A DNA stretch of 64,000 nt from Halocalculus aciditolerans (GTDB lineage Archaea > Halobacteriota > Halobacteria > Halobacteriales > Halobacteriaceae). Each line of letters begins with the position of its first letter. The first letter of the stretch is position 1. Where the stretch lies: contig NZ_BMPG01000002.1 in NCBI RefSeq assembly GCF_014647475.1, positions 806,001 through 870,000 on the forward strand, written 5' to 3'. Of this stretch, positions 1 to 64,000 are shown piece by piece. The translations under genes were made by a program, and so were the position numbers. Under the pieces are notes generated by a model. It worked only from the letters and a program-made list of their open reading frames with translations. It searched no databases and had not been told where the DNA came from.

Positions 1-571
1 CGTCGGCGCGGCCGGTGAGGACGCTCTCGGGGTGGAACTGCACGCCGAACTGGGGGCGCGAGCGGTGGCGGACGCCCATGAGCACGTCCGCTTCGTCGGG
101 GACGGTCGCCGTCTCCTCCAGCTCGCGGGGGAGGGCGTCGCGCTCGACGACGAGGGAGTGGTAGCGTCCGACTTCGAACGAGTCGGGGAGGCGCGCGTAG
201 AGGCCGTCGCCGTCGTGCGTGATGGTCGAGGCCTTCCCGTGGACGACGTCGGGGGCTCGCGTGACGGGCGCGCCGTAGGCCGCACAGAGCGCCTGGTGGC
301 CGAGGCAGACGCCGAGCACGGGCACGTCGAGGTCGAAGACGTCCATCGAGACTCCCGCGTCCTCGGGGCGACCCGGTCCGGGGGAGAGCACGATGCCGTC
401 CGGGTCGCGGTCGCGGATGTCGTCGAGCGTCACCGCGTCGTTCCGCGCGACCGAGACGTCCGGCGTGACCTCGCCGACGTACTGCACGAGGTTGTAGACG
501 AACGAGTCGTAGTTGTCGATGACCAGGATGCCGGGGCGAGCCGGTCGGCCGGCGGGCGAGGTGTCCGTCAT
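1..571 (-). CDS. pabA: Glutamine amidotransferase component of aminodeoxychorismate/anthranilate synthase (PabA/TrpG), cut by the window edge
   Basis: The encoded protein is a class I glutamine amidotransferase that supplies ammonia to the chorismate-binding partner encoded just upstream. It opens with a short Pro/Ala-rich stretch and then [14 protein letters not shown] near residues 15-28. The oxyanion motif is SPGPG at about 63-67, the nucleophile is Cys89 in GVCLGHQ, and the catalytic His180/Glu182 lie in HPES. About 190 residues are visible and only a few C-terminal residues should lie outside the window. Its ATG overlaps the TGA of the partner gene (ATGA), so translation is probably coupled. 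PabA and TrpG cannot be separated by sequence alone. I favour PabA because a pab cluster close to ftsZ1 is known in Haloferax (recalled, not checked). Confidence 0.85.
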
Positions 572-2004
572 CGTTCGGTGACGCCGAGGTCGGCGTCGAC
601 GGCGGCGTCGAGGGCGTTCACGAGGCCGCGGGCTTTGTCGAGCGTCTCGTCGTATTCGGCGTCGGGGTCGGAGTCGTGGACGATGCCCGCGCCGACGCGG
701 AGGTGGTATTCGTCGGCGTGCCGGACGAGCGTGCGGATGAGGATGTTGAGGGTGGCGCGGCCGTTGAAGCCGACGGCGAACGCGCTCCCCGTGTAGGGGC
801 CGCGGCGGGTGGTTTCGACTTCGTCGATGATGCGCATGGTTTCGGGTTTGGGCGCGCCGGTGATGGTGCCGCCGGGGAAGGCGGCGGCGATGGCGTCGGC
901 GAGCGTGGCGTCGTCACGGAGCGTGGCGTCGACTTCGGAGACGAGGTGCATGACTTCGGGGTGGCGGTCGACGCGGCGGTAGTCGGTGACGTCGACGGAG
1001 CCGAAGGCGGCGACCCTCCCGAGGTCGTTGCGTTCGAGGTCGACGAGCATCGCGTGTTCGGCGCGCTCCTTCTCGTTCCCGCGGAGGTCGGCGGCGAGCG
1101 CGTCGTCCGCTTCGGGGGTGTCGCCGCGCGGCCGGGTGCCGGCGATGGGTTCGGTGGCGAGGTCGGGGCCGTCGCGGTCGAGGAGGAGTTCGGGGCTGGC
1201 GGAGGCGATGTCGACGCCGGGGAACTCGACGAGGGCGCTGTAGGGCGCGGGGTTGACGTCGCGGAGCGCGGCGAAGAGGGCGACGGGGTGGACGGCGGCG
1301 GGCGCGCGGAGGCGGTGGGAGACGTTCGCCTGGAAGGTGTCGCCGGCGCGGATGCGTTCCTTCACGGTTTCGACGCGCTCGCGGAAGGCGTCGCGGCCGG
1401 CGTCGCTCTCGAAGACGGGGGCCGCGTCGGCGGCCGCGGGCGGTTCGACGGCGGGGTCGCCGGTGGCGATGCGGTCGGCGAGCGCGTCGAGTGCGTCGAG
1501 CGCGCGGTCGTAGGCGGCGTCGACGTCGCCGTCGACGCGCGGCGTCGCGACGAGGAAGAACTCGTCGCCGTGCCACGCGGCGAGCGTCTCGTAGGTCGCG
1601 ACTTGGAGCGTGGGGAGGCCGCGGTCGTCGACGGCGTGGTTCGGGAGCGATTCGAGCTCGCGGGCGGCGTCGTAGGAGAGCCAGCCGAAGTGGCCGCCGG
1701 GAATCGGAACCGGTGAGTCGACGGGGGCGAGCGTGTCGGTTTCGAGCGCGTCGAGCGCGTTGAATACACCCGAGTCGTGCGCGTCGAACTCGGTAGGATT
1801 GACGCCGAAGTAGCCCCAGCCGTCGGTCGGGCCGCCGGTCTCGTAGAAGACGCTCGGGTCGTCGCCGCGGGCGCGGCGGTAGGCGTCGAAGGGGTCGGCG
1901 GTAGCGAGGGACGCGCGGACGGGGACGCGGTCGGCGTCGGGGTGCTCGCGGGCGACGCGCGCGAACGCCGCGCGCGCCGTCACCTCGTCGAGTCCGTCGT
2001 GCAT
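568..2004 (-). CDS. pabB: Chorismate-binding component I, aminodeoxychorismate or anthranilate synthase (PabB/TrpE)
   Basis: This 478-residue protein belongs to the chorismate-utilising family and would convert chorismate plus ammonia to aminodeoxychorismate (folate branch) or anthranilate (Trp branch). The catalytic half is intact: [59 protein letters not shown] and [11 protein letters not shown]. The signal separating the two branches is mixed. PIAGT has Ala where classical PabB has the Lys of PIKGT, which is TrpE-like. The tryptophan-binding LLES motif of feedback-controlled TrpE is replaced by VFYE near residue 53, which suggests it is not a Trp-regulated TrpE. Neighbours are an amidotransferase downstream and aroE upstream. 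I call it PabB mainly from context. Confidence 0.8.
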
Positions 2005-2051
2005 ACGTCCGGAGAACAGGCGAGGCGGCGTGAGCGTTCCGATACGAGCGG

Positions 2052-2936
2052 TTACTTCTCGAGGCGGTCGCGGGCGCGCTGCCGCCAGCGGCCGACGCGC
2101 TTCGGCGAGAGGTCGATTTCGTCCGCGAGGTCGTCGGCGTCGGCCTCGGCGAGGTCGTCGATAGTTTCGACGCCCGCGTCGCGGAGGCGGTCGGCGTACG
2201 CCGGCCCGATGCCTTTCAGGAGTTCGACGTCCGCGTCCGCGTCCGAGTCGGCGACGCCCTCGCTCTCGTCGGGTTCGACGTCCTCGACGTCCGTCGACAT
2301 ATCCTCCGAATCCGGCTGTGCGGCGCTCGCCTCGGCGGGCTCGGCGTGCTCTTCGGGGTCCGCTTCGCCCTCCTCGACGGACTCCTCCACGAGCGACTCC
2401 GTCGAGGCCGTCGCATCGGTCGCTTCCGCCACCGGCTCGTCCACGGCATCCGCCCCGTCCTCGATGTCCGTCGACATGTCCTCCGAATCCGGCTGCGCGG
2501 CGCTCGCCTCGGCCGGCTCCGCGCGCTCTTCGGCGTCCGCTTCGCCTTCCTCGACGGTCTCCTCCACGAGCGATTCGGTGGAGGCGGCGGCGTCGGTTTC
2601 CTCTGCCACCGGCTCGTCTACGGCTTCTGGTTCGTCGGCGTCGCTCTCGACGTCCGTCGACATGTCCTCGGCGTCGGGCTGCGCGGCGCTCGCCTCGGCC
2701 GGCTCCGCGCGCTCTTCGGCGTCCGCTTCGCCTTCCTCGACCGACTCCTCCACGAGCGACTCCGTGGACGTGGCTGCGTCGGTCTCTTCTGCGACTGGTT
2801 CCTCGACGGCTCCCTCCGTCGACGCGTCCGGTTCTTCGGCCGACCCCTCGCGTTCTAGCGTGATGTCGACGTTCCGCTCGTCGGCGGAGTCAGTCCCGCC
2901 GCCGAGGAGCGATTTGAGCTTCGACAGTAGTCCCAT
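2052..2936 (-). CDS. Acidic three-repeat protein with C-terminal helix-hairpin-helix domain
   Basis: The 294-residue protein has three parts. A basic/hydrophobic N-terminus ([14 protein letters not shown]) could be an amphipathic anchor. Residues 44-222 hold three near-identical repeats of about 60 residues that are extremely acidic, each with a core like STESLVEE followed by EGEAD and SAAQPD. Residues about 236-293 form a helix-hairpin-helix domain ([19 protein letters not shown]) ending in a basic helix, which usually means non-specific DNA binding. No enzymatic motif is seen. It lies between pabB and aroE on the same strand with modest gaps. A TTTAA stretch around 2964-2971 could be its TATA box. 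Function unknown; a nucleoid- or membrane-associated DNA-binding protein would fit, but that is inference. Confidence 0.8.
2271..2807 (-). repeat. Three in-frame tandem repeats inside the helix-hairpin-helix gene
   Basis: Three copies lie at 2622-2807, 2445-2621 and 2271-2444 (186, 177 and 174 bases), all multiples of three, so the reading frame is kept. The first two copies are most alike. The third has a few substitutions (for example PEEHAEP for AEERAEP). The length differences sit at the unit ends. The repeats encode an acidic, probably disordered, spacer. Confidence 0.85.
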
Positions 2937-2962
2937 ACGCCCGTCCTATTCCCGCCTGCGCC

Positions 2963-3766
2963 TTAAATGCGACCCCGGAGCGCGGCGTTCATCGCCTCGA
3001 CGGGGGCGTCTCGCCCGGTCCAGCGTTCGAACGCGGCGACGCCCTGATAGAGGAGCATCCACGCGCCGTCGACGGTCGTCGCGCCGGCGTCCGCGGCGTC
3101 CCGGAGGAGTCGCGTTTCGAGCGGCGTGTAGACGGCGTCCATCACGGTGAGATTCGAATGGAGGGCTTCGACGGGGACGGGCGAGCGGTCCTCCTCCATG
3201 CCGACGCTCGTCGCGTTCACGAGCACGTCGGCGTCGCCGAGGAGGTCGGGGAGGGCCTCGAGGCCGTGACCGGTGCAGGCCGGGCCGACGTCGGCGGCGA
3301 GGTCCGTGGCTCGGGATTCGGTGCGGTTCGCGACGCGGACGGTCGCGCCGGCGTCCGCGAGCGCGAACGCGATGGCGCGGCCCGCGCCGCCAGCGCCGAC
3401 GAGGACGGCGGTCGCGCCGTCGAGCGCGACGTCGTGGCGTTCGAGCGCGCGCCGCGCGCCCTCGGCGTCCGTGTTGAATCCGCGAGGGATGTCCCCCGTA
3501 AAGTCGACGGTGTTGACCGCGCCGATGCGCGCCGCGAGGTCGTCCGGGGTGACGAGCGCGAAGACGTCCTGCTTGAAGGGGATGGTGACGTTCACGCCGG
3601 CGACGCCGAGCGCGTCGAGGCCGTCGACGGCGCGCTCGATGGCGTCGGTTTCGGGTTCGAAAGTGACGTAGCGCGCGTCGAGGTCGAGTTCGTCGTAGGC
3701 CGCTTCGTGCATCGGCGGGGAGAGCGAGTGCCCGACGGGGTTGCCGACGAGTCCGTAGACGTCCAT
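2963..3766 (-). CDS. aroE: Shikimate dehydrogenase
   Basis: AroE reduces 3-dehydroshikimate to shikimate with NADPH in aromatic amino acid synthesis. At 267 residues the length is normal. The substrate-binding start is [17 protein letters not shown], the catalytic Lys lies in NVTIPFKQD, and the dinucleotide-binding loop is VGAGGAGRA, followed by VANRTESRA. The C-terminal [16 protein letters not shown] is also typical. It is followed on the same strand by the HHH protein and the pab genes, a cluster that makes sense because both use the chorismate pathway. Confidence 0.95.
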
Positions 3767-3816
3767 GCCGGAGAGTGCGGGCGCGGGGTCTTAGGTCTGG
3801 AGGTGTCCGCTGGCGG

Positions 3817-4971
3817 TCAAGCCCGGAGGTGTGCGCCGTGCAGGACGAAGTAGACGGTGAGCGCGAGGAAGGCGAGGTAGAAGACGCCGCCGACGAGGAA
3901 GGGCGCGGGTTCGAACTCGCCGTCGCCGACGAGGCGCGCGCGGGAGAAGACGACGAGGCCGGCGATGACGGCGAGGATGACGGAGAACGCGTTGAGGAAG
4001 CCGGTCGTCCCCCACGCCAGCGAGAGGTCCCACTGCGTGAAGAGGATGCCGAGCGTGACGGGAATCGTTCCCTGGAACGCCATCGCGCCCGTGATGTTGT
4101 TCAGGGCGAGGGTGTCCTTATCGCGGGCGAGCCAGAGGACGGAGTTGAAGGCTTCGGGGAGTTCGGTGGCGACGGGGGCGACGATGAGCGCGACGATAGC
4201 GGTCGGGACGCCGACGGCGGTCGACGCCCACTCGATTTCGGTGACGAAGAGGCGCGCGCCGGCGATGATGAGGGCGAGCGCGACGAGCGTCTGGACGGCG
4301 GTGAGGACGAGGTGGGGGTCGGCGGAGTGATCGCGGTCGGGCTCGACGCCGAGCGCGGCGAGCAGGCGTTCGAGGAAGAGGCCGATGTGGAGGTCGTCGA
4401 TGTCCTCTACGTCGCCGAGCTCGCCGGCGCGGAGGGAGAGCGCGAGGTAGGCGAGGTAGAGGGCGACGAGGAGGCCGGCGATGGCGTCGCGGACCGGGAC
4501 GGGGCCGAGCGCGAGGCCGTGCGGGACGAGCGCGGCGAGGAACGCGAGCGTGTAGCCGACGAGGAAGAAGGAGAGGTCGCGGTTCGTCGCGTGCCTGTCG
4601 AACCGGAGGGCCGTGCCGGCGACGCGGCGGTCGGCGAACCAGAGGACGCTCGCGCCGACGAAGAACATCGCGAGCGTCGCGAGCATGAAGGGCGCGCCGA
4701 GGATCGCGCCGACGCCGACGTGCTCGGCGGCCGTCCCGCCCTCGATGATTGCGATGACGGGGATGGTGGTCTCGGGGAGCGCGGTCCCCATCGCGGCGAG
4801 GATGCTCCCGGTGGCGGACTGGCTGATGCCGAGGCGGTGGCCGAACCACTCGACGCCGTTCGTGAAGACCTCCGCGCCGGCGAGGAGGCAGGCGAAGGCG
4901 AGGACGAGGAACGCGACGCGTCTCACGGAGCCGGTGAGGACGAGCGGGGTCGCGCTCGCGAACGCGGTCAT
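3817..4971 (-). CDS. CaCA-family sodium/calcium-type cation exchanger (copy 1)
   Basis: This 384-residue integral membrane protein has about ten hydrophobic segments arranged as two halves joined by an acidic loop (ELGDVEDIDDLHIG). Each half carries an alpha-repeat typical of the Ca2+/cation antiporter superfamily: GSILAAMGTALPETTIPVIAI in the first half, then the inverted-topology counterpart VALIVAPVATELPEAFNSVL in the second. These repeats form the ion-binding site. It probably exports Ca2+ or another cation in exchange for Na+ or H+. It is a paralogue of the next gene on the same strand, 60 bases away, so the two may be co-transcribed. Substrate cannot be read from sequence. Confidence 0.88.
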   Translation of the reverse strand: MTAFASATPLVLTGSVRRVAFLVLAFACLLAGAEVFTNGVEWFGHRLGISQSATGSILAAMGTALPETTIPVIAIIEGGTAAEHVGVGAILGAPFMLATLAMFFVGASVLWFADRRVAGTALRFDRHATNRDLSFFLVGYTLAFLAALVPHGLALGPVPVRDAIAGLLVALYLAYLALSLRAGELGDVEDIDDLHIGLFLERLLAALGVEPDRDHSADPHLVLTAVQTLVALALIIAGARLFVTEIEWASTAVGVPTAIVALIVAPVATELPEAFNSVLWLARDKDTLALNNITGAMAFQGTIPVTLGILFTQWDLSLAWGTTGFLNAFSVILAVIAGLVVFSRARLVGDGEFEPAPFLVGGVFYLAFLALTVYFVLHGAHLRA

Positions 4972-5031
4972 ACCTCGACTACCGCGAGAGCGTCAGTAAG
5001 CGGTTTCGTTTCGGGGACGGCCCGCGGCCGC

Positions 5032-6171
5032 TCAGTGGCCGCCGCTCGCGGTGACGCCGAGGACGACGACGAAGTAGACGAGGACGACGATGAACGCGGC
5101 GTAGAACAGCCCGCCGATGAGGAAGGGCTTAGGGTTCATCGGGTCGTCGTGGGCGGAGCGCGCGCGGAGGTAGAGGACGGTGCCGGCGATGACGGCGAGA
5201 ATGACGGAGAACGCGTTGAGGAAGCCGGTCGTCCCCCACGCCAGCGAGAGGTCCCAGTCGGTGAAGACGATGCCGAGCGTGACCGGGAGCGTGCCCTGGA
5301 ACGCCATCGCGCCCGTGATGTTCCCGAGCGCGAGGGTGTCTTTGTCCCGACTAATCCAGAGGACGGAGTTGAACTTCTCGGGGAGTTCGGTCGCGAGCGG
5401 CGCGATGAGGAGCGCGACGATGGCGATGGGGACGTTGAGGACCTCCCGGGAGAGCCACTGGACTTCGGTGACGAAGAGGTGCGCGCCGGAGATGATGATG
5501 GCGAGCGCGAAGAGCGTCTGCAGGGCGACGAGGAGGAAGCGCGGGTTCTCGCCGTGGTCTCTCGGGTCGTAGCCGACGCGAGAGAGGAGGCGTTCGACGA
5601 TGAGGCCGAGGTGGAGGGCTTCGAGGTCCTCGCTCTCGGCGAGTTCGCCGCTCTGGAGGGAGCGGACGAGGTAGACGAGGTAGAGCACGACGAGGAGCGC
5701 CGCCATCGCGTACTGGACGAGGCGCTGCTCGACGAACGCGGCGGCGAACGCGATGACGTAGCCGACGAGGAAGAAGGAGAGGTCGCGGCGCGTCGCGGCC
5801 TCGTTGAAGTGCATCTCGTCGCCGAACGTCCGGCGGTTCCGGAAGTAGTAGACGCTCGCGCCGACGAGGAACATCGCGATGGTGGCGAGCATGAAGGGCG
5901 CGCCGAGGATCGCGCCGACGCCGACGTGCGAGGCGTCCGCGCCGCCCTGAACGATGGCGATGACGGGGATGAGGGTTTCGGGGAGCGCGGTGCCGACGGC
6001 CGCGAGGATGCTCCCGGTCGCCGATTCGCTGACGCCGAGGCGGTGGCCGAGCCACTCGACGCCGTTCGTGAAGACCTCCGCGCCGAGCAGGAGGAGGGCG
6101 AACGACCCGATGAGCAGAAGGGACCGGTCCACTGTCGGGGAGACGAGGGCCGGAGCGAGGCCGGTGTGCAT
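5032..6171 (-). CDS. CaCA-family sodium/calcium-type cation exchanger (copy 2)
   Basis: I place the start at the ATG at 6171, giving 379 residues. The frame stays open far upstream, but that is antisense to dtdA and ftsZ1 and is a high-GC artefact. The protein matches the neighbouring copy along its whole length, including GSILAAVGTALPETLIPVIAI and LLIAPLATELPEKFNSVLWIS, and the acidic central loop is shorter. DNA of the last third is nearly identical between the two genes. Tandem duplication is the simple explanation. Two similar exchangers could form a heterodimer or serve different cations; neither is shown. Divergent from dtdA across 81 bases. Confidence 0.9.
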   Translation of the reverse strand: MHTGLAPALVSPTVDRSLLLIGSFALLLLGAEVFTNGVEWLGHRLGVSESATGSILAAVGTALPETLIPVIAIVQGGADASHVGVGAILGAPFMLATIAMFLVGASVYYFRNRRTFGDEMHFNEAATRRDLSFFLVGYVIAFAAAFVEQRLVQYAMAALLVVLYLVYLVRSLQSGELAESEDLEALHLGLIVERLLSRVGYDPRDHGENPRFLLVALQTLFALAIIISGAHLFVTEVQWLSREVLNVPIAIVALLIAPLATELPEKFNSVLWISRDKDTLALGNITGAMAFQGTLPVTLGIVFTDWDLSLAWGTTGFLNAFSVILAVIAGTVLYLRARSAHDDPMNPKPFLIGGLFYAAFIVVLVYFVVVLGVTASGGH

Positions 6172-6252
6172 ACGGCCGTCTAACCGAAGCGGGTTTGTAA
6201 GGCGTTCCATTCGATTCGACGCGCCTAACCCGCGGACGCGCGTTCTCCCGGT

Positions 6253-7566
6253 ATGACTCTCGGCATCGTCGTCAGCCGCGCCGACTCGGCGTCCGTGCAC
6301 GTCGGCGACCACCTCCGCGACCTCGGCGAGTGGGAGCGCATCGACGAGGGCGACGCGTTCCGCGCGCCCGGCTTCGAACTCCGATACTTCGACGACTGGC
6401 ACCTCGAACTCGACGGCGTCGCGGACGCGTTCGACGCGGCCGTCGACGCGGTCGTCTTCGCGTCCCGGCACTCCGGGGACACCGGGCCGATGCTGACCGC
6501 GCACTTCACGGGGAATTTCGGACGAGCGGAACACGGCGGCGCGGACCGCTCGCTCGCCCCCGCCTGCACCCGCGCGGCGTCCGCCGTCCTCGACGCCCTC
6601 ACCGACCACGCCCCCGACGGCTACGACGTCGGCATGGAGTGTACGCACCACGGCCCCACCGACCCCGGCGCGCCGAGCATGTTCGTCGAAGTCGGGAGCA
6701 GCGAAGCGGAGTGGGACGACCCGGACGCCGCCCGCGCGGCCGCCAGCGCCATCCTCGCGCTCGGCGGCGTCCCCGCGCGGGACGACCGAGCGCTCGTCGC
6801 GTTCGGCGGCGGCCACTACGCCCCGCGAGCGACGCGAATCGCCCGCGAGACCGACTGGGCGGTCGGGCACGTCGCCGCCGACTGGTGTCTCGACGACCTC
6901 GGCGCACCGGACGAGAACCGGGACGTCGTCGACGCCGTCTTCGCGCAATCCGGAGCGACGCGCGCCGTCGTCGACGGCGAGAAGCCGGCGCTGGAAGCCG
7001 TCATCGACGACCTCGGCTATCGCGTCGTGAGCGAGACGTGGGTTCGGGAGGTCGACGGCGTCCCGCTCGACCGCGCAGCCGCGCTCGAAGCCGAACTCGC
7101 ACCCGTCGACGACGGCCTGCGGTTCGGCGACGCGGCGAGCGCGAACGAGACTGCGCGCGAGGCGTTCACCGTTGTCGACCTCCCGAACGCGCTCTGGGCG
7201 GACGCCCACTCCGTTGACCCGGACGCCGCGCTCGCCGCCGCACGCGAACACTCCCTCGCCTACGAGACGACGGAGAACGGGAACCGCGTCGAGGGCCGCG
7301 CCGCCTTCCCAGACGCGGCCGCCTACGACGCCTACGTCGACGCGCTCTGCGACGTTCTCGCCGAGGCGTACGACCGCGTCGAGCGCCGCGACGACACCGT
7401 CCTCGTGGAGGCCGACGCCTTCGACCCCGCGCTCGCCGCCGAACGCGGCGTCCCCGAAGGCCCGAAGTTCGGCCGGCTCGCGAACGGCGACGCCGTCACC
7501 GTCGACGGCCGCGAAATCACCCCCGGCGACGTGACAGCCCGCCAGCGAGACACGTATAACGTCTGA
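6253..7566 (+). CDS. dtdA: Archaeal D-aminoacyl-tRNA deacylase (DtdA/GEK1 type)
   Basis: DtdA removes D-amino acids mistakenly attached to tRNA, especially D-Tyr, which protects translation. The protein has 437 residues, normal for the archaeal/plant GEK1-type enzyme, which is unrelated in fold to bacterial Dtd. Typical segments are FASRHSGDTGPMLTAHFTGN, GMECTHHGPT, FVEVGSSEAEW and VAFGGGHYAPR. The His-rich segments are characteristic of this zinc-dependent family. It lies just upstream of ftsZ1 on the same strand, with a 75-base gap that holds the likely ftsZ1 promoter. Confidence 0.93.
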   Translation: MTLGIVVSRADSASVHVGDHLRDLGEWERIDEGDAFRAPGFELRYFDDWHLELDGVADAFDAAVDAVVFASRHSGDTGPMLTAHFTGNFGRAEHGGADRSLAPACTRAASAVLDALTDHAPDGYDVGMECTHHGPTDPGAPSMFVEVGSSEAEWDDPDAARAAASAILALGGVPARDDRALVAFGGGHYAPRATRIARETDWAVGHVAADWCLDDLGAPDENRDVVDAVFAQSGATRAVVDGEKPALEAVIDDLGYRVVSETWVREVDGVPLDRAAALEAELAPVDDGLRFGDAASANETAREAFTVVDLPNALWADAHSVDPDAALAAAREHSLAYETTENGNRVEGRAAFPDAAAYDAYVDALCDVLAEAYDRVERRDDTVLVEADAFDPALAAERGVPEGPKFGRLANGDAVTVDGREITPGDVTARQRDTYNV

Positions 7567-7604
7567 CGCGTTTCGTCGTTTCGCCGCGCGACGGCCGGGG
7601 AAAA

Positions 7605-7614
7605 GGTAATTAAC
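7605..7614 (+). promoter_or_regulatory. Probable TATA box of ftsZ1
   Basis: The AT-rich stretch GGTAATTAAC stands out in GC-rich surroundings and is centred about 32 bases before the ftsZ1 ATG. With archaeal TBP spacing, transcription would start a few bases before the ATG, giving an almost leaderless mRNA. Confidence 0.5.
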
Positions 7615-7641
7615 GCCCCGACCAGTACCATACATCCAATA

Positions 7642-8955
7642 ATGGATTCGATCGTTCAGGAGGCCATCGACGACGCTGAAGAAACCGACGAGTCCGCCGA
7701 GCAGGGCGGACAGCCCGCTTCCGGCGGGCGGTCCTCCGGCGGGTCGTCCGGCGCGGGCAACGCCTCCGGACGCATGACCGACGAGGAACTGATGGACGTC
7801 CTGGAAGAACTCCAGACGAACATCACCGTCGTCGGTTGTGGCGGCGCGGGCTCCAACACCGTCAACCGCATGTCGAAAGAGGGGATTCACGGCGCGAAAC
7901 TCGTCGCCGCGAACACCGACGTCCAGCACCTCGTCGAGATCGACGCCGACACGAAGATTCTCATGGGCGAGCAGAAGACGAAGGGCCGCGGTGCCGGCAG
8001 CCTCCCGCAGGTCGGCGAGGAAGCCGCGCTCGAATCCCAGGACGAAATCGCGGAATCCATCGAGGGCAGCGACATGGTGTTCGTCACCGCCGGCCTCGGC
8101 GGCGGCACCGGCACCGGCAGCGCCCCCGTCGTCGCGAAAGCCGCCCGCGAAATCGGCGCGCTCACCATCTCCATCGTCACGACCCCCTTCACCGCCGAAG
8201 GCGAAGTCCGACGAACCAACGCCGAAGCCGGCCTCGAACGCCTCCGCGACGTTTCTGATACGGTCATCGTCGTCCCGAACGACCGCCTCCTGGACACGGT
8301 CGGGAAACTCCCCGTCCGACAGGCCTTCAAAGTCTCCGACGAAGTCCTCATGCGCTCCGTGAAAGGCATCACCGAGCTCATCACCAAACCCGGCCTCGTC
8401 AACCTCGACTTCGCCGACGTCCGCACCGTCATGGAGAAAGGCGGCGTCGCCATGATCGGCCTCGGCGAATCCGACAGCCAATCCAAAGCCCAGGACTCCG
8501 TCCAGTCCGCCCTCCGCAGCCCCCTCCTCGACATCGACATCGGCGAAGCCAAATCCGCCCTCGTCAACGTCACCGGCGGCCCCGACATGAGCATCGAGGA
8601 AGCCGAAGGCGTCGTCGAACAGATCTACGACCGCATCGACCCCGACGCCCGCATCATCTGGGGAACCAGCGTCGACGACGACCTCGACGGCACCATGCGC
8701 ACCATGGTCGTCGTCACCGGCGTCGAATCGCCCCAGATCTACGGCCGCAACGACGAAGACGCCGTCCCCAACGACGCCGGCAAAGCCCAACAGCAGGGCG
8801 CACGCGAAATGGGCGGCCAGAGCCAGCAGCGTCAGAACCAGCAGAACACCCAGCAGAATCAGGGCCGCCGCGCCGGCGACCGCCAGACCCAGCAAGCCCA
8901 ACAACGCGACCAGAACGACGACGACGGCCTCGACGACATCGACTACGTCGAATAG
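7642..8955 (+). CDS. ftsZ1: Cell division protein FtsZ1
   Basis: This tubulin-superfamily GTPase polymerises at mid-cell. The N-terminal extension (residues 1-55) is acidic and Gly/Ser-rich. The GTPase core includes [18 protein letters not shown], the tubulin signature GGGTGTG at 153-159 and the T7 synergy loop NLDFADVRT, which activates GTP hydrolysis in the neighbouring subunit. After the core comes a long Gln/Asn/Arg-rich disordered linker and a short tail ([10 protein letters not shown]) that probably recruits partners. The N-terminus MDSIVQEA and location next to secE-nusG identify it as FtsZ1, the paralogue that in Haloferax acts first and scaffolds division and shape proteins. Total length is 437 residues. 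Confidence 0.97.
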
Positions 8956-8958
8956 TAC

Positions 8959-9005
8959 CTTTTACTCTGCGCTCGGCCGCCTTCGGCGGCCTCGCTCGGT
9001 AAAAG
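8959..9005 (+). terminator. Nested stem-loop after ftsZ1, likely terminator and outer part of the left inverted repeat
   Basis: The outer arms CTTTTAC and GTAAAAG enclose a perfect inner hairpin GGCCGCC-TTC-GGCGGCC (8975-8991). It starts 3 bases after the ftsZ1 stop. A similarly built stem-loop lies in mirror position at 10631-10678. Confidence 0.55.
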
Positions 9006-9115
9006 CTACGACAAAAGCCCCGTCACCCCACCCTTGGTGGGGTTCGGGGCCTCGCGCGAAGCGCGAGTGAACCGGCGACCTACCGGGCTCTTCGAGCCGC
9101 TCGGTCGCCGGACGC
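8959..9115 (+). repeat. Left copy of a composite inverted repeat bounding the AT-rich island
   Basis: In order, it holds an outer stem-loop (8959-9005), hairpin ACCCCACC-CTT-GGTGGGGT (9025-9043), hairpin CTCGCGC-GAA-GCGCGAG (9051-9067), and a conserved core (9067-9115) whose ends CCGGCGACC/GGTCGCCGG also pair. The same four elements occur in mirror order at 10501-10678. The core shares two exact blocks of about 20 bases with the right copy. The hairpin stems differ in sequence but keep pairing. The stretch from 9116 to 9275, up to the end of the island gene, shows no gene. Confidence 0.65.
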
Positions 9116-9275
9116 TACCGTAGTGGTCGGTTCGTTTTCCTAGCGCGATTTCAGTCTCTACGCCGCAGGTGTGCCTAAGGGCACAACACCAAAACACCCA
9201 CTACCGCTCCGCGCAGCCCCGCAAAGACCGTGGAGACTTGTTGGGAACCAGTGATTATCGGGCTTCGTCTCCCTG

Positions 9276-10178
9276 TCACCAATCGAAAAAGCTTCTCGTT
9301 CGAGGGTGCTGAAAGTTTCTCGTCAGGTCCAGCTGTGTTTGTTGAAGTTTGAGTGCTGCGCGTGTGACAAACTGTATCCCGAATTTAATCTCATCCTTCT
9401 CAAAGTCATCGTCAGTTTTCCCCATCATTCTCACATCACGCACAATACTGTTGAACCTGGAGTATTGTGTATAATCAATTCCGAGAGAGAGTATCTGAAG
9501 CTCGGAGTAAATATCATCAAATAGTGTTTTAGAGGTGTCTATCCACTCTTGAACATCATCAGAATAACTTCTCTCTGACATAATGTTGCGCCGTTGTGGG
9601 TATGGCGTATATTCCAACTGGCCTCGTCCCCTCTCTTTATACTCATACATTAGATCGTCAAATGCGTCGTCTAATGCTATCGCAGCGTTTCTAGTTTCTC
9701 CATTAGTGAGGTACTCCTTCGCCTCTGAAACTTTCTTTCGTGTAGTGTCGAATTCGACTAAGCTGAATAGGTCAATATCTCCATAGTCGGTTCCAAAGAC
9801 AGTTGGCGTATTCTCTTCAAAGAATCGTTCCACAGTTGCCCGATATACTTCAATATCTTCCTCTGTGGGGCGAATAAGTTGGTGTTTCAAACGATTCCTT
9901 GCATCATGCAAATTCCGCATGGATTCTTTCTGTGTTAGTGTAACATCTTCCATTTCAAGCTTCCACCAATAGTCCATGAAACTGTCCGGATTATCAGCGT
10001 CGACGTACTGTTTAGATATTATCAAGAACATCTCTACAGAATCATGAAATGATAGAAGAGAAGTGGATCGATTCGGAGATGGTTTCCGAGAGAGAGAGAT
10101 TGCATTCTCGTGTAAGTTTTTAATGTAGGCAAGTCGCTCCATCTGAGACTTTCTGATGGTCATAAAGAGTAATCTCAT
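9276..10178 (-). CDS. AT-rich island protein with a HEPN-type RNxxxH motif
   Basis: This 300-residue, mostly alpha-helical protein has no recognised full-length homologue. Residues 94-99 read RNRLKH within NLHDARNRLKHQ. This fits the R-polar-x3-H active site of HEPN ribonucleases, found in many toxins and antiviral effectors. The N-terminal helix with SLLSFHDSVEMFLIIS (about 40-55) resembles the usual HEPN first helices. The remaining 170 residues are charged helices without a clear motif. Base composition is far more AT-rich than any neighbour and codon use is unlike the window, so recent transfer is likely. No antitoxin or nucleotidyltransferase partner is visible. Start is the first ATG at 10178; Met6 or Met13 are alternatives. 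Confidence 0.75.
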   Translation of the reverse strand: MRLLFMTIRKSQMERLAYIKNLHENAISLSRKPSPNRSTSLLSFHDSVEMFLIISKQYVDADNPDSFMDYWWKLEMEDVTLTQKESMRNLHDARNRLKHQLIRPTEEDIEVYRATVERFFEENTPTVFGTDYGDIDLFSLVEFDTTRKKVSEAKEYLTNGETRNAAIALDDAFDDLMYEYKERGRGQLEYTPYPQRRNIMSERSYSDDVQEWIDTSKTLFDDIYSELQILSLGIDYTQYSRFNSIVRDVRMMGKTDDDFEKDEIKFGIQFVTRAALKLQQTQLDLTRNFQHPRTRSFFDW

Positions 10179-10500
10179 GTTTGTGCCAAAGTAGTTAGGG
10201 GTGGATGTGGTTGTCTGTACTGGGGTATTCTCTACTGCATTCGCTCACACCTACCCACGGGGTAGGTCACACTGAAACTCGAATGCCGAGATATACACAC
10301 GAAAAGACGACTCTGGTGTGTACCGCTCAGCGAATTTCCGTGCGTCTCGTCCAGAGTCGCGCGCTGGAGAAACGCTGACGAATGTCGTAAAGGGGGAGAA
10401 GGCACGCCTATAGCCCTCCGGAATTGCCAATTGTCGAGTCGTGTGTACGAGGATGGCGTCGACGTCAACGAATCAGCAACGGACACGTCCAACACGGTGA

Positions 10501-10678
10501 GCGTCCGGCGACCGAGCGGTCCGTCAGGACCCGGTAGGTCGCCGGTTCACCGAGCGCGGAGCGCTCGGGCTCGGCGCGGACCACCGCGCCCCTTCGGGGC
10601 GCGACGGGAGCACCGATGCTTTTAGTGCAGGTTTTGCCGAGCGCTGGCGCGCTTCGCGCGCCGAGCGCAGCGCAAAAC
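10501..10678 (-). repeat. Right copy of the composite inverted repeat bounding the AT-rich island
   Basis: Read on the minus strand, it has the same order as the left copy: stem-loop GTTTTGC..GCAAAAC with inner GGCGCGC-TTC-GCGCGCC (10631-10678), hairpin CGCGCCCC-TTC-GGGGCGCG (10585-10603), hairpin CCGAGCGC-GGA-GCGCTCGG (10550-10568) and the core (10501-10550). The core matches the left core in two arms of about 20 bases and differs only in the central 9-10 bases. Between the island gene and this repeat (10179-10500) I see no convincing gene. Confidence 0.65.
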
Positions 10679-10688
10679 GTGCAGCGCA

Positions 10689-10698
10689 AGATATAGAA
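10689..10698 (+). promoter_or_regulatory. Probable TATA box of secE-nusG
   Basis: AGATATAGAA is centred 27 bases before the secE ATG, the right distance for a leaderless archaeal transcript. It lies just outside the right inverted repeat, so secE-nusG would keep its own promoter despite the insertion. Confidence 0.55.
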
Positions 10699-10720
10699 AC
10701 GGCGGGGGTGAAACAGGGGT

Positions 10721-10891
10721 ATGGACGTTCCCTTAGAGCTTTCAGCGTATACGCGCGTGCTGAAGCTGGCGAGCACGCCGTCGTGGGAGGAGTTCTCCCA
10801 GATTGCGATGATCGCTGGTGCCGGCATCCTGCTCATCGGACTGCTCGGATTTATCATCTTCGTGGTTATGAACGCGATTCCGGGGGTCTAG
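10721..10891 (+). CDS. secE: Preprotein translocase subunit SecE (Sec61 gamma)
   Basis: This 56-residue protein is a small, single-span subunit of the SecYEG channel that clamps SecY. It starts MDVPLELSAYTRVLKLAST, has an amphipathic helix around residues 5-30 (RVLKLASTPSWEEFSQIA), and then one transmembrane helix rich in Ile, Leu and Gly (about 32-54). This matches archaeal SecE. The next gene, nusG/spt5, begins 3 bases after its stop codon, the classic secE-nusG pair. In other haloarchaea the gene follows ftsZ1 directly; here an island separates them. Confidence 0.92.
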   Translation: MDVPLELSAYTRVLKLASTPSWEEFSQIAMIAGAGILLIGLLGFIIFVVMNAIPGV

Positions 10892-10894
10892 TCG

Positions 10895-11332
10895 ATGGGG
10901 ATTTTCGCTGTGAAGACGACGGCGAGTCAGGAGCAGACGGTCGCGAGTATGATCGCGAACCGCGAGGAGGACGAGATTCACGCGGTGCTCGCGCCGGACG
11001 CGTTGACGAGCTACGTGATGGTTGAGGCGGACAACGACGCGGTGATTTCGCGGGTGCTGGAGGAGATTCCGCACGCGCGGAGTATGGTGCCGGGGAACTC
11101 CTCGATCAGTGAGGTCGAGCACTTCCTGAGCCCGAAGCCGGACGTGGAGGGTATCGCGGAGGGCGACATCGTGGAGCTCATCGCGGGACCGTTCAAGGGC
11201 GAGAAGGCGCAGGTGCAGCGTATCGACGAGGGGAAAGACCAGGTGACGGTCGAACTCTACGAGGCGACGGTGCCGATTCCGGTGACGGTGCGCGGCGACC
11301 AGATTCGCGTGCTGGACTCTGAAGAGCGCTAA
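10895..11332 (+). CDS. spt5: Transcription elongation factor Spt5 (NusG family)
   Basis: Archaeal Spt5 binds the RNA polymerase clamp, with Spt4, and raises processivity. The 145-residue protein has an N-terminal NGN domain ([40 protein letters not shown]) and a C-terminal KOW domain ([19 protein letters not shown]). The length is normal for archaea. It is tightly coupled to secE. The stop codon lies inside a hairpin that probably ends the transcript. Confidence 0.95.
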
Positions 11333-11340
11333 CGCGCTCT
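11323..11340 (+). terminator. Hairpin overlapping the nusG stop
   Basis: AGAGCG and CGCTCT pair around a short loop containing the TAA stop, followed by a pyrimidine-rich run. It is likely the terminator of secE-nusG. Confidence 0.5.
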
Positions 11341-11384
11341 TCTGATCCCTCGTTCGCTTGCGCTCACGAGGACAGCGAGGAACG
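11323..11384 (+). repeat. Degenerate 60-base direct repeat, copy 1
   Basis: The segment from the nusG terminator hairpin through TCTGATCCCTCGTTCG and CTCACGAGGACAGCGAGGA is repeated 189 bases further on with scattered differences. The gene-free stretch from nusG to 11713 is made mostly of this and other short palindromic pieces. Confidence 0.55.
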
Positions 11385-11511
11385 CTGAGCGCAGCGAAGC
11401 GTTCCTCGGAAACGCGAACGGGGAGTGCGTGGTTCGGAGCGACCGGAGGGAGCGAGAACCACGTCGACGAGCGGCGTCAGCCGCGAGCGTTAGCGAGCCG
11501 TGAGCGCCCGA

Positions 11512-11572
11512 AGAACGCGAGCGCGTTCTTCTGGTCCCTCGTTCACTGCGTTCACGAGGATAGCGAGGAGCG
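11512..11572 (+). repeat. Degenerate 60-base direct repeat, copy 2
   Basis: It starts with hairpin AGAACGCGAGCGCGTTCT, then TCTGGTCCCTCGTTCACT and TTCACGAGGATAGCGAGGA. The hairpin stem differs from copy 1 by paired changes, so structure rather than sequence is kept. Confidence 0.55.
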
Positions 11573-11713
11573 ATAGCGCCTCACACGGTCGAGCGGCGCT
11601 TTCTGCCGTGAGACGACGCCGGAGAGCGGTAGGCTGAGAGTTCGGCCGGCGGTGTGGTTCGAGTTTTCTCTCCGGGAGTCGGGTGTGTGGTCGCCAGCGG
11701 GCGGACCGTGGAG

Positions 11714-11980
11714 TTAGTCGACGTAGCCGATGACGTTCTCGCCGAGTTCGGCGGTGGCGTAGTCGCGGCCGTGGTCGGTGAGGCGGTAGTAGTCGGTGTC
11801 GTCGAGGGTTTCGACGATGCCGCGGTCGTGGAGGTCGTCGAGGGCGGCTTCGACGGTGGGTTCGGTGAGTTCTGCTTCGGTGAGTGCGGCGATGTTGGCG
11901 GCGATGCCGGCGGGGGAATGTCCGAGGCTGGTCTGGGTGAGGATGCGGATGACGGTGTTCGTGTCGGCTTCGCTTGGCAT
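11714..11980 (-). CDS. Small winged-helix DNA-binding protein
   Basis: The 88-residue protein has helix-turn-helix and wing features: ILTQTSLGHSPAGIAANIAA as first helices, TEPTVEAALDDLHDRGIVE as recognition helix, and TDYYRLTDHGRDYA as the wing. Such single-domain winged helices are common transcription regulators in haloarchaea. It lies 48 bases downstream of the permease-UspA gene on the same strand and could be part of its transcript. The target is unknown. Confidence 0.75.
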   Translation of the reverse strand: MPSEADTNTVIRILTQTSLGHSPAGIAANIAALTEAELTEPTVEAALDDLHDRGIVETLDDTDYYRLTDHGRDYATAELGENVIGYVD

Positions 11981-12028
11981 ACGCGTGAGGTGTAGCGGCG
12001 GGTGGAAAAACGGAACGGCCGGGAGCGG

Positions 12029-14254
12029 TTAGAAGGCGAAGCGGTCGAGGAGGTAGCGGAGGAAGGTGTGGGTGCGTGTCGTCTTGGTGTGGACGAGGAC
12101 GGTGGTGGTGTCGAGTTCTTCGGCGAGTCTGTCGGGGAGCGCGCCGAAGACGACGTCGTAGAGGACGTGGTGTGCGCTGGTGGAGGCGATTACGAGGTCG
12201 GCGTCGCTGGCGGCGGTGACGAGGGCGTCGAGCCGGTCGGGCGTGCGGAGGATGGTGGTGTGTGCGGGGACGGTGAGGATGTCGCGGACGTCGGAGTGGT
12301 AGCTGAGGACGGCGTCGTGGAGTTCGTCGCTGGCGGCGTCGCCGATGGCGTGGAGGAGGGTGATAGTGGCGTCGTAGCGGGTGGCGAGGGCGTCGGCGAG
12401 CAGGAGTTCGAGCGGGTCGAACGGGCCTTCGTCGGCGATGACGGTGATGGTGTCGACGTCGTCGATGCCGCGGTCGTTCACGAACCCGACGTCGCAGGGG
12501 GCGTTCCGGATGTACCAGTCGACGTCTTCGCCGAGGAGTTCGCCGACGAAGACGTCGGCCTCCCACTCGCCGAGGATGGTGGAGAGGTCGTGGTGGTCGG
12601 CGTAGTTCGCGACGGCGTGTTCGATGTCGTGGGTGACGATTTCGCCGGCTTCAACGCGTGCGTCGAGGTCATCGCCGAGTTCTTCGATGCGCGCTTCGAA
12701 CGAACGGTCGGCGGCGGTGTGGGTGTCCGTCGCGGTGGAGAGCGGGGATTGGTCGGGAATCTCGTCGAACTGGATGGCTCGGACGGTGCCGCCGCGGCGG
12801 TCCGTAATCGCGGCGGCGACCGTGAGAAGGGTGCGTTCGCGGTCCGGTTGGGTGTCGGGGGAGAGCGCGACGAGCACGCCGCCGTTCTCGCTGTCGGTTG
12901 CGAAGAGGTCGCGGGTGGTGTCGAGGGTGTACCGGCTGGTGGAGCGGCGGATGGCGTCGACGGCGGCCCCTTCGCGGTCGGTTCGGCCGCGGGCGTAGAA
13001 CCGATACCAGAGGACGCCGACGGCGATGATGCCGGCGGCACCGGCGAGCGCGAGGGCTCCCATCTGGGTGAGGAGGACGAGGCCGGCGAGGATGCCGAAG
13101 AGCTGGAGCAAGGGGTAGGCGGGCGCGGTGAAGTCGGGGTCGTACCAGTCGAGGTCGCTCTCGCGGAAGGCGACGAGCGCGGCGTTTACGAGGGTGAAGA
13201 TGAGGATCTGGAAGGCGGAGGCGAGTTTCGCGAGGTCGACGACGGGGACGGCGGCGATGAGGGCGACGAGCACGCCGCCGGTGAGGAGGATGGCGGCGAC
13301 GGGCGTGCGGTAGCGGTCGTTCGTGACGCCGAATCGCTCGGGGAAGAGGCGGTCGCGCCCCATCGCGAGCGGGTAGCGAGACGAGGAGAGAACGCCGGCG
13401 TTCGCCATGCTGACGAGCGCGAGGACGGCGACGGCGGCGACGACTGCCGCGCCGGTCTCTCCGAGGAATGCGGCGGCGGCGTCCGCCATCGGCGTGTAGG
13501 AGTGCGTGATGCTTCCGGGTGCGGTGACGCCGACGATGACGAAGACGCAGAACGTGTAGACGAGCATCATCAGGACGACGGACCCGAGGATGCCGAGCGG
13601 GATGTTGCGGCCGGGGTCTTCGACTTCTTCGGCGACGCTCGCGATCTTCGTCACGCCGGCGTAGGAGACGAAGACGAAGCCGGTCGCGGCGAGCAGGCCG
13701 TCGGCACCGGCGGGGAAGAAGGGGTGGTAGTTCGTCGCGGTGACGGCGGTGAGGCCGTCGGCGATGAAGGCGACGAGGGCGAGGAGGACGACGGAGACGA
13801 CGACGGCCTGGAGGCGGCCGGTCTGTTTCACGCCCGCGACGTTCACGGCGGTCAAGAGGACGGCGAGGGCGATGGCGACGGCTTTCACGAGTCCGGCTGG
13901 GAGCGGGGCGAAGAGGAGGAGGTACGCGCCGAGGCCGACGAGGGCGAACGCCGATTTGAAGACGAGACTGAACCACGCGCCGAGCCCGGCGATCGTGCCG
14001 GCGAGCGGCCCCCAGGACCGGTCGATGAAGAGGTAGGTTCCGCCGGATTCGGGCATCGCGGTCGCCATCTCGGATTTCGAGAGCGCGGCGGGGAGGACGA
14101 CGACGCCGGCGAGGAGGTAGGCGAGAATGACGGCTGGACCCGCGATCTTCGAGGCGAGTCCGGGGAGGACGAAGATTCCCGAGCCGACCATCGCGCCGAC
14201 GCTCACAGTGAGCGTCGCGTAGAGGCCCAGATCACGCTCGAGATCCTTTGGCAT
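12029..14254 (-). CDS. Amino-acid permease (APC family) fused to C-terminal UspA-type domains
   Basis: The protein has 741 residues from the ATG at 14254. Residues 1 to about 420 form a 12-helix APC transporter, starting DLGLYATLTVSVGAMVGSGIFVLPG, where the GSGIF loop is the substrate-binding signature. The remaining 300 residues are soluble, with two universal-stress-protein-like halves (GGVLVALSPDTQPDRERTLL; DTITVIADEGPFDPLELLLADALA) in the cytoplasm. Such fusions are known in haloarchaea and are thought to gate transport by nucleotide binding or stress. It probably imports or exchanges amino acids; the substrate is unknown. The frame is open further upstream, but that runs into the neighbouring zinc-finger gene and is not used. 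Confidence 0.88.
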   Translation of the reverse strand: MPKDLERDLGLYATLTVSVGAMVGSGIFVLPGLASKIAGPAVILAYLLAGVVVLPAALSKSEMATAMPESGGTYLFIDRSWGPLAGTIAGLGAWFSLVFKSAFALVGLGAYLLLFAPLPAGLVKAVAIALAVLLTAVNVAGVKQTGRLQAVVVSVVLLALVAFIADGLTAVTATNYHPFFPAGADGLLAATGFVFVSYAGVTKIASVAEEVEDPGRNIPLGILGSVVLMMLVYTFCVFVIVGVTAPGSITHSYTPMADAAAAFLGETGAAVVAAVAVLALVSMANAGVLSSSRYPLAMGRDRLFPERFGVTNDRYRTPVAAILLTGGVLVALIAAVPVVDLAKLASAFQILIFTLVNAALVAFRESDLDWYDPDFTAPAYPLLQLFGILAGLVLLTQMGALALAGAAGIIAVGVLWYRFYARGRTDREGAAVDAIRRSTSRYTLDTTRDLFATDSENGGVLVALSPDTQPDRERTLLTVAAAITDRRGGTVRAIQFDEIPDQSPLSTATDTHTAADRSFEARIEELGDDLDARVEAGEIVTHDIEHAVANYADHHDLSTILGEWEADVFVGELLGEDVDWYIRNAPCDVGFVNDRGIDDVDTITVIADEGPFDPLELLLADALATRYDATITLLHAIGDAASDELHDAVLSYHSDVRDILTVPAHTTILRTPDRLDALVTAASDADLVIASTSAHHVLYDVVFGALPDRLAEELDTTTVLVHTKTTRTHTFLRYLLDRFAF

Positions 14255-14298
14255 GCTTCGAGCGAAGACGGCCCCGGTGATAAACGTTGGTCCGCCGA

Positions 14299-14628
14299 CT
14301 AGTTGCTGGCGCTGGCGACGGCTTCGTCGCCGTCGGTGTCGGCGTCCCTGCCGACGTAGATCTCGCGAGGGTCGACGGTGTCTTCGACGTCGCGTTTGAT
14401 GGATTCGCGTTCGCGGATCGCGCTGGCGTCGGCGTCGTAGGCGCGGACGAACTCGGTGCGCGTGTGCTCTTCGAAGACGTGCTTGATGGCGAAGAAGCCC
14501 TCCGGAACGGTGGTGCCGCAGATCCGGCACTCGTGGCGTTCGTGTGCGTCGACCTGATGCGTGAGGAGTGACTCGACGGTGCGGAACGTCGCGCCACATC
14601 CCCCGATAGCGCACTCCCAACCCGACAT
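14299..14628 (-). CDS. Tandem C2H2 zinc-finger protein
   Basis: The protein has 109 residues from the ATG at 14628 (an upstream in-frame ATG exists, but the TATA-like GCTTATCAAG at 14650-14659 favours the shorter form). There are two fingers: Cys6/Cys11/His24/His29 and Cys34/Cys37/His50/His55. Both have exactly 12 residues between the second Cys and first His, and HX4H ends. After them comes a charged helix (AIRERESIKRDVEDT) and an acidic tail. Small zinc-finger proteins of this kind are widespread in haloarchaea and some affect biofilm or swarming. The role of this one is unknown; DNA, RNA or protein binding are all possible. Confidence 0.82.
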   Translation of the reverse strand: MSGWECAIGGCGATFRTVESLLTHQVDAHERHECRICGTTVPEGFFAIKHVFEEHTRTEFVRAYDADASAIRERESIKRDVEDTVDPREIYVGRDADTDGDEAVASASN

Positions 14629-14724
14629 ACGGATACATACCGGAATCGGCTTGATAAGCCTTGCCGTAGAATCGGGGCGGTAGTACCGTATCGAGTAGGC
14701 CGCAGTCACGCGGTTTCCGAGGCT

Positions 14725-14742
14725 GTCTGACGTTCGTCAGAC
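14725..14742. other. Perfect hairpin GTCTGAC-GTTC-GTCAGAC
   Basis: Seven-base arms and a four-base loop lie about 97 bases upstream of the zinc-finger start. It could be an operator or a structural remnant. The stretch 14743-14890 after it holds no complete gene. Confidence 0.4.
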
Positions 14743-14891
14743 GCTCGTCGTCTCTGAAGGGGTTCGACGTCGAAACCGCCGGAGCAGCGCCGTTCGAGAG
14801 CTTCCTCACCGACGTCGACGACACGGTCTTCCGCCGTCCGGCTCGGATTCACTCAGCCTTCCCGCTCGCTACCGCTCGCGTGATTACGGTC

Positions 14892-14908
14892 GCAACGCTG
14901 CGCGTTGC
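14892..14908 (-). terminator. Hairpin after the acyl-CoA dehydrogenase gene
   Basis: GCAACGC-TGC-GCGTTGC, with perfect 7-base arms, begins 19 bases beyond the stop codon. It is a plausible terminator. Confidence 0.4.
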
Positions 14909-14927
14909 TCCCTAGTCCGCCTCGTGT

Positions 14928-16091
14928 TCACTCGCCGGACTGCCGATAAATCAGATTCCGCTGAATCTCGTTCGCGCCCTCGTAGATCACCGGAATACGG
15001 ACGTCCCGGTACACTCTCGCGATGCGGCGGTCGGTGAGGTTGCTGCGGCCGCCGTGGAACTGCATGCCCTGCTGGGCGTTCTCGACGGCGACTTCCGTGG
15101 ACTTGGTCTTCGCCATCGCGGCCCAGAGGCCGGGGTTCTCGTAGTCGCGGACCTTCTTCGCGGCGCGGTAGTTGAGCGCGCGCGCCGCTTCGAACTCGAG
15201 GCGCATGTCGGCGAGGCCGTGCTGAACGGCCTGGAAGTCGCTCACGTGCCGGCCGAACTCCTCGCGTTCGTGGACGAACTCCCAGGCTTCTTCGAGCGCG
15301 GCGGCGGCGAGGCCGAGGCCGTGCCCGCCCACGACGACGCGGCCGTGGTTGAAGAAGTCGGCGAGCATCATGAACCCGCCACCCTCGGTTCCGATGAGGT
15401 TCTCCTCGGGGACGCGGCAGTCGTCGAAGACGATGTGTGCCTGCTTCGACGCGCGCATCCCCATCTTCTCCGGGATGTGCTCGGCGTCGTAGCCCGCGGC
15501 GTCCGTGGGCACGGCGAACATCGAGTAGTTGAGGTAGCGGTCGTCGGTGTCCGCGGTCTTCGCGTACACCGTCACCCAGTCCGCCTCGACGCCGTTCCCG
15601 ATCCAGTACTTCTCGCCGTTGAGGACGTACTCGTCGCCGTCCTTGTCCGCCGTCGTCGTCATGCCGGCGAGGTCGCTGCCGATGTCGGGCTCGGAGACCG
15701 CGAGCCCCGTAATCTGGTCGTTCTCCGCGACCGGCCGCAGGAACTTCTCTTTCTGCGCTTCCGTGCCGTACTCCTGCATGATTTCCGCGCCGAAGCTCGC
15801 GAGCTGGAGGGTGAGCGCGATGCCGGCGTCGGCGCGGTAGAACTCCTCGGCGATGGCGAGCACTTCGACGATGTCGAGGCCGCGACCGCCGTACTCCTCC
15901 GAGATGTCCTGCGCGATGAGGCCGGCGTCCATCCCCGCTTCGAGGATGTCCCAGGGGTACTCGCCCGTGCGGAAGTACTCCTCGGCGTTCGGCGCGATGT
16001 GCTCCGCTGCGAACTCGCGCGCTTCCTGCTTGACGCCGCGGGCGTACTCGGGGACGACGTCCGCCGAGAGCAACTCCAGGTTCGAAGCCAT
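14928..16091 (-). CDS. Acyl-CoA dehydrogenase
   Basis: This FAD enzyme introduces a trans-2 double bond into acyl-CoA (fatty or branched-chain amino acid breakdown). With the start at the ATG at 16091 (MASNLELLSAD) the protein has 387 residues, normal for the family. FAD/substrate motifs are LAVSEPDIGSDLAGM and YWIGNG, then GRVVVGGHGLGLA, and the C-terminal IYEGANEIQRNLIYRQ has the usual catalytic base region (YEGANEIQ). A TATA-like ATTTATGG (minus strand, near 16116-16123) lies about 25-32 bases upstream of this start and supports it. No electron-transfer flavoprotein or thiolase gene lies nearby, so substrate class is not shown. Confidence 0.92.
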   Translation of the reverse strand: MASNLELLSADVVPEYARGVKQEAREFAAEHIAPNAEEYFRTGEYPWDILEAGMDAGLIAQDISEEYGGRGLDIVEVLAIAEEFYRADAGIALTLQLASFGAEIMQEYGTEAQKEKFLRPVAENDQITGLAVSEPDIGSDLAGMTTTADKDGDEYVLNGEKYWIGNGVEADWVTVYAKTADTDDRYLNYSMFAVPTDAAGYDAEHIPEKMGMRASKQAHIVFDDCRVPEENLIGTEGGGFMMLADFFNHGRVVVGGHGLGLAAAALEEAWEFVHEREEFGRHVSDFQAVQHGLADMRLEFEAARALNYRAAKKVRDYENPGLWAAMAKTKSTEVAVENAQQGMQFHGGRSNLTDRRIARVYRDVRIPVIYEGANEIQRNLIYRQSGE

Positions 16092-16208
16092 GCGGTACAC
16101 TCCACGCGCCGACACCATAAATCGGGGCAGAACACCCACTCCGTGCCTTCGAGTTTACGGGGTTCGGAGACCGCAAGCCGCAAAGTCCCGCGGGGAGAAT
16201 TTCCCGGT

Positions 16209-16970
16209 ATGGCTGGAACCGGGACACGGGTCGACATGCACGTGAAGGCGTTGGACGAGCGCGTCGTCGAGCGCGCGAAAGCACGCGGCATCGACGCCCT
16301 CGTCTACGCCCCGCACTTCGTGCGGCTGCCCGACATCCGCGAGCGCGCCGAGCGGTTCTCCGACGACGACCTCCTCGTCGTCCCGGCGCGCGAAATCTTC
16401 ACGGGGACGTGGCGGAACCGCGCACACGTCCTCGCGCTCGGCCTCAGCGAGCCGGTCCCGGACTTCGTGACACTCGACGGCGCGATGCGGGAGTTCGACC
16501 GGCAGGACGCCGCCGTCCTCGCCCCCCACCCGGAGTTCCTCACCGTGAGCCTCGACGAGCGCGACATCGACCGCTACACCGACCGCCTCGACGCCATCGA
16601 GACGTACAATCCGAAACACTGGCCGTCGCACAACCGCCGCGCTCGCGAACTCGCGGACGCCTACGACGTCCCGGCGTTCGCGTCCTCCTACGCCCACCTC
16701 GCGGGAACCGTGGGCGAGGTGTGGACGACGTTCGCGGCCGACATCGAGACGGAGGCCGACCTCGTCGACGCCCTCCACGCGGGCGCGGACCGCGCCGTCG
16801 ACCACCGCTCCGGCCTCCGCCACACCATCCAGTGCCGCCTGGAGTTCGCGCATCTCGGCTGGGAGAACTCCTACGAGAAACTCGACCGCCTCCTCCTCTC
16901 CGGCATGGAACCCACACACCCCCGCCACATCGCCTACGAGGGGAGATTCGACGACGTCCGCGTCTACTGA
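16209..16970 (+). CDS. PHP-domain-like metal-dependent phosphoesterase-type protein
   Basis: The protein has 253 residues. The sequence VDMHVKALDERVVERAKARGIDALVYAPHF resembles the opening of PHP-fold proteins, but the usual HxH is reduced to one His. Later likely metal ligands are APHPEFL, ETYNPKHWPSHNRRA and SYAHLAG. The C-terminal RHIAYEGRFDDVRVY is conserved-looking. The reaction is unknown; hydrolysis of a phosphoester is the family expectation. Divergent from the acyl-CoA dehydrogenase, with 117 bases between. Confidence 0.75.
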   Translation: MAGTGTRVDMHVKALDERVVERAKARGIDALVYAPHFVRLPDIRERAERFSDDDLLVVPAREIFTGTWRNRAHVLALGLSEPVPDFVTLDGAMREFDRQDAAVLAPHPEFLTVSLDERDIDRYTDRLDAIETYNPKHWPSHNRRARELADAYDVPAFASSYAHLAGTVGEVWTTFAADIETEADLVDALHAGADRAVDHRSGLRHTIQCRLEFAHLGWENSYEKLDRLLLSGMEPTHPRHIAYEGRFDDVRVY

Positions 16971-16973
16971 GAG

Positions 16974-17477
16974 TTAGAGAAGGGAGACGGCCTGCGTGGC
17001 GTTCGTGACGTCGATACCGCTCGGGATGAGGGTCGGCACCCAGTAGAGCGCGGCGGCGAGCGCCGCGAGTTCGAGGACCGTGATGACGACGGTGGCGATG
17101 GTCGCGTACCCGCTGCTCGTCTTCACGCCGAACGGGAACGCGAACTCGCGGTCCCAGAGCGGGTAGAAGAGCGCGAGCCCGCGCTTGCTCCCGACCATGT
17201 CGAGGAGGAAGTGGCTGAGCGCGCCGACCCACACCCACTCCAGGTTCCCGAAGTAGACGACGTACCCGTAGAGCGCGGCGATGACGAAGACGTTGTGCAG
17301 GGTCTTGCGGTGTCTCCCGAACTCCGTGTCGATGTCGGGGAGCATCGTCCCGAGGACGACCGGGACGAAGACTTCGACGATGGTCGTGAGGGCTTTCAGG
17401 TCGCCGGCGGGGTGGAGGACGATGCCGAGGCCGACTGCGAGGAGAACGCCGTTCAGGATGTGGTCTTTCTTGTTCAT
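16974..17477 (-). CDS. Membrane-bound metal-dependent hydrolase-like protein (YdjM/DUF457 family)
   Basis: The protein has 167 residues from the ATG at 17477. It has four or five hydrophobic helices and the His/Asp motifs of the YdjM family: KDHILNG at the start, LPDIDTEFGRHRKTLHN in the middle and LSHFLLDMVGSKRG later. These resemble phospholipase C/phosphatase-type membrane hydrolases, but no substrate is established. The ATG overlaps the stop of the CinA-type gene (ATGA), so they are co-translated. Convergent with the PHP gene, stops almost touching. Confidence 0.82.
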   Translation of the reverse strand: MNKKDHILNGVLLAVGLGIVLHPAGDLKALTTIVEVFVPVVLGTMLPDIDTEFGRHRKTLHNVFVIAALYGYVVYFGNLEWVWVGALSHFLLDMVGSKRGLALFYPLWDREFAFPFGVKTSSGYATIATVVITVLELAALAAALYWVPTLIPSGIDVTNATQAVSLL

Positions 17478-17977
17478 AGCGCCTCGTGAAGCGTCGAGAG
17501 TGCCTGCCGCGCGATCTGTTCTTTCACTTCGACTCTGTTGCCGTCGAACTCGTGCCGGGAGACGGTCGTCCACGTGTCGTCGTCGCCCCAGTCGCCGCGA
17601 TGCGCGAGGCCGATGTAGACGGTGCCGACTGGCTTCTCGGCCGTGCCGCCGGTCGGCCCGGCGATACCCGTCGTCGAGACGCCCCACGTCGTGTCGGCCG
17701 TATCGCGGACGGCCTGCGCCATCTGTCGCGCGACCGGCTCCGAGACCGCGCCGTGCTCGTCGAGGGCTTCGCGGGTGACGCCGGTGTCGAGTTTCGCGTC
17801 GTACGTGTAGGTGACGAGCGTGCGGTCGAAGTAGTCGGAGGACCCGGGGACGTCGGTGAGGAGCGACCCGACGAGGCCGCCCGTGCAGGACTCCGTGGTC
17901 GCGAGCGTCTCGCCGCGCTCGCGGAGGCGGTCGCCGACGCGCTCCTCTATCGGTGGGTCGGACGCGTACTCTCGCAT
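17474..17977 (-). CDS. CinA C-terminal-type nicotinamide-nucleotide amidohydrolase
   Basis: Enzymes of this domain type deamidate NMN in pyridine-nucleotide recycling. The start at 17977 (MREYASDPPIEERVGDRL) gives 167 residues, the usual single-domain length. An upstream in-frame ATG at 18040 would add 21 residues without similarity. Signatures are LATTESCTGGLVGSLLTDVPGSS with catalytic Ser, TYDAKLDTGV and GVSTTGIAGPTGGTAEKPVGTVYIGL. The N-terminal CinA competence domain is absent, as in most PncC proteins. Confidence 0.88.
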   Translation of the reverse strand: MREYASDPPIEERVGDRLRERGETLATTESCTGGLVGSLLTDVPGSSDYFDRTLVTYTYDAKLDTGVTREALDEHGAVSEPVARQMAQAVRDTADTTWGVSTTGIAGPTGGTAEKPVGTVYIGLAHRGDWGDDDTWTTVSRHEFDGNRVEVKEQIARQALSTLHEAL

Positions 17978-18064
17978 GTCCCCGCGTAAACCCGGAGGCG
18001 ATTTGAAGGTGTGGGCGGTCGTCCGCCGCGAGTCAGACACCCGTCAACGCGCGGACAACGGGAT

Positions 18065-18418
18065 TTAGACCGTGTCGCGGTCGGTGTACGTGTAGCGGTT
18101 CGTGATTTTGCCGTCGTCGTCGAACTCGTGGAAGTCCGCGAACCCGAACTCGACGCGGTCGCCGCCCTGAACGCCCGAGAAGGTGCCGCGGACGGCGGCG
18201 GTGTCGCCGTCGACGACCACGGCGTGAACGGTGTGTTCGCCGTCCTCCAGCGGGCGGCCGTCCTCGTAGAACGCGCGGAACGCGTCCTGTCCCTGAATGG
18301 CGTCCCGGCCGGGTCGCTCGTAGGTCACGTCGTCGGCGAAGAGCGCGTAGAGGTCCTCGTAGGCCTCGGCGTCCACGTACTCGTAGTACCGTCGCACCGC
18401 GTCCTCGTAGTCCGTCAT
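18065..18418 (-). CDS. SnoaL/NTF2-like small protein
   Basis: The 117-residue single domain has the cone-shaped NTF2-like pattern: an initial helix VRRYYEYVDAEAYEDLYALFADDVTYERPG, then IQGQDAFRAFYEDGRP and beta strands ending FGFADFHEFDDDGKITNRYTY. This family includes isomerases, cyclases and ligand binders. Catalytic residues are not obvious. It stands alone, divergent from the MinD-like gene. Confidence 0.83.
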   Translation of the reverse strand: MTDYEDAVRRYYEYVDAEAYEDLYALFADDVTYERPGRDAIQGQDAFRAFYEDGRPLEDGEHTVHAVVVDGDTAAVRGTFSGVQGGDRVEFGFADFHEFDDDGKITNRYTYTDRDTV

Positions 18419-18494
18419 CGTGAGAGCGTGGCACGCCTCGGACCCTAAAGACTGCGGACGGCCGGGTCGGTTCCGCGCGCGAGTTCGGGCGAGT

Positions 18495-18501
18495 GTTTAT
18501 C
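18495..18501 (+). promoter_or_regulatory. Probable TATA box of the MinD-like operon
   Basis: GTTTATC, about 30 bases before the ATG, is the only AT-rich element in the gap and has the spacing of a leaderless promoter. Confidence 0.45.
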
Positions 18502-18527
18502 ACTGAGAGCGCGGGGAGATAGAGTAG

Positions 18528-19304
18528 ATGGTCGAAGCGTTCGCCGTCGCGTCGGGGAAGGGCGGCACCGGGAAGACGACGAGCGCGCTCTCGCTCGGGC
18601 TCGCGCTCAGCGACGACTACGACGTCACCGTCGTCGACGCCGACACCGGGATGGCGAACCTCCTCTTCCACGCCGGCCTCGGCGACGCCGACGTCACCCT
18701 CCACGACCTCCTGCTCTCGGACGCCGACGCGACGCTCGCGGACGCCACCTACGAACGCCACGGCGTGAACGTCGTCCCCTGCGGCACCGACCTGTCGGCG
18801 TTCCGCGCCGCCGACCCGACGCGGCTCAGGGAGGTCGTCGCCGACCTCGCCGCCGACACCGACGTCATCCTGCTCGACTCCCCGGCGACGCTCGCCTCCC
18901 GCGCCGCCGTCCTCCCCGTCGTCCTCGCCGACCGCGTCCTCCTCGTCGCCCAGCCGACCGTTCCCGCGGTCTCTGACGCGCTCAAGGTCCAGGAGTACGC
19001 GACCGCCTACGGTACGGGCGTCGCCGGCGTCCTCTTCAACAAGGCGCACGACGCGGACGGCGTCGAGCGCGTCTCCGAGCAGACGACGCGATACTTCGAC
19101 GGCCCGCTCCTCGGCACGGTCCCCGACGACGACGCCGCGCGCGACGCGCGACGCGCCGGCACGCCGCTCCTCGCGCACGCCCCGGACAGCCCGGCCGCGC
19201 GCGCGTTTCGCGACGCCGCGAGCGCGCTCGACGTCCGGCCGCGCGACCCCGACCGCGTCGCCGACCGCTTCCGCCGCGCCGTCCTCCCCGACGACCCACG
19301 ATGA
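18528..19304 (+). CDS. MinD/ParA-family ATPase
   Basis: The protein has 258 residues. The deviant Walker A motif is KGGTGKTT at 11-18, followed by VVDADTGMANLLFHAGL, VILLDSPATLASRAAVLPV and VAGVLFNKAHD. These define the MinD/ParA superfamily, which positions structures by ATP-driven dimer cycling on membrane or DNA. The protein is slightly short, and a clear C-terminal membrane-targeting helix is not seen. It overlaps the next gene by 4 bases. The pair converges on the pilus operon, so positioning or regulating pili is an attractive but unproven role, in line with archaeal MinD homologues that place motility structures. Confidence 0.88.
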   Translation: MVEAFAVASGKGGTGKTTSALSLGLALSDDYDVTVVDADTGMANLLFHAGLGDADVTLHDLLLSDADATLADATYERHGVNVVPCGTDLSAFRAADPTRLREVVADLAADTDVILLDSPATLASRAAVLPVVLADRVLLVAQPTVPAVSDALKVQEYATAYGTGVAGVLFNKAHDADGVERVSEQTTRYFDGPLLGTVPDDDAARDARRAGTPLLAHAPDSPAARAFRDAASALDVRPRDPDRVADRFRRAVLPDDPR

Positions 19305-19888
19305 CGCTCGTCTTCTCCCGCGTCCTCGACGACCCCGGCGTCTGCCTCGACCGCGCGCTCGCCGACGCCTTCACCGGCGTCGCGGCCTTCGAGGCGCGCG
19401 CGGCGCTCGTCGGCGACGCGAGCGACACCTACGACCTCGCGTTCGAGGACGGCGTCCCCACCCGCGCCGCCGCCCGCGACGCCGACGCGGCCGGCCCGCC
19501 CGTGCTCTCCCGCCTCGCCGAGGCCGCGCCCTGCCGCGTCGAACTCCGCGCGGACGCGACGCGCTCGTTCCGGAGCGACGCCACCGTCGACCCCCCTGCG
19601 GTCGCGCGGGCGCTCGACCGCGACCGCCTCGTCGACCAGTACCCCGCCTCGCCCGAATCCGACCCGGAGACCGGACCGGATGCCGACGAGTCGAGCCCCG
19701 ACCCCGACGCGGTGAACGTGGGCGAAACGGCCGCGGGAGCGGAGCCGGCCGAGAGCGTCGACGCGTTGGAGGCGTTTCTCGCCGACGAGGAGCGCGTCGA
19801 CGCCCTCAGGGAGCGCGCCCGCGAGGAGGCCGTGGAGCGCGCGGACGAGTGGGGGTTCGAGGTCAGCGACGCCGAAGGACGAGAGTGA
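19301..19888 (+). CDS. Haloarchaeal protein coupled to the MinD-like ATPase
   Basis: The 195-residue protein is translationally coupled to the MinD-like gene (ATGA overlap). An N-terminal folded part (1-105) has alternating strands and helices (VFSRVLDDPGVCLDRALADAFTG). The middle (about 115-150) is a Pro/Asp/Glu-rich linker, and the C-terminal helix ERVDALRERAREEAVERADEWGF is probably coiled. No known motif. It may be a partner or adaptor of the ATPase. The 3' end overlaps the pilin-like gene on the other strand by 26 bases. Confidence 0.75.
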   Translation: MTLVFSRVLDDPGVCLDRALADAFTGVAAFEARAALVGDASDTYDLAFEDGVPTRAAARDADAAGPPVLSRLAEAAPCRVELRADATRSFRSDATVDPPAVARALDRDRLVDQYPASPESDPETGPDADESSPDPDAVNVGETAAGAEPAESVDALEAFLADEERVDALRERAREEAVERADEWGFEVSDAEGRE

Positions 19889-20396
19889 ACGAGCTCGAGC
19901 CCTCCGTCGCGGCGGCGGAGACGTCGAACGCGGCGGCGACGACGTGCGTGCGGCCGCCGCGGTTCTGGAGGACGACGCCACGATCAGTTGAACAGTCGCC
20001 GAAGGCGCGGCCGCGCCCGCCCGGACAGTTCGCGGCCGCCCAGTCGCGCGCCGCAGAGGCGTTCCAGGTGACGGTGAAGACGGGGCCGCCGCCGGCGTCG
20101 GGCGGCGTGTCGAGGCCGCGAGAGCGGTCGGCGACGCCTGCGCGGAAGGCGGTGGCGGCGGCCGAGCGCTCCGCCCACGCGTACTCCGCGGGGAGACCCG
20201 GGGTCGCGCGGTCGACGGCGCGGTCGAGGACGTGGCGGGCGTCGCGGCCGGGGTCGGCGTGTCCGGTGGCGGCGTGGACGTCGCCGGCGTAGCCGAACTG
20301 GAGGTAGGCGGCGAGGACGGGGACGAAGGCGAGCGCGGCGACCGCGGCGGCCGCGAGGACGAGCTGGCCGCGCGAGGGGCGCGTCACGCGTACCAC
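19863..20396 (-). CDS. Pilin-like exported protein, last gene of the pilus operon
   Basis: The protein has 177 residues. After TRPSRGQ comes a single hydrophobic helix (LVLAAAAVAALAFVPVLAAYLQ), then an extracellular part with Trp-rich and Cys-containing segments (TVTWNASAARDWAAANCPG..FGDCS). Cys144 and Cys154 could form a disulfide. This layout is like archaeal minor pilins, though no standard prepilin-peptidase site was confirmed. It overlaps the upstream gene by 13 bases. Confidence 0.7.
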   Translation of the reverse strand: MVRVTRPSRGQLVLAAAAVAALAFVPVLAAYLQFGYAGDVHAATGHADPGRDARHVLDRAVDRATPGLPAEYAWAERSAAATAFRAGVADRSRGLDTPPDAGGGPVFTVTWNASAARDWAAANCPGGRGRAFGDCSTDRGVVLQNRGGRTHVVAAAFDVSAAATEGSSSFTLVLRRR

Positions 20397-20791
20397 ACTC
20401 GGAGGGTGACGCGGCCGTAGGGCGTCGGGCGGGAGGACGCGCCGAACGCGACGTTCGACGGCGGCGGGTAGCCGACGTCGCCGTAGGGCGTGCGGAGTTC
20501 GAAGAGGACGTTCCCGGGGAGGATGCGGGTGACGCGGCGTTCGAGCGCGGGGGCTTCGCGCTCGAACGCGGCCGGCGAGCGCGTGACTTCGGCGAGCCGG
20601 GTGGCGTCGCCGTGACGGGGTGCGTCGGCGGCGAGGACGGCGAGCGTGTCGCGGGCGTCCGCGTCGAGTTGGACGTGTTCGACGCCCTGGTCGGGGAGCG
20701 CGAGGAGGAAGCCGGAGACGACGGCGAAGACGAGGAGGACGCCGACGCCGGCTTCGACGAGCGGGAGGGAGAGCTGCCCTCTACGCGGCAT
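20384..20791 (-). CDS. Pilin-like small membrane-anchored protein
   Basis: The 135-residue protein starts MPRRGQLSLPLVEAGVGVLLVFAVVSGFLLAL, a basic RGQ followed by one hydrophobic helix. A variable exported part follows. The Glu inside the hydrophobic stretch (LVEAG) resembles the conserved Glu5 region of type IV pilins. It overlaps both neighbours in the operon. Confidence 0.7.
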   Translation of the reverse strand: MPRRGQLSLPLVEAGVGVLLVFAVVSGFLLALPDQGVEHVQLDADARDTLAVLAADAPRHGDATRLAEVTRSPAAFEREAPALERRVTRILPGNVLFELRTPYGDVGYPPPSNVAFGASSRPTPYGRVTLRVWYA

Positions 20792-21455
20792 CGACGGTCA
20801 CCTCCAGCGTGGCTTTCCGCGCGGTGAACGGGTAGGCGGTGAGTACGACGCTCCCGGCCGGGAGCGGACCGCTCCCGACCGCTTCGACGGTCGCAGTCTC
20901 GTACTGAGAGACGCGAACGTGGTAGGTGCCGTCGAGGCCGGCGGGGTCGCGGAGGACGGTGCGGTTGTCGACGCGGAGTGCCGTCATCGTGCGTCCGGCG
21001 GGCGCGTCGACGGTGACGGTGAGATTTCGGGTGCGTCGCGGGAGCGTGACGCGGCGGCCGTCGCCGAGGCGAGGCTCGACCGTCGCGGGCTGCCGCGCGC
21101 CGAGGAGGACGGTCCGGCGCGCGGTGACGCCGCCCGCGGGCGTCCCGGCGGTGAGGAGCGGGTCGCCGTCGAGGACGAGGCGGACGCCCCAGTCGCGGGA
21201 CGCGGGGACGGCGGCGTGGAGCGACGACACGGAGGCGTTCGCGACGCGAGCGGCGGAGAGGACGTGGTCGCGGAGGGCGAGCGGGGAGTCGGCGGCGACG
21301 AGGGCGTCGGCGAGCGCGACGGCGCGCCCGCGGTCGACGGGGTCGCGTTCGGCGTTCGCGTACGCGCCGTCGGCGATGGCGACGCCGGCGGTAACGGTCG
21401 CGGAGAGCACGAGGAGGGCGACGGCGAGCGCGACGAGGTTCGCTTGCGCTCTCAC
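20781..21455 (-). CDS. Pilin-like membrane-anchored protein
   Basis: I choose the GTG at 21455, giving 224 residues (VRAQANLVALAVALLVLSATVTAGVAIAD). This start overlaps the preceding stop as GTGA, and the longer ATG-initiated form would begin inside the upstream gene. One N-terminal helix follows a basic RAQ, then a beta-rich exported domain. The RxQ-hydrophobic opening is shared with its neighbours, which suggests a common export and assembly route. Confidence 0.7.
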   Translation of the reverse strand: MRAQANLVALAVALLVLSATVTAGVAIADGAYANAERDPVDRGRAVALADALVAADSPLALRDHVLSAARVANASVSSLHAAVPASRDWGVRLVLDGDPLLTAGTPAGGVTARRTVLLGARQPATVEPRLGDGRRVTLPRRTRNLTVTVDAPAGRTMTALRVDNRTVLRDPAGLDGTYHVRVSQYETATVEAVGSGPLPAGSVVLTAYPFTARKATLEVTVDAA

Positions 21456-21898
21456 GCCGCCACCTCCGCGAGCCGGACGGAGATTCCGGCATCCGAGCCG
21501 GTGACGCGGACGCGTAAGCGGCGCGTGCTGTGCCACGTGCCGCGAATCGACGCGACGCGCTCAGGGAGGACGAGGGGGATAGTGACGCGCGCGCCGGTCG
21601 CGTCGAGGACGAGCCGGCGGTCGGTCACGCTGAGCGTGTAGGGGTCGCCGTGGATGCGCTCGGGGAGAGAGACGCGGCGGGTGACGGAGACGCGGCTCGC
21701 GGCGACCGGCACGGCGTCCTCGATGGCTGCGGCGGCGGTGCTGGCGGCGCGGTCGGCGACGGCGTCCGCGGCGGCGGCGCGATGCGTCGGAACGAACCCG
21801 CCGTAGAGCGCGGTGACGAGGAAGCCGACGAAGAGCACGACGAGCGACGCCTCCAGCGCCTTGCTGACGGCGGGCGTCGCGGCACGAGTATCAGTCAC
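21452..21898 (-). CDS. Pilin-like membrane-anchored protein
   Basis: The 148-residue protein has an N-terminus MTDTRAATPAVSKALEASLVVLFVGFLVTALYGG, giving one transmembrane helix with an internal Glu, followed by an exported domain rich in beta strands (SVTRRVSLPERIHGDPYTLSVTD). It is linked to both neighbours by 4-base overlaps (ATGA and GTGA). Probably a minor pilin or pilin-like assembly factor. Confidence 0.7.
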   Translation of the reverse strand: MTDTRAATPAVSKALEASLVVLFVGFLVTALYGGFVPTHRAAAADAVADRAASTAAAAIEDAVPVAASRVSVTRRVSLPERIHGDPYTLSVTDRRLVLDATGARVTIPLVLPERVASIRGTWHSTRRLRVRVTGSDAGISVRLAEVAA

Positions 21899-22605
21899 GC
21901 GAGCGTCACCCGCGTTCGGTGGACGACGAGGAAGCCGCGGCGCGTCCCGGGGAAGGTCGCGACGACGCTCGGCGTGCCGTCGCCGTCGAAGTCGCGCCGT
22001 TCGACGGTGGCGTTCAGCCCGCGGGCGTATCGCTCCCAGGGGCCCGGCGTCGCGGTCTCGACAGCGAGTGCGAACCGCCCGGAGCCGAGCGCTCGTCGGT
22101 CGTGCGTCACGTTCGCGCGCAGGCGCAGGGTGACGCCGCCGGACGCGCCGACGGACGGGCGCGTGGTGAGGACGGGGACGCCGAGTTCGACGGCGCGCGG
22201 GCCGACGGCGAGTCCGGGCGGACGCGCGAACGAAGCCGCACCCGGGGGGCCGGTGGTGACGCCGCCGGCGAGGGAGGCGACGCGGTGGGAGCCGGTCCGG
22301 TAGACGAGCGCGTTCGCGGGGAGCGCCGCGACGACGCTCCCGTTCCGGACGACGCGGACGGTGCGGTTCTCGGTCGTTATCGCGCCCTCGGAGAAGGCGA
22401 CGCGGCCCGTGCGGACGCCGCGAGTCCGCGCGGGGTCGAGCGTGCCGGTGAAGGCGTCGGCGACGCGGTCGGCGTCCGCGGTCGCGGCATGCCCGTCGAC
22501 GACCGTGCCGACGGTCGCGGTGAGTCCGCCGATGCCGAGGAGCGCGATGGCGAGCAGGAGCGTGACGCCGACGACGTGCGACTGCCCGCGTGCGCTCGAC
22601 GTCAT
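21895..22605 (-). CDS. Type IV pilin-like protein
   Basis: The protein has 236 residues from the ATG at 22605. The opening MTSSARGQSHVVGVTLLLAIALLGIGGL is the most pilin-like of the set and resembles haloarchaeal RGQS/RAVSP-VxGV N-termini, where the hydrophobic helix packs in the fibre core. The large extracellular part is beta-rich. It directly follows the PilC-like gene with a 4-base overlap, as expected for the first structural gene. Confidence 0.78.
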   Translation of the reverse strand: MTSSARGQSHVVGVTLLLAIALLGIGGLTATVGTVVDGHAATADADRVADAFTGTLDPARTRGVRTGRVAFSEGAITTENRTVRVVRNGSVVAALPANALVYRTGSHRVASLAGGVTTGPPGAASFARPPGLAVGPRAVELGVPVLTTRPSVGASGGVTLRLRANVTHDRRALGSGRFALAVETATPGPWERYARGLNATVERRDFDGDGTPSVVATFPGTRRGFLVVHRTRVTLA

Positions 22606-24461
22606 ACGACGCCCACCCCGGCGAAGACGGCGAGCGCGGCGAGCGAGAGGAGGCCGGAGTGGAGGAGCGCCTCGAAGGGGCCGCGACTGGCGGTGCCGGC
22701 GAACCACCCGCAGGCCAGCATGGTCGCGAGCGTCACGACGTAGAAGCGGTAGCCGGCGCGCGCCGGGTCGACCGCCGCCGCGTCGAATCCGACCGCGCTC
22801 ATCGACCCGCCGACGGCCGAGAGCTGGGCGAAACTGTCGAGGACTGTGGTGTCGACGGCGACGACGATGCCGACGACGAGGAGTGCGGTCGTCCAGCCGA
22901 CCGCGACGTAGGCGAGGAGGGCGGCGCGGAGCGTCTGTTTCTCGTGGTGGAGGTGGCCGACTTCGGACTGGAGGGTCTCGAAGGCGGTTTCGGCGTCGCT
23001 CCCGGCGTCGAGCGCGCCGGAGAGGAGGCCGACAGTCTGTGTCGCGAGCGGCGTCCCCACCGATTCGACGAAGGCGTCGAGGGCGTCGGCGCGCTGGTCG
23101 CCCTCGTCCGTGCTGAGGCCGAGGCGGAAGGCGAGGTCGGCGACGTCGGGGGCGAGCGGGCCGAGCGACTCCTCGGCGGCGACGCGTTCGACGGCGCGCG
23201 GGAAGGGGCGGCCGAGGCCGACGTGGCCGGCGACGGCGTGCACGAAGTCGGTGAGTTCGCGGTCTTTCGCGTCGTCGAGGCGGGCGCGGCGGACGGCGAC
23301 GAGACCGATAGGGATGGCGGCGGCGTCGTAGCCGAGGACGCCGGCGGTGACGAGGTCGTCGCCGCCGAGGGCGAGGCCGACGGCGACCGCGAGGCCGAAC
23401 AGCCCGAAGACGGGGATGGCGTCGACGGGGTTAGAGAGCGCGTTCCGGAGGGTGTCGACGCCGGGCGAGCGGGCGTGGCGGACGCCGCCGTAGCCGGCGA
23501 GGCGGAAGGTGTCGACGAGCGCCGCGGCGGCGAGGCCGACGACGAGGACGAACCCGGCGCTCCCGTAGACGACGAGCGCGCGGAGCGTCACGCCCCCGAG
23601 CGGCGTCAGCACCTCTCGGCCGAGCCCGGGCGCGAGCACGCCGAGAGCGGTCACGACGACGACGAGGAGCGCGGGGAGGACGAGGAGAACGACGAAGAGT
23701 TCGGAGAGGAGTTCGAGGAAGCCCTCGGCCTGCCGGCGCGCGCGGTCCTGTCGGTTCGCGAGCATTCGGGCTTCGAGCCGGAGGTAGCCCTCGACGGCGT
23801 CGGAGCCCTGCGCGGCGTGCTCGCGGTACTGGAGGAGGAAGGGCGCGAGGAGGTCGCGGGAGGGCGTGACGCGCGCGGCGTCGCGGAGCGCGCCGGCGAG
23901 GCTCCCGGTCACCGCGGCGCGGTTGAGGACGTCGCGGAAGGCGGCGGCGGTGCCGCCGTAGGCGCTCGGGCGGTCGGCGACGGCGGCGAGGAGTTCGCGG
24001 CGGTCGGGTTCGCCGGACGCGAGGACGCGGAGGTAGCGGACGGCACCGGGGAGGGTGCGTTCGACGTCGACGCGGCGGGCGCGCGCCGCCCACCGGAGGT
24101 AGGCGCGGACGGCGGCGACCGTGCCCGCGCGGGCGGTGACGCCGACGAGGAGCGCGAGCGCGAACGCGCCGAGGAGACGTGGAACCCGAATTTCGGGGGC
24201 GGCGTCGGGGGCGACGCGCGCCGCGAGGGCGGCGAGGGCGTGCTCGGTCGCGGGCGGGAGGGAGAGCACGAGGAGGGTCGCGCCGGCGGCGGCGAGGAGG
24301 GCGGCGAGCCACGCGACCCCGTAGAGCCGGGCGACGAAGAGGTCGAAGCCGATAGTGGGGCCGGCGACGCGGTAGCGGCGGCGGTCGACGGCGTGGCGGT
24401 CGCGGTCGGCGTGACGGCTGAAGAGCGCGTACAGCCCGCGGTCGAGCGGGTTCGTGCTCAC
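22602..24461 (-). CDS. PilC/TadC-like membrane platform protein of a type IV pilus system
   Basis: This 619-residue multi-spanning protein anchors the assembly ATPase and passes pilins into the fibre. Two type II secretion F-type repeats are seen. The first is around ARRVDVERTLPGAVRYLRVLASGE with YLRLEARMLANRQDRARRQAEGFLELLSEL, and the second around ELTDFVHAVAGHVGLGRPFPRAVERV with QTVGLLSGALDAGSDAETAFETLQSEV. Hydrophobic helices follow each. This double-domain layout is the archaeal PilC type. It overlaps the ATPase gene by 4 bases. Confidence 0.88.
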   Translation of the reverse strand: MSTNPLDRGLYALFSRHADRDRHAVDRRRYRVAGPTIGFDLFVARLYGVAWLAALLAAAGATLLVLSLPPATEHALAALAARVAPDAAPEIRVPRLLGAFALALLVGVTARAGTVAAVRAYLRWAARARRVDVERTLPGAVRYLRVLASGEPDRRELLAAVADRPSAYGGTAAAFRDVLNRAAVTGSLAGALRDAARVTPSRDLLAPFLLQYREHAAQGSDAVEGYLRLEARMLANRQDRARRQAEGFLELLSELFVVLLVLPALLVVVVTALGVLAPGLGREVLTPLGGVTLRALVVYGSAGFVLVVGLAAAALVDTFRLAGYGGVRHARSPGVDTLRNALSNPVDAIPVFGLFGLAVAVGLALGGDDLVTAGVLGYDAAAIPIGLVAVRRARLDDAKDRELTDFVHAVAGHVGLGRPFPRAVERVAAEESLGPLAPDVADLAFRLGLSTDEGDQRADALDAFVESVGTPLATQTVGLLSGALDAGSDAETAFETLQSEVGHLHHEKQTLRAALLAYVAVGWTTALLVVGIVVAVDTTVLDSFAQLSAVGGSMSAVGFDAAAVDPARAGYRFYVVTLATMLACGWFAGTASRGPFEALLHSGLLSLAALAVFAGVGVV

Positions 24462-26575
24462 GCGTCCCCCAGGCCGGCGACGGTCGCGGCTTCGTCGGCG
24501 CGGATGTCGCCGAGGAACGCGAAGAGCGCGTCGGTGTCGCTCACGTCCGCGTCGACGAGGTAGCGGACGTAGTCGTGCTTCCGGTCGAACTCGCGTTCGA
24601 CGGCCTCGGCGGGGCGGTCGGTGCGCGCGGCGAGCGTCTCGAAGAGAACGGGGTCGTCGGCGACCGCGAACCCGCCGTCGGCGGTGCGGGAGACGACGGT
24701 GTGGTAGGGGACGCGGTCGCCGTCCTTCTCGACGAAGCCGTCCGCGCGGTCGGCGTGGTCGTCGCCGAGGAGTTCGACGACGTCGCCGACGTAGCGCTCG
24801 CCGTCGACGAACCGCGGGAAGACGACGAGGTCGACCTCGCGGAGGAGGTAGGAGGGAAGGCCCTGTTCGACGACGCGGTTCACGAGCGATTCGATGTCAC
24901 GGGCGTGGAGCGTGCCGAGGACGCCGTGGCCGGTGTTGAGGACTTCGCCGAACGTCTCGAAGCTCGCGGGCGTGTTGATCTCCGCGATGATTTCGACGTC
25001 GGGGTTGAGGTAGTTCGATTCGGTCATGAGGTCGGCCATGGTGACGCGCTTGTGCGGGTCCTCGTGGTCGCGCGTCGTGAGGGAGACGCCGGTCTCGTGG
25101 GGGAGGGCGACCTCGCGAGAGCCTTCGTCGATGCTGATGGGGCGGTCGCGCGGCGCGACGAACGGCATGTGCGCGTTCAGGAGCGTGGTCTTCCCGACGC
25201 CCGTGGGGCCGGAGAAGAGCACGACGCCGTGGTGTTCGTAGGCGAGCCAGAGCAGCGTCACGAGCTCCGTGGGGAGCGACCCGGCGTCGACGAGGTCGAC
25301 GGGCGTGAGGGCGTCCGGGGCCTGCTTGCGGATGGAGACGTGCGGGCCGTCCTCGGAGATGACGGGGAGCGCGACCGCACAGCGGATGGTGACGGCGTCC
25401 GGCACCTCGCGGGGAGCGAGGTTGACTTTCGCGGAGGGCGAGGCGGCGGTGAGTTCGACGCCGTCGCTCGCGGCGAGCCCGCGGACGAGGGAGACGAACC
25501 CGGTTTCGGTGTCGAACGCGAGGTTCGTCGGGATGCGGCCGGACGCGCCGAGGCCGCGGCGCGGGACGACTTTCACGCGCTCGCCGACTCGGTTGGCTTC
25601 GACGTCTTCGAGGTGGGGGTCGCGGACGGGGATGGTGAGCGCGCCTTCGCCGACGAGGTCGCGGAGGACGTAGTAGACGAGGTCGTCGAGGCGGCCGGGC
25701 GCGTAGCGGTCGCCCGCGGGCGGGAGCGCGAGGTCGTAGGCGGCGAGGGCGCGGCGGGCGCGGTTCCGCGCGGCGTCCACCCACGCGCGGGTGTCGCCGG
25801 CGGTGAGGCGGCGGTCGAGGAAGCGCTCGGCGACCGCTCGAACGAATTCGGTTCGGTCCTCGACGACGCCGTCGACGTTCGCGTCACGGACGCGGGCTTT
25901 CGCGGCGTCGAGGAGGGCGTCGTCGCCGGGGAGTTTCGCGGGTTCCTGGACGGCGTATCGGACGTCGAAGGCGTCGCCGTCGAGGAGGTGGCGGCGGTAG
26001 ACGACGACCGGGACGTCGAAGTCGCGGAACGGCACGGTGTACGAGGCGAGGCGTTCGGAGAGGAAGCGGTCGAGGTGTTCGGGGTCGTCGAGCGCGGTGT
26101 CGGCGGGGGCGAACGAGCGGGTGTGGACTTCGACGTCGCCGCCGGTGGTGGCGGCGACTTCGACGGCGTCGTCGAGCGCGTACGAGGTGAGTTCACCGAG
26201 GCACCGCCGGGCGCAGAGAACGGCGTAGGCGAGGCGGCGGCGGGCGTTCGCCGAGCCGTCGTGGAGGCGGTCGAGGACGCGGCGGTGTTTCTCGTCGAGC
26301 CCCGCGGCCGCGCGCTCGACCGTCCCCTCGCGGGTTCGGGGGCGTTCGGGCGCGACGCCCTCGAAGTAGGCGTCGACGCGGTCGAGCGCCGCGCGGTCCG
26401 GCGCGGTGAGCGCGGGTTCGCGGACGTCGTAGGTGAACCCGTCGGGGGTCTCCGCGATGGTGGCGACGACGCCCGGGTGGACGGCGTGCTGGTCGACGAC
26501 GGCGGGCGCGTACCACGCCTCGGGGTCGTCCGGCGGCGTCGGCGGCGGCGCGCTCGCCGGCAGCGAGGATGACAT
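24458..26575 (-). CDS. PilB/TadA-like secretion ATPase
   Basis: This 705-residue hexameric motor ATPase powers pilus assembly. A long N-terminal domain (1 to about 280) precedes the type II/IV secretion ATPase core. Walker A is GPTGVGKTTLL near residue 455, followed by the Asp box and Walker B regions (ISIDEGSREVALPHETG; NYLNPDVEIIAEINTPASF) and the His box NTGHGVLGTLHA. It is the first gene of the seven-gene operon, with a strong TATA-like box upstream. In haloarchaea several such PilB-PilC pairs exist; which paralogue this is cannot be said. Confidence 0.9.
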   Translation of the reverse strand: MSSSLPASAPPPTPPDDPEAWYAPAVVDQHAVHPGVVATIAETPDGFTYDVREPALTAPDRAALDRVDAYFEGVAPERPRTREGTVERAAAGLDEKHRRVLDRLHDGSANARRRLAYAVLCARRCLGELTSYALDDAVEVAATTGGDVEVHTRSFAPADTALDDPEHLDRFLSERLASYTVPFRDFDVPVVVYRRHLLDGDAFDVRYAVQEPAKLPGDDALLDAAKARVRDANVDGVVEDRTEFVRAVAERFLDRRLTAGDTRAWVDAARNRARRALAAYDLALPPAGDRYAPGRLDDLVYYVLRDLVGEGALTIPVRDPHLEDVEANRVGERVKVVPRRGLGASGRIPTNLAFDTETGFVSLVRGLAASDGVELTAASPSAKVNLAPREVPDAVTIRCAVALPVISEDGPHVSIRKQAPDALTPVDLVDAGSLPTELVTLLWLAYEHHGVVLFSGPTGVGKTTLLNAHMPFVAPRDRPISIDEGSREVALPHETGVSLTTRDHEDPHKRVTMADLMTESNYLNPDVEIIAEINTPASFETFGEVLNTGHGVLGTLHARDIESLVNRVVEQGLPSYLLREVDLVVFPRFVDGERYVGDVVELLGDDHADRADGFVEKDGDRVPYHTVVSRTADGGFAVADDPVLFETLAARTDRPAEAVEREFDRKHDYVRYLVDADVSDTDALFAFLGDIRADEAATVAGLGDA

Positions 26576-26600
26576 GATAGCACAGAGTCACGCGCGATGT

Positions 26601-26610
26601 GATTTAAACT
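26601..26610 (-). promoter_or_regulatory. TATA box of the pilus operon
   Basis: AGTTTAAATC (minus strand) is centred about 30 bases before the pilB-like ATG at 26575. It is one of the clearest TATA elements in the window and fits a leaderless transcript. Confidence 0.6.
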
Positions 26611-26740
26611 CTCGGCGGGAATCGACGCGGGAGTCGATGCGGGAACCTGCGGAGGCGAGCCGTACGGGGGATTTTTGCCCCGAGGCCACAGTCGTCCGGT
26701 GTGTACGACCGACGACCGAGACGACATCGAGAGGGGTGCG

Positions 26741-27526
26741 ATGACTGACCGCGCGACGGTCGCCGAGCGCGCCGCGCGCGACGGGGCGGACGTGGCGCAG
26801 GCCGGGTTCCGCCGAGGCCTCGCTGTCGAGCGGAAGGACGGAAAGACGGACGTCGTCACGCAGGCGGACCGGGACGCCCAGGACGTCGTCCTCGACGCCA
26901 TCCGCGCGCACTATCCGAGCGATCCGGTCGTCGGCGAGGAAGCCGACGAGCTGAAAGCGATTCCCGAGTTCGGGCCGGCGTGGGTCGTCGACCCCATCGA
27001 CGGCACGAACAACTTCGTACGCGATATCCCGCTCTGGGCGACCGCCGTCGCCGCCGTCGAGGACATGGAGGCGCTCGCGGCCGCGGTCGTCCTCCCGGCG
27101 CTCGGCGACGTCTACCTCGCCGACGACGAGTCGGTGACGCTGAACGGCCGGCCCGCTTCCGTGAGCGACCGCACCGACCCGGAGACGTTCGCGGTCTGCC
27201 CGACAATCTGGTGGGATTTCGACCGCCGCGACGAGTACGCCCGCGCGTGCGAGAGCGTCGTCGAGCGCTTCGGCGACCTCCGGCGGTTCGGGAGCGCGCA
27301 GGCCGTCCTCGCGATGGTCGCCGCCGGCCAGCTCGACGCCGCCATCACGAACGTCCGCGCGAACCCCTGGGACTCCGTCGCCGGCGCGCACATGGTCGAC
27401 GTCGCCGGCGGCACCGTCACCGACCTAACGGGAGAGCCCTGGCGGCCCGATTCGAGGGGCATCGTCGCCTCCAACGGTGAAGCCCACGACGTCGTCCTCG
27501 ACGCCGCGCGAGACATCGACGGCTGA
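26741..27526 (+). CDS. Inositol monophosphatase / fructose-1,6-bisphosphatase family phosphatase
   Basis: This metal-dependent sugar-phosphate phosphatase has 261 residues from the ATG at 26741. Conserved metal and substrate motifs are GEEADE, WVVDPIDGTNNFVRDIPLWATAVA (the DPxDGT signature) and ANPWDSVAGAHMVDVAGG near the C-terminus. In archaea such enzymes act on inositol-1-phosphate or fructose-1,6-bisphosphate or both. It stands alone between the pilus promoter and mutL. Confidence 0.9.
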   Translation: MTDRATVAERAARDGADVAQAGFRRGLAVERKDGKTDVVTQADRDAQDVVLDAIRAHYPSDPVVGEEADELKAIPEFGPAWVVDPIDGTNNFVRDIPLWATAVAAVEDMEALAAAVVLPALGDVYLADDESVTLNGRPASVSDRTDPETFAVCPTIWWDFDRRDEYARACESVVERFGDLRRFGSAQAVLAMVAAGQLDAAITNVRANPWDSVAGAHMVDVAGGTVTDLTGEPWRPDSRGIVASNGEAHDVVLDAARDIDG

Positions 27527-27540
27527 CCGACAGCGGGGCG

Positions 27541-29655
27541 TTATTCCGGCGCGCGGTCGGCGTGCCCCGGGTAGTCGCGCTCGAAGCGCGCGTCGAGTTC
27601 GTCCCCGCCGAGTTCGACGACGACCGGGCGGCCGTGCGGGCAGCTCCAGGGGTTCTCGCAGCCGTCGAGTCGTTCGAGGAGCGCGGTGACGTCGCCTTCG
27701 GGGAGGCTCGTGTTCCCCTTTATCGCGGGTTTGCAGGCCATGTCGGCGAGGAGGGCGTCGGCGGCGTCGAGGACGTCGTCGCCGGCGGCTTCTTCGGTCG
27801 CGCCCGCGAGGACGTCGGCGACGAGGTCGGGGTCGAGGACGCTCCCGAAGACCGCGGGGACGGCCTCGACGACGGCGGTGCGGCCGTCGAGGTGCGCGTC
27901 GAACCCGAGGGCGTCGAGGTCCGAGAGGGCGTCTTCGAAGACGGCGGCTTCCGCGGCGGTGAGCGAGACGTCGACGGGCGCGACGAGGCGCTGGGAGTCC
28001 GGGCGCGCCGCGAGTCGCGCGCGGAGTTCCTCGTAGCGCACGCGCTCGTCCGCCGCGTGCTGGTCAATCAGAACGAGCCCGCGCTCGGTCTCCGCGACGA
28101 CGTACGTCCCGTGCAGCTGTCCCAAGACTCGAAGGTTCGGTAGCGACTCGCGCTCCGGGACCCCCTCATTCTCACGCGCTCCGTCGTCGGCGAGTTTCGC
28201 GTTCCGTCCCGCCGGACGAACCCGCGCGGACGTCCCGGGCTCGACGTTCGCCGACGACGGCCGCGACTCCCTCGACGAACCCGACGACGCCGCAGACCGC
28301 GACGTCGCCGACGAGCCGGAAGGCCCCGACCGATCCGACGAGCCCGAGCGCTCAGCGGACGAGGCGTTCGAGGGCGAATCCCCCGCGGAGTACGCGGGCG
28401 TCGGCGACGACGGGGAACGAGACGGCGACGTGCTCCCCGCCGACTTCCCCGAAACAGTCGGGGGGTTCGCGCCGGCGTCAGCGTCCGCGCTGTCGGCGGT
28501 ATCGGTGGTGGCGGCGGTGTCTGCGTCGTCGAAGTCGGTGGCGAGCGTGGCGTCCTCGGGCTGGGACTTCCCGCGCGGGGCGCGCGAGCGGACGATGCCT
28601 TCGTCGAGGAGGGCGTCCCTGACGGCGGTTTCGATGGCGTCCCTGACGGCGGATTCGTCGTCGAAGCGGACCTCCGTCTTCCGGGGGTGGACGTTCGCGT
28701 CCACGCGACTCGGATCGAGGGTGACGTCGAGGACGACAAACGGAAAACGGTCGCTGGCGAGCTGGCCGCCGTAGGCCTCGATGACGGGCTCGCGGAGGGC
28801 TCTATCGCTCACGTACCGGCCGTTGACGAAGGTGGCGAGGTATTCGCGCGTCGAGCGCGTCGTCTCCGGATGGCTGACGTAGCCCGTGATTCGGTCGACG
28901 GCGTCGGTTTCTGGCGTGGCGTCGACGCGCACCATCGCTTCGGCGACGTCGCGGCCGTAGACCGCGAGTATGGCCTCCAGAACGTCGCCGCGGCCGGGCG
29001 TCGAGAACGTCTCGCGGTCGTCGTGCGTCAGGCGGACGGCGACGCCGGGGTTCGCGAGCGCGTACCGGGAGACGATGCGGTTGACGCGCGCGAACTCCGT
29101 CGCGGGCGTCTTGAGGAACTCGCGGCGCGCGGGCGTGTTGTAGAAGAGGTCGCGGACCGCCACCGTCGTCCCGGGCGGGCGTCCAGCGGGCTCGACTTCG
29201 CCGACCGCGCCGCCCTCGATGGTGAGTTCCGCGCCCCGTCGCTCGCCCGCTCGCGGCGTCGTCGTGATGGTCGTCTTCGAGACCGCGCCGATGGTGTGCA
29301 GCGCCTCCCCGCGGAACCCGAGCGTCCCGATGCCCGACTCCAAATCCTCGGCGTCCCGGAGCTTCGACGTCGTGTGCTGCTCCACGGCGACTTCGAGGTC
29401 GCGCGCACGCATCCCCACGCCGTCGTCGCGAACCACGATTTCGTCCGTGCCGTCGCCCGCGACGCTCACCCGGACCTCGTCGGCGTCCGCGTCGAGGCTG
29501 TTCTCCACGAGCTCTTTCACGACCGAGGCGGGTCGCTCGACGACCTCGCCCGCCGCGATGCGGTCCACCGTCGCCGCGTCGAGCGCGCGAACCACGCCCG
29601 CGTCCTCGCTCGCGTCACCGCCCCCGGCTCCGTCGTCTCGCTCGTCCGCAGTCAT
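27541..29655 (-). CDS. mutL: DNA mismatch repair protein MutL
   Basis: MutL couples mismatch recognition by MutS to strand incision. With the ATG at 29655 the protein has 704 residues. GHKL ATPase motifs are AAGEVVERPASVVKELVENSLDAD, DDGVGM and GIGTLGFRGEALHTIG. A long Ser/Asp-rich linker (about 380-500) joins the C-terminal domain, which carries the endonuclease metal site DQHAADERVRYE at 531-542 (DQHAx2Ex4E) plus ACKPAIKGN and CPHGRP, so this is a nicking MutL. It lies two genes away from a thi operon, beyond which is mutS. Bacterial-type MutL/MutS are uncommon in archaea but known in haloarchaea. Confidence 0.95.
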   Translation of the reverse strand: MTADERDDGAGGGDASEDAGVVRALDAATVDRIAAGEVVERPASVVKELVENSLDADADEVRVSVAGDGTDEIVVRDDGVGMRARDLEVAVEQHTTSKLRDAEDLESGIGTLGFRGEALHTIGAVSKTTITTTPRAGERRGAELTIEGGAVGEVEPAGRPPGTTVAVRDLFYNTPARREFLKTPATEFARVNRIVSRYALANPGVAVRLTHDDRETFSTPGRGDVLEAILAVYGRDVAEAMVRVDATPETDAVDRITGYVSHPETTRSTREYLATFVNGRYVSDRALREPVIEAYGGQLASDRFPFVVLDVTLDPSRVDANVHPRKTEVRFDDESAVRDAIETAVRDALLDEGIVRSRAPRGKSQPEDATLATDFDDADTAATTDTADSADADAGANPPTVSGKSAGSTSPSRSPSSPTPAYSAGDSPSNASSAERSGSSDRSGPSGSSATSRSAASSGSSRESRPSSANVEPGTSARVRPAGRNAKLADDGARENEGVPERESLPNLRVLGQLHGTYVVAETERGLVLIDQHAADERVRYEELRARLAARPDSQRLVAPVDVSLTAAEAAVFEDALSDLDALGFDAHLDGRTAVVEAVPAVFGSVLDPDLVADVLAGATEEAAGDDVLDAADALLADMACKPAIKGNTSLPEGDVTALLERLDGCENPWSCPHGRPVVVELGGDELDARFERDYPGHADRAPE

Positions 29656-29891
29656 AGCCAACGCCACGACGCCGACGCCCAAGAAACCCGGACTTCCGCC
29701 CGTCGTTTCAATCACTCCCGCGACGCCCCGAGAGTCGGGGCGTCTCGCTATCGGTCAGAAGTCCTCGGGTTCTGACGACGGACAGTGACACGGAGCGGTG
29801 TTGCGCGGGTGTTCTCCGCGCGGAGTCGTTCCTGTTCCCCGGCCTTCGGCTTCGAGTTCGCCGCGGACAGAAACAGTTATCCGTCGTCCAA

Positions 29892-29905
29892 ATACCTAGT
29901 GGTAT
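29892..29905. promoter_or_regulatory. Palindrome before thiE
   Basis: ATACC-TAGT-GGTAT ends 5 bases before the thiE ATG, just downstream of a TATA-like CAGTTAT (29874-29880). The position fits a repressor operator covering the transcription start of the thi operon. No TPP riboswitch motif was found between mutL and thiE. Confidence 0.45.
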
Positions 29906-29910
29906 GACCC

Positions 29911-30552
29911 ATGAATAAACCGATGGGGGCGTATCTGGTGACGCAGTCGAACCGCTCTCGCGGCCGGTCGACGCGAGAAATCGTGGACGCAGCCATCGAC
30001 GGCGGCGTGGACGTCGTGCAACTCCGCGAGAAGCACGCGACGGCCCGCGAGCGGTACGCGCTCGCCCGGGACATCCGCAAGCGAACGTGGGACGCGGACG
30101 TGACATTCGTCGTGAACGACCGCGTCGACACCGCGGTCGCGGTGGGTGCCGACGGCGTCCACCTCGGCGACGACGACCTCCCCGTCGGCGTCGCGCGCGA
30201 CATCCTCGGCCCCGACGCCCTCGTGGGGCGCTCCGTCTCGACCGTCGAGGGCGCGCGCGCCGCAGTAGACGCGGGCGCGGACTACCTCGGCGTCGGCGCG
30301 GTCTTCGAGACGTCCTCGAAGGAGACCGCCGAGGAGGAGACCGAAATCGGCCTGGAGACCGTGGAATCGGTCGCGAACGCCGTCGACGTTCCCGTCGTCG
30401 CGATCGGCGGTATCACGCCGGAGAACGCCGAGGACGTGGTGGCTGCGGGCGCGGACGGCGTCGCGGTCGTCTCCGCGATAACCGCCGCGGACGACCCGGC
30501 AGCCGCGACGCGTGAACTCGCGGCCGCCGTCGAGAGAGGTGGGGGCCGATGA
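29911..30552 (+). CDS. thiE: Thiamine-phosphate synthase
   Basis: ThiE joins HMP pyrophosphate and thiazole phosphate to thiamine phosphate. It is a 213-residue TIM-barrel with QLREKHATARE, VNDRVDTAVAVGADGVHLGDDDLP, YLGVGAVFETSSKE and AIGGITPENAE. These are the pyrophosphate and substrate loops of the family. It is the first gene of a four-gene operon in which every junction is a 4-base ATGA overlap. ATG at 29911 is chosen; Met5 is a possible alternative. Confidence 0.95.
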   Translation: MNKPMGAYLVTQSNRSRGRSTREIVDAAIDGGVDVVQLREKHATARERYALARDIRKRTWDADVTFVVNDRVDTAVAVGADGVHLGDDDLPVGVARDILGPDALVGRSVSTVEGARAAVDAGADYLGVGAVFETSSKETAEEETEIGLETVESVANAVDVPVVAIGGITPENAEDVVAAGADGVAVVSAITAADDPAAATRELAAAVERGGGR

Positions 30553-31394
30553 GCGCGCCCGACGCGGCGTTCGACCTCGACACCGCCGTGGGTGCCGTCG
30601 GCGAGGCGTCGCCGCTGGTGAACGCGCTCACCAACGACGTCACGGTGAACGACGTGGCGAACGTCGCGCTCCACTGGGGCGGCCTCCCCGTGATGTCCGA
30701 CGACGAGCGCGAGGTCGCCGAGATGGTCGCGAGCGCGGACGCCTGCCTCCTCAACATGGGGACGGTGAGCGAACGCGGCGAGGCCGCGATGCTGGCCGCG
30801 GGCGAAGCCGCGGCCGAACACGGCGTCCCGGTCGTCGTCGACCCCGTAGGCGTCGGCGCGACCGCGACCAGAAATCGAGTCGCCGAACGCCTCGTCACCG
30901 AACTCGACGTCGCGATCGTCAAGGGGAACTACGGCGAGGTGTCGGCGCTCGTCGGTGCGGACGCGGACGTCCGGGGGGTGGAGTCGGTCGGCGAATACGC
31001 CGATATCGCGGAGACCGCGGTGGCGTGCGCGCGGCGGACGGAGAGCGTCGTCGTCGCGTCCGGCGAGGTCGACGTCGTCGCCACCGCTGACGGAGCCGTC
31101 GAGGTGCGCGCCGGCGACCCGATGATGGCCCGCGTGGTCGGGACGGGCTGTATGCTCGGCATGACGCTCGCGACGTTCGCGGGCGCGCTCGACGCCCCCG
31201 AGCGGGCCGCACTCGCCGGAACGCTCGCGTTCGGTCTCGCCGGGGAAGCCGCCGCGAACGGCGCGTTCGGCGGTTTCGACGGCCCGGCGAGCTACCGGAC
31301 GTGCTTCATGGACGCCGTCGCCGGCCTGGACGACCGCTCTCTCGACGCGCCGGCCGACCGAGTGGAACGCATCGCCGGAGGTGACGGCGAATGA
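30549..31394 (+). CDS. thiM: Hydroxyethylthiazole kinase
   Basis: ThiM phosphorylates the thiazole alcohol for salvage of thiamine precursors. The 281-residue ribokinase-fold protein shows PLVNALTNDVTVNDVANV, LLNMGTVSERGEAAML, VVDPVGVGAT, IVKGNYGEVSAL, and the ATP-site MARVVGTGCMLG with the conserved GTGC Cys. It is coupled to thiE and to the SDR gene. Confidence 0.95.
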   Translation: MSAPDAAFDLDTAVGAVGEASPLVNALTNDVTVNDVANVALHWGGLPVMSDDEREVAEMVASADACLLNMGTVSERGEAAMLAAGEAAAEHGVPVVVDPVGVGATATRNRVAERLVTELDVAIVKGNYGEVSALVGADADVRGVESVGEYADIAETAVACARRTESVVVASGEVDVVATADGAVEVRAGDPMMARVVGTGCMLGMTLATFAGALDAPERAALAGTLAFGLAGEAAANGAFGGFDGPASYRTCFMDAVAGLDDRSLDAPADRVERIAGGDGE

Positions 31395-32122
31395 ACGTCG
31401 TCGTCACCGGCGGCACGGGAGCCATCGGTCGCGCCGTCGTCGAATCCGTCGCGGACGAACCGGCGGTGTTCTCCTATCAGACGCGGGAAGACGCGGCGGC
31501 CGAACTCGCCGCGAAGACGACGGGAGAGAGCGCGCCGACGACCGCGCATCCGCTCGACGTGACGGACACGGAGAGCGTCGAAGCGTTCGTCGACGCGGCG
31601 GCCGACGACCTCGGGAGCGTCGACGCGGTCGTTCACACCGTCGGAACGGTCGACCCCGCGCCGCCGGACGCCCTCGACGACGAGCGGTGGGAACGCGTCC
31701 TCGACACGAACCTCACGGGCGCGTTCCGCGTCGCCCGCGCGACCCTCCCCGCGCTCCGGGCGTCGGGCGGGTCGCTCGTCTTCCTCTCGAGCATCGGTGG
31801 AACGGCGGGAACGGTCGATCCGGCCTACGCGGCGAGCAAGGCCGGTCTTCACGGTCTCGTCCGGTCGCTCGCGCGCGAAGCCGGCCCGGACGGCGTCCGC
31901 GTGAACGCCGTCGTCCCCGGTCCCGTCGACTCCCCGATGAACGACGACATCGTCGACTACCTCGGCGAGCGGGAGTTCCACGGGCACGAGAACGTCGACA
32001 CGCACCTTCCGACGTACGCCTGCGAGCCCGCTGCGGTCGCCGACGCCGTCACCTACCTCGTCGACGGTGACTACGTCCACGGCGAACTCCTGAACGTCAA
32101 CGGGGGGATGCAGTTCCGATGA
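31391..32122 (+). CDS. Short-chain dehydrogenase inside the thiamine operon
   Basis: This 243-residue Rossmann oxidoreductase has the cofactor motif VTGGTGAIGRAV, NAG-region replaced by HTVGTVDPAPP, catalytic Ser in FLSSIGGTAG and YAASKAG (YxxxK), and the C-terminal NVNGGMQFR of FabG-type enzymes. It overlaps thiM and thiD by 4 bases each, so it is made together with them. This SDR has no assigned thiamine step. It might process an oxidised precursor or be a fortuitous passenger. Confidence 0.9.
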   Translation: MNVVVTGGTGAIGRAVVESVADEPAVFSYQTREDAAAELAAKTTGESAPTTAHPLDVTDTESVEAFVDAAADDLGSVDAVVHTVGTVDPAPPDALDDERWERVLDTNLTGAFRVARATLPALRASGGSLVFLSSIGGTAGTVDPAYAASKAGLHGLVRSLAREAGPDGVRVNAVVPGPVDSPMNDDIVDYLGEREFHGHENVDTHLPTYACEPAAVADAVTYLVDGDYVHGELLNVNGGMQFR

Positions 32123-32916
32123 CCGCGGCGACACCCCCGTACGCCCTCACGGTCGCGACGAGCGACTCCGGCGGCGGCGCGGGGATACAGGCTGACCTGA
32201 AGACGATGACGCGGCTCGGCGCGTACGGCGGGTCCGTCGTCGTCGCCGCGACCGCACAGAACACGCGCAGCGTCACGGAGACGCACGTCCTCCCGACGGA
32301 CGCGATACGCGCGCAGTTCGACGCCGTCGCCGACGACTTCGACGTCCGCGCCGTCAAAGTCGGGATGCTCGCGGCCGAACCGGCCGTCGACGCGGTCGCG
32401 GACTGCCTCGCCGCGTTCGACTGCCCGGTCGTCCTCGACCCCGTGCTCGTCTCCACCGCCGGCGACGTCCTCCTCGACCCCGACGCCATCGACGCCTACG
32501 ACCGGCTCTTCGACCGGTCGACGGTCGTCACGCCGAACGCCGACGAGGCCGAGACGCTCACCGGCCACCGGCCGACCGACCCGTCCGGCCGGGACGCCGC
32601 CGCGGGCTGGTTCCTCGACGCCGGCGCGGACGCCGTCCTCCTCAAGGGCGGACACGTCGACCGCGGCGACGGGACCGTTCGCGACTATCTCGTCACGGAC
32701 GACGGAACGCACGCCTTCGCTCACGACCACCTCGACGCCGTGCCGACGCACGGCTCGGGCTGTACGCTCTCCAGCGCCATCGCGGCCCGTCTCGCGCACG
32801 GCGACGCGCTCCCCGCGGCGGTCGAACGCGCGACCGACTTCACGCACGCCACGCTCCGCGACGCGGCCGACGTCGGCGCGAACGGGAGCGTCAACCACCT
32901 CGCGAGCGAGCGTTAG
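32119..32916 (+). CDS. thiD: Hydroxymethylpyrimidine (phosphate) kinase
   Basis: ThiD phosphorylates HMP and HMP phosphate to the pyrophosphate used by ThiE. It has 265 residues with TSDSGGGAGIQADLKTM, TAQNTRSV, VKVGMLA, VLDPVLVSTAGDVLL, TPNADEAETLTG, LLKGGH and THGSGCTLSSAIAARLA. It is a single-domain form without the C-terminal ThiN domain often fused to ThiD in archaea. Last gene of the operon; its stop overlaps the mutS stop on the other strand by 4 bases. Confidence 0.95.
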   Translation: MTAATPPYALTVATSDSGGGAGIQADLKTMTRLGAYGGSVVVAATAQNTRSVTETHVLPTDAIRAQFDAVADDFDVRAVKVGMLAAEPAVDAVADCLAAFDCPVVLDPVLVSTAGDVLLDPDAIDAYDRLFDRSTVVTPNADEAETLTGHRPTDPSGRDAAAGWFLDAGADAVLLKGGHVDRGDGTVRDYLVTDDGTHAFAHDHLDAVPTHGSGCTLSSAIAARLAHGDALPAAVERATDFTHATLRDAADVGANGSVNHLASER

Positions 32917-35519
32917 TCGTCGAGTTCGTCCTGCCACTCCGCGACCTTCCGGAGGAGGTCGAGCGGCGTGGTGTCGTTCACGTCGACGCTGCGGAGGTCG
33001 TCGAGAACCTCTCGGGTGGTCTCGTCGAGTTCGGGTTCGGGTTCGGATTCCTCGCCGGATTCCCGCTCGATGTCGCCGCTCTCGAGGTCGAAGACCGCCT
33101 GCACGGGTTCGCTCTCCGTGCGGTCGCTCTTCGCTTCGACGGCGTGTTCGGCGCGGAGGTCGTCGAGGACGCGTTCGGCGCGGTCGACGACCGGAGACGG
33201 GACGCCGGCGAGGTCGGCGACGTGGACGCCGTAGGAGCGGTCGGCCGCGCCGTCGGCGACCGCGTGCAGGAAGGTGACGTCGTCGCCGGAGTCGTCCGCC
33301 TGCACGTGGACGTTTTCGACGCCGGAGAGGTGGTCGGCGAGCGCGGTGAGTTCGTGGTAGTGCGTGGCGAAGAGCGTCTTCGCGCGCACCTCGTTGTGGA
33401 GGTACTCCGTGGCGGCCCACGCGATGCTGATGCCGTCGTAGGTCGCGGTGCCGCGCCCGACCTCGTCGAGGACGACGAGCGAATCCTCCGTCGCGGCGTG
33501 GAGGATGCGGGAGAGCTCCTGCATCTCCACCATGAACGTCGAGCGGCCGCCCGCGAGCTCGTCGAGCGCGCCGACGCGCGTGTAGATACCGTCGACGGGC
33601 GCGAGCGACGCCGACGCGGCCGGGACGAAACTCCCCGCCTGCGCGAGCAGCGCGATGAGCGCGTTCTGCCGCATATAAGTCGACTTCCCGCTCATGTTCG
33701 GCCCCGTGACGACGAGGAACCGCCGGTCCTCGCACAGTGCGGCGTCGTTCGGCACGAACTCGACGGTCTGCTCGACGACGGGGTGGCGGCCCGCCTCCAC
33801 CTCGAACCCCTCACTCACGAGGTCGGGGCGCGTCCACCGGTTCGCCGTCGCGTGCTCCGCGAGACTCGCGAGCGTGTCGAGTTCCGCTACCGCTCGCCCC
33901 GCGTCCTGTAAGACCGCCGCTCGCTCGGCGACGCGCTCGCGCAGTTCCTCGAAGGCCGCTCGCTCGCGCTCCGCGCGCTCCGTCTCCACGTCGAAGAGCG
34001 CGCGCTCTTTCTCCTCGAGTTCCTCGGTGACGAATCGCGTCGAGTTCGTCAGCGACTTGATCTCCGTGTACTCGTCGGGGACGCGGTCGACCTGCGAGTT
34101 CCCGACCTGGATGTAGTAGCCGTCGGTCCGGTTCCGGTCGACCGTGAGCCGCGTGAGCTCCGTCTCCGCCTTCACGCGGTCGGCGAGCGAGTCGAACCAC
34201 GCCTGCAGCTCGTCGTGCTCGGCGGCCAGTCGGTCGAGTTCCTCGTCGTAGCCGTCGCGGATGATGCCGGTCTCGCCGAGCGCGCTGGGGTCGTCGCGGA
34301 GCGCGTCGGTGAGCAGGTCGCGGAGAGCGGCGGCCGCGTCCGCGTCCACGCGGTCGAAGACGCGCGAGAGCGGGGACTCTGCGAGCGCGGGCGTCGACTC
34401 GACGCGCTCGCGGAGGTCGGGGAGGCGCGCGAGCGTCTCCCGCCCGCGGACGAGGCTGCTCGGGTCCGCGCTCCCGCTCACCGTCCGAGACGCGAGGCGT
34501 TCGAGGTCCGCCGCGCCGTCGAGCCCCTCGCGGAGCGCGTCCCGCGAGAGCGCGTCGTCGACGAGCGCGCCCACCGACTCGTGGCGGCGTTCGAGCTCCC
34601 GGGCGTCCCGGCTCGGCCGCGTCAGCCACGCTTCGAGCGTCCGCGCGCCCATGCTCGTCACCGTGTGGTCGAGCGTTTCGAGGAGCGTGCCGTCGGCGTC
34701 GCCGTGCATCGTCTCCGTCAGCTCGAGGTTCCGGCGCGTCGTCGCGTCCAGCGCCACGTGGTCGTCGGGGCGATACGGCTGGATGCGCGAGAAGGACGCG
34801 AGCACGCCGACGCCCGTGTCGGCGACGTACGCGAGGACCGCGCCCGCCGCCTGCACGCCCGGCCCGGACTGGTCGACGCCCACCGCTTCGAGCGCGCCCT
34901 CGCCGAACTGCTCGCGGACGCGATGGCGCGTCCGCCCCGCCGCGAACGACTCGCGCTCCGGGAGCGAAACCGTCTCAGTGACGTCCTCGCGGAGCGCGCG
35001 CGCGAACGACTCGTCCTCCCGCACGCTCGGCCCCGGCAGGACCTCGGCCGGGTCGAATCGCCCGAGCTCAGCGAGCGCGCGCTCGCGGCCCTCGACGGTC
35101 GTCACGTGGAACTGCCCCGTCGTCACGTCCGCGAACGCCAGCCCGAACGACGACCCGTCCCGCACGACCGCCGCGAGATACCGCGCGTTCGCGTCCGTCG
35201 TCTCCAGTAACGTGCCGGGCGTCACCGTCCGCACGATTTCGCGCGTCGTGTCGTCGCTACTCCGCTGGTCCGCCACCGCCACCGAATAGCCGCGCTCGAC
35301 CAGCATCTTCAGGTAGGGCGTGAGCTCCGCGAGCGGCACGCCCGCCATCGGATAGCTCGACCCGTGACTCGACTTCTCCGACACCTGCAAGTCCAACTCC
35401 GACGCCACCAGCCGCGCGTCCTCCGCGAAGAACTCGTAGAAATCCCCCACCTGCATCGCCAGCACGTCCGCGTCCGACGACTCCTTCAACGCGAGGAACT
35501 CCTCGACGATGCTCGTCAC
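32913..35519 (-). CDS. mutS: DNA mismatch recognition protein MutS
   Basis: MutS has 868 residues. Its mismatch-reading motif F27-Y28-E29 lies in QVGDFYEFFAEDA, the hallmark of true MutS1. Clamp, lever and core follow; the ATPase shows Walker A GPNMSGKSTYMRQ near residue 605, LDELAGGRSTFMVEM and DEVGRGTATYDG, then ATHYHELTAL. The start is GTG at 35519 with GGAGG six bases upstream on the minus strand, an unusually clear ribosome-binding site for this window. The tail has an acidic insertion (EESEPEPELDE) before a dimerisation helix. Confidence 0.95.
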   Translation of the reverse strand: MTSIVEEFLALKESSDADVLAMQVGDFYEFFAEDARLVASELDLQVSEKSSHGSSYPMAGVPLAELTPYLKMLVERGYSVAVADQRSSDDTTREIVRTVTPGTLLETTDANARYLAAVVRDGSSFGLAFADVTTGQFHVTTVEGRERALAELGRFDPAEVLPGPSVREDESFARALREDVTETVSLPERESFAAGRTRHRVREQFGEGALEAVGVDQSGPGVQAAGAVLAYVADTGVGVLASFSRIQPYRPDDHVALDATTRRNLELTETMHGDADGTLLETLDHTVTSMGARTLEAWLTRPSRDARELERRHESVGALVDDALSRDALREGLDGAADLERLASRTVSGSADPSSLVRGRETLARLPDLRERVESTPALAESPLSRVFDRVDADAAAALRDLLTDALRDDPSALGETGIIRDGYDEELDRLAAEHDELQAWFDSLADRVKAETELTRLTVDRNRTDGYYIQVGNSQVDRVPDEYTEIKSLTNSTRFVTEELEEKERALFDVETERAERERAAFEELRERVAERAAVLQDAGRAVAELDTLASLAEHATANRWTRPDLVSEGFEVEAGRHPVVEQTVEFVPNDAALCEDRRFLVVTGPNMSGKSTYMRQNALIALLAQAGSFVPAASASLAPVDGIYTRVGALDELAGGRSTFMVEMQELSRILHAATEDSLVVLDEVGRGTATYDGISIAWAATEYLHNEVRAKTLFATHYHELTALADHLSGVENVHVQADDSGDDVTFLHAVADGAADRSYGVHVADLAGVPSPVVDRAERVLDDLRAEHAVEAKSDRTESEPVQAVFDLESGDIERESGEESEPEPELDETTREVLDDLRSVDVNDTTPLDLLRKVAEWQDELDD

Positions 35520-35703
35520 CGAGCGCCCTCCACGTGTTCGTTCATACTCTCTAGAGTGGCTACCGCCGAGTAAGAACGCTACGCTCGCAGACGAACCCCC
35601 AACCCCTCTTTAAGTGGTTCCCGCGATAAGGAGTAGATACGAAGCGGCGTCGGGCGCGTGCTTCTGCGCTCGACAGGTCACGTCGAAGAGCGACGGCGTC
35701 GTC

Positions 35704-36507
35704 TTACTCCTCGCCTTCGTCGCTCTCGTCGTCCGTCTCGTTCCCGTCGTCTCCGTCGTGCTCCTCGTTCTCGCCGTCGAATTCGACGGCGTCGTCGGCG
35801 TCCACCCACTCCTCATCGTCGTCGTTCTCGTTCCAGTCGCTGGCGGGGAGGTTCGGGTCGCGGTAGGGGTTGCGGCCGAAGACGGCGTCCTCCAGTCCCT
35901 GCTCCTCGATTGCGTCGCGGAGGATGCGGCGGAGGCGGTTGAGATGGGTGATGTCGAGGTCGACGTCCTCGGCGAGTTCCTCGAACGCCGGGTCGTCGGT
36001 GATGGAGGTGAAGGTCTCGTAGAGCGCCGTCATGCGCTCGGGGTCGAGGGTGGCGAGCCACTCCCGGTCGTGGAGGCCGAGGTAGCGTTCGCGCTCGTCG
36101 TCGACGACGTGACGGATCGTGACGAGCGCGACCTTCTCCACGGCGCGCTGGCTGCCGAAGGGCGTCAGGTCGAGGTCGGCCATGACGCCGATGGCGCGGT
36201 CGCGCTGCCACGGCGTGAGGTCGAGGTGGTTCGCGAGCGCGTGCGTGATGCGAATCTTCTCCAGTCGGTGGGTGCGGGCGCTGTGTCCCTGCGTCGCGGG
36301 ATGGCGTTCGGCGTGAAGGCGGCGGACGTTCTCCGAGACGTCCGCGGTCGGCGAGGACGCGCGACCGATCTGGGTGGCGGCGGGCGTCACCTGCCCCCAG
36401 CGGCCGGTGACCGTGTCGCGCTGGAGGTCCGCGCGGGACACGGCACCGTCGCCCGGCCGCGTGCTGAACGCGGCGTCGCCATCGGCCTCGGCGGCGAGTC
36501 GCTCCAT
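35704..36507 (-). CDS. Haloarchaeal RNA polymerase epsilon-type protein
   Basis: This 267-residue protein resembles what haloarchaeal genomes call DNA-directed RNA polymerase subunit epsilon. The middle (about 55-195) is helical and TFB-like: NVRRLHAERHP, HRLEKIRITHALANHLDLTPWQRDRAIGVMADL, GSQRAVEKVALVTIRHVVDDER, LHDREWLATLDPERMTALYE. The last 40 residues are an acidic tail (Asp/Glu-rich). Its role in transcription is little known. A TATA-like TTTATCC lies 25-31 bases upstream (minus strand). Confidence 0.65.
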   Translation of the reverse strand: MERLAAEADGDAAFSTRPGDGAVSRADLQRDTVTGRWGQVTPAATQIGRASSPTADVSENVRRLHAERHPATQGHSARTHRLEKIRITHALANHLDLTPWQRDRAIGVMADLDLTPFGSQRAVEKVALVTIRHVVDDERERYLGLHDREWLATLDPERMTALYETFTSITDDPAFEELAEDVDLDITHLNRLRRILRDAIEEQGLEDAVFGRNPYRDPNLPASDWNENDDDEEWVDADDAVEFDGENEEHDGDDGNETDDESDEGEE

Positions 36508-36616
36508 AGAGAGTGAGAACGAGTCGAGACGGATAAACCCACGACTCCGTCCCCGACTTTCGGGTGTCGCTCGCTACGCCCCGACGTTCAAGCATCGGGA
36601 GTACGAACTCCGGGTG

Positions 36617-37024
36617 ATGACCGACGCGGAACGCGGCTGGGAGGACGTGACCGCCGAGCGAGCGCGGGAGAGCGAGCGCCGCTACCGCCTCGACGTGACC
36701 GACGCGTTCAGCGTGACGCTCACCGTCTCGAAATCATCGCGCGCCGACGGCTACCCCTACCAGCTCGTCCTCGCCACCGTCTACGAAGACGACGGCCGCC
36801 ACGTCTCCGACCACCCCGTCGCGGCCTACGCGGACCCGGACGCCGCCCGCGATGCCCTCCGCGCGCTGAAAGGCGTCGTCAGCGACGTGGTCGCCGAGCG
36901 CGACGACCTCCCGAACCCCGACGACCGCTTCGCCCACGACGCCATCCCGCGCTTCCTCGACACCGACGCGGACGCGGAAGCCGGCGACTGCCGGCCGCTC
37001 TACGACCGGACGCTCCACGGCTGA
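36617..37024 (+). CDS. Haloarchaeal hypothetical protein
   Basis: The 135-residue protein starts MTDAERGWEDVTAERARESERRYRLDVTDAF and has beta strands (FSVTLTVSKSSRA; YPYQLVLATVYEDDG) and two helices. No known family was recognised. Codon use looks native. It lies between the RNA-polymerase-type gene and the DUF4129 operon, on the opposite strand from the former. Confidence 0.65.
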   Translation: MTDAERGWEDVTAERARESERRYRLDVTDAFSVTLTVSKSSRADGYPYQLVLATVYEDDGRHVSDHPVAAYADPDAARDALRALKGVVSDVVAERDDLPNPDDRFAHDAIPRFLDTDADAEAGDCRPLYDRTLHG

Positions 37025-37097
37025 CCCCAGGCGGCCGGCGACCGCGGGGTGTCGGGAATCCCACAACTGTTTTCCTCGTCCGGGCGAACCATCGGCC

Positions 37098-38090
37098 GTG
37101 AAACCGAACGCGCGGGCCGTCGCCGTCGCGGTCGTCTGCGTCGTCGCCATCGGCCTCGCCGCCGCGACCCTCCCGAACCCCGACACGCTCGCGGGGAGCG
37201 GCGCGGGCGTCGGCGGCGGGTCCGGCGGCGGCATCGGGAACGGGAGCGCCACCGGCGCGGGTGACGCCGGCGGACCCCCCGTCGTCGGGTCGTTCTCCGG
37301 GTCGATGCAGTCGCTCGCCGTCTGTTACCCCGTGCTGACGACGCCCGGATTCCTCCTCGGCGCGCTCGCCGTCGTCGCCCTCGTCCTCTTCGTCGTCGCC
37401 CGGCGGACCGACGCGCTCGTCGCCGGCGTCCTCCTCCTCGTCTTCTCCGTGCCGAGCGTGCTCCTCTACTCCTTCCTCACCGCCTGTACCTTCGAGCCGA
37501 GCAGCAAGCAGGAACCCGCGCAAGCCCCGCCGCCCGGCATCAATCTCACCGGTGGCGGCGGCGGAGGCGGGGGCGGCGCGGACGCCGCCGTGCAGGCGAC
37601 GCTCTCGACGCCCGTCCTCGTCGCGCTCGCGCTCGTCGTCGTCGGCGCGGTCGTCTTCGTCCTCCGCAACGCGACCGGCGACGACACAGAACCCGAAGCC
37701 CTCGCCGACGCGCCCGAATCCGAAAACGACCTTCATGCCGTTGGGCGCGCCGCCGGCGACGCCGCCGACCGCATCGAATCCGGCACCAACGTCGACAACG
37801 AAGTCTACCGCGCGTGGCGCGAACTCACCGACCGCCTCGACGTCGACGACCCGGCGACCACGACGGCCGCCGAGTTCGCCGACGCCGCCCGCGACGCCGG
37901 CATGCGAAGCGAGGACGTGACCGCGCTCACCGACGTCTTCCGCGAGGTCCGCTACGGCGGCGCGAACCCCGAAGCCGACGACCGCGAGGCGCGCGCCGTC
38001 GACGCCCTCCGCGCCATCGAAGCCGAATACGCCGAAGCATCACGAGACGCAGACAGTCCGCGAGACGCGGAGAACGAGGTCGATTCCTGA
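37098..38090 (+). CDS. DUF4129-domain membrane protein
   Basis: The 330-residue protein starts at a GTG. An N-terminal membrane helix is followed by a Gly-rich outside region (SGAGVGGGSGGGIGN) and further helices around residues 85-130 and 170-195. Glycine runs occur near 150. The C-terminal cytoplasmic part EVYRAWRELTDRLDVDDPATTTAAEFADAA..VRYGG is the DUF4129 domain, often linked with DUF58 and MoxR proteins in envelope-related clusters. The stop overlaps the next start as TGATG. Confidence 0.82.
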   Translation: MKPNARAVAVAVVCVVAIGLAAATLPNPDTLAGSGAGVGGGSGGGIGNGSATGAGDAGGPPVVGSFSGSMQSLAVCYPVLTTPGFLLGALAVVALVLFVVARRTDALVAGVLLLVFSVPSVLLYSFLTACTFEPSSKQEPAQAPPPGINLTGGGGGGGGGADAAVQATLSTPVLVALALVVVGAVVFVLRNATGDDTEPEALADAPESENDLHAVGRAAGDAADRIESGTNVDNEVYRAWRELTDRLDVDDPATTTAAEFADAARDAGMRSEDVTALTDVFREVRYGGANPEADDREARAVDALRAIEAEYAEASRDADSPRDAENEVDS

Positions 38091-38647
38091 TGGCGCGACG
38101 GGTCACGCTCGCCGTCGGCGTGCTGGTCGTCGCCGTCGGCGTCGCCGGGACGCTCGCCCCCGCCGTCGTCGCCGGCGTCCCGCTCTCTGCGTCCTTCATT
38201 GTCGCCGTCGGCGTTTTCGCCGCACTCGCCGCGCTCCGCGCCGGCTCCCGCCGCCGAAAAATCGAGGTCGACTACGCCGACCTCCCCGGCGACGGCCCCG
38301 CTCCCGAGGCCGCGCGGCCGCCGCGAGCGCTCGGCGAGGACGTCGTCGAGGACCTCGAAACCGTCTCGCACCCGCGGCGGCGCGCACAGCGCGACCAACT
38401 CCGAACGCGACTCCGCGAGGACGCCGTCGCCGCGCTCGTCGCCCGCGGCAACAGTCGTGAGGACGCGCGAGCGGCCGTCGACTCGGGCGCGTGGACGGAC
38501 GACACGCTCGCCGCCGCGTTCTTCGACGCGAATACCTCTGTGCCGCTCGCTACCTCGCTCCGGCTCTCCCTCCGCGGCGCGACGTTCGAGACGCAGGTCG
38601 CGCACGTCGCCGCCGAACTCGACCGGCTCACGGAGGTGTCGGCGTGA
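38090..38647 (+). CDS. Two-helix membrane protein of the DUF4129/DUF58 operon
   Basis: The 185-residue protein has two hydrophobic helices at the start (about 4-50: VTLAVGVLVVAVGVAGTL..FIVAVGVFAALAAL), then a basic loop, YADLPGDGPAPE, and a helical cytoplasmic domain ending RGATFETQVAHVAAELDRLTEV. No known domain name is certain. It is coupled to both neighbours by overlaps. Confidence 0.72.
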   Translation: MARRVTLAVGVLVVAVGVAGTLAPAVVAGVPLSASFIVAVGVFAALAALRAGSRRRKIEVDYADLPGDGPAPEAARPPRALGEDVVEDLETVSHPRRRAQRDQLRTRLREDAVAALVARGNSREDARAAVDSGAWTDDTLAAAFFDANTSVPLATSLRLSLRGATFETQVAHVAAELDRLTEVSA

Positions 38648-39921
38648 AGCGCCCGACGAACCGCTGGGCGGGCGTCGGCGTCGTCATCTTCGCCGGCGTC
38701 GCCGTCGCCGCCGTCACGCGCTCCCCGGGCGCGCTCGTCGCCGCCGCCGTCGGCGTCCTCGCCGCCGGCTACGCGAACGCCACCACCGCCCCGTCCCCCG
38801 CCCTCGCCGTCTCTCGTGACGTTTCTCCAGAGAACCCGGACCCCGGCGACGACGTCACCGTGCGCGTCACCGTCGAGAACGAGGGCGGGTTCCTCCCCGA
38901 TCTCCGCGTCGTCGACGGCGTCCCCGACGCCCTCCGCGTCACCGACGGGTCGCCGCGGCACGCCACCGCGCTCCGCGCCGGCGCGACCGCCACCTTCACC
39001 TACACTGTGGAGGCGACCCGCGGCCGCCACGAGTGGGCACCGCTCGACGGCCTCGCGCGCGACGCCGCCGGCTCCACGGAAACCCGCACCGAAGCGAACG
39101 CCGAGACGCGCATCGAGTGCGTGCCGCCGCTCACCGGCCTCGACGCCTTCCCCCTCCACGACACCGCCGCCGGGCGCGTCGGCCGGCTCGCCACCGATAC
39201 CGGCGGGAGCGGCACCGAGTTCTACGCCGTCCGCGACTACCGCGCCGGCGACCCGATGAACCGCGTCGACTGGCGGCGACTCGCCCGCTCCGGCGACCTC
39301 GCCACCGTCGAATTCCGCGAGGAGCGCGCCGCCGACGTCCTCGTCGTCGTCGACACCCGCGACGACGCCTACGTCGCCGACCCCGACGCCGCGACCGCCG
39401 TGGAGCGCTGCGTCGAAGCCGCCGGCGGCGTTCTTGCAGTTCGCCTCGACGCCGGCGACCGCGTCGGCCTCGCCAGCCTCGGCCCCCGATTCACTTACCA
39501 CGCGCCCAACACCGGCCGCGACCACCGCGCCCGCCTTCGCGAGGCGCTCGCCACCGACGACGGCTTCGCCCCGGAACCCGGCGACGAGCGGACGGTCGTC
39601 TACCGCATCGCCGCACAGCTCCGCAAACGCGTCAAATCGGGGACACAGGTCGTCTTCTGCTCGCCGCTCGCCGACGACAGCGCCGCCGAGTTCGTCCGCC
39701 GACTCGCCGCCGCCGGCCACCCCGTCACCGTCGTCTCCCCCGAACCAGCCCCCGACGGCGACGCCGACTCGCGGACGCGAGCGGCCGCCGGAATCGCCGC
39801 CGCCGAACGCCGCCTCCGCCTCGGCGACCTCCGAAGCGCCGGCGTTCGCGTCGTCGACTGGCCCGGCGGCGTCCCGCTCCCCGTCGCCGTCGCACGCGCG
39901 AAGCGGGGGTGGCGCTCGTGA
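38644..39921 (+). CDS. DUF58-domain protein (VWA-like)
   Basis: The 425-residue protein starts at a GTG (GTGA overlap). Two N-terminal membrane helices precede an extracellular-like beta domain (CARDB-like, DPGDDVTVRVTVENEGGFLPDL). The DUF58 core is FYAVRDYRAGDPMNRVDWRRLARSGDLATVEFREERAADVLVVVD, with an integrin-I-like fold but a modified metal site. These proteins pair with MoxR AAA+ ATPases, here encoded nearby on the other strand. The process served is unknown; polymer or solute-layer maturation has been suggested for the family. Confidence 0.88.
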   Translation: MKRPTNRWAGVGVVIFAGVAVAAVTRSPGALVAAAVGVLAAGYANATTAPSPALAVSRDVSPENPDPGDDVTVRVTVENEGGFLPDLRVVDGVPDALRVTDGSPRHATALRAGATATFTYTVEATRGRHEWAPLDGLARDAAGSTETRTEANAETRIECVPPLTGLDAFPLHDTAAGRVGRLATDTGGSGTEFYAVRDYRAGDPMNRVDWRRLARSGDLATVEFREERAADVLVVVDTRDDAYVADPDAATAVERCVEAAGGVLAVRLDAGDRVGLASLGPRFTYHAPNTGRDHRARLREALATDDGFAPEPGDERTVVYRIAAQLRKRVKSGTQVVFCSPLADDSAAEFVRRLAAAGHPVTVVSPEPAPDGDADSRTRAAAGIAAAERRLRLGDLRSAGVRVVDWPGGVPLPVAVARAKRGWRS

Positions 39922-40421
39922 GCGACTTCGACGACCGGCCCGCCCGCCTCAGCGCCCGCCTCGCCGTCGGCGTCGCGCTCACCGCCGCGCCCGTCCTCGC
40001 CGTCGTCGCCCTCCCCGCGGCCGGCGTCGCGCTCGCCGGCGCGCTCCTCCTCGCCACCGGGGCGTTCCGCGGGCGCGTCGCCGCCGTCACCGCCGGCACC
40101 GCGCTCGGCCTCCTCGGCGTCTTCGTCGCCGCCGCCGTCGCCGACCCCACCGGCGCAGTCCTCCCCGTCGTCTTCGCCGCCGCCGCCCTCGCCGTCGCCT
40201 GGGACCTCGGCGAATACGCCATCGTTCTCGGTCGACACGTCGGCCGCGACGCCCGCACCCGGAACGCCGAACTCACCCACGCCACCCTCTCCGCCCTCGT
40301 CTTCGGCGGCGGCGCACTCGCCGCGCTCGCCGTCTACCAGACCGCCGCCGACGGCCGCCCCGTCACCGCCCTCGTCGCCCTCCTCGCCGGCGTCCTCATC
40401 CTCGTCCGCGCACTCCGCTGA
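39918..40421 (+). CDS. Hydrophobic membrane protein ending the DUF58 operon
   Basis: The 167-residue protein starts at a GTG and overlaps the preceding stop. Four to six hydrophobic segments nearly fill the sequence (LAVGVALTAAPVLAVVALPAAGVAL..), with a charged loop GEYAIVLGRHVGRDARTRNAEL in the middle. No functional motif. It is the last of the four-gene cluster and convergent with the lipoprotein gene after 49 bases. Confidence 0.72.
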   Translation: MSDFDDRPARLSARLAVGVALTAAPVLAVVALPAAGVALAGALLLATGAFRGRVAAVTAGTALGLLGVFVAAAVADPTGAVLPVVFAAAALAVAWDLGEYAIVLGRHVGRDARTRNAELTHATLSALVFGGGALAALAVYQTAADGRPVTALVALLAGVLILVRALR

Positions 40422-40470
40422 GAAGCAGTTGACCACGACACCGCGCCGGACCTCCTCGCCGCGACGTCGC

Positions 40471-40818
40471 TTATTCGACCGTGCCCTGCACCCGGAAGTG
40501 GTCCTCGAAAATCTGAACCCGCATCTGAATCATCTCGACGGGGTTCCAGTCCTCCGAGAACTCACGCCCGTTCGTCTCGAGCTGAACGACGAGTTGCTCG
40601 CCCTCGACGGTGAATCGTGAGTCAGTCGTCGGATTCAACTCTATCGTCGTATCCAGCTTTTCGGCTCCGTCCCGAGACGAGACGCGGACATCGACAGCGC
40701 GTATCGAGTTGGACTGATTGGAGACGATGAGCGTTCCCTCCGGCGGGGATTGGGAGACACAGCCAGCAATTGAGGCAATCGTGAGTGACGAGAGCCCCAG
40801 GAACGCTCGACGGTTCAC
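40471..40818 (-). CDS. Tat-type small lipoprotein
   Basis: The 115-residue protein has the N-terminus MNRRAFLGLSSLTIASIAGCVSQ, with a twin-arginine (NRRAFLG) and a lipobox IAGC, so it is probably exported folded and lipid-anchored outside. The mature part is a short beta-rich domain (TLIVSNQSNSIRAVDVRVSSRD). Base composition is a little lower in GC than the flanking genes. It overlaps the moxR stop by 4 bases. Function unknown. Confidence 0.78.
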   Translation of the reverse strand: MNRRAFLGLSSLTIASIAGCVSQSPPEGTLIVSNQSNSIRAVDVRVSSRDGAEKLDTTIELNPTTDSRFTVEGEQLVVQLETNGREFSEDWNPVEMIQMRVQIFEDHFRVQGTVE

Positions 40819-41768
40819 GAGTCGAGTGCGGGCACGGGGATGTCGTCGACGACCGCCTCGACGACAGCGGTCTTCTCGACGTCGCGCACGGCCGCGTCGG
40901 GGGTGAGGACGAGGCGGTGGGCGAGCGTCGGGCGAGCGAGGCGTTTCACGTCCTCGGGCGCGACGAACTCGCGGCCGTGGACGACGGCGCGCGCTCTCGC
41001 GACTTCGAGGAGGCGCTGCGTCCCGCGCGGACTCACGCCGACCTCGACGCGGTGGTCCTCGCGCGTCGCCCGCGCCACGTCCCGAATATACCGGAGGACG
41101 TCGTCGTCCACGCGCACGTCCTCCGGGACTTCGCGGAGCGCGCGGACTTCCTCGACGTCCGTCACCGGTTCGACGCTCGGACTCCGCGTGCGCCGGCCCG
41201 CGCGCCGCTGGAGGAGTTCGAGTTCGCCGTCCGCGTCCGGATACCCGATGGCGGACTTCACCGCGAACCGGTCCAACTGGGCCTCCGGCAGACTGAACGT
41301 CCCTTCCTGTTCCACCGGGTTCTGCGTCGCCACCACGAAGAACGGGTCCGGCAGCTCGTAGGTGTCGCCGTTCACCGTCACTTGCTCTTCCTCCATCGCC
41401 TCCAGCAAGGCGGCCTGCGTCTTCGGCGGCGCGCGATTAATCTCGTCCGCGAGCACGACGTTCCCGAAGATCGGCCCCCGACGGAACTCGAACTCGCCCG
41501 AGGACTCGTCGAAGACGTGCGACCCCGTCACGTCGCTCGGCAGTAAGTCCGGCGTGAACTGGACGCGGGAGAACTCCAACCCCAGCGCCGTCGTCACCGA
41601 GCGCGCCGTCAGCGTCTTCCCCGTCCCCGGCACGTCCTCCAAGAGCACGTGCCCGCGCGCCAACAGCCCCTCGACGACGACCTCGAGGAACTCACGCTCC
41701 GCGACGACCGCCGTCTCGACGGCGTCCAGTACAGCACCACACCGCTCCCTCGCGCCCGAGACATCCAT
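40815..41768 (-). CDS. MoxR-type AAA+ ATPase
   Basis: The 317-residue protein has Walker A GTGKT at 48-52 and Walker B NVVLADEINRAPPKTQAALLEAMEE with the sensor-1 region VVATQNPVEQEGTFSLPEAQLDRF, typical of the MoxR/RavA family. Such chaperone-like ATPases act on DUF58/VWA partners. Here the DUF58 operon is convergent rather than on the same strand. The lipoprotein follows directly. Confidence 0.92.
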   Translation of the reverse strand: MDVSGARERCGAVLDAVETAVVAEREFLEVVVEGLLARGHVLLEDVPGTGKTLTARSVTTALGLEFSRVQFTPDLLPSDVTGSHVFDESSGEFEFRRGPIFGNVVLADEINRAPPKTQAALLEAMEEEQVTVNGDTYELPDPFFVVATQNPVEQEGTFSLPEAQLDRFAVKSAIGYPDADGELELLQRRAGRRTRSPSVEPVTDVEEVRALREVPEDVRVDDDVLRYIRDVARATREDHRVEVGVSPRGTQRLLEVARARAVVHGREFVAPEDVKRLARPTLAHRLVLTPDAAVRDVEKTAVVEAVVDDIPVPALDS

Positions 41769-41856
41769 GTCAATACGCAGAAAAGCAGGCGGGAAGGCCG
41801 TTTCGGTCCCACCGAATCGAAACGGCTAAACGAGAAACGAAGCAAAGAGAGAGTGA

Positions 41857-41941
41857 GCCGAGGTAGCCTAGCCTGGCCAAGGCGGTAGATTCGAAATCTA
41901 CTGTCCTTCCGGACTCAGGGGTTCAAATCCCCTCCTCGGCG
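41857..41941 (+). tRNA. tRNA-Ser(CGA)
   Basis: An 85-base class II tRNA. Acceptor stem GCCGAGG/CCTCGGC with discriminator G, D-stem GCC/GGC, anticodon stem GTAGA/TCTAC around loop TTCGAAA (anticodon CGA at 41892-41894), long variable arm, and T-arm GGGG-TTCAAAT-CCCC. Reads UCG serine codons. A TATA-like GGCTAAACG lies about 30 bases upstream. Confidence 0.95.
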
Positions 41942-42005
41942 TCTTCTACTACGACGAACGAAACGCCGAGCGACGCGTGTCGTGTCGCGTCCTGCTCACC
42001 CGTCG

Positions 42006-42359
42006 TCAGTCCTCTTCGAGGCGAACAGTGTCACCGACGTCGACGTCATCGGCTGCGCCGGCGGGGAGTTCGTAGACGGCGTCGGCGCGGAAGGCGGTGT
42101 GACCGGTCCAGGCGGGGAGTCGCTTTTTGCCTCGAACCTCGTCGTCGACGGTCCAGACGGCGTCGACGGCGAAGGGGACGAAGAGCATGTGGAGGGCGTC
42201 GCGTTTCACGCGGCCGAAGGGGAAGGCGAGGGCGTAGTCGTCGGGAATGGCGCGGCGGAAGGTGAGGCCGCGGGCGCGGGCGAAGAAGGAGTCGGCGACC
42301 TCGACGTCGGCGGCGAGGACGCGGGCGTCGCCGTCGGCGGGGTCGTGGACGAGTCGCAT
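42006..42359 (-). CDS. DUF192 family protein
   Basis: The 117-residue single domain has the family pattern: AADVEVADSFFARARGLTFRRAIPDDYALAFPF, LHMLFVPFAVDAVWTVDDEV, and ELPAGAADDVDVGDTVRL. DUF192 proteins are beta-barrel-like and of unknown function. No signal peptide is visible. Divergent from the rhomboid gene. Confidence 0.85.
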   Translation of the reverse strand: MRLVHDPADGDARVLAADVEVADSFFARARGLTFRRAIPDDYALAFPFGRVKRDALHMLFVPFAVDAVWTVDDEVRGKKRLPAWTGHTAFRADAVYELPAGAADDVDVGDTVRLEED

Positions 42360-42460
42360 TGCGGGGAGCGACGGCGTGAGCGGGTAAAAGCCTCGCGTCG
42401 GGTTCGGGGCGGGATTCGGAGAGGGAAACCCCTAACCGGGGTGGCGTCGAACCTCGGGCA

Positions 42461-43354
42461 ATGGCGCAGTGTGACGTCTGCGGGAAAGAGGAGGGGATGC
42501 CGTATCGGTGTCGCCTCTGCGGGGGGACGTACTGTAGCGAGCACCGCCTCCCGGAGAACCACGGCTGTCCGGGGCTGGAGGAGTGGAACGACCCCTCCGG
42601 CGTCTTCGGCGGGGACACCGGGATGGACGAGTCCGCGCCGGGGCAGTCGTCGGGCGTCGTCTCCCGCGTGACGGGGCCGGGCGGGCCGTTGAGCTACGTC
42701 CGCGGGAACGTCGCCTACGTGATGCTCGGGTTGATGTGGGTGACGTTCATCGTGCAGTACGCGGTGTTCCCGGTCGCGCTCGGGATTCAGCCACTGTCGG
42801 GGCCGTGGATTAACACGTTCACGGTGAACACGTTCAATCCGTTCTACGTGTGGACGTGGGTGACGTCCATCTTCGCGCACGGCGGGTTCTCGCACATCCT
42901 CTTCAACAGCATCGCGTTGTACTTCTTCGGGCCGTACGTGGAGCGCCGCGTCGGCTCGAAGGCGTTCTTCGCGTTCTTCATGGTCGCCGGCGTCCTCGCG
43001 GGCGTCGGCCAGCTCGCGGTGGCGCTCGCGCTCGGCGAGACGACGGTGGCGCTCGGCGCGAGCGGCGCGATCATGGGCATCATGGGCATCATTACCGTTC
43101 TGAATCCGGACATGCGGGTGCTCCTCTACTTCTTCATCCCGGTACCCATCTGGCTGCTCACGGCGGGCTACGCGGTCATCTCCGTGCTCGGCATCGCCGG
43201 GCTCGGCGGCGTGTTGACGGCGGGCGTGGCGAACGCCGCGCACCTCGCCGGCCTCGTCGTCGGCCTGCTCTACGGGAAGTACCTCAAGGACCAGGGGACG
43301 CGCGTGCGAGACGAACTCCGATTCGGTGGCGGCGGGGGTCGCCGGCGCTACTGA
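42461..43354 (+). CDS. Rhomboid protease with N-terminal AN1-type zinc finger
   Basis: The 297-residue protein opens with an AN1-like zinc finger (Cys4, Cys7, Cys17, Cys20, Cys25 and His28 region, MPYRCRLCGGTYCSEHR). A soluble linker (about 45-75) precedes six or seven transmembrane helices. The catalytic Ser201 lies in LGASGAIMG and His261 in NAAHLAG, giving the Ser-His dyad of rhomboid intramembrane proteases. The finger may direct substrate or partner choice. The stop overlaps the endonuclease V start as TGATG. Confidence 0.9.
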   Translation: MAQCDVCGKEEGMPYRCRLCGGTYCSEHRLPENHGCPGLEEWNDPSGVFGGDTGMDESAPGQSSGVVSRVTGPGGPLSYVRGNVAYVMLGLMWVTFIVQYAVFPVALGIQPLSGPWINTFTVNTFNPFYVWTWVTSIFAHGGFSHILFNSIALYFFGPYVERRVGSKAFFAFFMVAGVLAGVGQLAVALALGETTVALGASGAIMGIMGIITVLNPDMRVLLYFFIPVPIWLLTAGYAVISVLGIAGLGGVLTAGVANAAHLAGLVVGLLYGKYLKDQGTRVRDELRFGGGGGRRRY

Positions 43355-44142
43355 TGGAGGTCGTCCACCCCGAGTACGTTCCGGACCCCGCGCTCTCCCG
43401 CGAGGAGATGGAGGCGCTCCAGCGCGACCTCGCCGCCGACGCCGTCTTCTCCGACGACCTCGACGTCGACCCCGCGGAGATTGCGCTCGACGAGCCGCCG
43501 ACGGAGAACGCGACGCTCGGCGGCGACGCGGACGCGCCCGTCGTCGTCGGCATCGACCAGGCGTTCACCGACGACGAGGCGGTGAGCGCCGCCGTCGCGA
43601 TACGGGACGGGAGCGTCGTCGAGACCGTCGAGGGGCGCGCGCCGCTCGACATCCCCTACATTCCCGGGTTGCTCGCGTTCCGCGAGGGCGGCTGCATCCT
43701 CGACGCCCTCCGGCGACTGGACGTCGACCCCGACTTACTCGTGCTCGACGGGAGCGGCCGCATCCACTTCCGCGAGGCCGGTATCGCGACGCACATCGGC
43801 GTCGCCGTCGACACGCCGAGCGTCGGCGTCGCGAAGAACCTCCTCTGCGGCACGCCCCGAACGCCCCTCGACGAAGGGCCGTTCCCAGAGGGAACGAAAA
43901 TCCCCATCGAGGCCGACGACTCGATGACGACGCCCGATGGAACGGTCGTCGGCCACGCCCTCCAGTCCCGGCAGTACCCGAACCCGGAGAGACGCCACGT
44001 GAACCCGCTCGTCGTGAGCCCCGGCCACCGCGTCTCCGCCGAGACGACCGTCGGCGTCGTGGACGCGCTCTGCGCCGGCTACAAGCTCCCCGAACCCACG
44101 CGACTCGCCGACGCCGCCGCCGACGACCTGAAGAGCCGGTAA
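43354..44142 (+). CDS. nfi: Endonuclease V
   Basis: Endonuclease V cuts DNA one nucleotide 3' of deoxyinosine (from adenine deamination). The 262-residue protein has VVGIDQAFTDDEAVSAAVAI with the first catalytic Asp, IPYIPGLLAFREGGCILDAL, LLVLDGSGRIHFREAGIATHIGVAV (second acidic residue region), and VGVAKNLLCG. The central part is shorter than bacterial enzymes but normal for archaea. Translation is coupled to the rhomboid gene, an odd pairing. Confidence 0.92.
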   Translation: MEVVHPEYVPDPALSREEMEALQRDLAADAVFSDDLDVDPAEIALDEPPTENATLGGDADAPVVVGIDQAFTDDEAVSAAVAIRDGSVVETVEGRAPLDIPYIPGLLAFREGGCILDALRRLDVDPDLLVLDGSGRIHFREAGIATHIGVAVDTPSVGVAKNLLCGTPRTPLDEGPFPEGTKIPIEADDSMTTPDGTVVGHALQSRQYPNPERRHVNPLVVSPGHRVSAETTVGVVDALCAGYKLPEPTRLADAAADDLKSR

Positions 44143-44214
44143 ACCGGGAACCGGGCGGTGTTTGGGGGCTCGCTCGGGGACGGAATCGCTGGATGACGCG
44201 CGGGATGTCTTGAA

Positions 44215-44223
44215 AGTATTAAC
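44215..44223 (+). promoter_or_regulatory. Probable TATA box of the SDR-glycerate kinase operon
   Basis: AGTATTAAC is centred 29 bases before the SDR ATG, matching leaderless spacing. Confidence 0.5.
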
Positions 44224-44247
44224 TCCCCACCTGTCGATAGCTCGGGT

Positions 44248-45063
44248 ATGACCGAGGAGACGGTTCTCATCACGGGGTGTTCGTCCGGTATCGGACGAGC
44301 GACGGCCGAGGCGTTTCTCGACGAGGGATGGCGCGTGGTGGCGACCGCGCGGAACACTGACGACATCGAGGGGCTCGAAGAGGCGGGATGTGAGACGCGG
44401 GAGCTCGACGTGACGAAGCCCGCGCAGTGCGTGAACGTCGTCGAGGACGTCACCGAGGCGTACGGCCTCGACTGCCTCGTGAACAACGCGGGGTTCGCGC
44501 AGTTCGGCGCGGCCGAGGACCTGCCGACGCGCCGGCTCCACCGCCAGTTCGACGTGAACCTCTACGGCCCGCACCGGCTGGTGCGCGCGGCGCTCCCGGG
44601 GATGCGCGAGCAGGAGTCCGGCACCGTCGTGAACGTCTCCAGCGCGGCGGCGTTCTTCACCGCGCCGGGCATGGGGGCGTACTCGGGGTCGAAGGCGGCG
44701 CTGGAGTCGTTCTCGGACGCGCTGCGGACCGAGGTCGCGGAGTTCGGCGTCGATGTCTCGCTCGTGGAGCCGGGGCCGGTGGAGACGAGCTTCGGCGAGC
44801 GCGCCCAGCGCGAAGCGTCTGACGTCGCCGACGACACGGCGTACGGCCACGTCTACGAGCTCTACCAGGATTACGAGGCGACGTTCGGCGGAATGGGCTC
44901 CGAGCCGGAGGACGTCGCGGCGGCGATCCTGGAGGCGGCGTCGAGCACGAACCCGGACGCGCGGTATCCGGTGGGGACGCTGGCTGGGCTGGCGCGGTAC
45001 GCGCGCCTCGTTCCGGACCGCCTGCGCGACAAACTCGTGACGGCGGCGCTCCGCTTCGTCTGA
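44248..45063 (+). CDS. Short-chain dehydrogenase/reductase
   Basis: The 271-residue protein has the NADP-type motif LITGCSSGIGRATAEAF, NNAG in CLVNNAGFAQFGAAEDL, and catalytic Ser/Tyr/Lys in NVSSAAAFFTAPGMGAYSGSKAALE. It resembles classical SDRs acting on alcohols or oxo-groups. The C-terminal region LARYARLVPDRLRDKLV is typical of the short-chain oxidoreductases related to retinol/3-oxoacyl enzymes. It is coupled by TGATG to a glycerate-kinase-type gene, so a joint role in hydroxyacid metabolism is possible, not shown. Confidence 0.88.
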   Translation: MTEETVLITGCSSGIGRATAEAFLDEGWRVVATARNTDDIEGLEEAGCETRELDVTKPAQCVNVVEDVTEAYGLDCLVNNAGFAQFGAAEDLPTRRLHRQFDVNLYGPHRLVRAALPGMREQESGTVVNVSSAAAFFTAPGMGAYSGSKAALESFSDALRTEVAEFGVDVSLVEPGPVETSFGERAQREASDVADDTAYGHVYELYQDYEATFGGMGSEPEDVAAAILEAASSTNPDARYPVGTLAGLARYARLVPDRLRDKLVTAALRFV

Positions 45064-46415
45064 TGGGCGCGCCGGAGTTCGAGCAGGCCGACCGCTGGGA
45101 GCGCGGGTCGCGAGAGCGCGTCGCGCTCGACTGCCTCGAAGCGGGGATCGACGCCGCACACCCGGACACCGTGGTCGCGGACGCCGTCGACCTCGAAGGC
45201 GACGTCCTGCGCGTGGCGGACGCGCGCTTCGACCTCGACGCCTACGACGATATCGTCGTACTCGGCGGTGGGAAGGCCGCCGGCACGGTCGCGCGCGCCC
45301 TCGAACGCGTCCTCGGCGACCGGCTCTCCGGCGCGGTCGTCACCGACGACCCCGTCGACACGGCGTTCGTGGACGTTCTCCCCGGTGACCACCCGATTCC
45401 GAGCGCGGACGGCGTCGCGTCCACGCGTCGCGTCCTCGACCGAGCGGCGGACGCGGGCGAGCGCACGCTCGTCCTCGCCGTGGTAACGGGCGGCGCGTCC
45501 GCGCTCCTCGCCGCGCCCGTCGACGGCATCGACCTCACGGACCTCCGGGCGACAACAGATGCTCTCCTCCGGTCCGGCGCGACGATTCACGAGCTCAACA
45601 GCGTCCGGAAACACCTCTCCGCCGTGAAGGGCGGCCGGCTCGCCCGCGAACTCGCGCCGGCGCGCGTGGCGACCCTCGTCTTCAGCGACGTCGTCGGCGA
45701 CGACCTCGACGTCGTCGGGAGCGGCCCGACCGTCCCCGACTCATCGACCTACGCGGACGCGCTCGCCGTCCTCGACGACTACGGCGTCGACGCGCCCGAA
45801 GCGGTGGTCGAACGCCTCGAAGCGGGCGCGCGCGGCGAGCGCGACGAGACGCCGGGTGCGGAGAGTTCCGCCTTCGACCGCGTCTCGGCGCACGTCCTCG
45901 CGAACGCGGACACGGCGGTCTCAGCCGCCGCGGCGGCCGCCGCCGACGCCGGCTACACGCCGCTCGTCCTCTCCACGCGCGTCCGCGGGGAAGCGCGGGA
46001 GGCCGCGCTCTCACACGTCGCCGTCGCCGAGGAGGCCGCGGCGACCGGCCGCCCCGTCGAACCGCCCGCCGCCGTCGTCGCCGGCGGCGAGGTCACGGTG
46101 ACTGTCGGCGATTCACCGGGCGTCGGCGGCCCGAACCTCGAGTTCGCGCTCGCCGCCGCTCGCGAGCTCGCGGGAGACGACGCGCTCGGCGTGCTCGCGA
46201 CGGTCGATACGGACGGCATCGACGGCGCGGCCGACGCCGCCGGCGCGCTCGTCACCGCAGAGACGGTCGAGGACGGCCGGGCGGCCCGGCGCGCGCTACG
46301 AGAGCACGACGTGTCTCCCGTTCTCGACGACGCCGGCGCGCTCCTCCGCTGTGGGCAGACGGGGACGAACGTGAACGACCTCCGCGTCCACCTCGTCGGC
46401 GCGGGCGAGGAGTGA
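45063..46415 (+). CDS. Glycerate 2-kinase (GckA/MOFRL family)
   Basis: The 450-residue protein phosphorylates D-glycerate to 2-phosphoglycerate. Signature segments are VVLGGGKAAGTVARALERVLG, VLPGDHPIPSADGVASTRRVLD, VTGGASALLAAPVDGI, ELNSVRKHLSAVKGGRLA and LVFSDVVGDDLDVVGSGPTV, with the MOFRL C-terminal DTDGIDGAADAAGALV and GQTGTNVNDL. Some haloarchaea use similar enzymes in fructose or glycerate use. It is coupled to the SDR gene and convergent with the arsA-type gene. Confidence 0.9.
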   Translation: MGAPEFEQADRWERGSRERVALDCLEAGIDAAHPDTVVADAVDLEGDVLRVADARFDLDAYDDIVVLGGGKAAGTVARALERVLGDRLSGAVVTDDPVDTAFVDVLPGDHPIPSADGVASTRRVLDRAADAGERTLVLAVVTGGASALLAAPVDGIDLTDLRATTDALLRSGATIHELNSVRKHLSAVKGGRLARELAPARVATLVFSDVVGDDLDVVGSGPTVPDSSTYADALAVLDDYGVDAPEAVVERLEAGARGERDETPGAESSAFDRVSAHVLANADTAVSAAAAAAADAGYTPLVLSTRVRGEAREAALSHVAVAEEAAATGRPVEPPAAVVAGGEVTVTVGDSPGVGGPNLEFALAAARELAGDDALGVLATVDTDGIDGAADAAGALVTAETVEDGRAARRALREHDVSPVLDDAGALLRCGQTGTNVNDLRVHLVGAGEE

Positions 46416-46419
46416 CGGA

Positions 46420-47460
46420 TTAGTCGAGGCAGGCGGCGACGACGCGGAGCATCGCTTCTCCCCGGACTTCGTCGGCGAAGAGGGGGACGCGTTTGACGTC
46501 GACGCCGCGGAAGAGCTCCTGGGCTTCGGCGAGCGCGTCCTTCTGGACGTCCCAGCGGCGCTGGCAGAACTCGCAGGAGTCGAGGTTCGGGGTGACGAAG
46601 GCGTCGGCGGGGGCGTCGGCGACGTCGGTCAGCGGCTCCATGATGCGGTTCACGACGAGCGTGGAGACGGGGATGCCCTTCGCGTCGAGCTGGCCGCGGA
46701 GGCGCGTGGATTCGTGGACGCTCATCGTCTCCGGCACCATGACGATGCGGAAGTCGGTTCGGTCGGGGTCGCGGAGGACGCTGCGGAGCCGCCGCACCTG
46801 CGCTTTGAGTTCGTCGAGGTCGCCCGTCCCCTGCTCGCCGTCCTCGCCGCCGAACATCCCCTTCATGGAGTCCATCATGCCGCCGATGCGCTCGCGGAAC
46901 TGCATCATTCGGCCCATCATGGAGTCGAGGAGCTCCGGGAGGTCGAGGAGGCGGAGGGTGTGGCCGGTCGGGGCGGTGTCGACGACGACGCGGTCGAAGC
47001 GCTCGTCGTCCATGTACTGGAGGAGGAGCTGCATCGCCGCGGCCTCGTCCGCGCCCGGCATCATCCCCTGCGGGCCGGCCTCGTCGCCGCCCATCCCGAG
47101 GAGTTCGCCCATCTCGCCCACGCCGCCCATGGTGCCCGCGCCGTCGCCGCCGAAGAGGTCGGCCTGCTCGACGGCGTCCTCCGGGTCGATTTCGACGCCC
47201 CAGAGCGGGACGTCCTCCCGGATGCGCGCGGGCCGCGACGGCACGTCCGTCTCGAAGGTGTCGGAGAGGGAGTGTGCGGGGTCCGTGGAGACGACGAGCG
47301 TCTCGGTGCCGTCGTTCGCGGACGCGAGCGCGGTCGCGGCCGCCATTGTCGTCTTCCCGACGCCGCCCTTCCCGCCGTAGAGGACGTACTCCGCGGTTCC
47401 CGGGGTGACGCCGACGTCGTCGCCGACCGCGTCGACGGCTTCGACTTCGATTTCGTCCAT
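46420..47460 (-). CDS. ArsA/Get3-family ATPase
   Basis: The 346-residue protein has the P-loop GGKGGVGKTTMAA at 29-41, VSTDPAHSLSDTF (Switch I), VVVDTAPTGHTLRLLDLPELL (Switch II) and VVNRIMEPL. A Gly/Met-rich helix-forming region (GMGGDEAGPQGMMPG) in the middle may bind hydrophobic helices, as in Get3 that delivers tail-anchored proteins. CEFCQRR near the C-terminus recalls the zinc-binding Cys pair of Get3. No arsenite-transport genes lie nearby, favouring the Get3-like role. Confidence 0.9.
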   Translation of the reverse strand: MDEIEVEAVDAVGDDVGVTPGTAEYVLYGGKGGVGKTTMAAATALASANDGTETLVVSTDPAHSLSDTFETDVPSRPARIREDVPLWGVEIDPEDAVEQADLFGGDGAGTMGGVGEMGELLGMGGDEAGPQGMMPGADEAAAMQLLLQYMDDERFDRVVVDTAPTGHTLRLLDLPELLDSMMGRMMQFRERIGGMMDSMKGMFGGEDGEQGTGDLDELKAQVRRLRSVLRDPDRTDFRIVMVPETMSVHESTRLRGQLDAKGIPVSTLVVNRIMEPLTDVADAPADAFVTPNLDSCEFCQRRWDVQKDALAEAQELFRGVDVKRVPLFADEVRGEAMLRVVAACLD

Positions 47461-47622
47461 GGGGGAGCCTGCGGGTTCGGACGGGGAGAAGGCGTCGGTT
47501 CCGCGAGAACGAGACGAGTGGGGAGGGCCAGATGGGCGAGGCGGACGGGACGGGATGGCTCCGTAGCTCTCCGGAGGTCTCCTAGGAGGGTTTTCCCGCG
47601 TGCGGTGGTGAGCGGAGGCTGT

Positions 47623-48282
47623 ATGGCGTCGGTCACTGGAGCTGACGGAACCGATATCGAGGCGTCGTTCGAGGAGTTCCTGCGGGCCGTGAAACGCGCC
47701 GTCGGCACGCTGCCGGACGTCGTGTCGGCGTGCCGCGACGGGGACGGCGTCGCGGAGTGGGTGGCGGTGTTGGACCGCCTCGAATCGGCGGCGGACGACG
47801 AGGCGCGAGCGCTCCAGTCCGCCGTGAACGGCGACGTGGAGCCGTCGCTCACCGGTGTCTATCTCTACCGGCCGGACCTCCTGCGGCTGGTCACGCTCGT
47901 CGACGACATCGCGAACGCCGCGGAGCGGTTCGCGCGTGAACTCGCCGCGGTCGCGCCGTCGCTCCCCGCGGAGGTCTGGGACGCGTTCGACCGGATGGTG
48001 GACCTCGCGGCGGCGGCGGTGACGGCGACGACGCGCGCCGTCGGGCGGTTCGTCGGATCGCTCGACGCCGGCGCGCCCGCGTTCGAGGAGGACGTGGCGA
48101 CGGTCCGCCGGCTGGAGAGCGACTGTGACGACGAGAAGTATTCGGTGCTCTCGGCGGCGTTCGAGACGCTCCCCACCGCTGACGCCCTCCTCGTCATGAC
48201 GCTCGTCGGCCGGCTCGACGTCGTGCCGAACGCCGCGGAGGACGTCGCGGACGCGCTCGTCGTCGCCGCGAGCAAGCAGTGA
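47623..48282 (+). CDS. DUF47/PhoU-like helical protein
   Basis: The protein has 219 residues from the ATG at 47623. It is all helical, with FEEFLRAVKRAVGTLPDVVSACRDGD, VAVLDRLESAADDEARALQSAV, a helix around LVDDIANAAERFARELAAVAP and LVVMTLVGRLDVVPNAAEDVADAL-type ending. This matches DUF47 (PhoU-like) proteins that often regulate phosphate transporters. No Pit-type permease is adjacent here. Confidence 0.78.
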   Translation: MASVTGADGTDIEASFEEFLRAVKRAVGTLPDVVSACRDGDGVAEWVAVLDRLESAADDEARALQSAVNGDVEPSLTGVYLYRPDLLRLVTLVDDIANAAERFARELAAVAPSLPAEVWDAFDRMVDLAAAAVTATTRAVGRFVGSLDAGAPAFEEDVATVRRLESDCDDEKYSVLSAAFETLPTADALLVMTLVGRLDVVPNAAEDVADALVVAASKQ

Positions 48283-48285
48283 GCG

Positions 48286-49386
48286 TCAGGCGAAGTAATC
48301 GGTGAGGCGGGCGGCGGCGTCGTCGACGCGCGGGGTGACGAGGGCGAAGCGAATCCACTCCGCTTTCGATTCGCCGAAGCCGGTGCCGGGCATGCCGGCG
48401 ACCCCGGCGTCCTCGATGAGCGCGCGGACGTTCTCCAGCGTGCCGGGGAAGCCCGGGAACTTCGCGAGGACGTAGAACGCGCCGTCGGGCGTCGAGTATT
48501 CGGCACCCGCCTCGTCGAGAGCGGCCGTGAAGGCGTCGACGCGGTTTTCGAGGAGCGCGCGGCTCTCGGCGTAGTAGTCCGGGTCGGTCTCGCGGAGCGC
48601 GTGGAGGACGGCGTACTGGCCGGGGCGCGTCGTCGAGACGTTCGTCAGCATGTTGCGGGAGATGGCGGCGTCGACGTGCGCCTCGGGGAAGACGGCGTAG
48701 CCGACGCGGAAGCCCGTGATGGCGAACGTCTTCGAGAAGGAGTTGGTGACGACGACGTTCGGCGAGTCGAAGGTGAGCGCGGACGTGAACTCCCCAGTGA
48801 AGTCGAAGTGGTCGTAGACTTCGTCGACGACGAGGAGGGCGTCGACGGCCTCGGCGATGGCGACGAGTTCCCGCAGCGTCTCCTCGCTGTAGACCTTCCC
48901 GGTGGGGTTGTTCGGGGTGTTGACGATGATGCAGGCGGTGTTCTCGCCCGCGGCGTCCCGGACGTCGGCGGGGTCGAGCGACCCGTCGCGTTCGGTCGGG
49001 ACGAAGACCTGTTCGCCGCCGAGCATCGTCGTCTTCCCGGGGTAGTAGGGGTAGACGGGGTCGGTCATGATGACCTCGTCGCCCGCGTCGCGTTCGAGGG
49101 CGCGCGCCATGCCGAGGGTGTTCGCCATGCCGCCGCCGTTGGTGACGACGACGCGGTCGGCGTCGACGCCGCGGCGCGCGGCGATCTCCTCGCGGAGGTC
49201 GTCGAGGCCGGGGCTGGGGGCGTACTGGAAGGCGTCGCCGCCGAGGTCGGCGTACTCGTGGAGGCCCTCGCTGATGGCGGGCGGCGACCCCCAGTCGGGG
49301 TTCCCCGAGACCATGTCGACCACGTCGCGGTCCGCGCGCTCCGCCCACTGCATCACCCGGAAGAAGAGCGGTTCCTGGTACTCCAT
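48286..49386 (-). CDS. Class I/II aminotransferase (PLP enzyme)
   Basis: The protein has 366 residues from the ATG at 49386 (longer upstream reading is antisense of the next gene). PLP features are NGGGMANTLGMARAL, NTPNNPTGKVYSEETL, VVDEVYDHFDF, the catalytic Lys in TNSFSKTFAITGFRVGY, and FALVTPRVDDAAARL. Fold type I, class I/II, transferring amino groups between amino and 2-oxo acids. The amino-acid substrate is unknown. Confidence 0.9.
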   Translation of the reverse strand: MEYQEPLFFRVMQWAERADRDVVDMVSGNPDWGSPPAISEGLHEYADLGGDAFQYAPSPGLDDLREEIAARRGVDADRVVVTNGGGMANTLGMARALERDAGDEVIMTDPVYPYYPGKTTMLGGEQVFVPTERDGSLDPADVRDAAGENTACIIVNTPNNPTGKVYSEETLRELVAIAEAVDALLVVDEVYDHFDFTGEFTSALTFDSPNVVVTNSFSKTFAITGFRVGYAVFPEAHVDAAISRNMLTNVSTTRPGQYAVLHALRETDPDYYAESRALLENRVDAFTAALDEAGAEYSTPDGAFYVLAKFPGFPGTLENVRALIEDAGVAGMPGTGFGESKAEWIRFALVTPRVDDAAARLTDYFA

Positions 49387-49478
49387 GCCGCTCTCTGGTC
49401 GCGCCGTCGGGTTGGGTCTTTCTCTTCTCGCGACACCCGCCCACCAGACACTTCCCGGCGGGACTCCGACCGCCGCGT

Positions 49479-50411
49479 ATGACTGAGCGCACGCGCCGCG
49501 GCTTCCTCGGCGCGGTCGGCGCGGGCGCGGCCGCCATCGGCGTCGTCGGCACGGCGTCCGGGCGCATGGGTGACTGCGGGACGTGGCGGCCGGTCGAGAC
49601 ACCGACGGACCGAACGCTCCGCGACGTCGTCCGCGTCGACGACTTCTCGCTCGCCGTCGGCGGCGGCGGACGCGTGCTCGCCCGCGACCCGGACTGGCGC
49701 GTCGTCACCGCGGACGGCGTGGCGGGGAACGGCCGGAACCTCCGCGCGGCCGCAGCCACAGAACGAGGAGCGCGGGCGTGGCTCGCGGGCGCGAGCGGCG
49801 CGCTCGCCGCGTACGACGCCGACTCGGGCTTCGACGCGAGCGTCGGGCCGGCGGGCGTGACGCACAACTTCGCGGCGGTCGCCGTCCACGGGCCGGCCGG
49901 CGCGGAGCGAGTGGTCGTCGGTGACGACTCCGGGCACGTCCACGGCCGGAGCGGCGAGGGCGCGTGGGCGACGGCGACACCCGGCGACGGAACGGCGATT
50001 ACGGGCGTCGGCGTCGGCGAGGCGGGCGCGGTCGCCGTGGACGCCGCCGCCGGCGTGTACGCGAACATCGGCGAGGGCTGGCGGCGGGCCGGCATCGAAG
50101 CGGCGAGCGCGCTCCACGCGGTCGACGGGACGGACCCGCGCTCCGTCGTCACCGTGGGCGACGCCGTCTGCGCCGTCACGGACGCCGGCTGGCGCGTCGA
50201 CGACCCCGCGTCGGTCCCGCTGGACGCCGTCACCGTCGCGGACTGCGGGTGCGTCCACGCCGCCGGCGCGGACGGAACGATACTGCACCGGATGCACGGC
50301 GCGGACCGCTGGCGGACACAGCCCGTCGACTCGCACGCGGACCTGCACGCTGTCGCGGTCGGCGACCCACGTATCGCCGTCGGCGCGAACGGCATGATTC
50401 TGGAGAGATAA
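49479..50411 (+). CDS. Tat-exported beta-propeller-like protein
   Basis: The 310-residue protein has a twin-arginine signal MTERTRRGFLGAVGAGAAAIGVVGTASG (RRGFLG, hydrophobic, then cleavage). The mature part has repeated four-strand motifs ending in VGDDSGHVHGRSGEG or VAVGDPRIAVGANGMILER, as in YCF48/propeller proteins. Repeats are about 40 residues and irregular. The role is unknown; binding or scaffolding outside the cell is likely. Confidence 0.78.
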   Translation: MTERTRRGFLGAVGAGAAAIGVVGTASGRMGDCGTWRPVETPTDRTLRDVVRVDDFSLAVGGGGRVLARDPDWRVVTADGVAGNGRNLRAAAATERGARAWLAGASGALAAYDADSGFDASVGPAGVTHNFAAVAVHGPAGAERVVVGDDSGHVHGRSGEGAWATATPGDGTAITGVGVGEAGAVAVDAAAGVYANIGEGWRRAGIEAASALHAVDGTDPRSVVTVGDAVCAVTDAGWRVDDPASVPLDAVTVADCGCVHAAGADGTILHRMHGADRWRTQPVDSHADLHAVAVGDPRIAVGANGMILER

Positions 50412-50450
50412 CCCCGAAAGCGGTAATAAACGATACACGTAGCCACAAGA

Positions 50451-50460
50451 GTTTATCCGC
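50451..50460 (+). promoter_or_regulatory. Probable TATA box of the DUF4382 lipoprotein gene
   Basis: GTTTATCCGC is 21-30 bases upstream of the ATG at 50481. AT-rich in GC-rich surroundings and at leaderless spacing. Confidence 0.5.
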
Positions 50461-50480
50461 GGAGCCGGCACTGTCGAGCC

Positions 50481-51731
50481 ATGGGTAAGCCCCTCCTCTC
50501 CGTCGGAGCGGTCGCTGCGATGCTCGTACTCGCGGGCTGCTCCGGCGGAATGCCCGGTGGCGGCGAACAGAGCGGGTCGATGGCGTTCTACGTCAGCGAT
50601 CAACCCGGTGCCATCGACGACTTCGAACACCTGAACGTCACGGTGACGAAAGTCGGCGTCCACAAGGTGAACGCCTCCAGCGCGGAGAACGGAACCTGGA
50701 TCGAGACGGACTTCGACAACGTCACCGTCGACCTGACCGAGCTTCAGGGCGAGAACGCCGCGAACCTCGCGAACGCCTCGCTCCCGAACGGGACGTACAA
50801 CAACGCCTTCATCCACGTCTCCGCCGTCGAGGGGGCGACGACCGACGGCGAGCAGGTGGACGTGAAACTCCCGTCGAGTAAACTCCACGTCGCGGAGAAC
50901 TTCACCGTCGGCGCGGCCGAAGAATCCCACTTCGTCTTCGACGTCATGGTGCACGAGACCGGGAACGGAAAGTACGTTCTCCGACCGAACGCTGGCGACT
51001 CCGGGAAGAACGTGCCCGTGAAGCCGACGCCGGGCGCGAAGCAGTCCGGACAGGCCGGCGCGTCCGGTGAGACGACGACCACGGCGCAGTCCGGCACGTC
51101 CGCGGGGACGACCACGCAGAGCGAGATGGCGGTCTACCTCAGCGACCGACCCGGAGCTATCGGTGACTTCGACCACCTGAACGTCACCGTCTCGGCGGTC
51201 GGCGTCCACCGACAGAACGACTCCGACAACGAGAGCGCGTGGGTCGAACAGGACGTCGACAGCGTCACCGTCGACGTGACCGAACTCCAAGGCGACCGCG
51301 CGGTGAGCCTCGCGAACTTCACCCTCGAGAACGGCACGTACGACACCGTCTTCGTTCACGTCGCCTGGACGAACGGGACGCTCACGAACGGCGAACACGT
51401 CCCCGTGAAACTCCCGTCGAGCAAGCTCAAACTCCACCAGGAGTTCACCGTCGGTGACGGCAACACCACGCACTTCGTCTACGACGTCATGGTCCACGAG
51501 ACCGGGAGCGGGAAGTACGTCCTGAAGCCGAACGTCGCCGAATCCGGCCCGAACGAACCCGTCACGAAGGTTTCGAAGAAGAACGCGAAACCCGACGACG
51601 ACACGCCGAACGAAAGCGACACGTCGAACGAGACCACGACGACCACGCAGAGCGGCGACGAAACGACCGCGCAGTCCGGTAACGAGACGGCGACCACGAC
51701 GACTGCGACCACGACGACGGCGACGGCGTAG
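50481..51731 (+). CDS. Lipoprotein with two DUF4382 domains and Thr-rich tail
   Basis: The 416-residue protein has a lipobox LVLAGC near residue 20. Two DUF4382 domains follow, at about 34-175 and 215-355. Both share DFEHLNVTVTKVGVH / DFDHLNVTVSAVGVH, VDLTELQG / VDVTELQG, NGTYNNAFIHVS / NGTYDTVFVHVA and HETGNGKYVLRPN / HETGSGKYVLKPN. A Thr/Ser linker and a C-terminal Thr-rich tail (about 375-416) could be O-glycosylated; several NxT/NxS sites are also present. DUF4382 proteins are surface-exposed with unknown function. Confidence 0.88.
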   Translation: MGKPLLSVGAVAAMLVLAGCSGGMPGGGEQSGSMAFYVSDQPGAIDDFEHLNVTVTKVGVHKVNASSAENGTWIETDFDNVTVDLTELQGENAANLANASLPNGTYNNAFIHVSAVEGATTDGEQVDVKLPSSKLHVAENFTVGAAEESHFVFDVMVHETGNGKYVLRPNAGDSGKNVPVKPTPGAKQSGQAGASGETTTTAQSGTSAGTTTQSEMAVYLSDRPGAIGDFDHLNVTVSAVGVHRQNDSDNESAWVEQDVDSVTVDVTELQGDRAVSLANFTLENGTYDTVFVHVAWTNGTLTNGEHVPVKLPSSKLKLHQEFTVGDGNTTHFVYDVMVHETGSGKYVLKPNVAESGPNEPVTKVSKKNAKPDDDTPNESDTSNETTTTTQSGDETTAQSGNETATTTTATTTTATA

Positions 51732-51895
51732 CCGTCGTTCGGCAGTTCTCAGTTCGGTTTCGTTCTCTTCGCGCGTGTCCCGGCTAAGTAGCGGATACGA
51801 CGCGGTTCGACAGACGGGGCGGTACTGCGTCGTCTGCCGATCCGATCCGTACCGATGCCGATACGCCTTAGCCGGCGGGACGACACGTCGGCGGT

Positions 51896-53254
51896 ATGGA
51901 GAACGACCGCTGGCTCTACGCGCTCGCGCTCTCCGCGGTCGCGTCGAGCGTTTCGGGCCTGCTCGTCCCGCTCTATCTCGTGCAGATCGGCGGCGGGACG
52001 GCGCAGCTCGGCGTGAACGCCGCGCTCTCGTCGCTCGTCGGCGCGCCCGCCGCGGTGTTCGCCGGCCGGTACGCGGATCGAACCGGGAATCGCCGCGGTG
52101 TCGTCCTCACCGCGCTCGTCGCCGCGGCGCTCGCGCTCGTCGCTCTGCCCTTCCTGAAGACTATCGCGGCGGTCATCGTCGTGAACGCGGTGCTCGCGTT
52201 CTCGCTCGCGGCCATCGGTCCCGTCGTCACGATGCTCGTCGTCGGGGACAGCCCCGAAGCCGAGTGGAACACCCGCATCGCGCGCCTGAACAAACTCCAG
52301 GGGTACGGGAGCACGGCCGGTCTCGTCCTCGGGACGGTGTGGACCGTCGGCGTCGGCGCGGTGCTCGCCACCGGCGTCACGCAGGAGACGCTGTTCGTGC
52401 TCGCCGCCGTCTTCGGCGTCGCCGCCGCCGCGGTCGCTTTCCGATCGCTCCCGCGGCACGCCGACCTCACCGTCGGGCCGCGGCGGGCCAGCCGAATCGC
52501 CACCCTGCTCTCCCGGACGAGTCGGAACGTCCGCGACGACACCTTCAGCTTCGGGACGACCCGCGTCTTCTGGGGGGTCCGCTCGCTCTCCCGCCGCCGC
52601 CTCGGCGGCCTCCGCAGCCAGCTCCCGGCCGCGCTCTGGGTGTACTTCGCCGCCGCCTTCCTCTTCTTCACCGGCTTCGCCGTGTTCTGGGCACCGCTCC
52701 CCGTCTACCTCACCGACCGCGCCGCGTTCGGCTCCGGCGCGGTGTTCGCGCTCTACCTCGTGAACAACGTCGCCTCGACGGTGCTCTACGACGGCGCGGG
52801 CGTCCTCGCGACCCGGCACGACATCCGCCTCGTCCAGACCGGCGCGCTCGGCGCGCGCGCCGCCGCCTTCGTCGCCGTCGGCGTGCTCGGCGTGCTCGGC
52901 GTCGGCTTCCTCTCGACCGGCGGCCTCGGCCCGCTCCTCGCCGTCGCCGCCCTCCTCACCGTCGTCGGCGCGACCTGGGCGTTCATCGCCGTCACCGGCA
53001 CCGGCATCGTCTCCCGCCTCACCCCGAAGGAGACGCGCGGCGGCGTCCTCGGCCTCTACGCCGCGCTGTCCGCGGTCGCCGGCGCGCTCGGCGGCCTCCT
53101 CGGCGGCTGGATCGCCAGCCGCGCGTTCGACCTCGCGTTCGGCGTCGCCGCCGTCCTCGTCGTCGCCGGCGGCCTCGTCGTCCTCCTCGCACGCCACCTC
53201 GCCCCCGACGCGAAACCGACGGCGAGCGCCGACGCCGCGCCCGCGTCCGACTGA
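51896..53254 (+). CDS. Major facilitator superfamily transporter
   Basis: The 452-residue protein has about 12 hydrophobic helices in two halves separated by a cytoplasmic loop near residues 185-245 (basic, RRASRIATLL; SLSRRRLGGLRSQL). The loop between helices 2 and 3 has the MFS signature GRYADRTGNRRG. Substrate and direction are unknown. It is followed by a PD-(D/E)XK-like gene after 54 bases. Confidence 0.88.
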   Translation: MENDRWLYALALSAVASSVSGLLVPLYLVQIGGGTAQLGVNAALSSLVGAPAAVFAGRYADRTGNRRGVVLTALVAAALALVALPFLKTIAAVIVVNAVLAFSLAAIGPVVTMLVVGDSPEAEWNTRIARLNKLQGYGSTAGLVLGTVWTVGVGAVLATGVTQETLFVLAAVFGVAAAAVAFRSLPRHADLTVGPRRASRIATLLSRTSRNVRDDTFSFGTTRVFWGVRSLSRRRLGGLRSQLPAALWVYFAAAFLFFTGFAVFWAPLPVYLTDRAAFGSGAVFALYLVNNVASTVLYDGAGVLATRHDIRLVQTGALGARAAAFVAVGVLGVLGVGFLSTGGLGPLLAVAALLTVVGATWAFIAVTGTGIVSRLTPKETRGGVLGLYAALSAVAGALGGLLGGWIASRAFDLAFGVAAVLVVAGGLVVLLARHLAPDAKPTASADAAPASD

Positions 53255-53308
53255 CCGCGAACCCCGGGACCGAAACGGCCTTTCTCGTTCGCGCCCCGAG
53301 GGAGAAGT

Positions 53309-53881
53309 GTGCGAGAGGACGACCTCGCGACCCGGCTTGTCGACCACTTCGACGCCGCCCACCCCGACGCCGCCGTCCACCTCGAAGAGCCCTACGACCA
53401 CTACGGGTCGCGGGGCGTCGCCGACGTCTACGTGCGCGTCCCCCCGCCGACCGCGGTCGACTACCTCGTCGAGCTAAAAGGCGACCCCGCGGTCCGGCAC
53501 GCGACCGGCGCGAACGAGATCCTCCGCCAGTACCGCCGGATGGAACGCTACTTCTACCGGGACGACGCCCACACCCTCGAACCGCGTCTCTCCCGGGACG
53601 GCCCCGGCGCGTTCGTCCTCCTGTTCTTCGCGCCCACGGAGAAGTGCGTTCGCCACGTCCGCGAGCACGCGAGCCTCTACGCGTCGGTCGACCCGGACGC
53701 GAGCGTCGACGGCGTCCCCGTCACCCGGAAGGTCGCGTTCCTCACCGGCCTCGACGACGCCGCGGCCGGCGGCGTGAACTTCCTCTCCGTCAACGCCGGC
53801 GCGCGCGTCGGCACCGACGCGTTCCGCCGCGCGGTCCCCGACGACACCCGGCTCGCGGCCGCGCTCGACGCGACGGAGTGA
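53309..53881 (+). CDS. Small protein with PD-(D/E)XK nuclease-like motif
   Basis: The 190-residue protein starts at a GTG. Residues 36-59 read GVADVYVR, a Pro-rich turn, then DYLVELKGD. Asp39 with Glu55-Leu56-Lys57 follows the D-x(n)-ExK pattern of the PD-(D/E)XK nuclease fold, with a Glu-rich first helix (EEPYD) before. The remainder (RQYRRMERYF; FVLLFFAPTEKCVRHVREH) is alpha/beta. It may be a nuclease or a structural relative; no methylase, helicase or other partner lies beside it. Confidence 0.7.
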   Translation: MREDDLATRLVDHFDAAHPDAAVHLEEPYDHYGSRGVADVYVRVPPPTAVDYLVELKGDPAVRHATGANEILRQYRRMERYFYRDDAHTLEPRLSRDGPGAFVLLFFAPTEKCVRHVREHASLYASVDPDASVDGVPVTRKVAFLTGLDDAAAGGVNFLSVNAGARVGTDAFRRAVPDDTRLAAALDATE

Positions 53882-53889
53882 GCAAATAT

Positions 53890-53908
53890 TGCAACCGCCG
53901 TGGTTGCA
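53890..53908. promoter_or_regulatory. Inverted repeat before the histidine kinase
   Basis: TGCAACC-GCCGT-GGTTGCA has perfect 7-base arms 31 bases upstream of the kinase ATG, just after AAATATT (53884-53890). It is a likely operator overlapping a promoter. Confidence 0.45.
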
Positions 53909-53938
53909 CTTATCGTGGTGCAGCGTCACGATGCAGTT

Positions 53939-56149
53939 ATGGCTCGGGGGAGTCGGGTGGCGGTCGTCGGACACGGACCGGCCGCAGAGCGGAGCGCACG
54001 CGCGCTCGCCGACGCCGGCTTCGACGTCGAAACGGCCGACACAGCCGCTCCCACCCGTTCTCACACCGCAGACTGCATCGTCGCGACCGACGCGAACGCT
54101 CGGGCCGCCGCCGACGCTGCCGGCGACACACCCGTTCTCGCGCTCGCCGCCGACGACGACCCCACCGATCTTCTCGACGCCGGCGTCCACGACGTCGTCC
54201 GCGCGAACGAGTCCGGCTTCGAAACCCTGCTCGTCGCGCGCGTCGAACACGTCCTCGACCGCCGCGCCGCCGAACGCCGCGCTACCAGCGAGCACGAGCG
54301 ACTCGAAGCCCTGTTCGGGCAGTTCCCCGAACCCACTATCGCCTACGAGTTCGACGACGGCGACCCCGTCGTCACCGACGCGAACGCCGCGTTCACCGAG
54401 GCGTTCGGTCACGACGACCCCGCCGGCCGCAGGGTCGACGACCTCGTCGTCGGCGACGGGAAACAGGTCGAAGCCGCCGTCCTCAACGACAAGGTCGCGC
54501 GCGGCCACACCCTCGACCGCGAAGTCGTCCGCGCGACGCCCGACGGCGACCGCGTCTTCTGGCTCCGGAACATCCCGCTCGACGCCACGCCGCCAGCCGG
54601 ATTCGCCGTCTACACCGACGTCACGGAGCGCCTCCGCGAGCGCGAGCGCGCACAGGCCTTCCTCAACAGCTCCCGCGACATCGTCGCCATCGCCGACTAC
54701 GACACCACCTACACCTACGTCAGCGCCGCCGTCGAACACGTCTTCGGCTACCGGCCCAGCGACCTCGTCGGCGAACGCGCGCTCGAACGCATCCACGAAG
54801 CCGACCGCGAGCGCGTCCGCCAGCAGCTCGACAGCGTCGGCGACCACCCCGTCACCATCGAGTTCCGCGGACGGCACGCCGACGGCGACTGGCGGTGGAT
54901 CGAAGCCGTCGTCACCGACCAGCGAGACAACCCGCTCATCGACGGCTACCTCGTCAACGCCCGCGACGTCACCGACCGCAAACGCCGCGAGCGCGAACAC
55001 CGCCGGCAGGCCCGCATCATCGCCACCCTCCACAGCGTCGCCGTCGACATCGAGACTGCGGGAAGCCCCGACGCCGTCTATCAATCCCTCGTCGACGCCG
55101 CGGAAGGCGTCCTCGACTACCAGATCTGCATCGTCGACGAACGCGACGGCGACCGCCTCGTCGTCGTCGCCGCCTCCGACGACACCCCGGACGAACACTA
55201 CTACAACTACGTCTCCGTCGACGCCGAGGACAACCTCGCCGCGAAAGTCGCGCGAACCCGCGAGACCGTCGTCGTCGACGACCTCCACGAGACCTCCATC
55301 GACCCCGCCAACGCCGCCTACCGCTCCATCATCACCGTCCCGCTCGCCGACTACGGCGTCCTCCAGGCCGCCGCCGACGAACCGGACGCCTTCGACGACG
55401 CCGACCGCGAGTTCACCGAAATCCTCGCCAGCCACGCCGTCGCCGCCCTCGACCGCCTCGACCGCGAACGCGAACTCGAACGGCAGACCGACCGCCTGGA
55501 GAAGTTCGCGAGCGTCGTCTCCCACGACCTCCGAACACCCCTTCAGGTCGCCGTCGGCGCAATCGAGCTCGCGCGAGAGACCGGCGACCTCGACCGCCTC
55601 GACACCGCCGACGACGCCCTCGACCGCATTGACCGCCTCGCCAGCGACCTCCTCGCGTGGGCGCGCGGCGCATCCCTCGTCGAAGACACCGAACCGGTCA
55701 ACGTCGCCGCCGCGGCGACCGACTGCTGGCGCGACCTCGACACCGAGAACGCCACCCTCGACGTCACCGACGCCGTCGTCGACGCCGACCCCGACCGCGT
55801 CCGCCAGCTCCTCTCCAACCTCCTCCGAAACGCCGTGGAGCATGGTGCCACTGACCCTCCCTCGCACGCTCGCGAGGACGCCGCCGAGCACGATGGGGCG
55901 AGCGTCCACGTCACCGTCGCCCCCACCGAGGACGGCACCGGCTTCGCCGTCACCGACGACGGCCCCGGCGTCCCCGACGGCGAACGCGACGCCGTCTTCG
56001 ACGCCGGCCACACCACCAGCACCACCGGCTCCGGCTTCGGCCTCGACATCGCCCGCGACATCGCCGACGCCCACGGCTGGACGCTCACCCTCGACGACGA
56101 CTACACCGACGGCGCACGCTTCGTCGTCGACTGCACCACCGACCGCTAA
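53939..56149 (+). CDS. Multi-sensor histidine kinase (REC-like, PAS, PAS, GAF, HisKA, HATPase)
   Basis: The protein has 736 residues from the ATG at 53939 (a longer form would be in frame by 13 codons). The N-terminal 115 residues resemble a receiver domain (VAVVGHGPAAERSARALADAGFDVETAD) but lack the normal acidic pocket, so probably not phosphorylated. PAS1 is about 130-240, PAS2 240-360, GAF 370-520 (QICIVDERDGDRLVVVAASD). The HisKA has KFASVVSHDLRTPLQVAVGA with the phospho-His and the ATP lid NLLRNAVEHG, DDGPGVPDGE and GSGFGLDIA. No transmembrane segment: a cytoplasmic sensor, redox or light being common PAS/GAF cues. No cognate response regulator nearby. Confidence 0.9.
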   Translation: MARGSRVAVVGHGPAAERSARALADAGFDVETADTAAPTRSHTADCIVATDANARAAADAAGDTPVLALAADDDPTDLLDAGVHDVVRANESGFETLLVARVEHVLDRRAAERRATSEHERLEALFGQFPEPTIAYEFDDGDPVVTDANAAFTEAFGHDDPAGRRVDDLVVGDGKQVEAAVLNDKVARGHTLDREVVRATPDGDRVFWLRNIPLDATPPAGFAVYTDVTERLRERERAQAFLNSSRDIVAIADYDTTYTYVSAAVEHVFGYRPSDLVGERALERIHEADRERVRQQLDSVGDHPVTIEFRGRHADGDWRWIEAVVTDQRDNPLIDGYLVNARDVTDRKRREREHRRQARIIATLHSVAVDIETAGSPDAVYQSLVDAAEGVLDYQICIVDERDGDRLVVVAASDDTPDEHYYNYVSVDAEDNLAAKVARTRETVVVDDLHETSIDPANAAYRSIITVPLADYGVLQAAADEPDAFDDADREFTEILASHAVAALDRLDRERELERQTDRLEKFASVVSHDLRTPLQVAVGAIELARETGDLDRLDTADDALDRIDRLASDLLAWARGASLVEDTEPVNVAAAATDCWRDLDTENATLDVTDAVVDADPDRVRQLLSNLLRNAVEHGATDPPSHAREDAAEHDGASVHVTVAPTEDGTGFAVTDDGPGVPDGERDAVFDAGHTTSTTGSGFGLDIARDIADAHGWTLTLDDDYTDGARFVVDCTTDR

Positions 56150-56184
56150 CCCCGCGTTTACGCGAGCGATACCGACGCACACGG

Positions 56185-56200
56185 ACGTCTCCAGAGACGT
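56185..56200 (+). terminator. Palindrome downstream of the histidine kinase
   Basis: ACGTCTC-CA-GAGACGT has perfect arms 36 bases after the stop codon. It could act as a terminator. The rest of 56150-56330 shows no gene. Confidence 0.4.
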
Positions 56201-56330
56201 AAACACGCGAAAACACGAACAACCCCGGCTATTGAGAGCCCCACCAGTGAGTGACGCGAGCCGCTCTCAGGCGCGACGAACCCGCGTCGCCGCGCGACTC
56301 GCGTCGCTCGCCAGTTCAAGTGTGAGAAAG

Positions 56331-56404
56331 TCCGCCCTCCCCGATTTGAACGGGGGGCAAGTCGATCTACAGTCGACTGCTCTACCAGTCTGAGCTAAGG
56401 GCGG
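56331..56404 (-). tRNA. tRNA-Tyr(GTA)
   Basis: A 74-base tRNA. Acceptor CCGCCCT/AGGGCGG with discriminator A and the archaeal C1-G72 pair expected for tRNA-Tyr. Anticodon stem GTCGA/TCGAC around loop CTGTAGA (anticodon GTA at 56368-56370), T-arm CCCCG-TTCAAAT-CGGGG. No intron is visible. Confidence 0.95.
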
Positions 56405-56509
56405 GCGTACTTCGACGTAGTGTGGGGGCGAGTTTAAGGGTTATTATTCGCGGTCGAACGCCCCCACACCTTCAAGTACGACGACGCGTTATCTGCTGTC
56501 AGTACTGCG

Positions 56510-57022
56510 ATGTCCAAGATTACGTTCCGGGCGGACGACGACCTCGTCGCGGCGGTGGAGTCGTTGGACGCGTCGAAGAGCGAGGTGATGCGGGAGGCGC
56601 TCCGGGAGTATCTGGAGGAGGACGTCGCGATTGAGTCGGAGTCCATCGACGAGCTCGTGGACGCCCGTATCGAGGAGGTCCTCGGCGACTACCTGCGGCG
56701 CGAGCGGTCCGCGCAGGACGTGAACGTGAACCTGCGGGTGGAGTCGTCGGGGTCGGGGGAGGTCGTCGACGCCGACGTCGAGGAGAGCGCGGAGCGGGCC
56801 GAGGACGCGAGTGTGTCCGACGGTGGTTCGGGCGAGTCGGAGTCAGTGACGTGCCGGCAGTGCGGGGAGTCGCTCGATGCGGCGCACGAGTTCTGTCCGA
56901 ACTGCGGGGAGCAGGCGGGTCGGCCGGCGCTGTGCGAGTGTGGCGTGGAGCTGGGGTCGGACTGGTCGTTCTGCCCGCACTGCGGGCGTCGGACGCCGTC
57001 GGCGGACGTGCTCGAACGGTAA
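56510..57022 (+). CDS. cdrL: Ribbon-helix-helix regulator with C-terminal zinc ribbons (CdrL type)
   Basis: The 170-residue protein begins [39 protein letters not shown], a CopG-type ribbon-helix-helix fold that binds DNA as a dimer through strand residues. A linker (about 65-110) leads to two zinc ribbons: [21 protein letters not shown] and [20 protein letters not shown]. Position directly upstream of a small RHH gene and ftsZ2 matches the cell-division regulator CdrL of Halobacterium salinarum. It would regulate the downstream cdrS-ftsZ2 transcript. A TATA-like GTTATC lies about 23 bases upstream. Confidence 0.85.
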
Positions 57023-57052
57023 GACGGGCGGCTCGAGAGTTTACCCAGCCAT

Positions 57053-57062
57053 TAACTATATA
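57053..57062 (+). promoter_or_regulatory. Probable TATA box of cdrS-ftsZ2
   Basis: TAACTATATA is the strongest TATA element in the window. Transcription would start near 57085-57090, giving a leader of about 120 bases, unlike the leaderless pattern elsewhere. Confidence 0.6.
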
Positions 57063-57089
57063 CGTGAATACCCTGTTGGTAGTAGATAC

Positions 57090-57107
57090 GTAAGACGGTC
57101 GTCTTAC
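57090..57107. promoter_or_regulatory. Palindrome GTAAGAC-GGTC-GTCTTAC at the cdrS-ftsZ2 start site
   Basis: The perfect 7-base inverted repeat sits about where transcription should begin. The same heptamer GTAAGAC also appears at 57019-57025 and 57154-57160. It is a strong candidate operator for an RHH dimer encoded on either side. Confidence 0.6.
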
Positions 57108-57209
57108 ACGTGGCCGGCGTCTGGCGGGCCTCTCCCGCCGGAATCCAGGTCGTGTAAGACAGACGCGGGGCGGCCGCGGACGTCTTGCAGCAAACGGGGA
57201 ATACAAACC

Positions 57210-57377
57210 ATGGAGCGTGTGACACTCCGAATACCGAAACAGCAGATAGAAGAAGTCGAGCAGATGGTCGACTCCGGGAAGTTCCCGAACCGCTCGGAAG
57301 CGATCCGGTCGGCCGTCCGTGAAATGATCGACGACCAAGGCGAGGCCTCGAAGCCGAACGCCTGGGCCAAGGTGTAA
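57210..57377 (+). CDS. cdrS: Short ribbon-helix-helix cell-division regulator CdrS
   Basis: The 55-residue protein is a lone RHH domain: [43 protein letters not shown]. The first strand (RVTLRIP) contacts DNA; two helices dimerise. It starts 188 bases after cdrL and ends 4 bases before ftsZ2, so it is in one transcript with ftsZ2. Halobacterium CdrS is described as a regulator of ftsZ2 and cell division. The start ATG is preceded by a long leader with the GTAAGAC sites. Confidence 0.93.
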
Positions 57378-57381
57378 TCAA

Positions 57382-58587
57382 ATGCAAGATATCGTTCAAG
57401 ACGCACTCGAGATGGCCGAGGCAGAGGAGCGGGACATGGACGCGGCGTCCGACAGCGGCGGTGACCAGTTCGGGGACCCCCGAATCGTCATCGTCGGCTG
57501 CGGTGGTGCCGGGAACAACACCATCAACCGCCTCTACAACATCGGCGTCGAAGGCGCTGACACGGTCGCGATCAACACCGACAAACAGCACCTGAAGATG
57601 ATCGAAGCCGACACCAAGATCCTCGTCGGGAAGTCCCTGACGAACGGGCTCGGTGCCGGTGGCGACCCCTCGATGGGTGAGCGCGCCACGGAGATGGCGC
57701 AGGGCACCATCAAGGAGGTCCTCGGGGACGCCGACCTCGTGTTCGTCACCGCCGGGATGGGCGGCGGGACGGGCACGGGCGCGGCCCCCGTGGTTTCGAG
57801 CATCGCGAAGGAGCAGGGCGCAATCGTCGTCGGGATGGTCTCCACGCCGTTCAACGTCGAGCGCGCCCGCACGGTGAAAGCCGAGGAAGGCCTGGAGAAA
57901 CTCCGCGAGGAAGCGGACTCCATCATCGTCCTCGACAACAACCGGCTGCTCGACTACGTCCCGAACCTCCCGATCGGCAAAGCGTTCTCCGTGATGGACC
58001 AGATCATCGCGGAGACCGTGAAGGGGATTTCGGAGACGATCACTCAACCCTCGCTGATCAACCTCGACTACGCGGACATGACCGCCATCATGAACCAGGG
58101 CGGCGTGGCCGTGATGCTCGTGGGTGAGACGCAGGACACGAACAAGACCGACGAAGTGGTGAAGGACGCGATGAACCACCCGCTCCTCGACGTCGACTAC
58201 CGCGGCGCGAGCGGCGGACTCGTCCACATCACCGGTGGCCCGGACCTCACGCTGAAAGAGGCCGAGGGCATCGCGGACCACATCACGGAGCGTCTCGACG
58301 CCTCCGCGAACGTCATCTGGGGCGCGCGCATCCAGGACAACTACAAGGGCAAGGTCCGCGTCATGGCGATCATGACCGGCGTCCAGTCCGCGCAGGTCCT
58401 CGGCCCGAGCACGCAGAAGCAGGCTGACGCCTCCCGTCAGGAGCTCCAAGAGGTCGGCGACTCCGGCTCGCGCGCGGAGGAGTCCGCGGCCGGCCCCCGC
58501 TCCACGGGCGAAGTCAAGGGCAACGTCCACTCCGACGGCGGCCAGGACGAAGTCGAGAAGAACAACGGCCTCGACGTCATCCGATAG
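57382..58587 (+). CDS. ftsZ2: Cell division protein FtsZ2
   Basis: The 401-residue tubulin-like GTPase has [20 protein letters not shown], the signature GGGTGTG at about 127-133 and T7 loop [11 protein letters not shown]. Start [20 protein letters not shown] is the FtsZ2 type, and the C-terminal tail ends NNGLDVIR, which differs from the FtsZ1 tail. In Haloferax FtsZ2 drives constriction after FtsZ1 assembly. Coupled with cdrS; ncsA is convergent downstream, the known haloarchaeal order. Confidence 0.97.
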
Positions 58588-58669
58588 ACGAACCGCCCGC
58601 CCCGGACTGATTCGACCGCGGCCACCACTCATTCACCGTCTTTCTCACGTTCCGAGCGACAGCCGTCTC

Positions 58670-59635
58670 CTAGACCGCGTTGACGGCGTCGACGAGTCGG
58701 CACTTCCGACAGACGTCGCCCGTCGTCGGCGACCCGCACTCGTCGCATTCGCCGACGGGTTCCTCGCCGTCGTCGCGGTAGCGGTCGGCGGCGATGGACG
58801 CGAGCTCCTCGTAGCCGGCCATAATCGAGTGACGGGTGCCGGGGTGATTCTCCTCGAGGGAGAGGAGGAGGTCTTGCACTTCGCCGCGGAAGGCCTCCGA
58901 GGAGTGCGGGCATTCGGCCATGTGGACGGGGAGGTCCGCGAGGCGCGCGTAGAGCGCGACCTCCTTCTCGGGGACGTCCCGAAGGGGTTTCGCGCGCGGA
59001 ATCATGCCGTCTTTCTCGCCGCGCTCGTCGAAGCTCCCGAGGCTGGCGTCGAAGTGACGCGCGACCTGCTCGACGTTCCCCTCCAGAATGTTCATCAGCG
59101 CGGTTTCGGCTTCGTCGTCGAGGTTGTGGCCGGTGAGGAGTTTGTCGGCGTCGTACTCGCTCGCGTACTTCGCGAGGAGGTCACGGCGGAAGACGCCACA
59201 GTACGCACAGGCCGCCATGTTCTTCGGGTCGTCTTCGACGACGTCGTCCATCTCCAGGTCGAACTCGTCGGCGTAGGAGACGACTTCGTGTTCGATTCCG
59301 AGCTCTTCGGTGAGCTCCTCGCAGGCGGCGAGGCTCGCGTCCCGATAGCCCTGGATGCCTTCGTGGACGGTGAGCGCGACGAGTTCGACGCGCGGGTCCT
59401 GCTCGAACGTCCGGTGGAGGATGTCCGTGAGTACGACGGAGTCTTTCCCGCCGGAGAGGCCGACGAGCCAGGTCTCCGGGTTCTCCGGCGTCGCCGAGTC
59501 CGGGAGGAGGGAGTCCTCGCGGACGCGCTTGCGAACGCGGCGGTCGACGGACTCGAGGAAGTGGGACCGACAGAGGTGGTTCCCCGAGTACGCCGCGTGC
59601 ATCACCGCGTCCGCGTCACACTTCGTACACTCCAT
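58670..59635 (-). CDS. ncsA: tRNA 2-thiolation protein NcsA (TtuA/Ncs6 family)
   Basis: The 321-residue enzyme activates wobble uridine for sulfur transfer in tRNA. N-terminal zinc ligands CTKC..CRSHF are followed by the PP-loop SGGKDSV at 61-67, AACAYCGVFRRDLL with the catalytic Cys pair, TGHNLDDEAETALMNI, and a C-terminal zinc motif CDECGSPTTGDVCRKC. Haloferax NcsA also associates with ubiquitin-like SAMP2. It follows ftsZ2 convergently. Confidence 0.95.
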   Translation of the reverse strand: MECTKCDADAVMHAAYSGNHLCRSHFLESVDRRVRKRVREDSLLPDSATPENPETWLVGLSGGKDSVVLTDILHRTFEQDPRVELVALTVHEGIQGYRDASLAACEELTEELGIEHEVVSYADEFDLEMDDVVEDDPKNMAACAYCGVFRRDLLAKYASEYDADKLLTGHNLDDEAETALMNILEGNVEQVARHFDASLGSFDERGEKDGMIPRAKPLRDVPEKEVALYARLADLPVHMAECPHSSEAFRGEVQDLLLSLEENHPGTRHSIMAGYEELASIAADRYRDDGEEPVGECDECGSPTTGDVCRKCRLVDAVNAV

Positions 59636-59792
59636 TACCCGTGGGTTGTGCGGCTGGCCGGTAAACCGTTTCGAGAAGGAGTATATCCCATATCGCGATA
59701 CGAAATCTCCCGTGCCGGGGGACGGTTGCTACGAGGTTCGGGGACGGAGAGAGCGGTCGCTTCGGGGCGTGTCGAACCGTCTCGGAGTTCGG

Positions 59793-59960
59793 TTAGCGTT
59801 CGTCGACGGCGTCAGCGCCGCATTCGGGGCACGTGTCGGTGTCGGTATGGACGGCGGCGTCGCAGGCCGTGCAGCGGAACTCGGCGGATTCGTCGGCGGT
59901 CTCTCGGACCTCCTGTTTGAATTCCTCGTAGTTCCGGCCGATATCCCTGAACAGTCCCAT
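59793..59960 (-). CDS. Small zinc-ribbon protein
   Basis: The 55-residue protein starts MGLFRDIGRNYEEFKQEVRE, an amphipathic helix. Then two CxxC knuckles follow: CTAC at 30-33 and CPEC at 44-47, followed by GADAVDER. This single zinc ribbon is a frequent type in haloarchaea; it may bind protein or nucleic acid. A neighbour of the CtaA/COX15-like gene, divergent. Confidence 0.8.
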   Translation of the reverse strand: MGLFRDIGRNYEEFKQEVRETADESAEFRCTACDAAVHTDTDTCPECGADAVDER

Positions 59961-60051
59961 ACGCAGCGTTCGCGCCGGAGCGTGTTAAGGGCACTCGTCG
60001 TCGTTCGGGAAAACCGGAATACGAATACCGCGAGAGGACGAACGCGCGAGT

Positions 60052-60582
60052 ATGCCGGAGTCGAACCTGTTCGAGTCGACACGGGCGTTCCGGTGGTTGG
60101 TGACCATCTCGCTCGTGGGGACGCTCATCCTGATGGGGGCGGCGAACTACTCGGTCGCGCTCGGCGGGTGGATGTCCTGCGGCGACCAGTTCCCGAAGTG
60201 CGCGGGCGTCTACGCGCCGATATTCCACCCGGTGGAGACGCTGTCGGGGAACTACACGGCGGCCCAGATATTCTGGGAGTGGTTCCACCGGGCGAGCGCG
60301 TTCATCACGGGACTGACGATGCTCGCGGCGACGGGACTGGCGTGGTGGAAGCTCGACGACTACACGGTGTCGCGGTGGCTGGTGACGGCGGCGACGGCCG
60401 TGCTCCCCGCGGAGGCGTATCTCGGCGTGCAGACGGGCGTCGCGGACCCGCCGTTCGACCTCGTCGTGCTCCACAACGTCATCTCCTGGTTCGTCCTCCT
60501 GACGATGGCGGCGGCGACGGTCATCGTGTGGCGGGCGGCGCGCCGGGACGGGGGGAAGCGAGACGACGCAGCGCCGGCATAG
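60052..60582 (+). CDS. Half-size CtaA/COX15-like membrane protein
   Basis: The 176-residue protein has four transmembrane helices. His79 in FWEWFHRASAFITG and His141 in VVLHNVISW correspond to the heme-ligand motifs of heme A synthase (CtaA/COX15), each full-length enzyme having two such halves. Cys43 and Cys50 form an external pair like that in CtaA loops. As a half-size protein it may dimerise. It may serve heme A formation for cytochrome oxidase; no oxidase genes are nearby. Confidence 0.78.
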   Translation: MPESNLFESTRAFRWLVTISLVGTLILMGAANYSVALGGWMSCGDQFPKCAGVYAPIFHPVETLSGNYTAAQIFWEWFHRASAFITGLTMLAATGLAWWKLDDYTVSRWLVTAATAVLPAEAYLGVQTGVADPPFDLVVLHNVISWFVLLTMAAATVIVWRAARRDGGKRDDAAPA

Positions 60583-60637
60583 GGACGCGACGGCGATTGG
60601 CCGGCACGGGGCATAGGGACGCGACGGCGATTGGCCG
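60577..60637 (+). repeat. Two 27-base direct repeats after the COX15-like gene
   Basis: Identical copies lie at 60577-60603 and 60611-60637 (period 34 bases). The first contains the stop codon region of the COX15-like gene. The rest of the gap to 60699 looks non-coding. Confidence 0.8.
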
Positions 60638-60699
60638 TTGCGGGACGTAGCTACGTGTCGGCGAGTGATTTTTTGCGTGCGGGGGACGCGTTCGGGGGT

Positions 60700-61641
60700 A
60701 TGGTTCGCGTCGTGAGTTTCGGGAGCGTCAACGTCGACCGGACGTGGGCGGTGGACGAGGAGGTGTTGAGTGAGTTGCGCGGGCGCGCGTGGTTTCCGGA
60801 GCCGGGGGAGACGAAGACGGTGGCGTCGGTGCCGGAGTCGGAGCTGCCGTCGGGTTCGCCGTCGGTGACGCTGGGCGGGAAGGGGGCGAACGACGCGGTG
60901 GCGGCGGCGGGCGTGGGAGCGGACGCGCGACTGGTCGGGGCGGTGGGTGGGGACGCCGGCGAGTACGGTGTGCTGGAGACGCTGGAAGAGCGCGGAGTGG
61001 AGACGTCGGGCGTGCGCGTCGAGTCGGGGCGGGCGACGGGGGCGGCGTACGTGTTCGTCGCGCCGGACGGGGAGAGTCACGTTGCGCGCGTTCGGGGGGC
61101 GAACGCGGCGGTGGACGCGGCGCTCGTCGACGACGCGCTCGACGTGATTCGGAAGGCGGACGCGCTCTGCTTGCAGAACGAGATTCCGACTGCGGCGATG
61201 ACGGCGCTCCTCGACGGGCTGGAGCCGAAGGGGCCGGTGGTGGTCTTCGACCCCGCGCCGGTCGAGGGGGCGGCGGCGGTCGCGGGGCATCCGCGCGTCG
61301 ATTACGTCACGCCGAACGAGGTCGAGGCGGACGCGCTGGAGGCGGACGCCGTCGCGGATGCGACGGTAGTTGTGACGCGTGGCGCGGACGACGTCGTGGT
61401 CCGACGGGGTGGCGCGGAGGCGTTCCGCGTCACACCGCCGCCGGCGGCCGTCGAGGACACGACGGGCGCGGGCGATACGTTCGCGGGCGCGCTCGCGACG
61501 CGGCTCGGCGAGGGCGTAGACGACCGGACGGCGGTCGAGTTCGCGGCGGCGGCGTCGGCCGTCGCGACGGAGGCCGTCGGCGCGCAGGCGGCGATGCCCG
61601 CGCGGGACGCCGTCGAGGCGAAGGTGGAGGAGACCGGTTAG
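60700..61641 (+). CDS. PfkB/ribokinase-family carbohydrate kinase
   Basis: The protein has 313 residues from the ATG at 60700. Substrate and ATP motifs are VTLGGKGANDAVAAAGVGAD, GGDAGEYGVLETLEERGV, VFDPAPVEGAAAV, VTPNEVEADAL, VVVTRGADDVVV and DTTGAGDTFAGALATRL, the last with the catalytic Asp. It resembles ribokinases most; the sugar or nucleoside substrate is unknown. Convergent with a small gene, stops overlapping by 4 bases. Confidence 0.92.
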   Translation: MVRVVSFGSVNVDRTWAVDEEVLSELRGRAWFPEPGETKTVASVPESELPSGSPSVTLGGKGANDAVAAAGVGADARLVGAVGGDAGEYGVLETLEERGVETSGVRVESGRATGAAYVFVAPDGESHVARVRGANAAVDAALVDDALDVIRKADALCLQNEIPTAAMTALLDGLEPKGPVVVFDPAPVEGAAAVAGHPRVDYVTPNEVEADALEADAVADATVVVTRGADDVVVRRGGAEAFRVTPPPAAVEDTTGAGDTFAGALATRLGEGVDDRTAVEFAAAASAVATEAVGAQAAMPARDAVEAKVEETG

Positions 61642-61904
61642 CGGACGCCGAGTTCGTTCGCGCGGTCGACGGCGAGTTCGGCGAGTTCTTCGACCGTCAG
61701 GTCGGACTGGTCGGCGAGGACGCGACAGAGCATGCCGAGCTGTGTGACCGCGGCGGTCCGGAGGTCGTCCGTCTCGTTCCCGAAGTAGAACTCGTAGCCC
61801 GGGCCCTCGTGGATGAGGCCGAGGTAGACGGATTCGAGGTCGTCGGCGTCGAGCGCGTCAGTCGCCTGCGTCAGCACGTCGTCGAAGTCGGTGTCGTCGC
61901 TCAC
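61638..61904 (-). CDS. Small haloarchaeal protein
   Basis: The 88-residue protein starts at a GTG (VSDDTDFDDVLTQATDALDADDLESV) because no ATG fits better. Helical, with a beta part LIHEGPGYEFYFGN. No recognised family. Ends overlap the PfkB gene. Confidence 0.6.
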   Translation of the reverse strand: MSDDTDFDDVLTQATDALDADDLESVYLGLIHEGPGYEFYFGNETDDLRTAAVTQLGMLCRVLADQSDLTVEELAELAVDRANELGVR

Positions 61905-61965
61905 GAGGTGGTGTTCGCGCGGGCGGCGTGAAAAGCACACGGACGCGGCGCGCGCTGCGACGCCG

Positions 61966-62178
61966 TCACCCTTCGGTCGGCGAGAGCGCGTACCCGTCGT
62001 TTCGCCGGACGAGCGTTCCGTCGGCGACGAGTCGGTTCAGGGCGCGTTCGAGGTCGGCGTCTGGAACGCCGCTCCCGGCGAGGGCGCGCGCGATGCCGTC
62101 CGCGTCGACCGACGGAGCGCGCTCGCCGTCGGTGTTCAGCGCGACGATACGGCGGATGAGCGGTTCTAGGTCGTCCAT
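61966..62178 (-). CDS. Small winged-helix-like protein
   Basis: The 70-residue protein has helices IRRIVALNTDG, GIARALAGSGVPDADLERALNRLVADGTLVRR, and a short wing NDGYALSPTE. It suits a mini HTH regulator. It lies 27 bases after the DICT gene on the same strand, so probably shares its transcript. Confidence 0.65.
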   Translation of the reverse strand: MDDLEPLIRRIVALNTDGERAPSVDADGIARALAGSGVPDADLERALNRLVADGTLVRRNDGYALSPTEG

Positions 62179-62205
62179 CTGAGCCGGCCGGCGTCGGCCG
62201 TGCGC

Positions 62206-62970
62206 TCAGAGACGGTGCGCGATGTATTCGTTGAGGTCGGTTACTAGTGAGGGTCGGCGCGTCCAGAACCCCTGCCACTCGTTCGCGGTTTGCTGGACGG
62301 CGAGGAGCGCGAGGGCGTCGGCGTCCGCGTCGCCGTCGGGGTCGTAGACGACGAACCAGGAGTCGAGGAAGTCGCGTTCGTGGCCGGCGTGGATGGTGAT
62401 GTCGGAGGTCGAGGGCGGCGTCCACCCGGGCGCGCCGTAGGCGTTGACGTCGACGGCGGTGTCGTCGAGGCGGCGGTAGACGTCGCGCGTCCCGATTTCG
62501 TCGTCGATGCGGGAGAGCCGCTGGAAGGACGAGCGGAGCGTCCCGCCGTCGGCGTTCCAGGCGTGGCGTTCGATGTGGCGGGAGACGAGGATGAGGAGGA
62601 GCTTCTCCTTGTGCGAGTCCGGGTAGCCGCGGACGGTGAACCGCGTGTCGGCGAGGCCGGCGAGGACGGCGGGGAGGTCGGCGTCTTCGAGGGCGAGCGC
62701 GCCGGTAGTGAAGAGGTCGGAGTTGATGAAGAGGATGGCGTCTTGGAGTTCCGAGAGCGGGGAGGCGGCGACGACGGCGTCGTCTTCGACGAGAAAGACC
62801 GTGTCGTCCGCGGTGTCGGGGAGCGTGGCTTCCTTGACGGTGATGGATTGGTTGTCGAACAGGGAGTCGAGCATCCGCTGGACGGGCGCGGGCGCTCGCC
62901 GGTTGACGACGACGAGCGACCGGTCGGTGGCGTCGGTGTCGACCCGGTCGAGGAAGCGCTCCAGCGTCAC
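62206..62970 (-). CDS. DICT-domain sensory protein
   Basis: The 254-residue protein starts at a GTG. It has the DICT sensory pattern: LVVVNRRAPAPVQRMLDSLFDNQSI, DDTVFLVEDDAVVAASPLSELQDAILFINSDL, RHIERHAW and SWFVVYDPDGDADADALALLAVQ near the C-terminus. DICT domains sense unknown signals and are common in haloarchaea, alone or beside HTH regulators. The small winged-helix protein next to it may be such a partner. Confidence 0.75.
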   Translation of the reverse strand: MTLERFLDRVDTDATDRSLVVVNRRAPAPVQRMLDSLFDNQSITVKEATLPDTADDTVFLVEDDAVVAASPLSELQDAILFINSDLFTTGALALEDADLPAVLAGLADTRFTVRGYPDSHKEKLLLILVSRHIERHAWNADGGTLRSSFQRLSRIDDEIGTRDVYRRLDDTAVDVNAYGAPGWTPPSTSDITIHAGHERDFLDSWFVVYDPDGDADADALALLAVQQTANEWQGFWTRRPSLVTDLNEYIAHRL

Positions 62971-63080
62971 GGTTCACGCGTACGGGGGTAGGAGGGACTA
63001 TCTTTTCGATTCTGCATCGGTGAAAGAAGAATCGGTGGGCGGGGAGCGAGCGCGTTCGCCGGAGCGGATGGAGGGCGGTG

Positions 63081-63524
63081 TTACTCCGATTCCGATTCTG
63101 CGTCCGATTTGGGTTTCGTGGAGGTGACCGGGCGCGTGCTCTTCAGGATGACGGACTGCGCGACGCTCCCGAAGAGGAGTTTCCCGGCGGGCGAGCGCTG
63201 CCGGCCGCCGACCGCGATGTCGTCGGCGTCGACGTCGTCGGCGACGGCGAGGATGCCGTCTTCGGGTTCGCCGGACTCGGCGCGTTCTTCGACGTCGACG
63301 CCGATGGATTCGAGCGCGTCGACGGCGTACGCCACGCTGTCCGGGGTTTCGGCGTAGCCGCGGAGGTCGATTTTCGCGCTCTCGGCCGGCTGGACTTCCG
63401 GGAAGACGTGGAGGACGACGACGTCGACGTCGGTGCCGTTGTCAACGAGCGTTTCGACGTAGTCGACCTGGCCGCGGGCGCGTGTCGTGTCCGTGTCGAC
63501 GGGAACGAGGACCGTGTATGCCAT
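63081..63524 (-). CDS. Universal stress protein (UspA family)
   Basis: The protein has 147 residues from the ATG at 63524 (an in-frame GTG lies 6 bases upstream). Rossmann-like ATP-binding core VLVPVDTDTTRARG, LHVFPE and the nucleotide loop GGRQRSPAGKLLFGSVAQSV with GxxG-x9-GS. A tail of Lys/Ser/Glu residues follows. A TATA-like ATTAG-TTTTATTA (minus strand, near 63547-63557) fits the shorter start. Confidence 0.88.
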   Translation of the reverse strand: MAYTVLVPVDTDTTRARGQVDYVETLVDNGTDVDVVVLHVFPEVQPAESAKIDLRGYAETPDSVAYAVDALESIGVDVEERAESGEPEDGILAVADDVDADDIAVGGRQRSPAGKLLFGSVAQSVILKSTRPVTSTKPKSDAESESE

Positions 63525-63582
63525 GCTCACGCCTACACCCAGCCAGCTAATAAAACTCCGCCGTAGCGCCCCGAGAGGTCAC

Positions 63583-64000
63583 CTATTCGACGTGTCCGAC
63601 GGTGACGGAGAAGGGGATGGTGGTGCGGCGTTCGTACTCGCCGGTCTGCATCTGCTCGACGACTTCGCGGCCCATCTCCCGCCACTCGCCGCGGAGCGCG
63701 TCGATGTCGTCCTCGCTCAGTCCGCCCCGGGCGAGCGTGCGGCGTTGCTCGCGGAGCCGCGCGCCGGTCGCCTTCCGCTGCGCCGTCTCGATGTCGGATT
63801 CTGAGTACGGCGCGCTCGTCTCCCGGACGTGCTCGTGCCGCCGGGTCTCGACGTCGACGAGACCGGCGTCCGCGAAGACCTCGTCCGTGTGCGACCCGAG
63901 CGTCACGTCCGTCTCCACGCCCGCGATGTAGGCGTCCCGCGCGCGCCGCGTCAGCGCGGCCTCCGCGGGGACCGTGCTCTCCACGTCGACGCCGCTGTTA
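63583..64000 (-). CDS. C-terminal part of a probable SAM-dependent methyltransferase, cut by the window edge
   Basis: About 139 residues remain. LGSHTDEVFADAGLVDVETRRHEHV resembles the post-core strands of class I methyltransferases. GREVVEQMQTGEYERRTTIPFSVTVGHV is a typical C-terminal strand pair. The start lies beyond 64000; the GTG visible near 63984 is probably internal. The motif I region that would prove SAM binding is outside the window. Confidence 0.6.
   Translation of the reverse strand, partial: NSGVDVESTVPAEAALTRRARDAYIAGVETDVTLGSHTDEVFADAGLVDVETRRHEHVRETSAPYSESDIETAQRKATGARLREQRRTLARGGLSEDDIDALRGEWREMGREVVEQMQTGEYERRTTIPFSVTVGHVE

Follow-up and report, generated by a model that had tools for sequence, protein, structure and literature searches.

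The two structured arms that lie between ftsZ and secE-nusG in the window, the 64,000-nucleotide stretch of Halocalculus aciditolerans DNA analysed here, appear to be copies of one 3'-end element that occurs throughout the family under selection for its structure and would work as a terminator/insulator or as a protector of RNA 3' ends. We hold this reading with somewhat better than even confidence. Each copy comprises four hairpins, A-B-C-D, over about 165 bp, and starts 0-4 nt past a stop codon or immediately after a tRNA gene. The CTTTT(T) tract at its start forms the 5' arm of hairpin A, with core D coming last, followed by a T-enriched tail. An RNA polymerase leaving the gene would meet the T-tract and then the hairpins, transcription would end there or shortly past D, and the hairpins would fix and protect the RNA 3' end. 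A mirror pair, A-B-C-D, a gap of about 28 bp and D'-C'-B'-A', would shut the intergenic region from both sides as a two-way terminator/insulator.

The left arm occupies positions 8955-9116 on the forward strand and the right arm 10683-10500 on the reverse strand. Their RNA folding z-scores are −7.0 and −7.2 respectively, and none of 200 dinucleotide shuffles folds as well. A first-pass annotation of this DNA had described the same four units in mirrored order on both sides; folds of both arms bear this out, and its coordinates were right to within about 5 nt. The ftsZ gene (7642-8955, +; Pfam Tubulin and FtsZ_C) ends in a TAG stop at 8953-8955 that abuts the left arm. Left unit A (8955-9009, +) is a nested stem-loop, assigned from its fold, its basal-stem covariation and the position of its T-tract behind stops. 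At its base the last nucleotide of the stop codon and the next two are paired (GTA/TAC), and above this lie a C.C mismatch, a CTTTTAC/GTAAAAG stem and an inner GC hairpin. A linker (9010-9018, +) ends in AAAAGC, which is invariant in 24 aligned copies of the window's genome. It is followed by the unit B hairpin (9017-9050, +; ACCCCACC/GGTGGGGT within CCCCG/CGGGG, from the fold), the unit C hairpin CTCGCGC-GAA-GCGCGAG (9051-9067, +; fold and alignment) and core D (9065-9116, +), which rests on pair counts and an 80.5-bit match to R1, our covariance model of the core. Core D is laid out as GTGAA, a covarying stem, a conserved 5x4 internal loop, an inner stem and GACGCT.

On the right, all on the reverse strand, core D' (10500-10552) matches R1 at 74.8 bits. 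The C' hairpin CCGAGCGC-TCC-GCGCTCGG (10551-10569) is complete in the centroid fold, with partly competing pairing in the minimum free energy fold. The B' hairpin (10569-10619) folds with CGCGCCCC/GGGGCGCG inside an outer stem, and the nested stem-loop A' (10626-10683; fold and sequence) turns its outer end towards the secE promoter region. About 40 nt past A' starts secE (MDVPLELSAYTRVL...; 10722-10891, +), identified from its sequence and from relatives with the same gene order, followed by nusG/spt5 (10895-11332, +; Pfam Spt5-NGN and KOW), whose product is 97-98% identical to that of Halarchaeum. Comparison with relatives indicates that the ftsZ-secE gene order is ancestral. The D cores of the two sides have in common two arms, annotated as nearly exact, that are 100% complementary and 21 and 20 nt long. 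Units A, B and C are unlike in sequence on the two sides with pairing kept in both, just as the annotation had said; the unit B stems, for instance, are ACCCCACC/GGTGGGGT on the left and CGCGCCCC/GGGGCGCG on the right.

Covariation across copies supports selection on structure, which the annotation had read from the paired changes, both in core D and in the basal stem of unit A. The covariance model that it had called for was built for core D, since unit B is too variable in length for a model of the whole composite. In 22 copies of core D, 97.9% of cells are paired, both sides have changed in 57 cells against 17 in shuffles, and the covariation score was reached by none of 500 shuffles. Related copies are not independent in these tests; nonetheless, versions with the partners slid by 1-3 columns fail strongly, with pairing falling to 26-48%. 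For the unit A basal stem, 86.9% of cells are paired in 117 copies, compared with 56.4% in shuffles (maximum 63.5%), and the basal three pairs covary as CGA/TCG, GCA/TGC, GTA/TAC, CCA/TGG and GGA/TCC. The inner parts of unit A are distinct in 115 of the 117 copies. Its loops are mostly CTTCG, CTCCG, CTGCG and CGAAG, so the GAA/TTC triloops that the annotation saw in most hairpins are present, with others among them. Stem changes include G-U pairs, which are compatible with RNA. A palindrome can pair on both strands, so the covariation does not tell RNA and single-stranded DNA apart. Core D also carries an invariant tag, an unpaired GTGAA ahead of an imperfect palindrome, with A(C/T)GC on the 3' side. 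Five loci (L206, L212, L181, L264 and L179) contain extra nested palindromes (GTGGTTCGAGAGACGCC...GGCGTCTCTCGTCATCACGAGAGAGC...GCTCTCTCGAACGAC) within unit A or B, which look as though they belonged to another family of hairpins that inserts into this one.

The element is dispersed. A 61-base core sequence was found at 30 places in the window's 3.38-Mb genome, and R1 gave 37 matches there with E of 0.1 or less. The weakest of these may have arisen by chance; the genome holds about 35 copies. When related genomes were searched for the core, as the annotation had suggested, it was present in 23 of 25 other Halobacteriaceae (Halobacterium, Halarchaeum and relatives), at 2-27 copies each, with no R1 match in G014 or in the incomplete G012. 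Solitary copies form the majority. Among 391 genomes of the class, other families mostly have none or 1-5 copies; the exception is a genus (g41) with 11-13, where the copies read include ones behind the stops of CDC48-like and KaiC-like genes, named by sequence resemblance. A CRISPR-like or tandem array is ruled out by this dispersal. In other families, eight single copies (L276, L277, L278 and L280-L284) are immediately preceded by a conserved stretch, about 200 nt long, that ends in GGCCGTTAGTGTTCCGGGCGTACA and is possibly an undescribed RNA gene; the three loci scanned gave no Rfam match. Farther downstream the 3' end of this stretch is found again as CTACTAGTAG...GGTAGTGTTCCGGGCGTA repeats, of which L277 has four, much as integrative elements have attachment sites.

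Neighbouring cores within 1.5 kb of each other are convergent in 28 of 28 cases. In about 18 of these mirror pairs the cores are 26-29 bp apart, and a pair meets either stop codons at both its outer ends or a stop codon at one and a promoter at the other (nusA/rps12, ftsZ/secE). Nine pairs have wider gaps of 186-1383 bp, with an ORF of at least 60 codons in seven; the GC content of these gaps is 0.43-0.63 against 0.65-0.70 in the flanks, lower in every case, though intergenic DNA of these GC-rich genomes may be AT-richer in general. The window's island is one of the nine. Because the wide gaps enclose AT-richer DNA, the space between mirrored arms seems to be a place where foreign DNA settles. 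The 1383 bases between the window's arms (9117-10499; GC 0.47 compared with 0.65 in the flanks) are probably foreign DNA with an orphan ORF. This ORF of 300 aa (9276-10178, −) has no homologue among the 25 other Halobacteriaceae genomes; PADLOC and NCBIfam gave no match for it, and in Pfam nothing reached the cut-off. Rfam families at gathering score amounted to two tRNAs in the whole window and to a tRNA in the sampled loci of relatives. Two Halarchaeum genomes share AT-rich cargo between mirrored arms behind TBP (L143 1692-2500 and L203 1606-2500), with a 143-aa lipoprotein-like ORF.

The annotation had named mobile-element ends as one reading, beside processed RNA and recombination sites. 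The arms would then be the ends of one mobile island carrying the 300-aa ORF, as suggested by the mirrored order, the AT-rich orphan cargo and now also by the AT-richer DNA inside the nine wide-gap pairs of this and other genomes. We think this very improbable. At most places the arms are single or have a gap of only 28 bp, and in the window's genome the roughly 35 places are mostly unpaired and at gene 3' ends. Orthologous genes of different genera carry copies, and ftsZ does so in Halobacterium and Halospeciosus, where this cargo is missing. The cargo ORF has no match elsewhere in the family and bears no relation to the distribution of the repeats, so specificity to the island is rejected. 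The annotation had itself held that finding the repeats at many unpaired sites would speak against island ends, and that is what the copy numbers in the window's genome and in most relatives show. What survives of the idea is that neighbouring copies are always mirrored and that wide gaps are AT-richer; pairs with such gaps stand at nine places, the window's among them, but most copies are solitary or closely paired.

The position of the copies points instead to gene 3' ends, those of dozens of essential genes among them. In 88 of 123 copies with a located unit A, its T-tract lies 1-8 nt behind the stop of a same-strand ORF of at least 70 codons, compared with 4.8% at shifted control places and 6.7% on the opposite strand. 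These statistics rest on fetched loci in which the higher-scoring copies were sampled, and weak copies may show another proportion. A simple gene caller puts a gene 3' end next to the outer end of 85 of 123 copies, most within 10 nt, and a 5' end next to that of 25, often about 50 nt from the start codon; where it places a copy inside a gene, the gene call itself is apparently wrong in most cases. The copies show the fixed orientation and the fixed distance to gene 3' ends that a terminator or 3'-end signal would have. Past core D the T content climbs to 35-39% at +8 to +15, and in one orthologous pair (L259/L268, from G004 and G010) the element lies directly behind tRNA-Ser. At TBP all four Halarchaeum have the element, and G007 and G001 have A-C-D-like variants of it. 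Halobacterium lacks it there, and a further reading frame seems to start right after TBP; in Halarchaeum the element seems to sit where the transcription unit ends.

Four observations speak for termination or for the formation of 3' ends: the T-tract that follows the gene, the raised T content past D, the copy at the tRNA and the contrast at TBP. Arms that face promoters suggest insulation in both directions. Archaeal intrinsic termination is held to need no hairpins, and four in a row look excessive, while the T-tracts of unit A are only 4-6 long. In Haloferax volcanii T-stretches terminate, and a tested hairpin, although less efficient, terminated 59% of transcripts (PMC7237163). The 3'-end reading also has to accommodate right arms that face promoters and are 3' to no gene, for which the extra assumption of insulation is needed, about 28% of copies with a located A that are not directly behind a stop codon, and a spread to dozens of loci that requires some copying process.

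The same positions could serve a purely post-transcriptional 3'-UTR element, whose hairpins would block 3'-5' exonucleases or bind a protein and stabilise core-gene mRNA, with termination occurring elsewhere. Its location in the presumptive 3' UTR, the RNA-compatible covariation including G-U pairs and host genes such as ftsZ, nusA, aRF1 and TBP would all suit this account. It is improbable, however, in that there is no mRNA to shield at a mirrored arm antisense to a promoter, as at secE here and at rps12 in Halobacterium, and contact with the stop codon puts unit A under the terminating ribosome.

Comparison of orthologous loci shows that the element is held at ftsZ, nusA, aRF1 and TBP across genera, and that orthologous sites without it exist. 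At nusA it was found in about nine Halobacterium genomes, the window's genome and G011, and was missing from G007 and G001. At ftsZ the element or clear variants of it occur in the window's genome, G006, G010, G016-G019, G021, G023 and G024, with none in G001, G002, G007, G008, G011 and G014, among others. At aRF1 it is carried by about twelve genomes of three genera. The genome without R1 matches, G014, has decayed remnants of A and A' at nusA-rps12 (L234), and its ftsZ-secE sequence is identical to an H. salinarum record (L071); to judge by these sequences, Halobacterium salinarum keeps decayed remnants only. Behind aRF1, G010 has a collapsed copy (L345) in which the 5' arm of A runs straight into the end of D, as a deletion between short GCTCGCG repeats could have left it. 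A different hairpin, GGTCCAGCTTTTTGGCGGGCC-GTC-AGGCCCGCGAAAAAGGTGGG, stands twice in a row behind nusA in genus g3 (L241, L242), with a T-tract on the gene side.

G004 and G010 align through the flanks at about ten loci, with the element in both. For seven of these pairs, taken from two species, the units were parsed; identity is 85-97% in the coding flanks, 58-85% in A-B-C and 74-98% in D, and folding is retained on both sides. One exact D core is common to two G004 loci and a non-orthologous G010 locus. The faster change of the stems together with this shared core suggests exchange between copies or fast compensatory change, and we infer stem exchange between copies as a mechanism.

A REP/BIME-like or PATE/SMR-like non-autonomous palindrome, jumping next to gene ends by means of some transposase, would account for the dispersed copies, for copy numbers that range from 0 to about 35 between related genomes and for single copies in another recurrent context in other families. 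Mirror pairs would then be dimers, as their constant 26-29 bp gap allows, and pairing would reflect recognition as single-stranded DNA. The invariant unpaired GTGAA ahead of an imperfect palindrome also fits this account, and REP, BIME, PATE and SMR elements offer precedents (PMC3733652, PMC3119063). We nevertheless regard it as rather unlikely. Orientation and stop-codon distance are far stricter than in ordinary insertion, positions are common to genera and species, and an unsystematic look revealed no target duplication; at empty orthologous loci the intergenic sequence is too diverged to define one, while inverted ends are present at filled sites. Carriage does not track Y1 transposase (PF01797), which was not found in the window's genome (about 35 copies), G013 (26 copies), G007, G016, G019, G020, G022, G024 or G025, all of them carriers. 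A RAYT-driven REP is rejected on the same count in the window's genome. A REP-like mobile origin may lie in the history of the element; dependence on a resident RAYT/Y1 transposase is excluded.

Beyond the 3'-end reading, we put forward, as a doubtful proposal, a new archaeal class of gene-end module: a stop-codon-anchored multi-hairpin terminator/insulator whose stems would move between copies like cassettes, each locus keeping its architecture. A trans-acting factor would have been lost in H. salinarum, with the copies decaying, and the centre of a pair would be a landing site for foreign genes. Haloarchaeal transcript ends are only partly understood, T-tracts accounting for many sites and structure for few, and an element at the stop codons of ftsZ, nusA, TBP and aRF1 offers a concrete, testable 3'-end signal. 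With its remnants, H. salinarum is a natural knock-out for a factor search by gene-content comparison. Stems at 58-85% identity inside flanks at 85-97% offer a way to study the replacement of paired sequence without loss of pairing, and if the element insulates, it would be a useful part for halophile genetics.

The open-access papers searched on haloarchaeal REP/BIME/MITE-like elements at gene ends yielded no description of this element. Close likenesses include REP/BIME and the CGTC-/GTAG-tagged bacterial palindromes, which are also dispersed, extragenic, often behind genes and arranged as mirror dimers with short linkers, their stems varying with pairing kept (PMC3733652). The inverted dimers with a short constant linker (18 pairs) are shared, but the GTAG or CGTC tag is absent beside the core, where GTGAA stands instead. 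Moreover, REP/BIME are bacterial single hairpins of 20-40 bp, whereas the present element is an archaeal four-hairpin composite that starts at the stop codon, holds orthologous positions across genera and occurs in genomes that can be without RAYT/Y1 transposases. The PATEs and SMRs of Haloquadratum are likewise haloarchaeal, transposase-free, palindrome-bearing repeats; PATEs derive from IS605-type elements and have near-terminal palindromes, and SMR-A elements target PATEs and IS605-type elements (PMC3119063). The present element differs in its place at core-gene ends and in carriers that can be without Y1 transposases. The T-tract terminators and hairpin-associated 3' ends of H. volcanii resemble it in having a T-tract just behind the gene and a hairpin near the RNA 3' end (PMC7237163). 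Those signals are single motifs, whereas here several hairpins make up a conserved composite whose stems covary and whose copies pair in mirror image. In bacteria, the bidirectional terminators that lie between convergent genes have the polarity A-stem-T; the element would likewise serve two converging units, with the polarity T-stem-A, which would suit archaeal T-tract termination. It resembles both REP/BIME repeats and terminators, falls outside REP, and may represent a new class of gene-end module.
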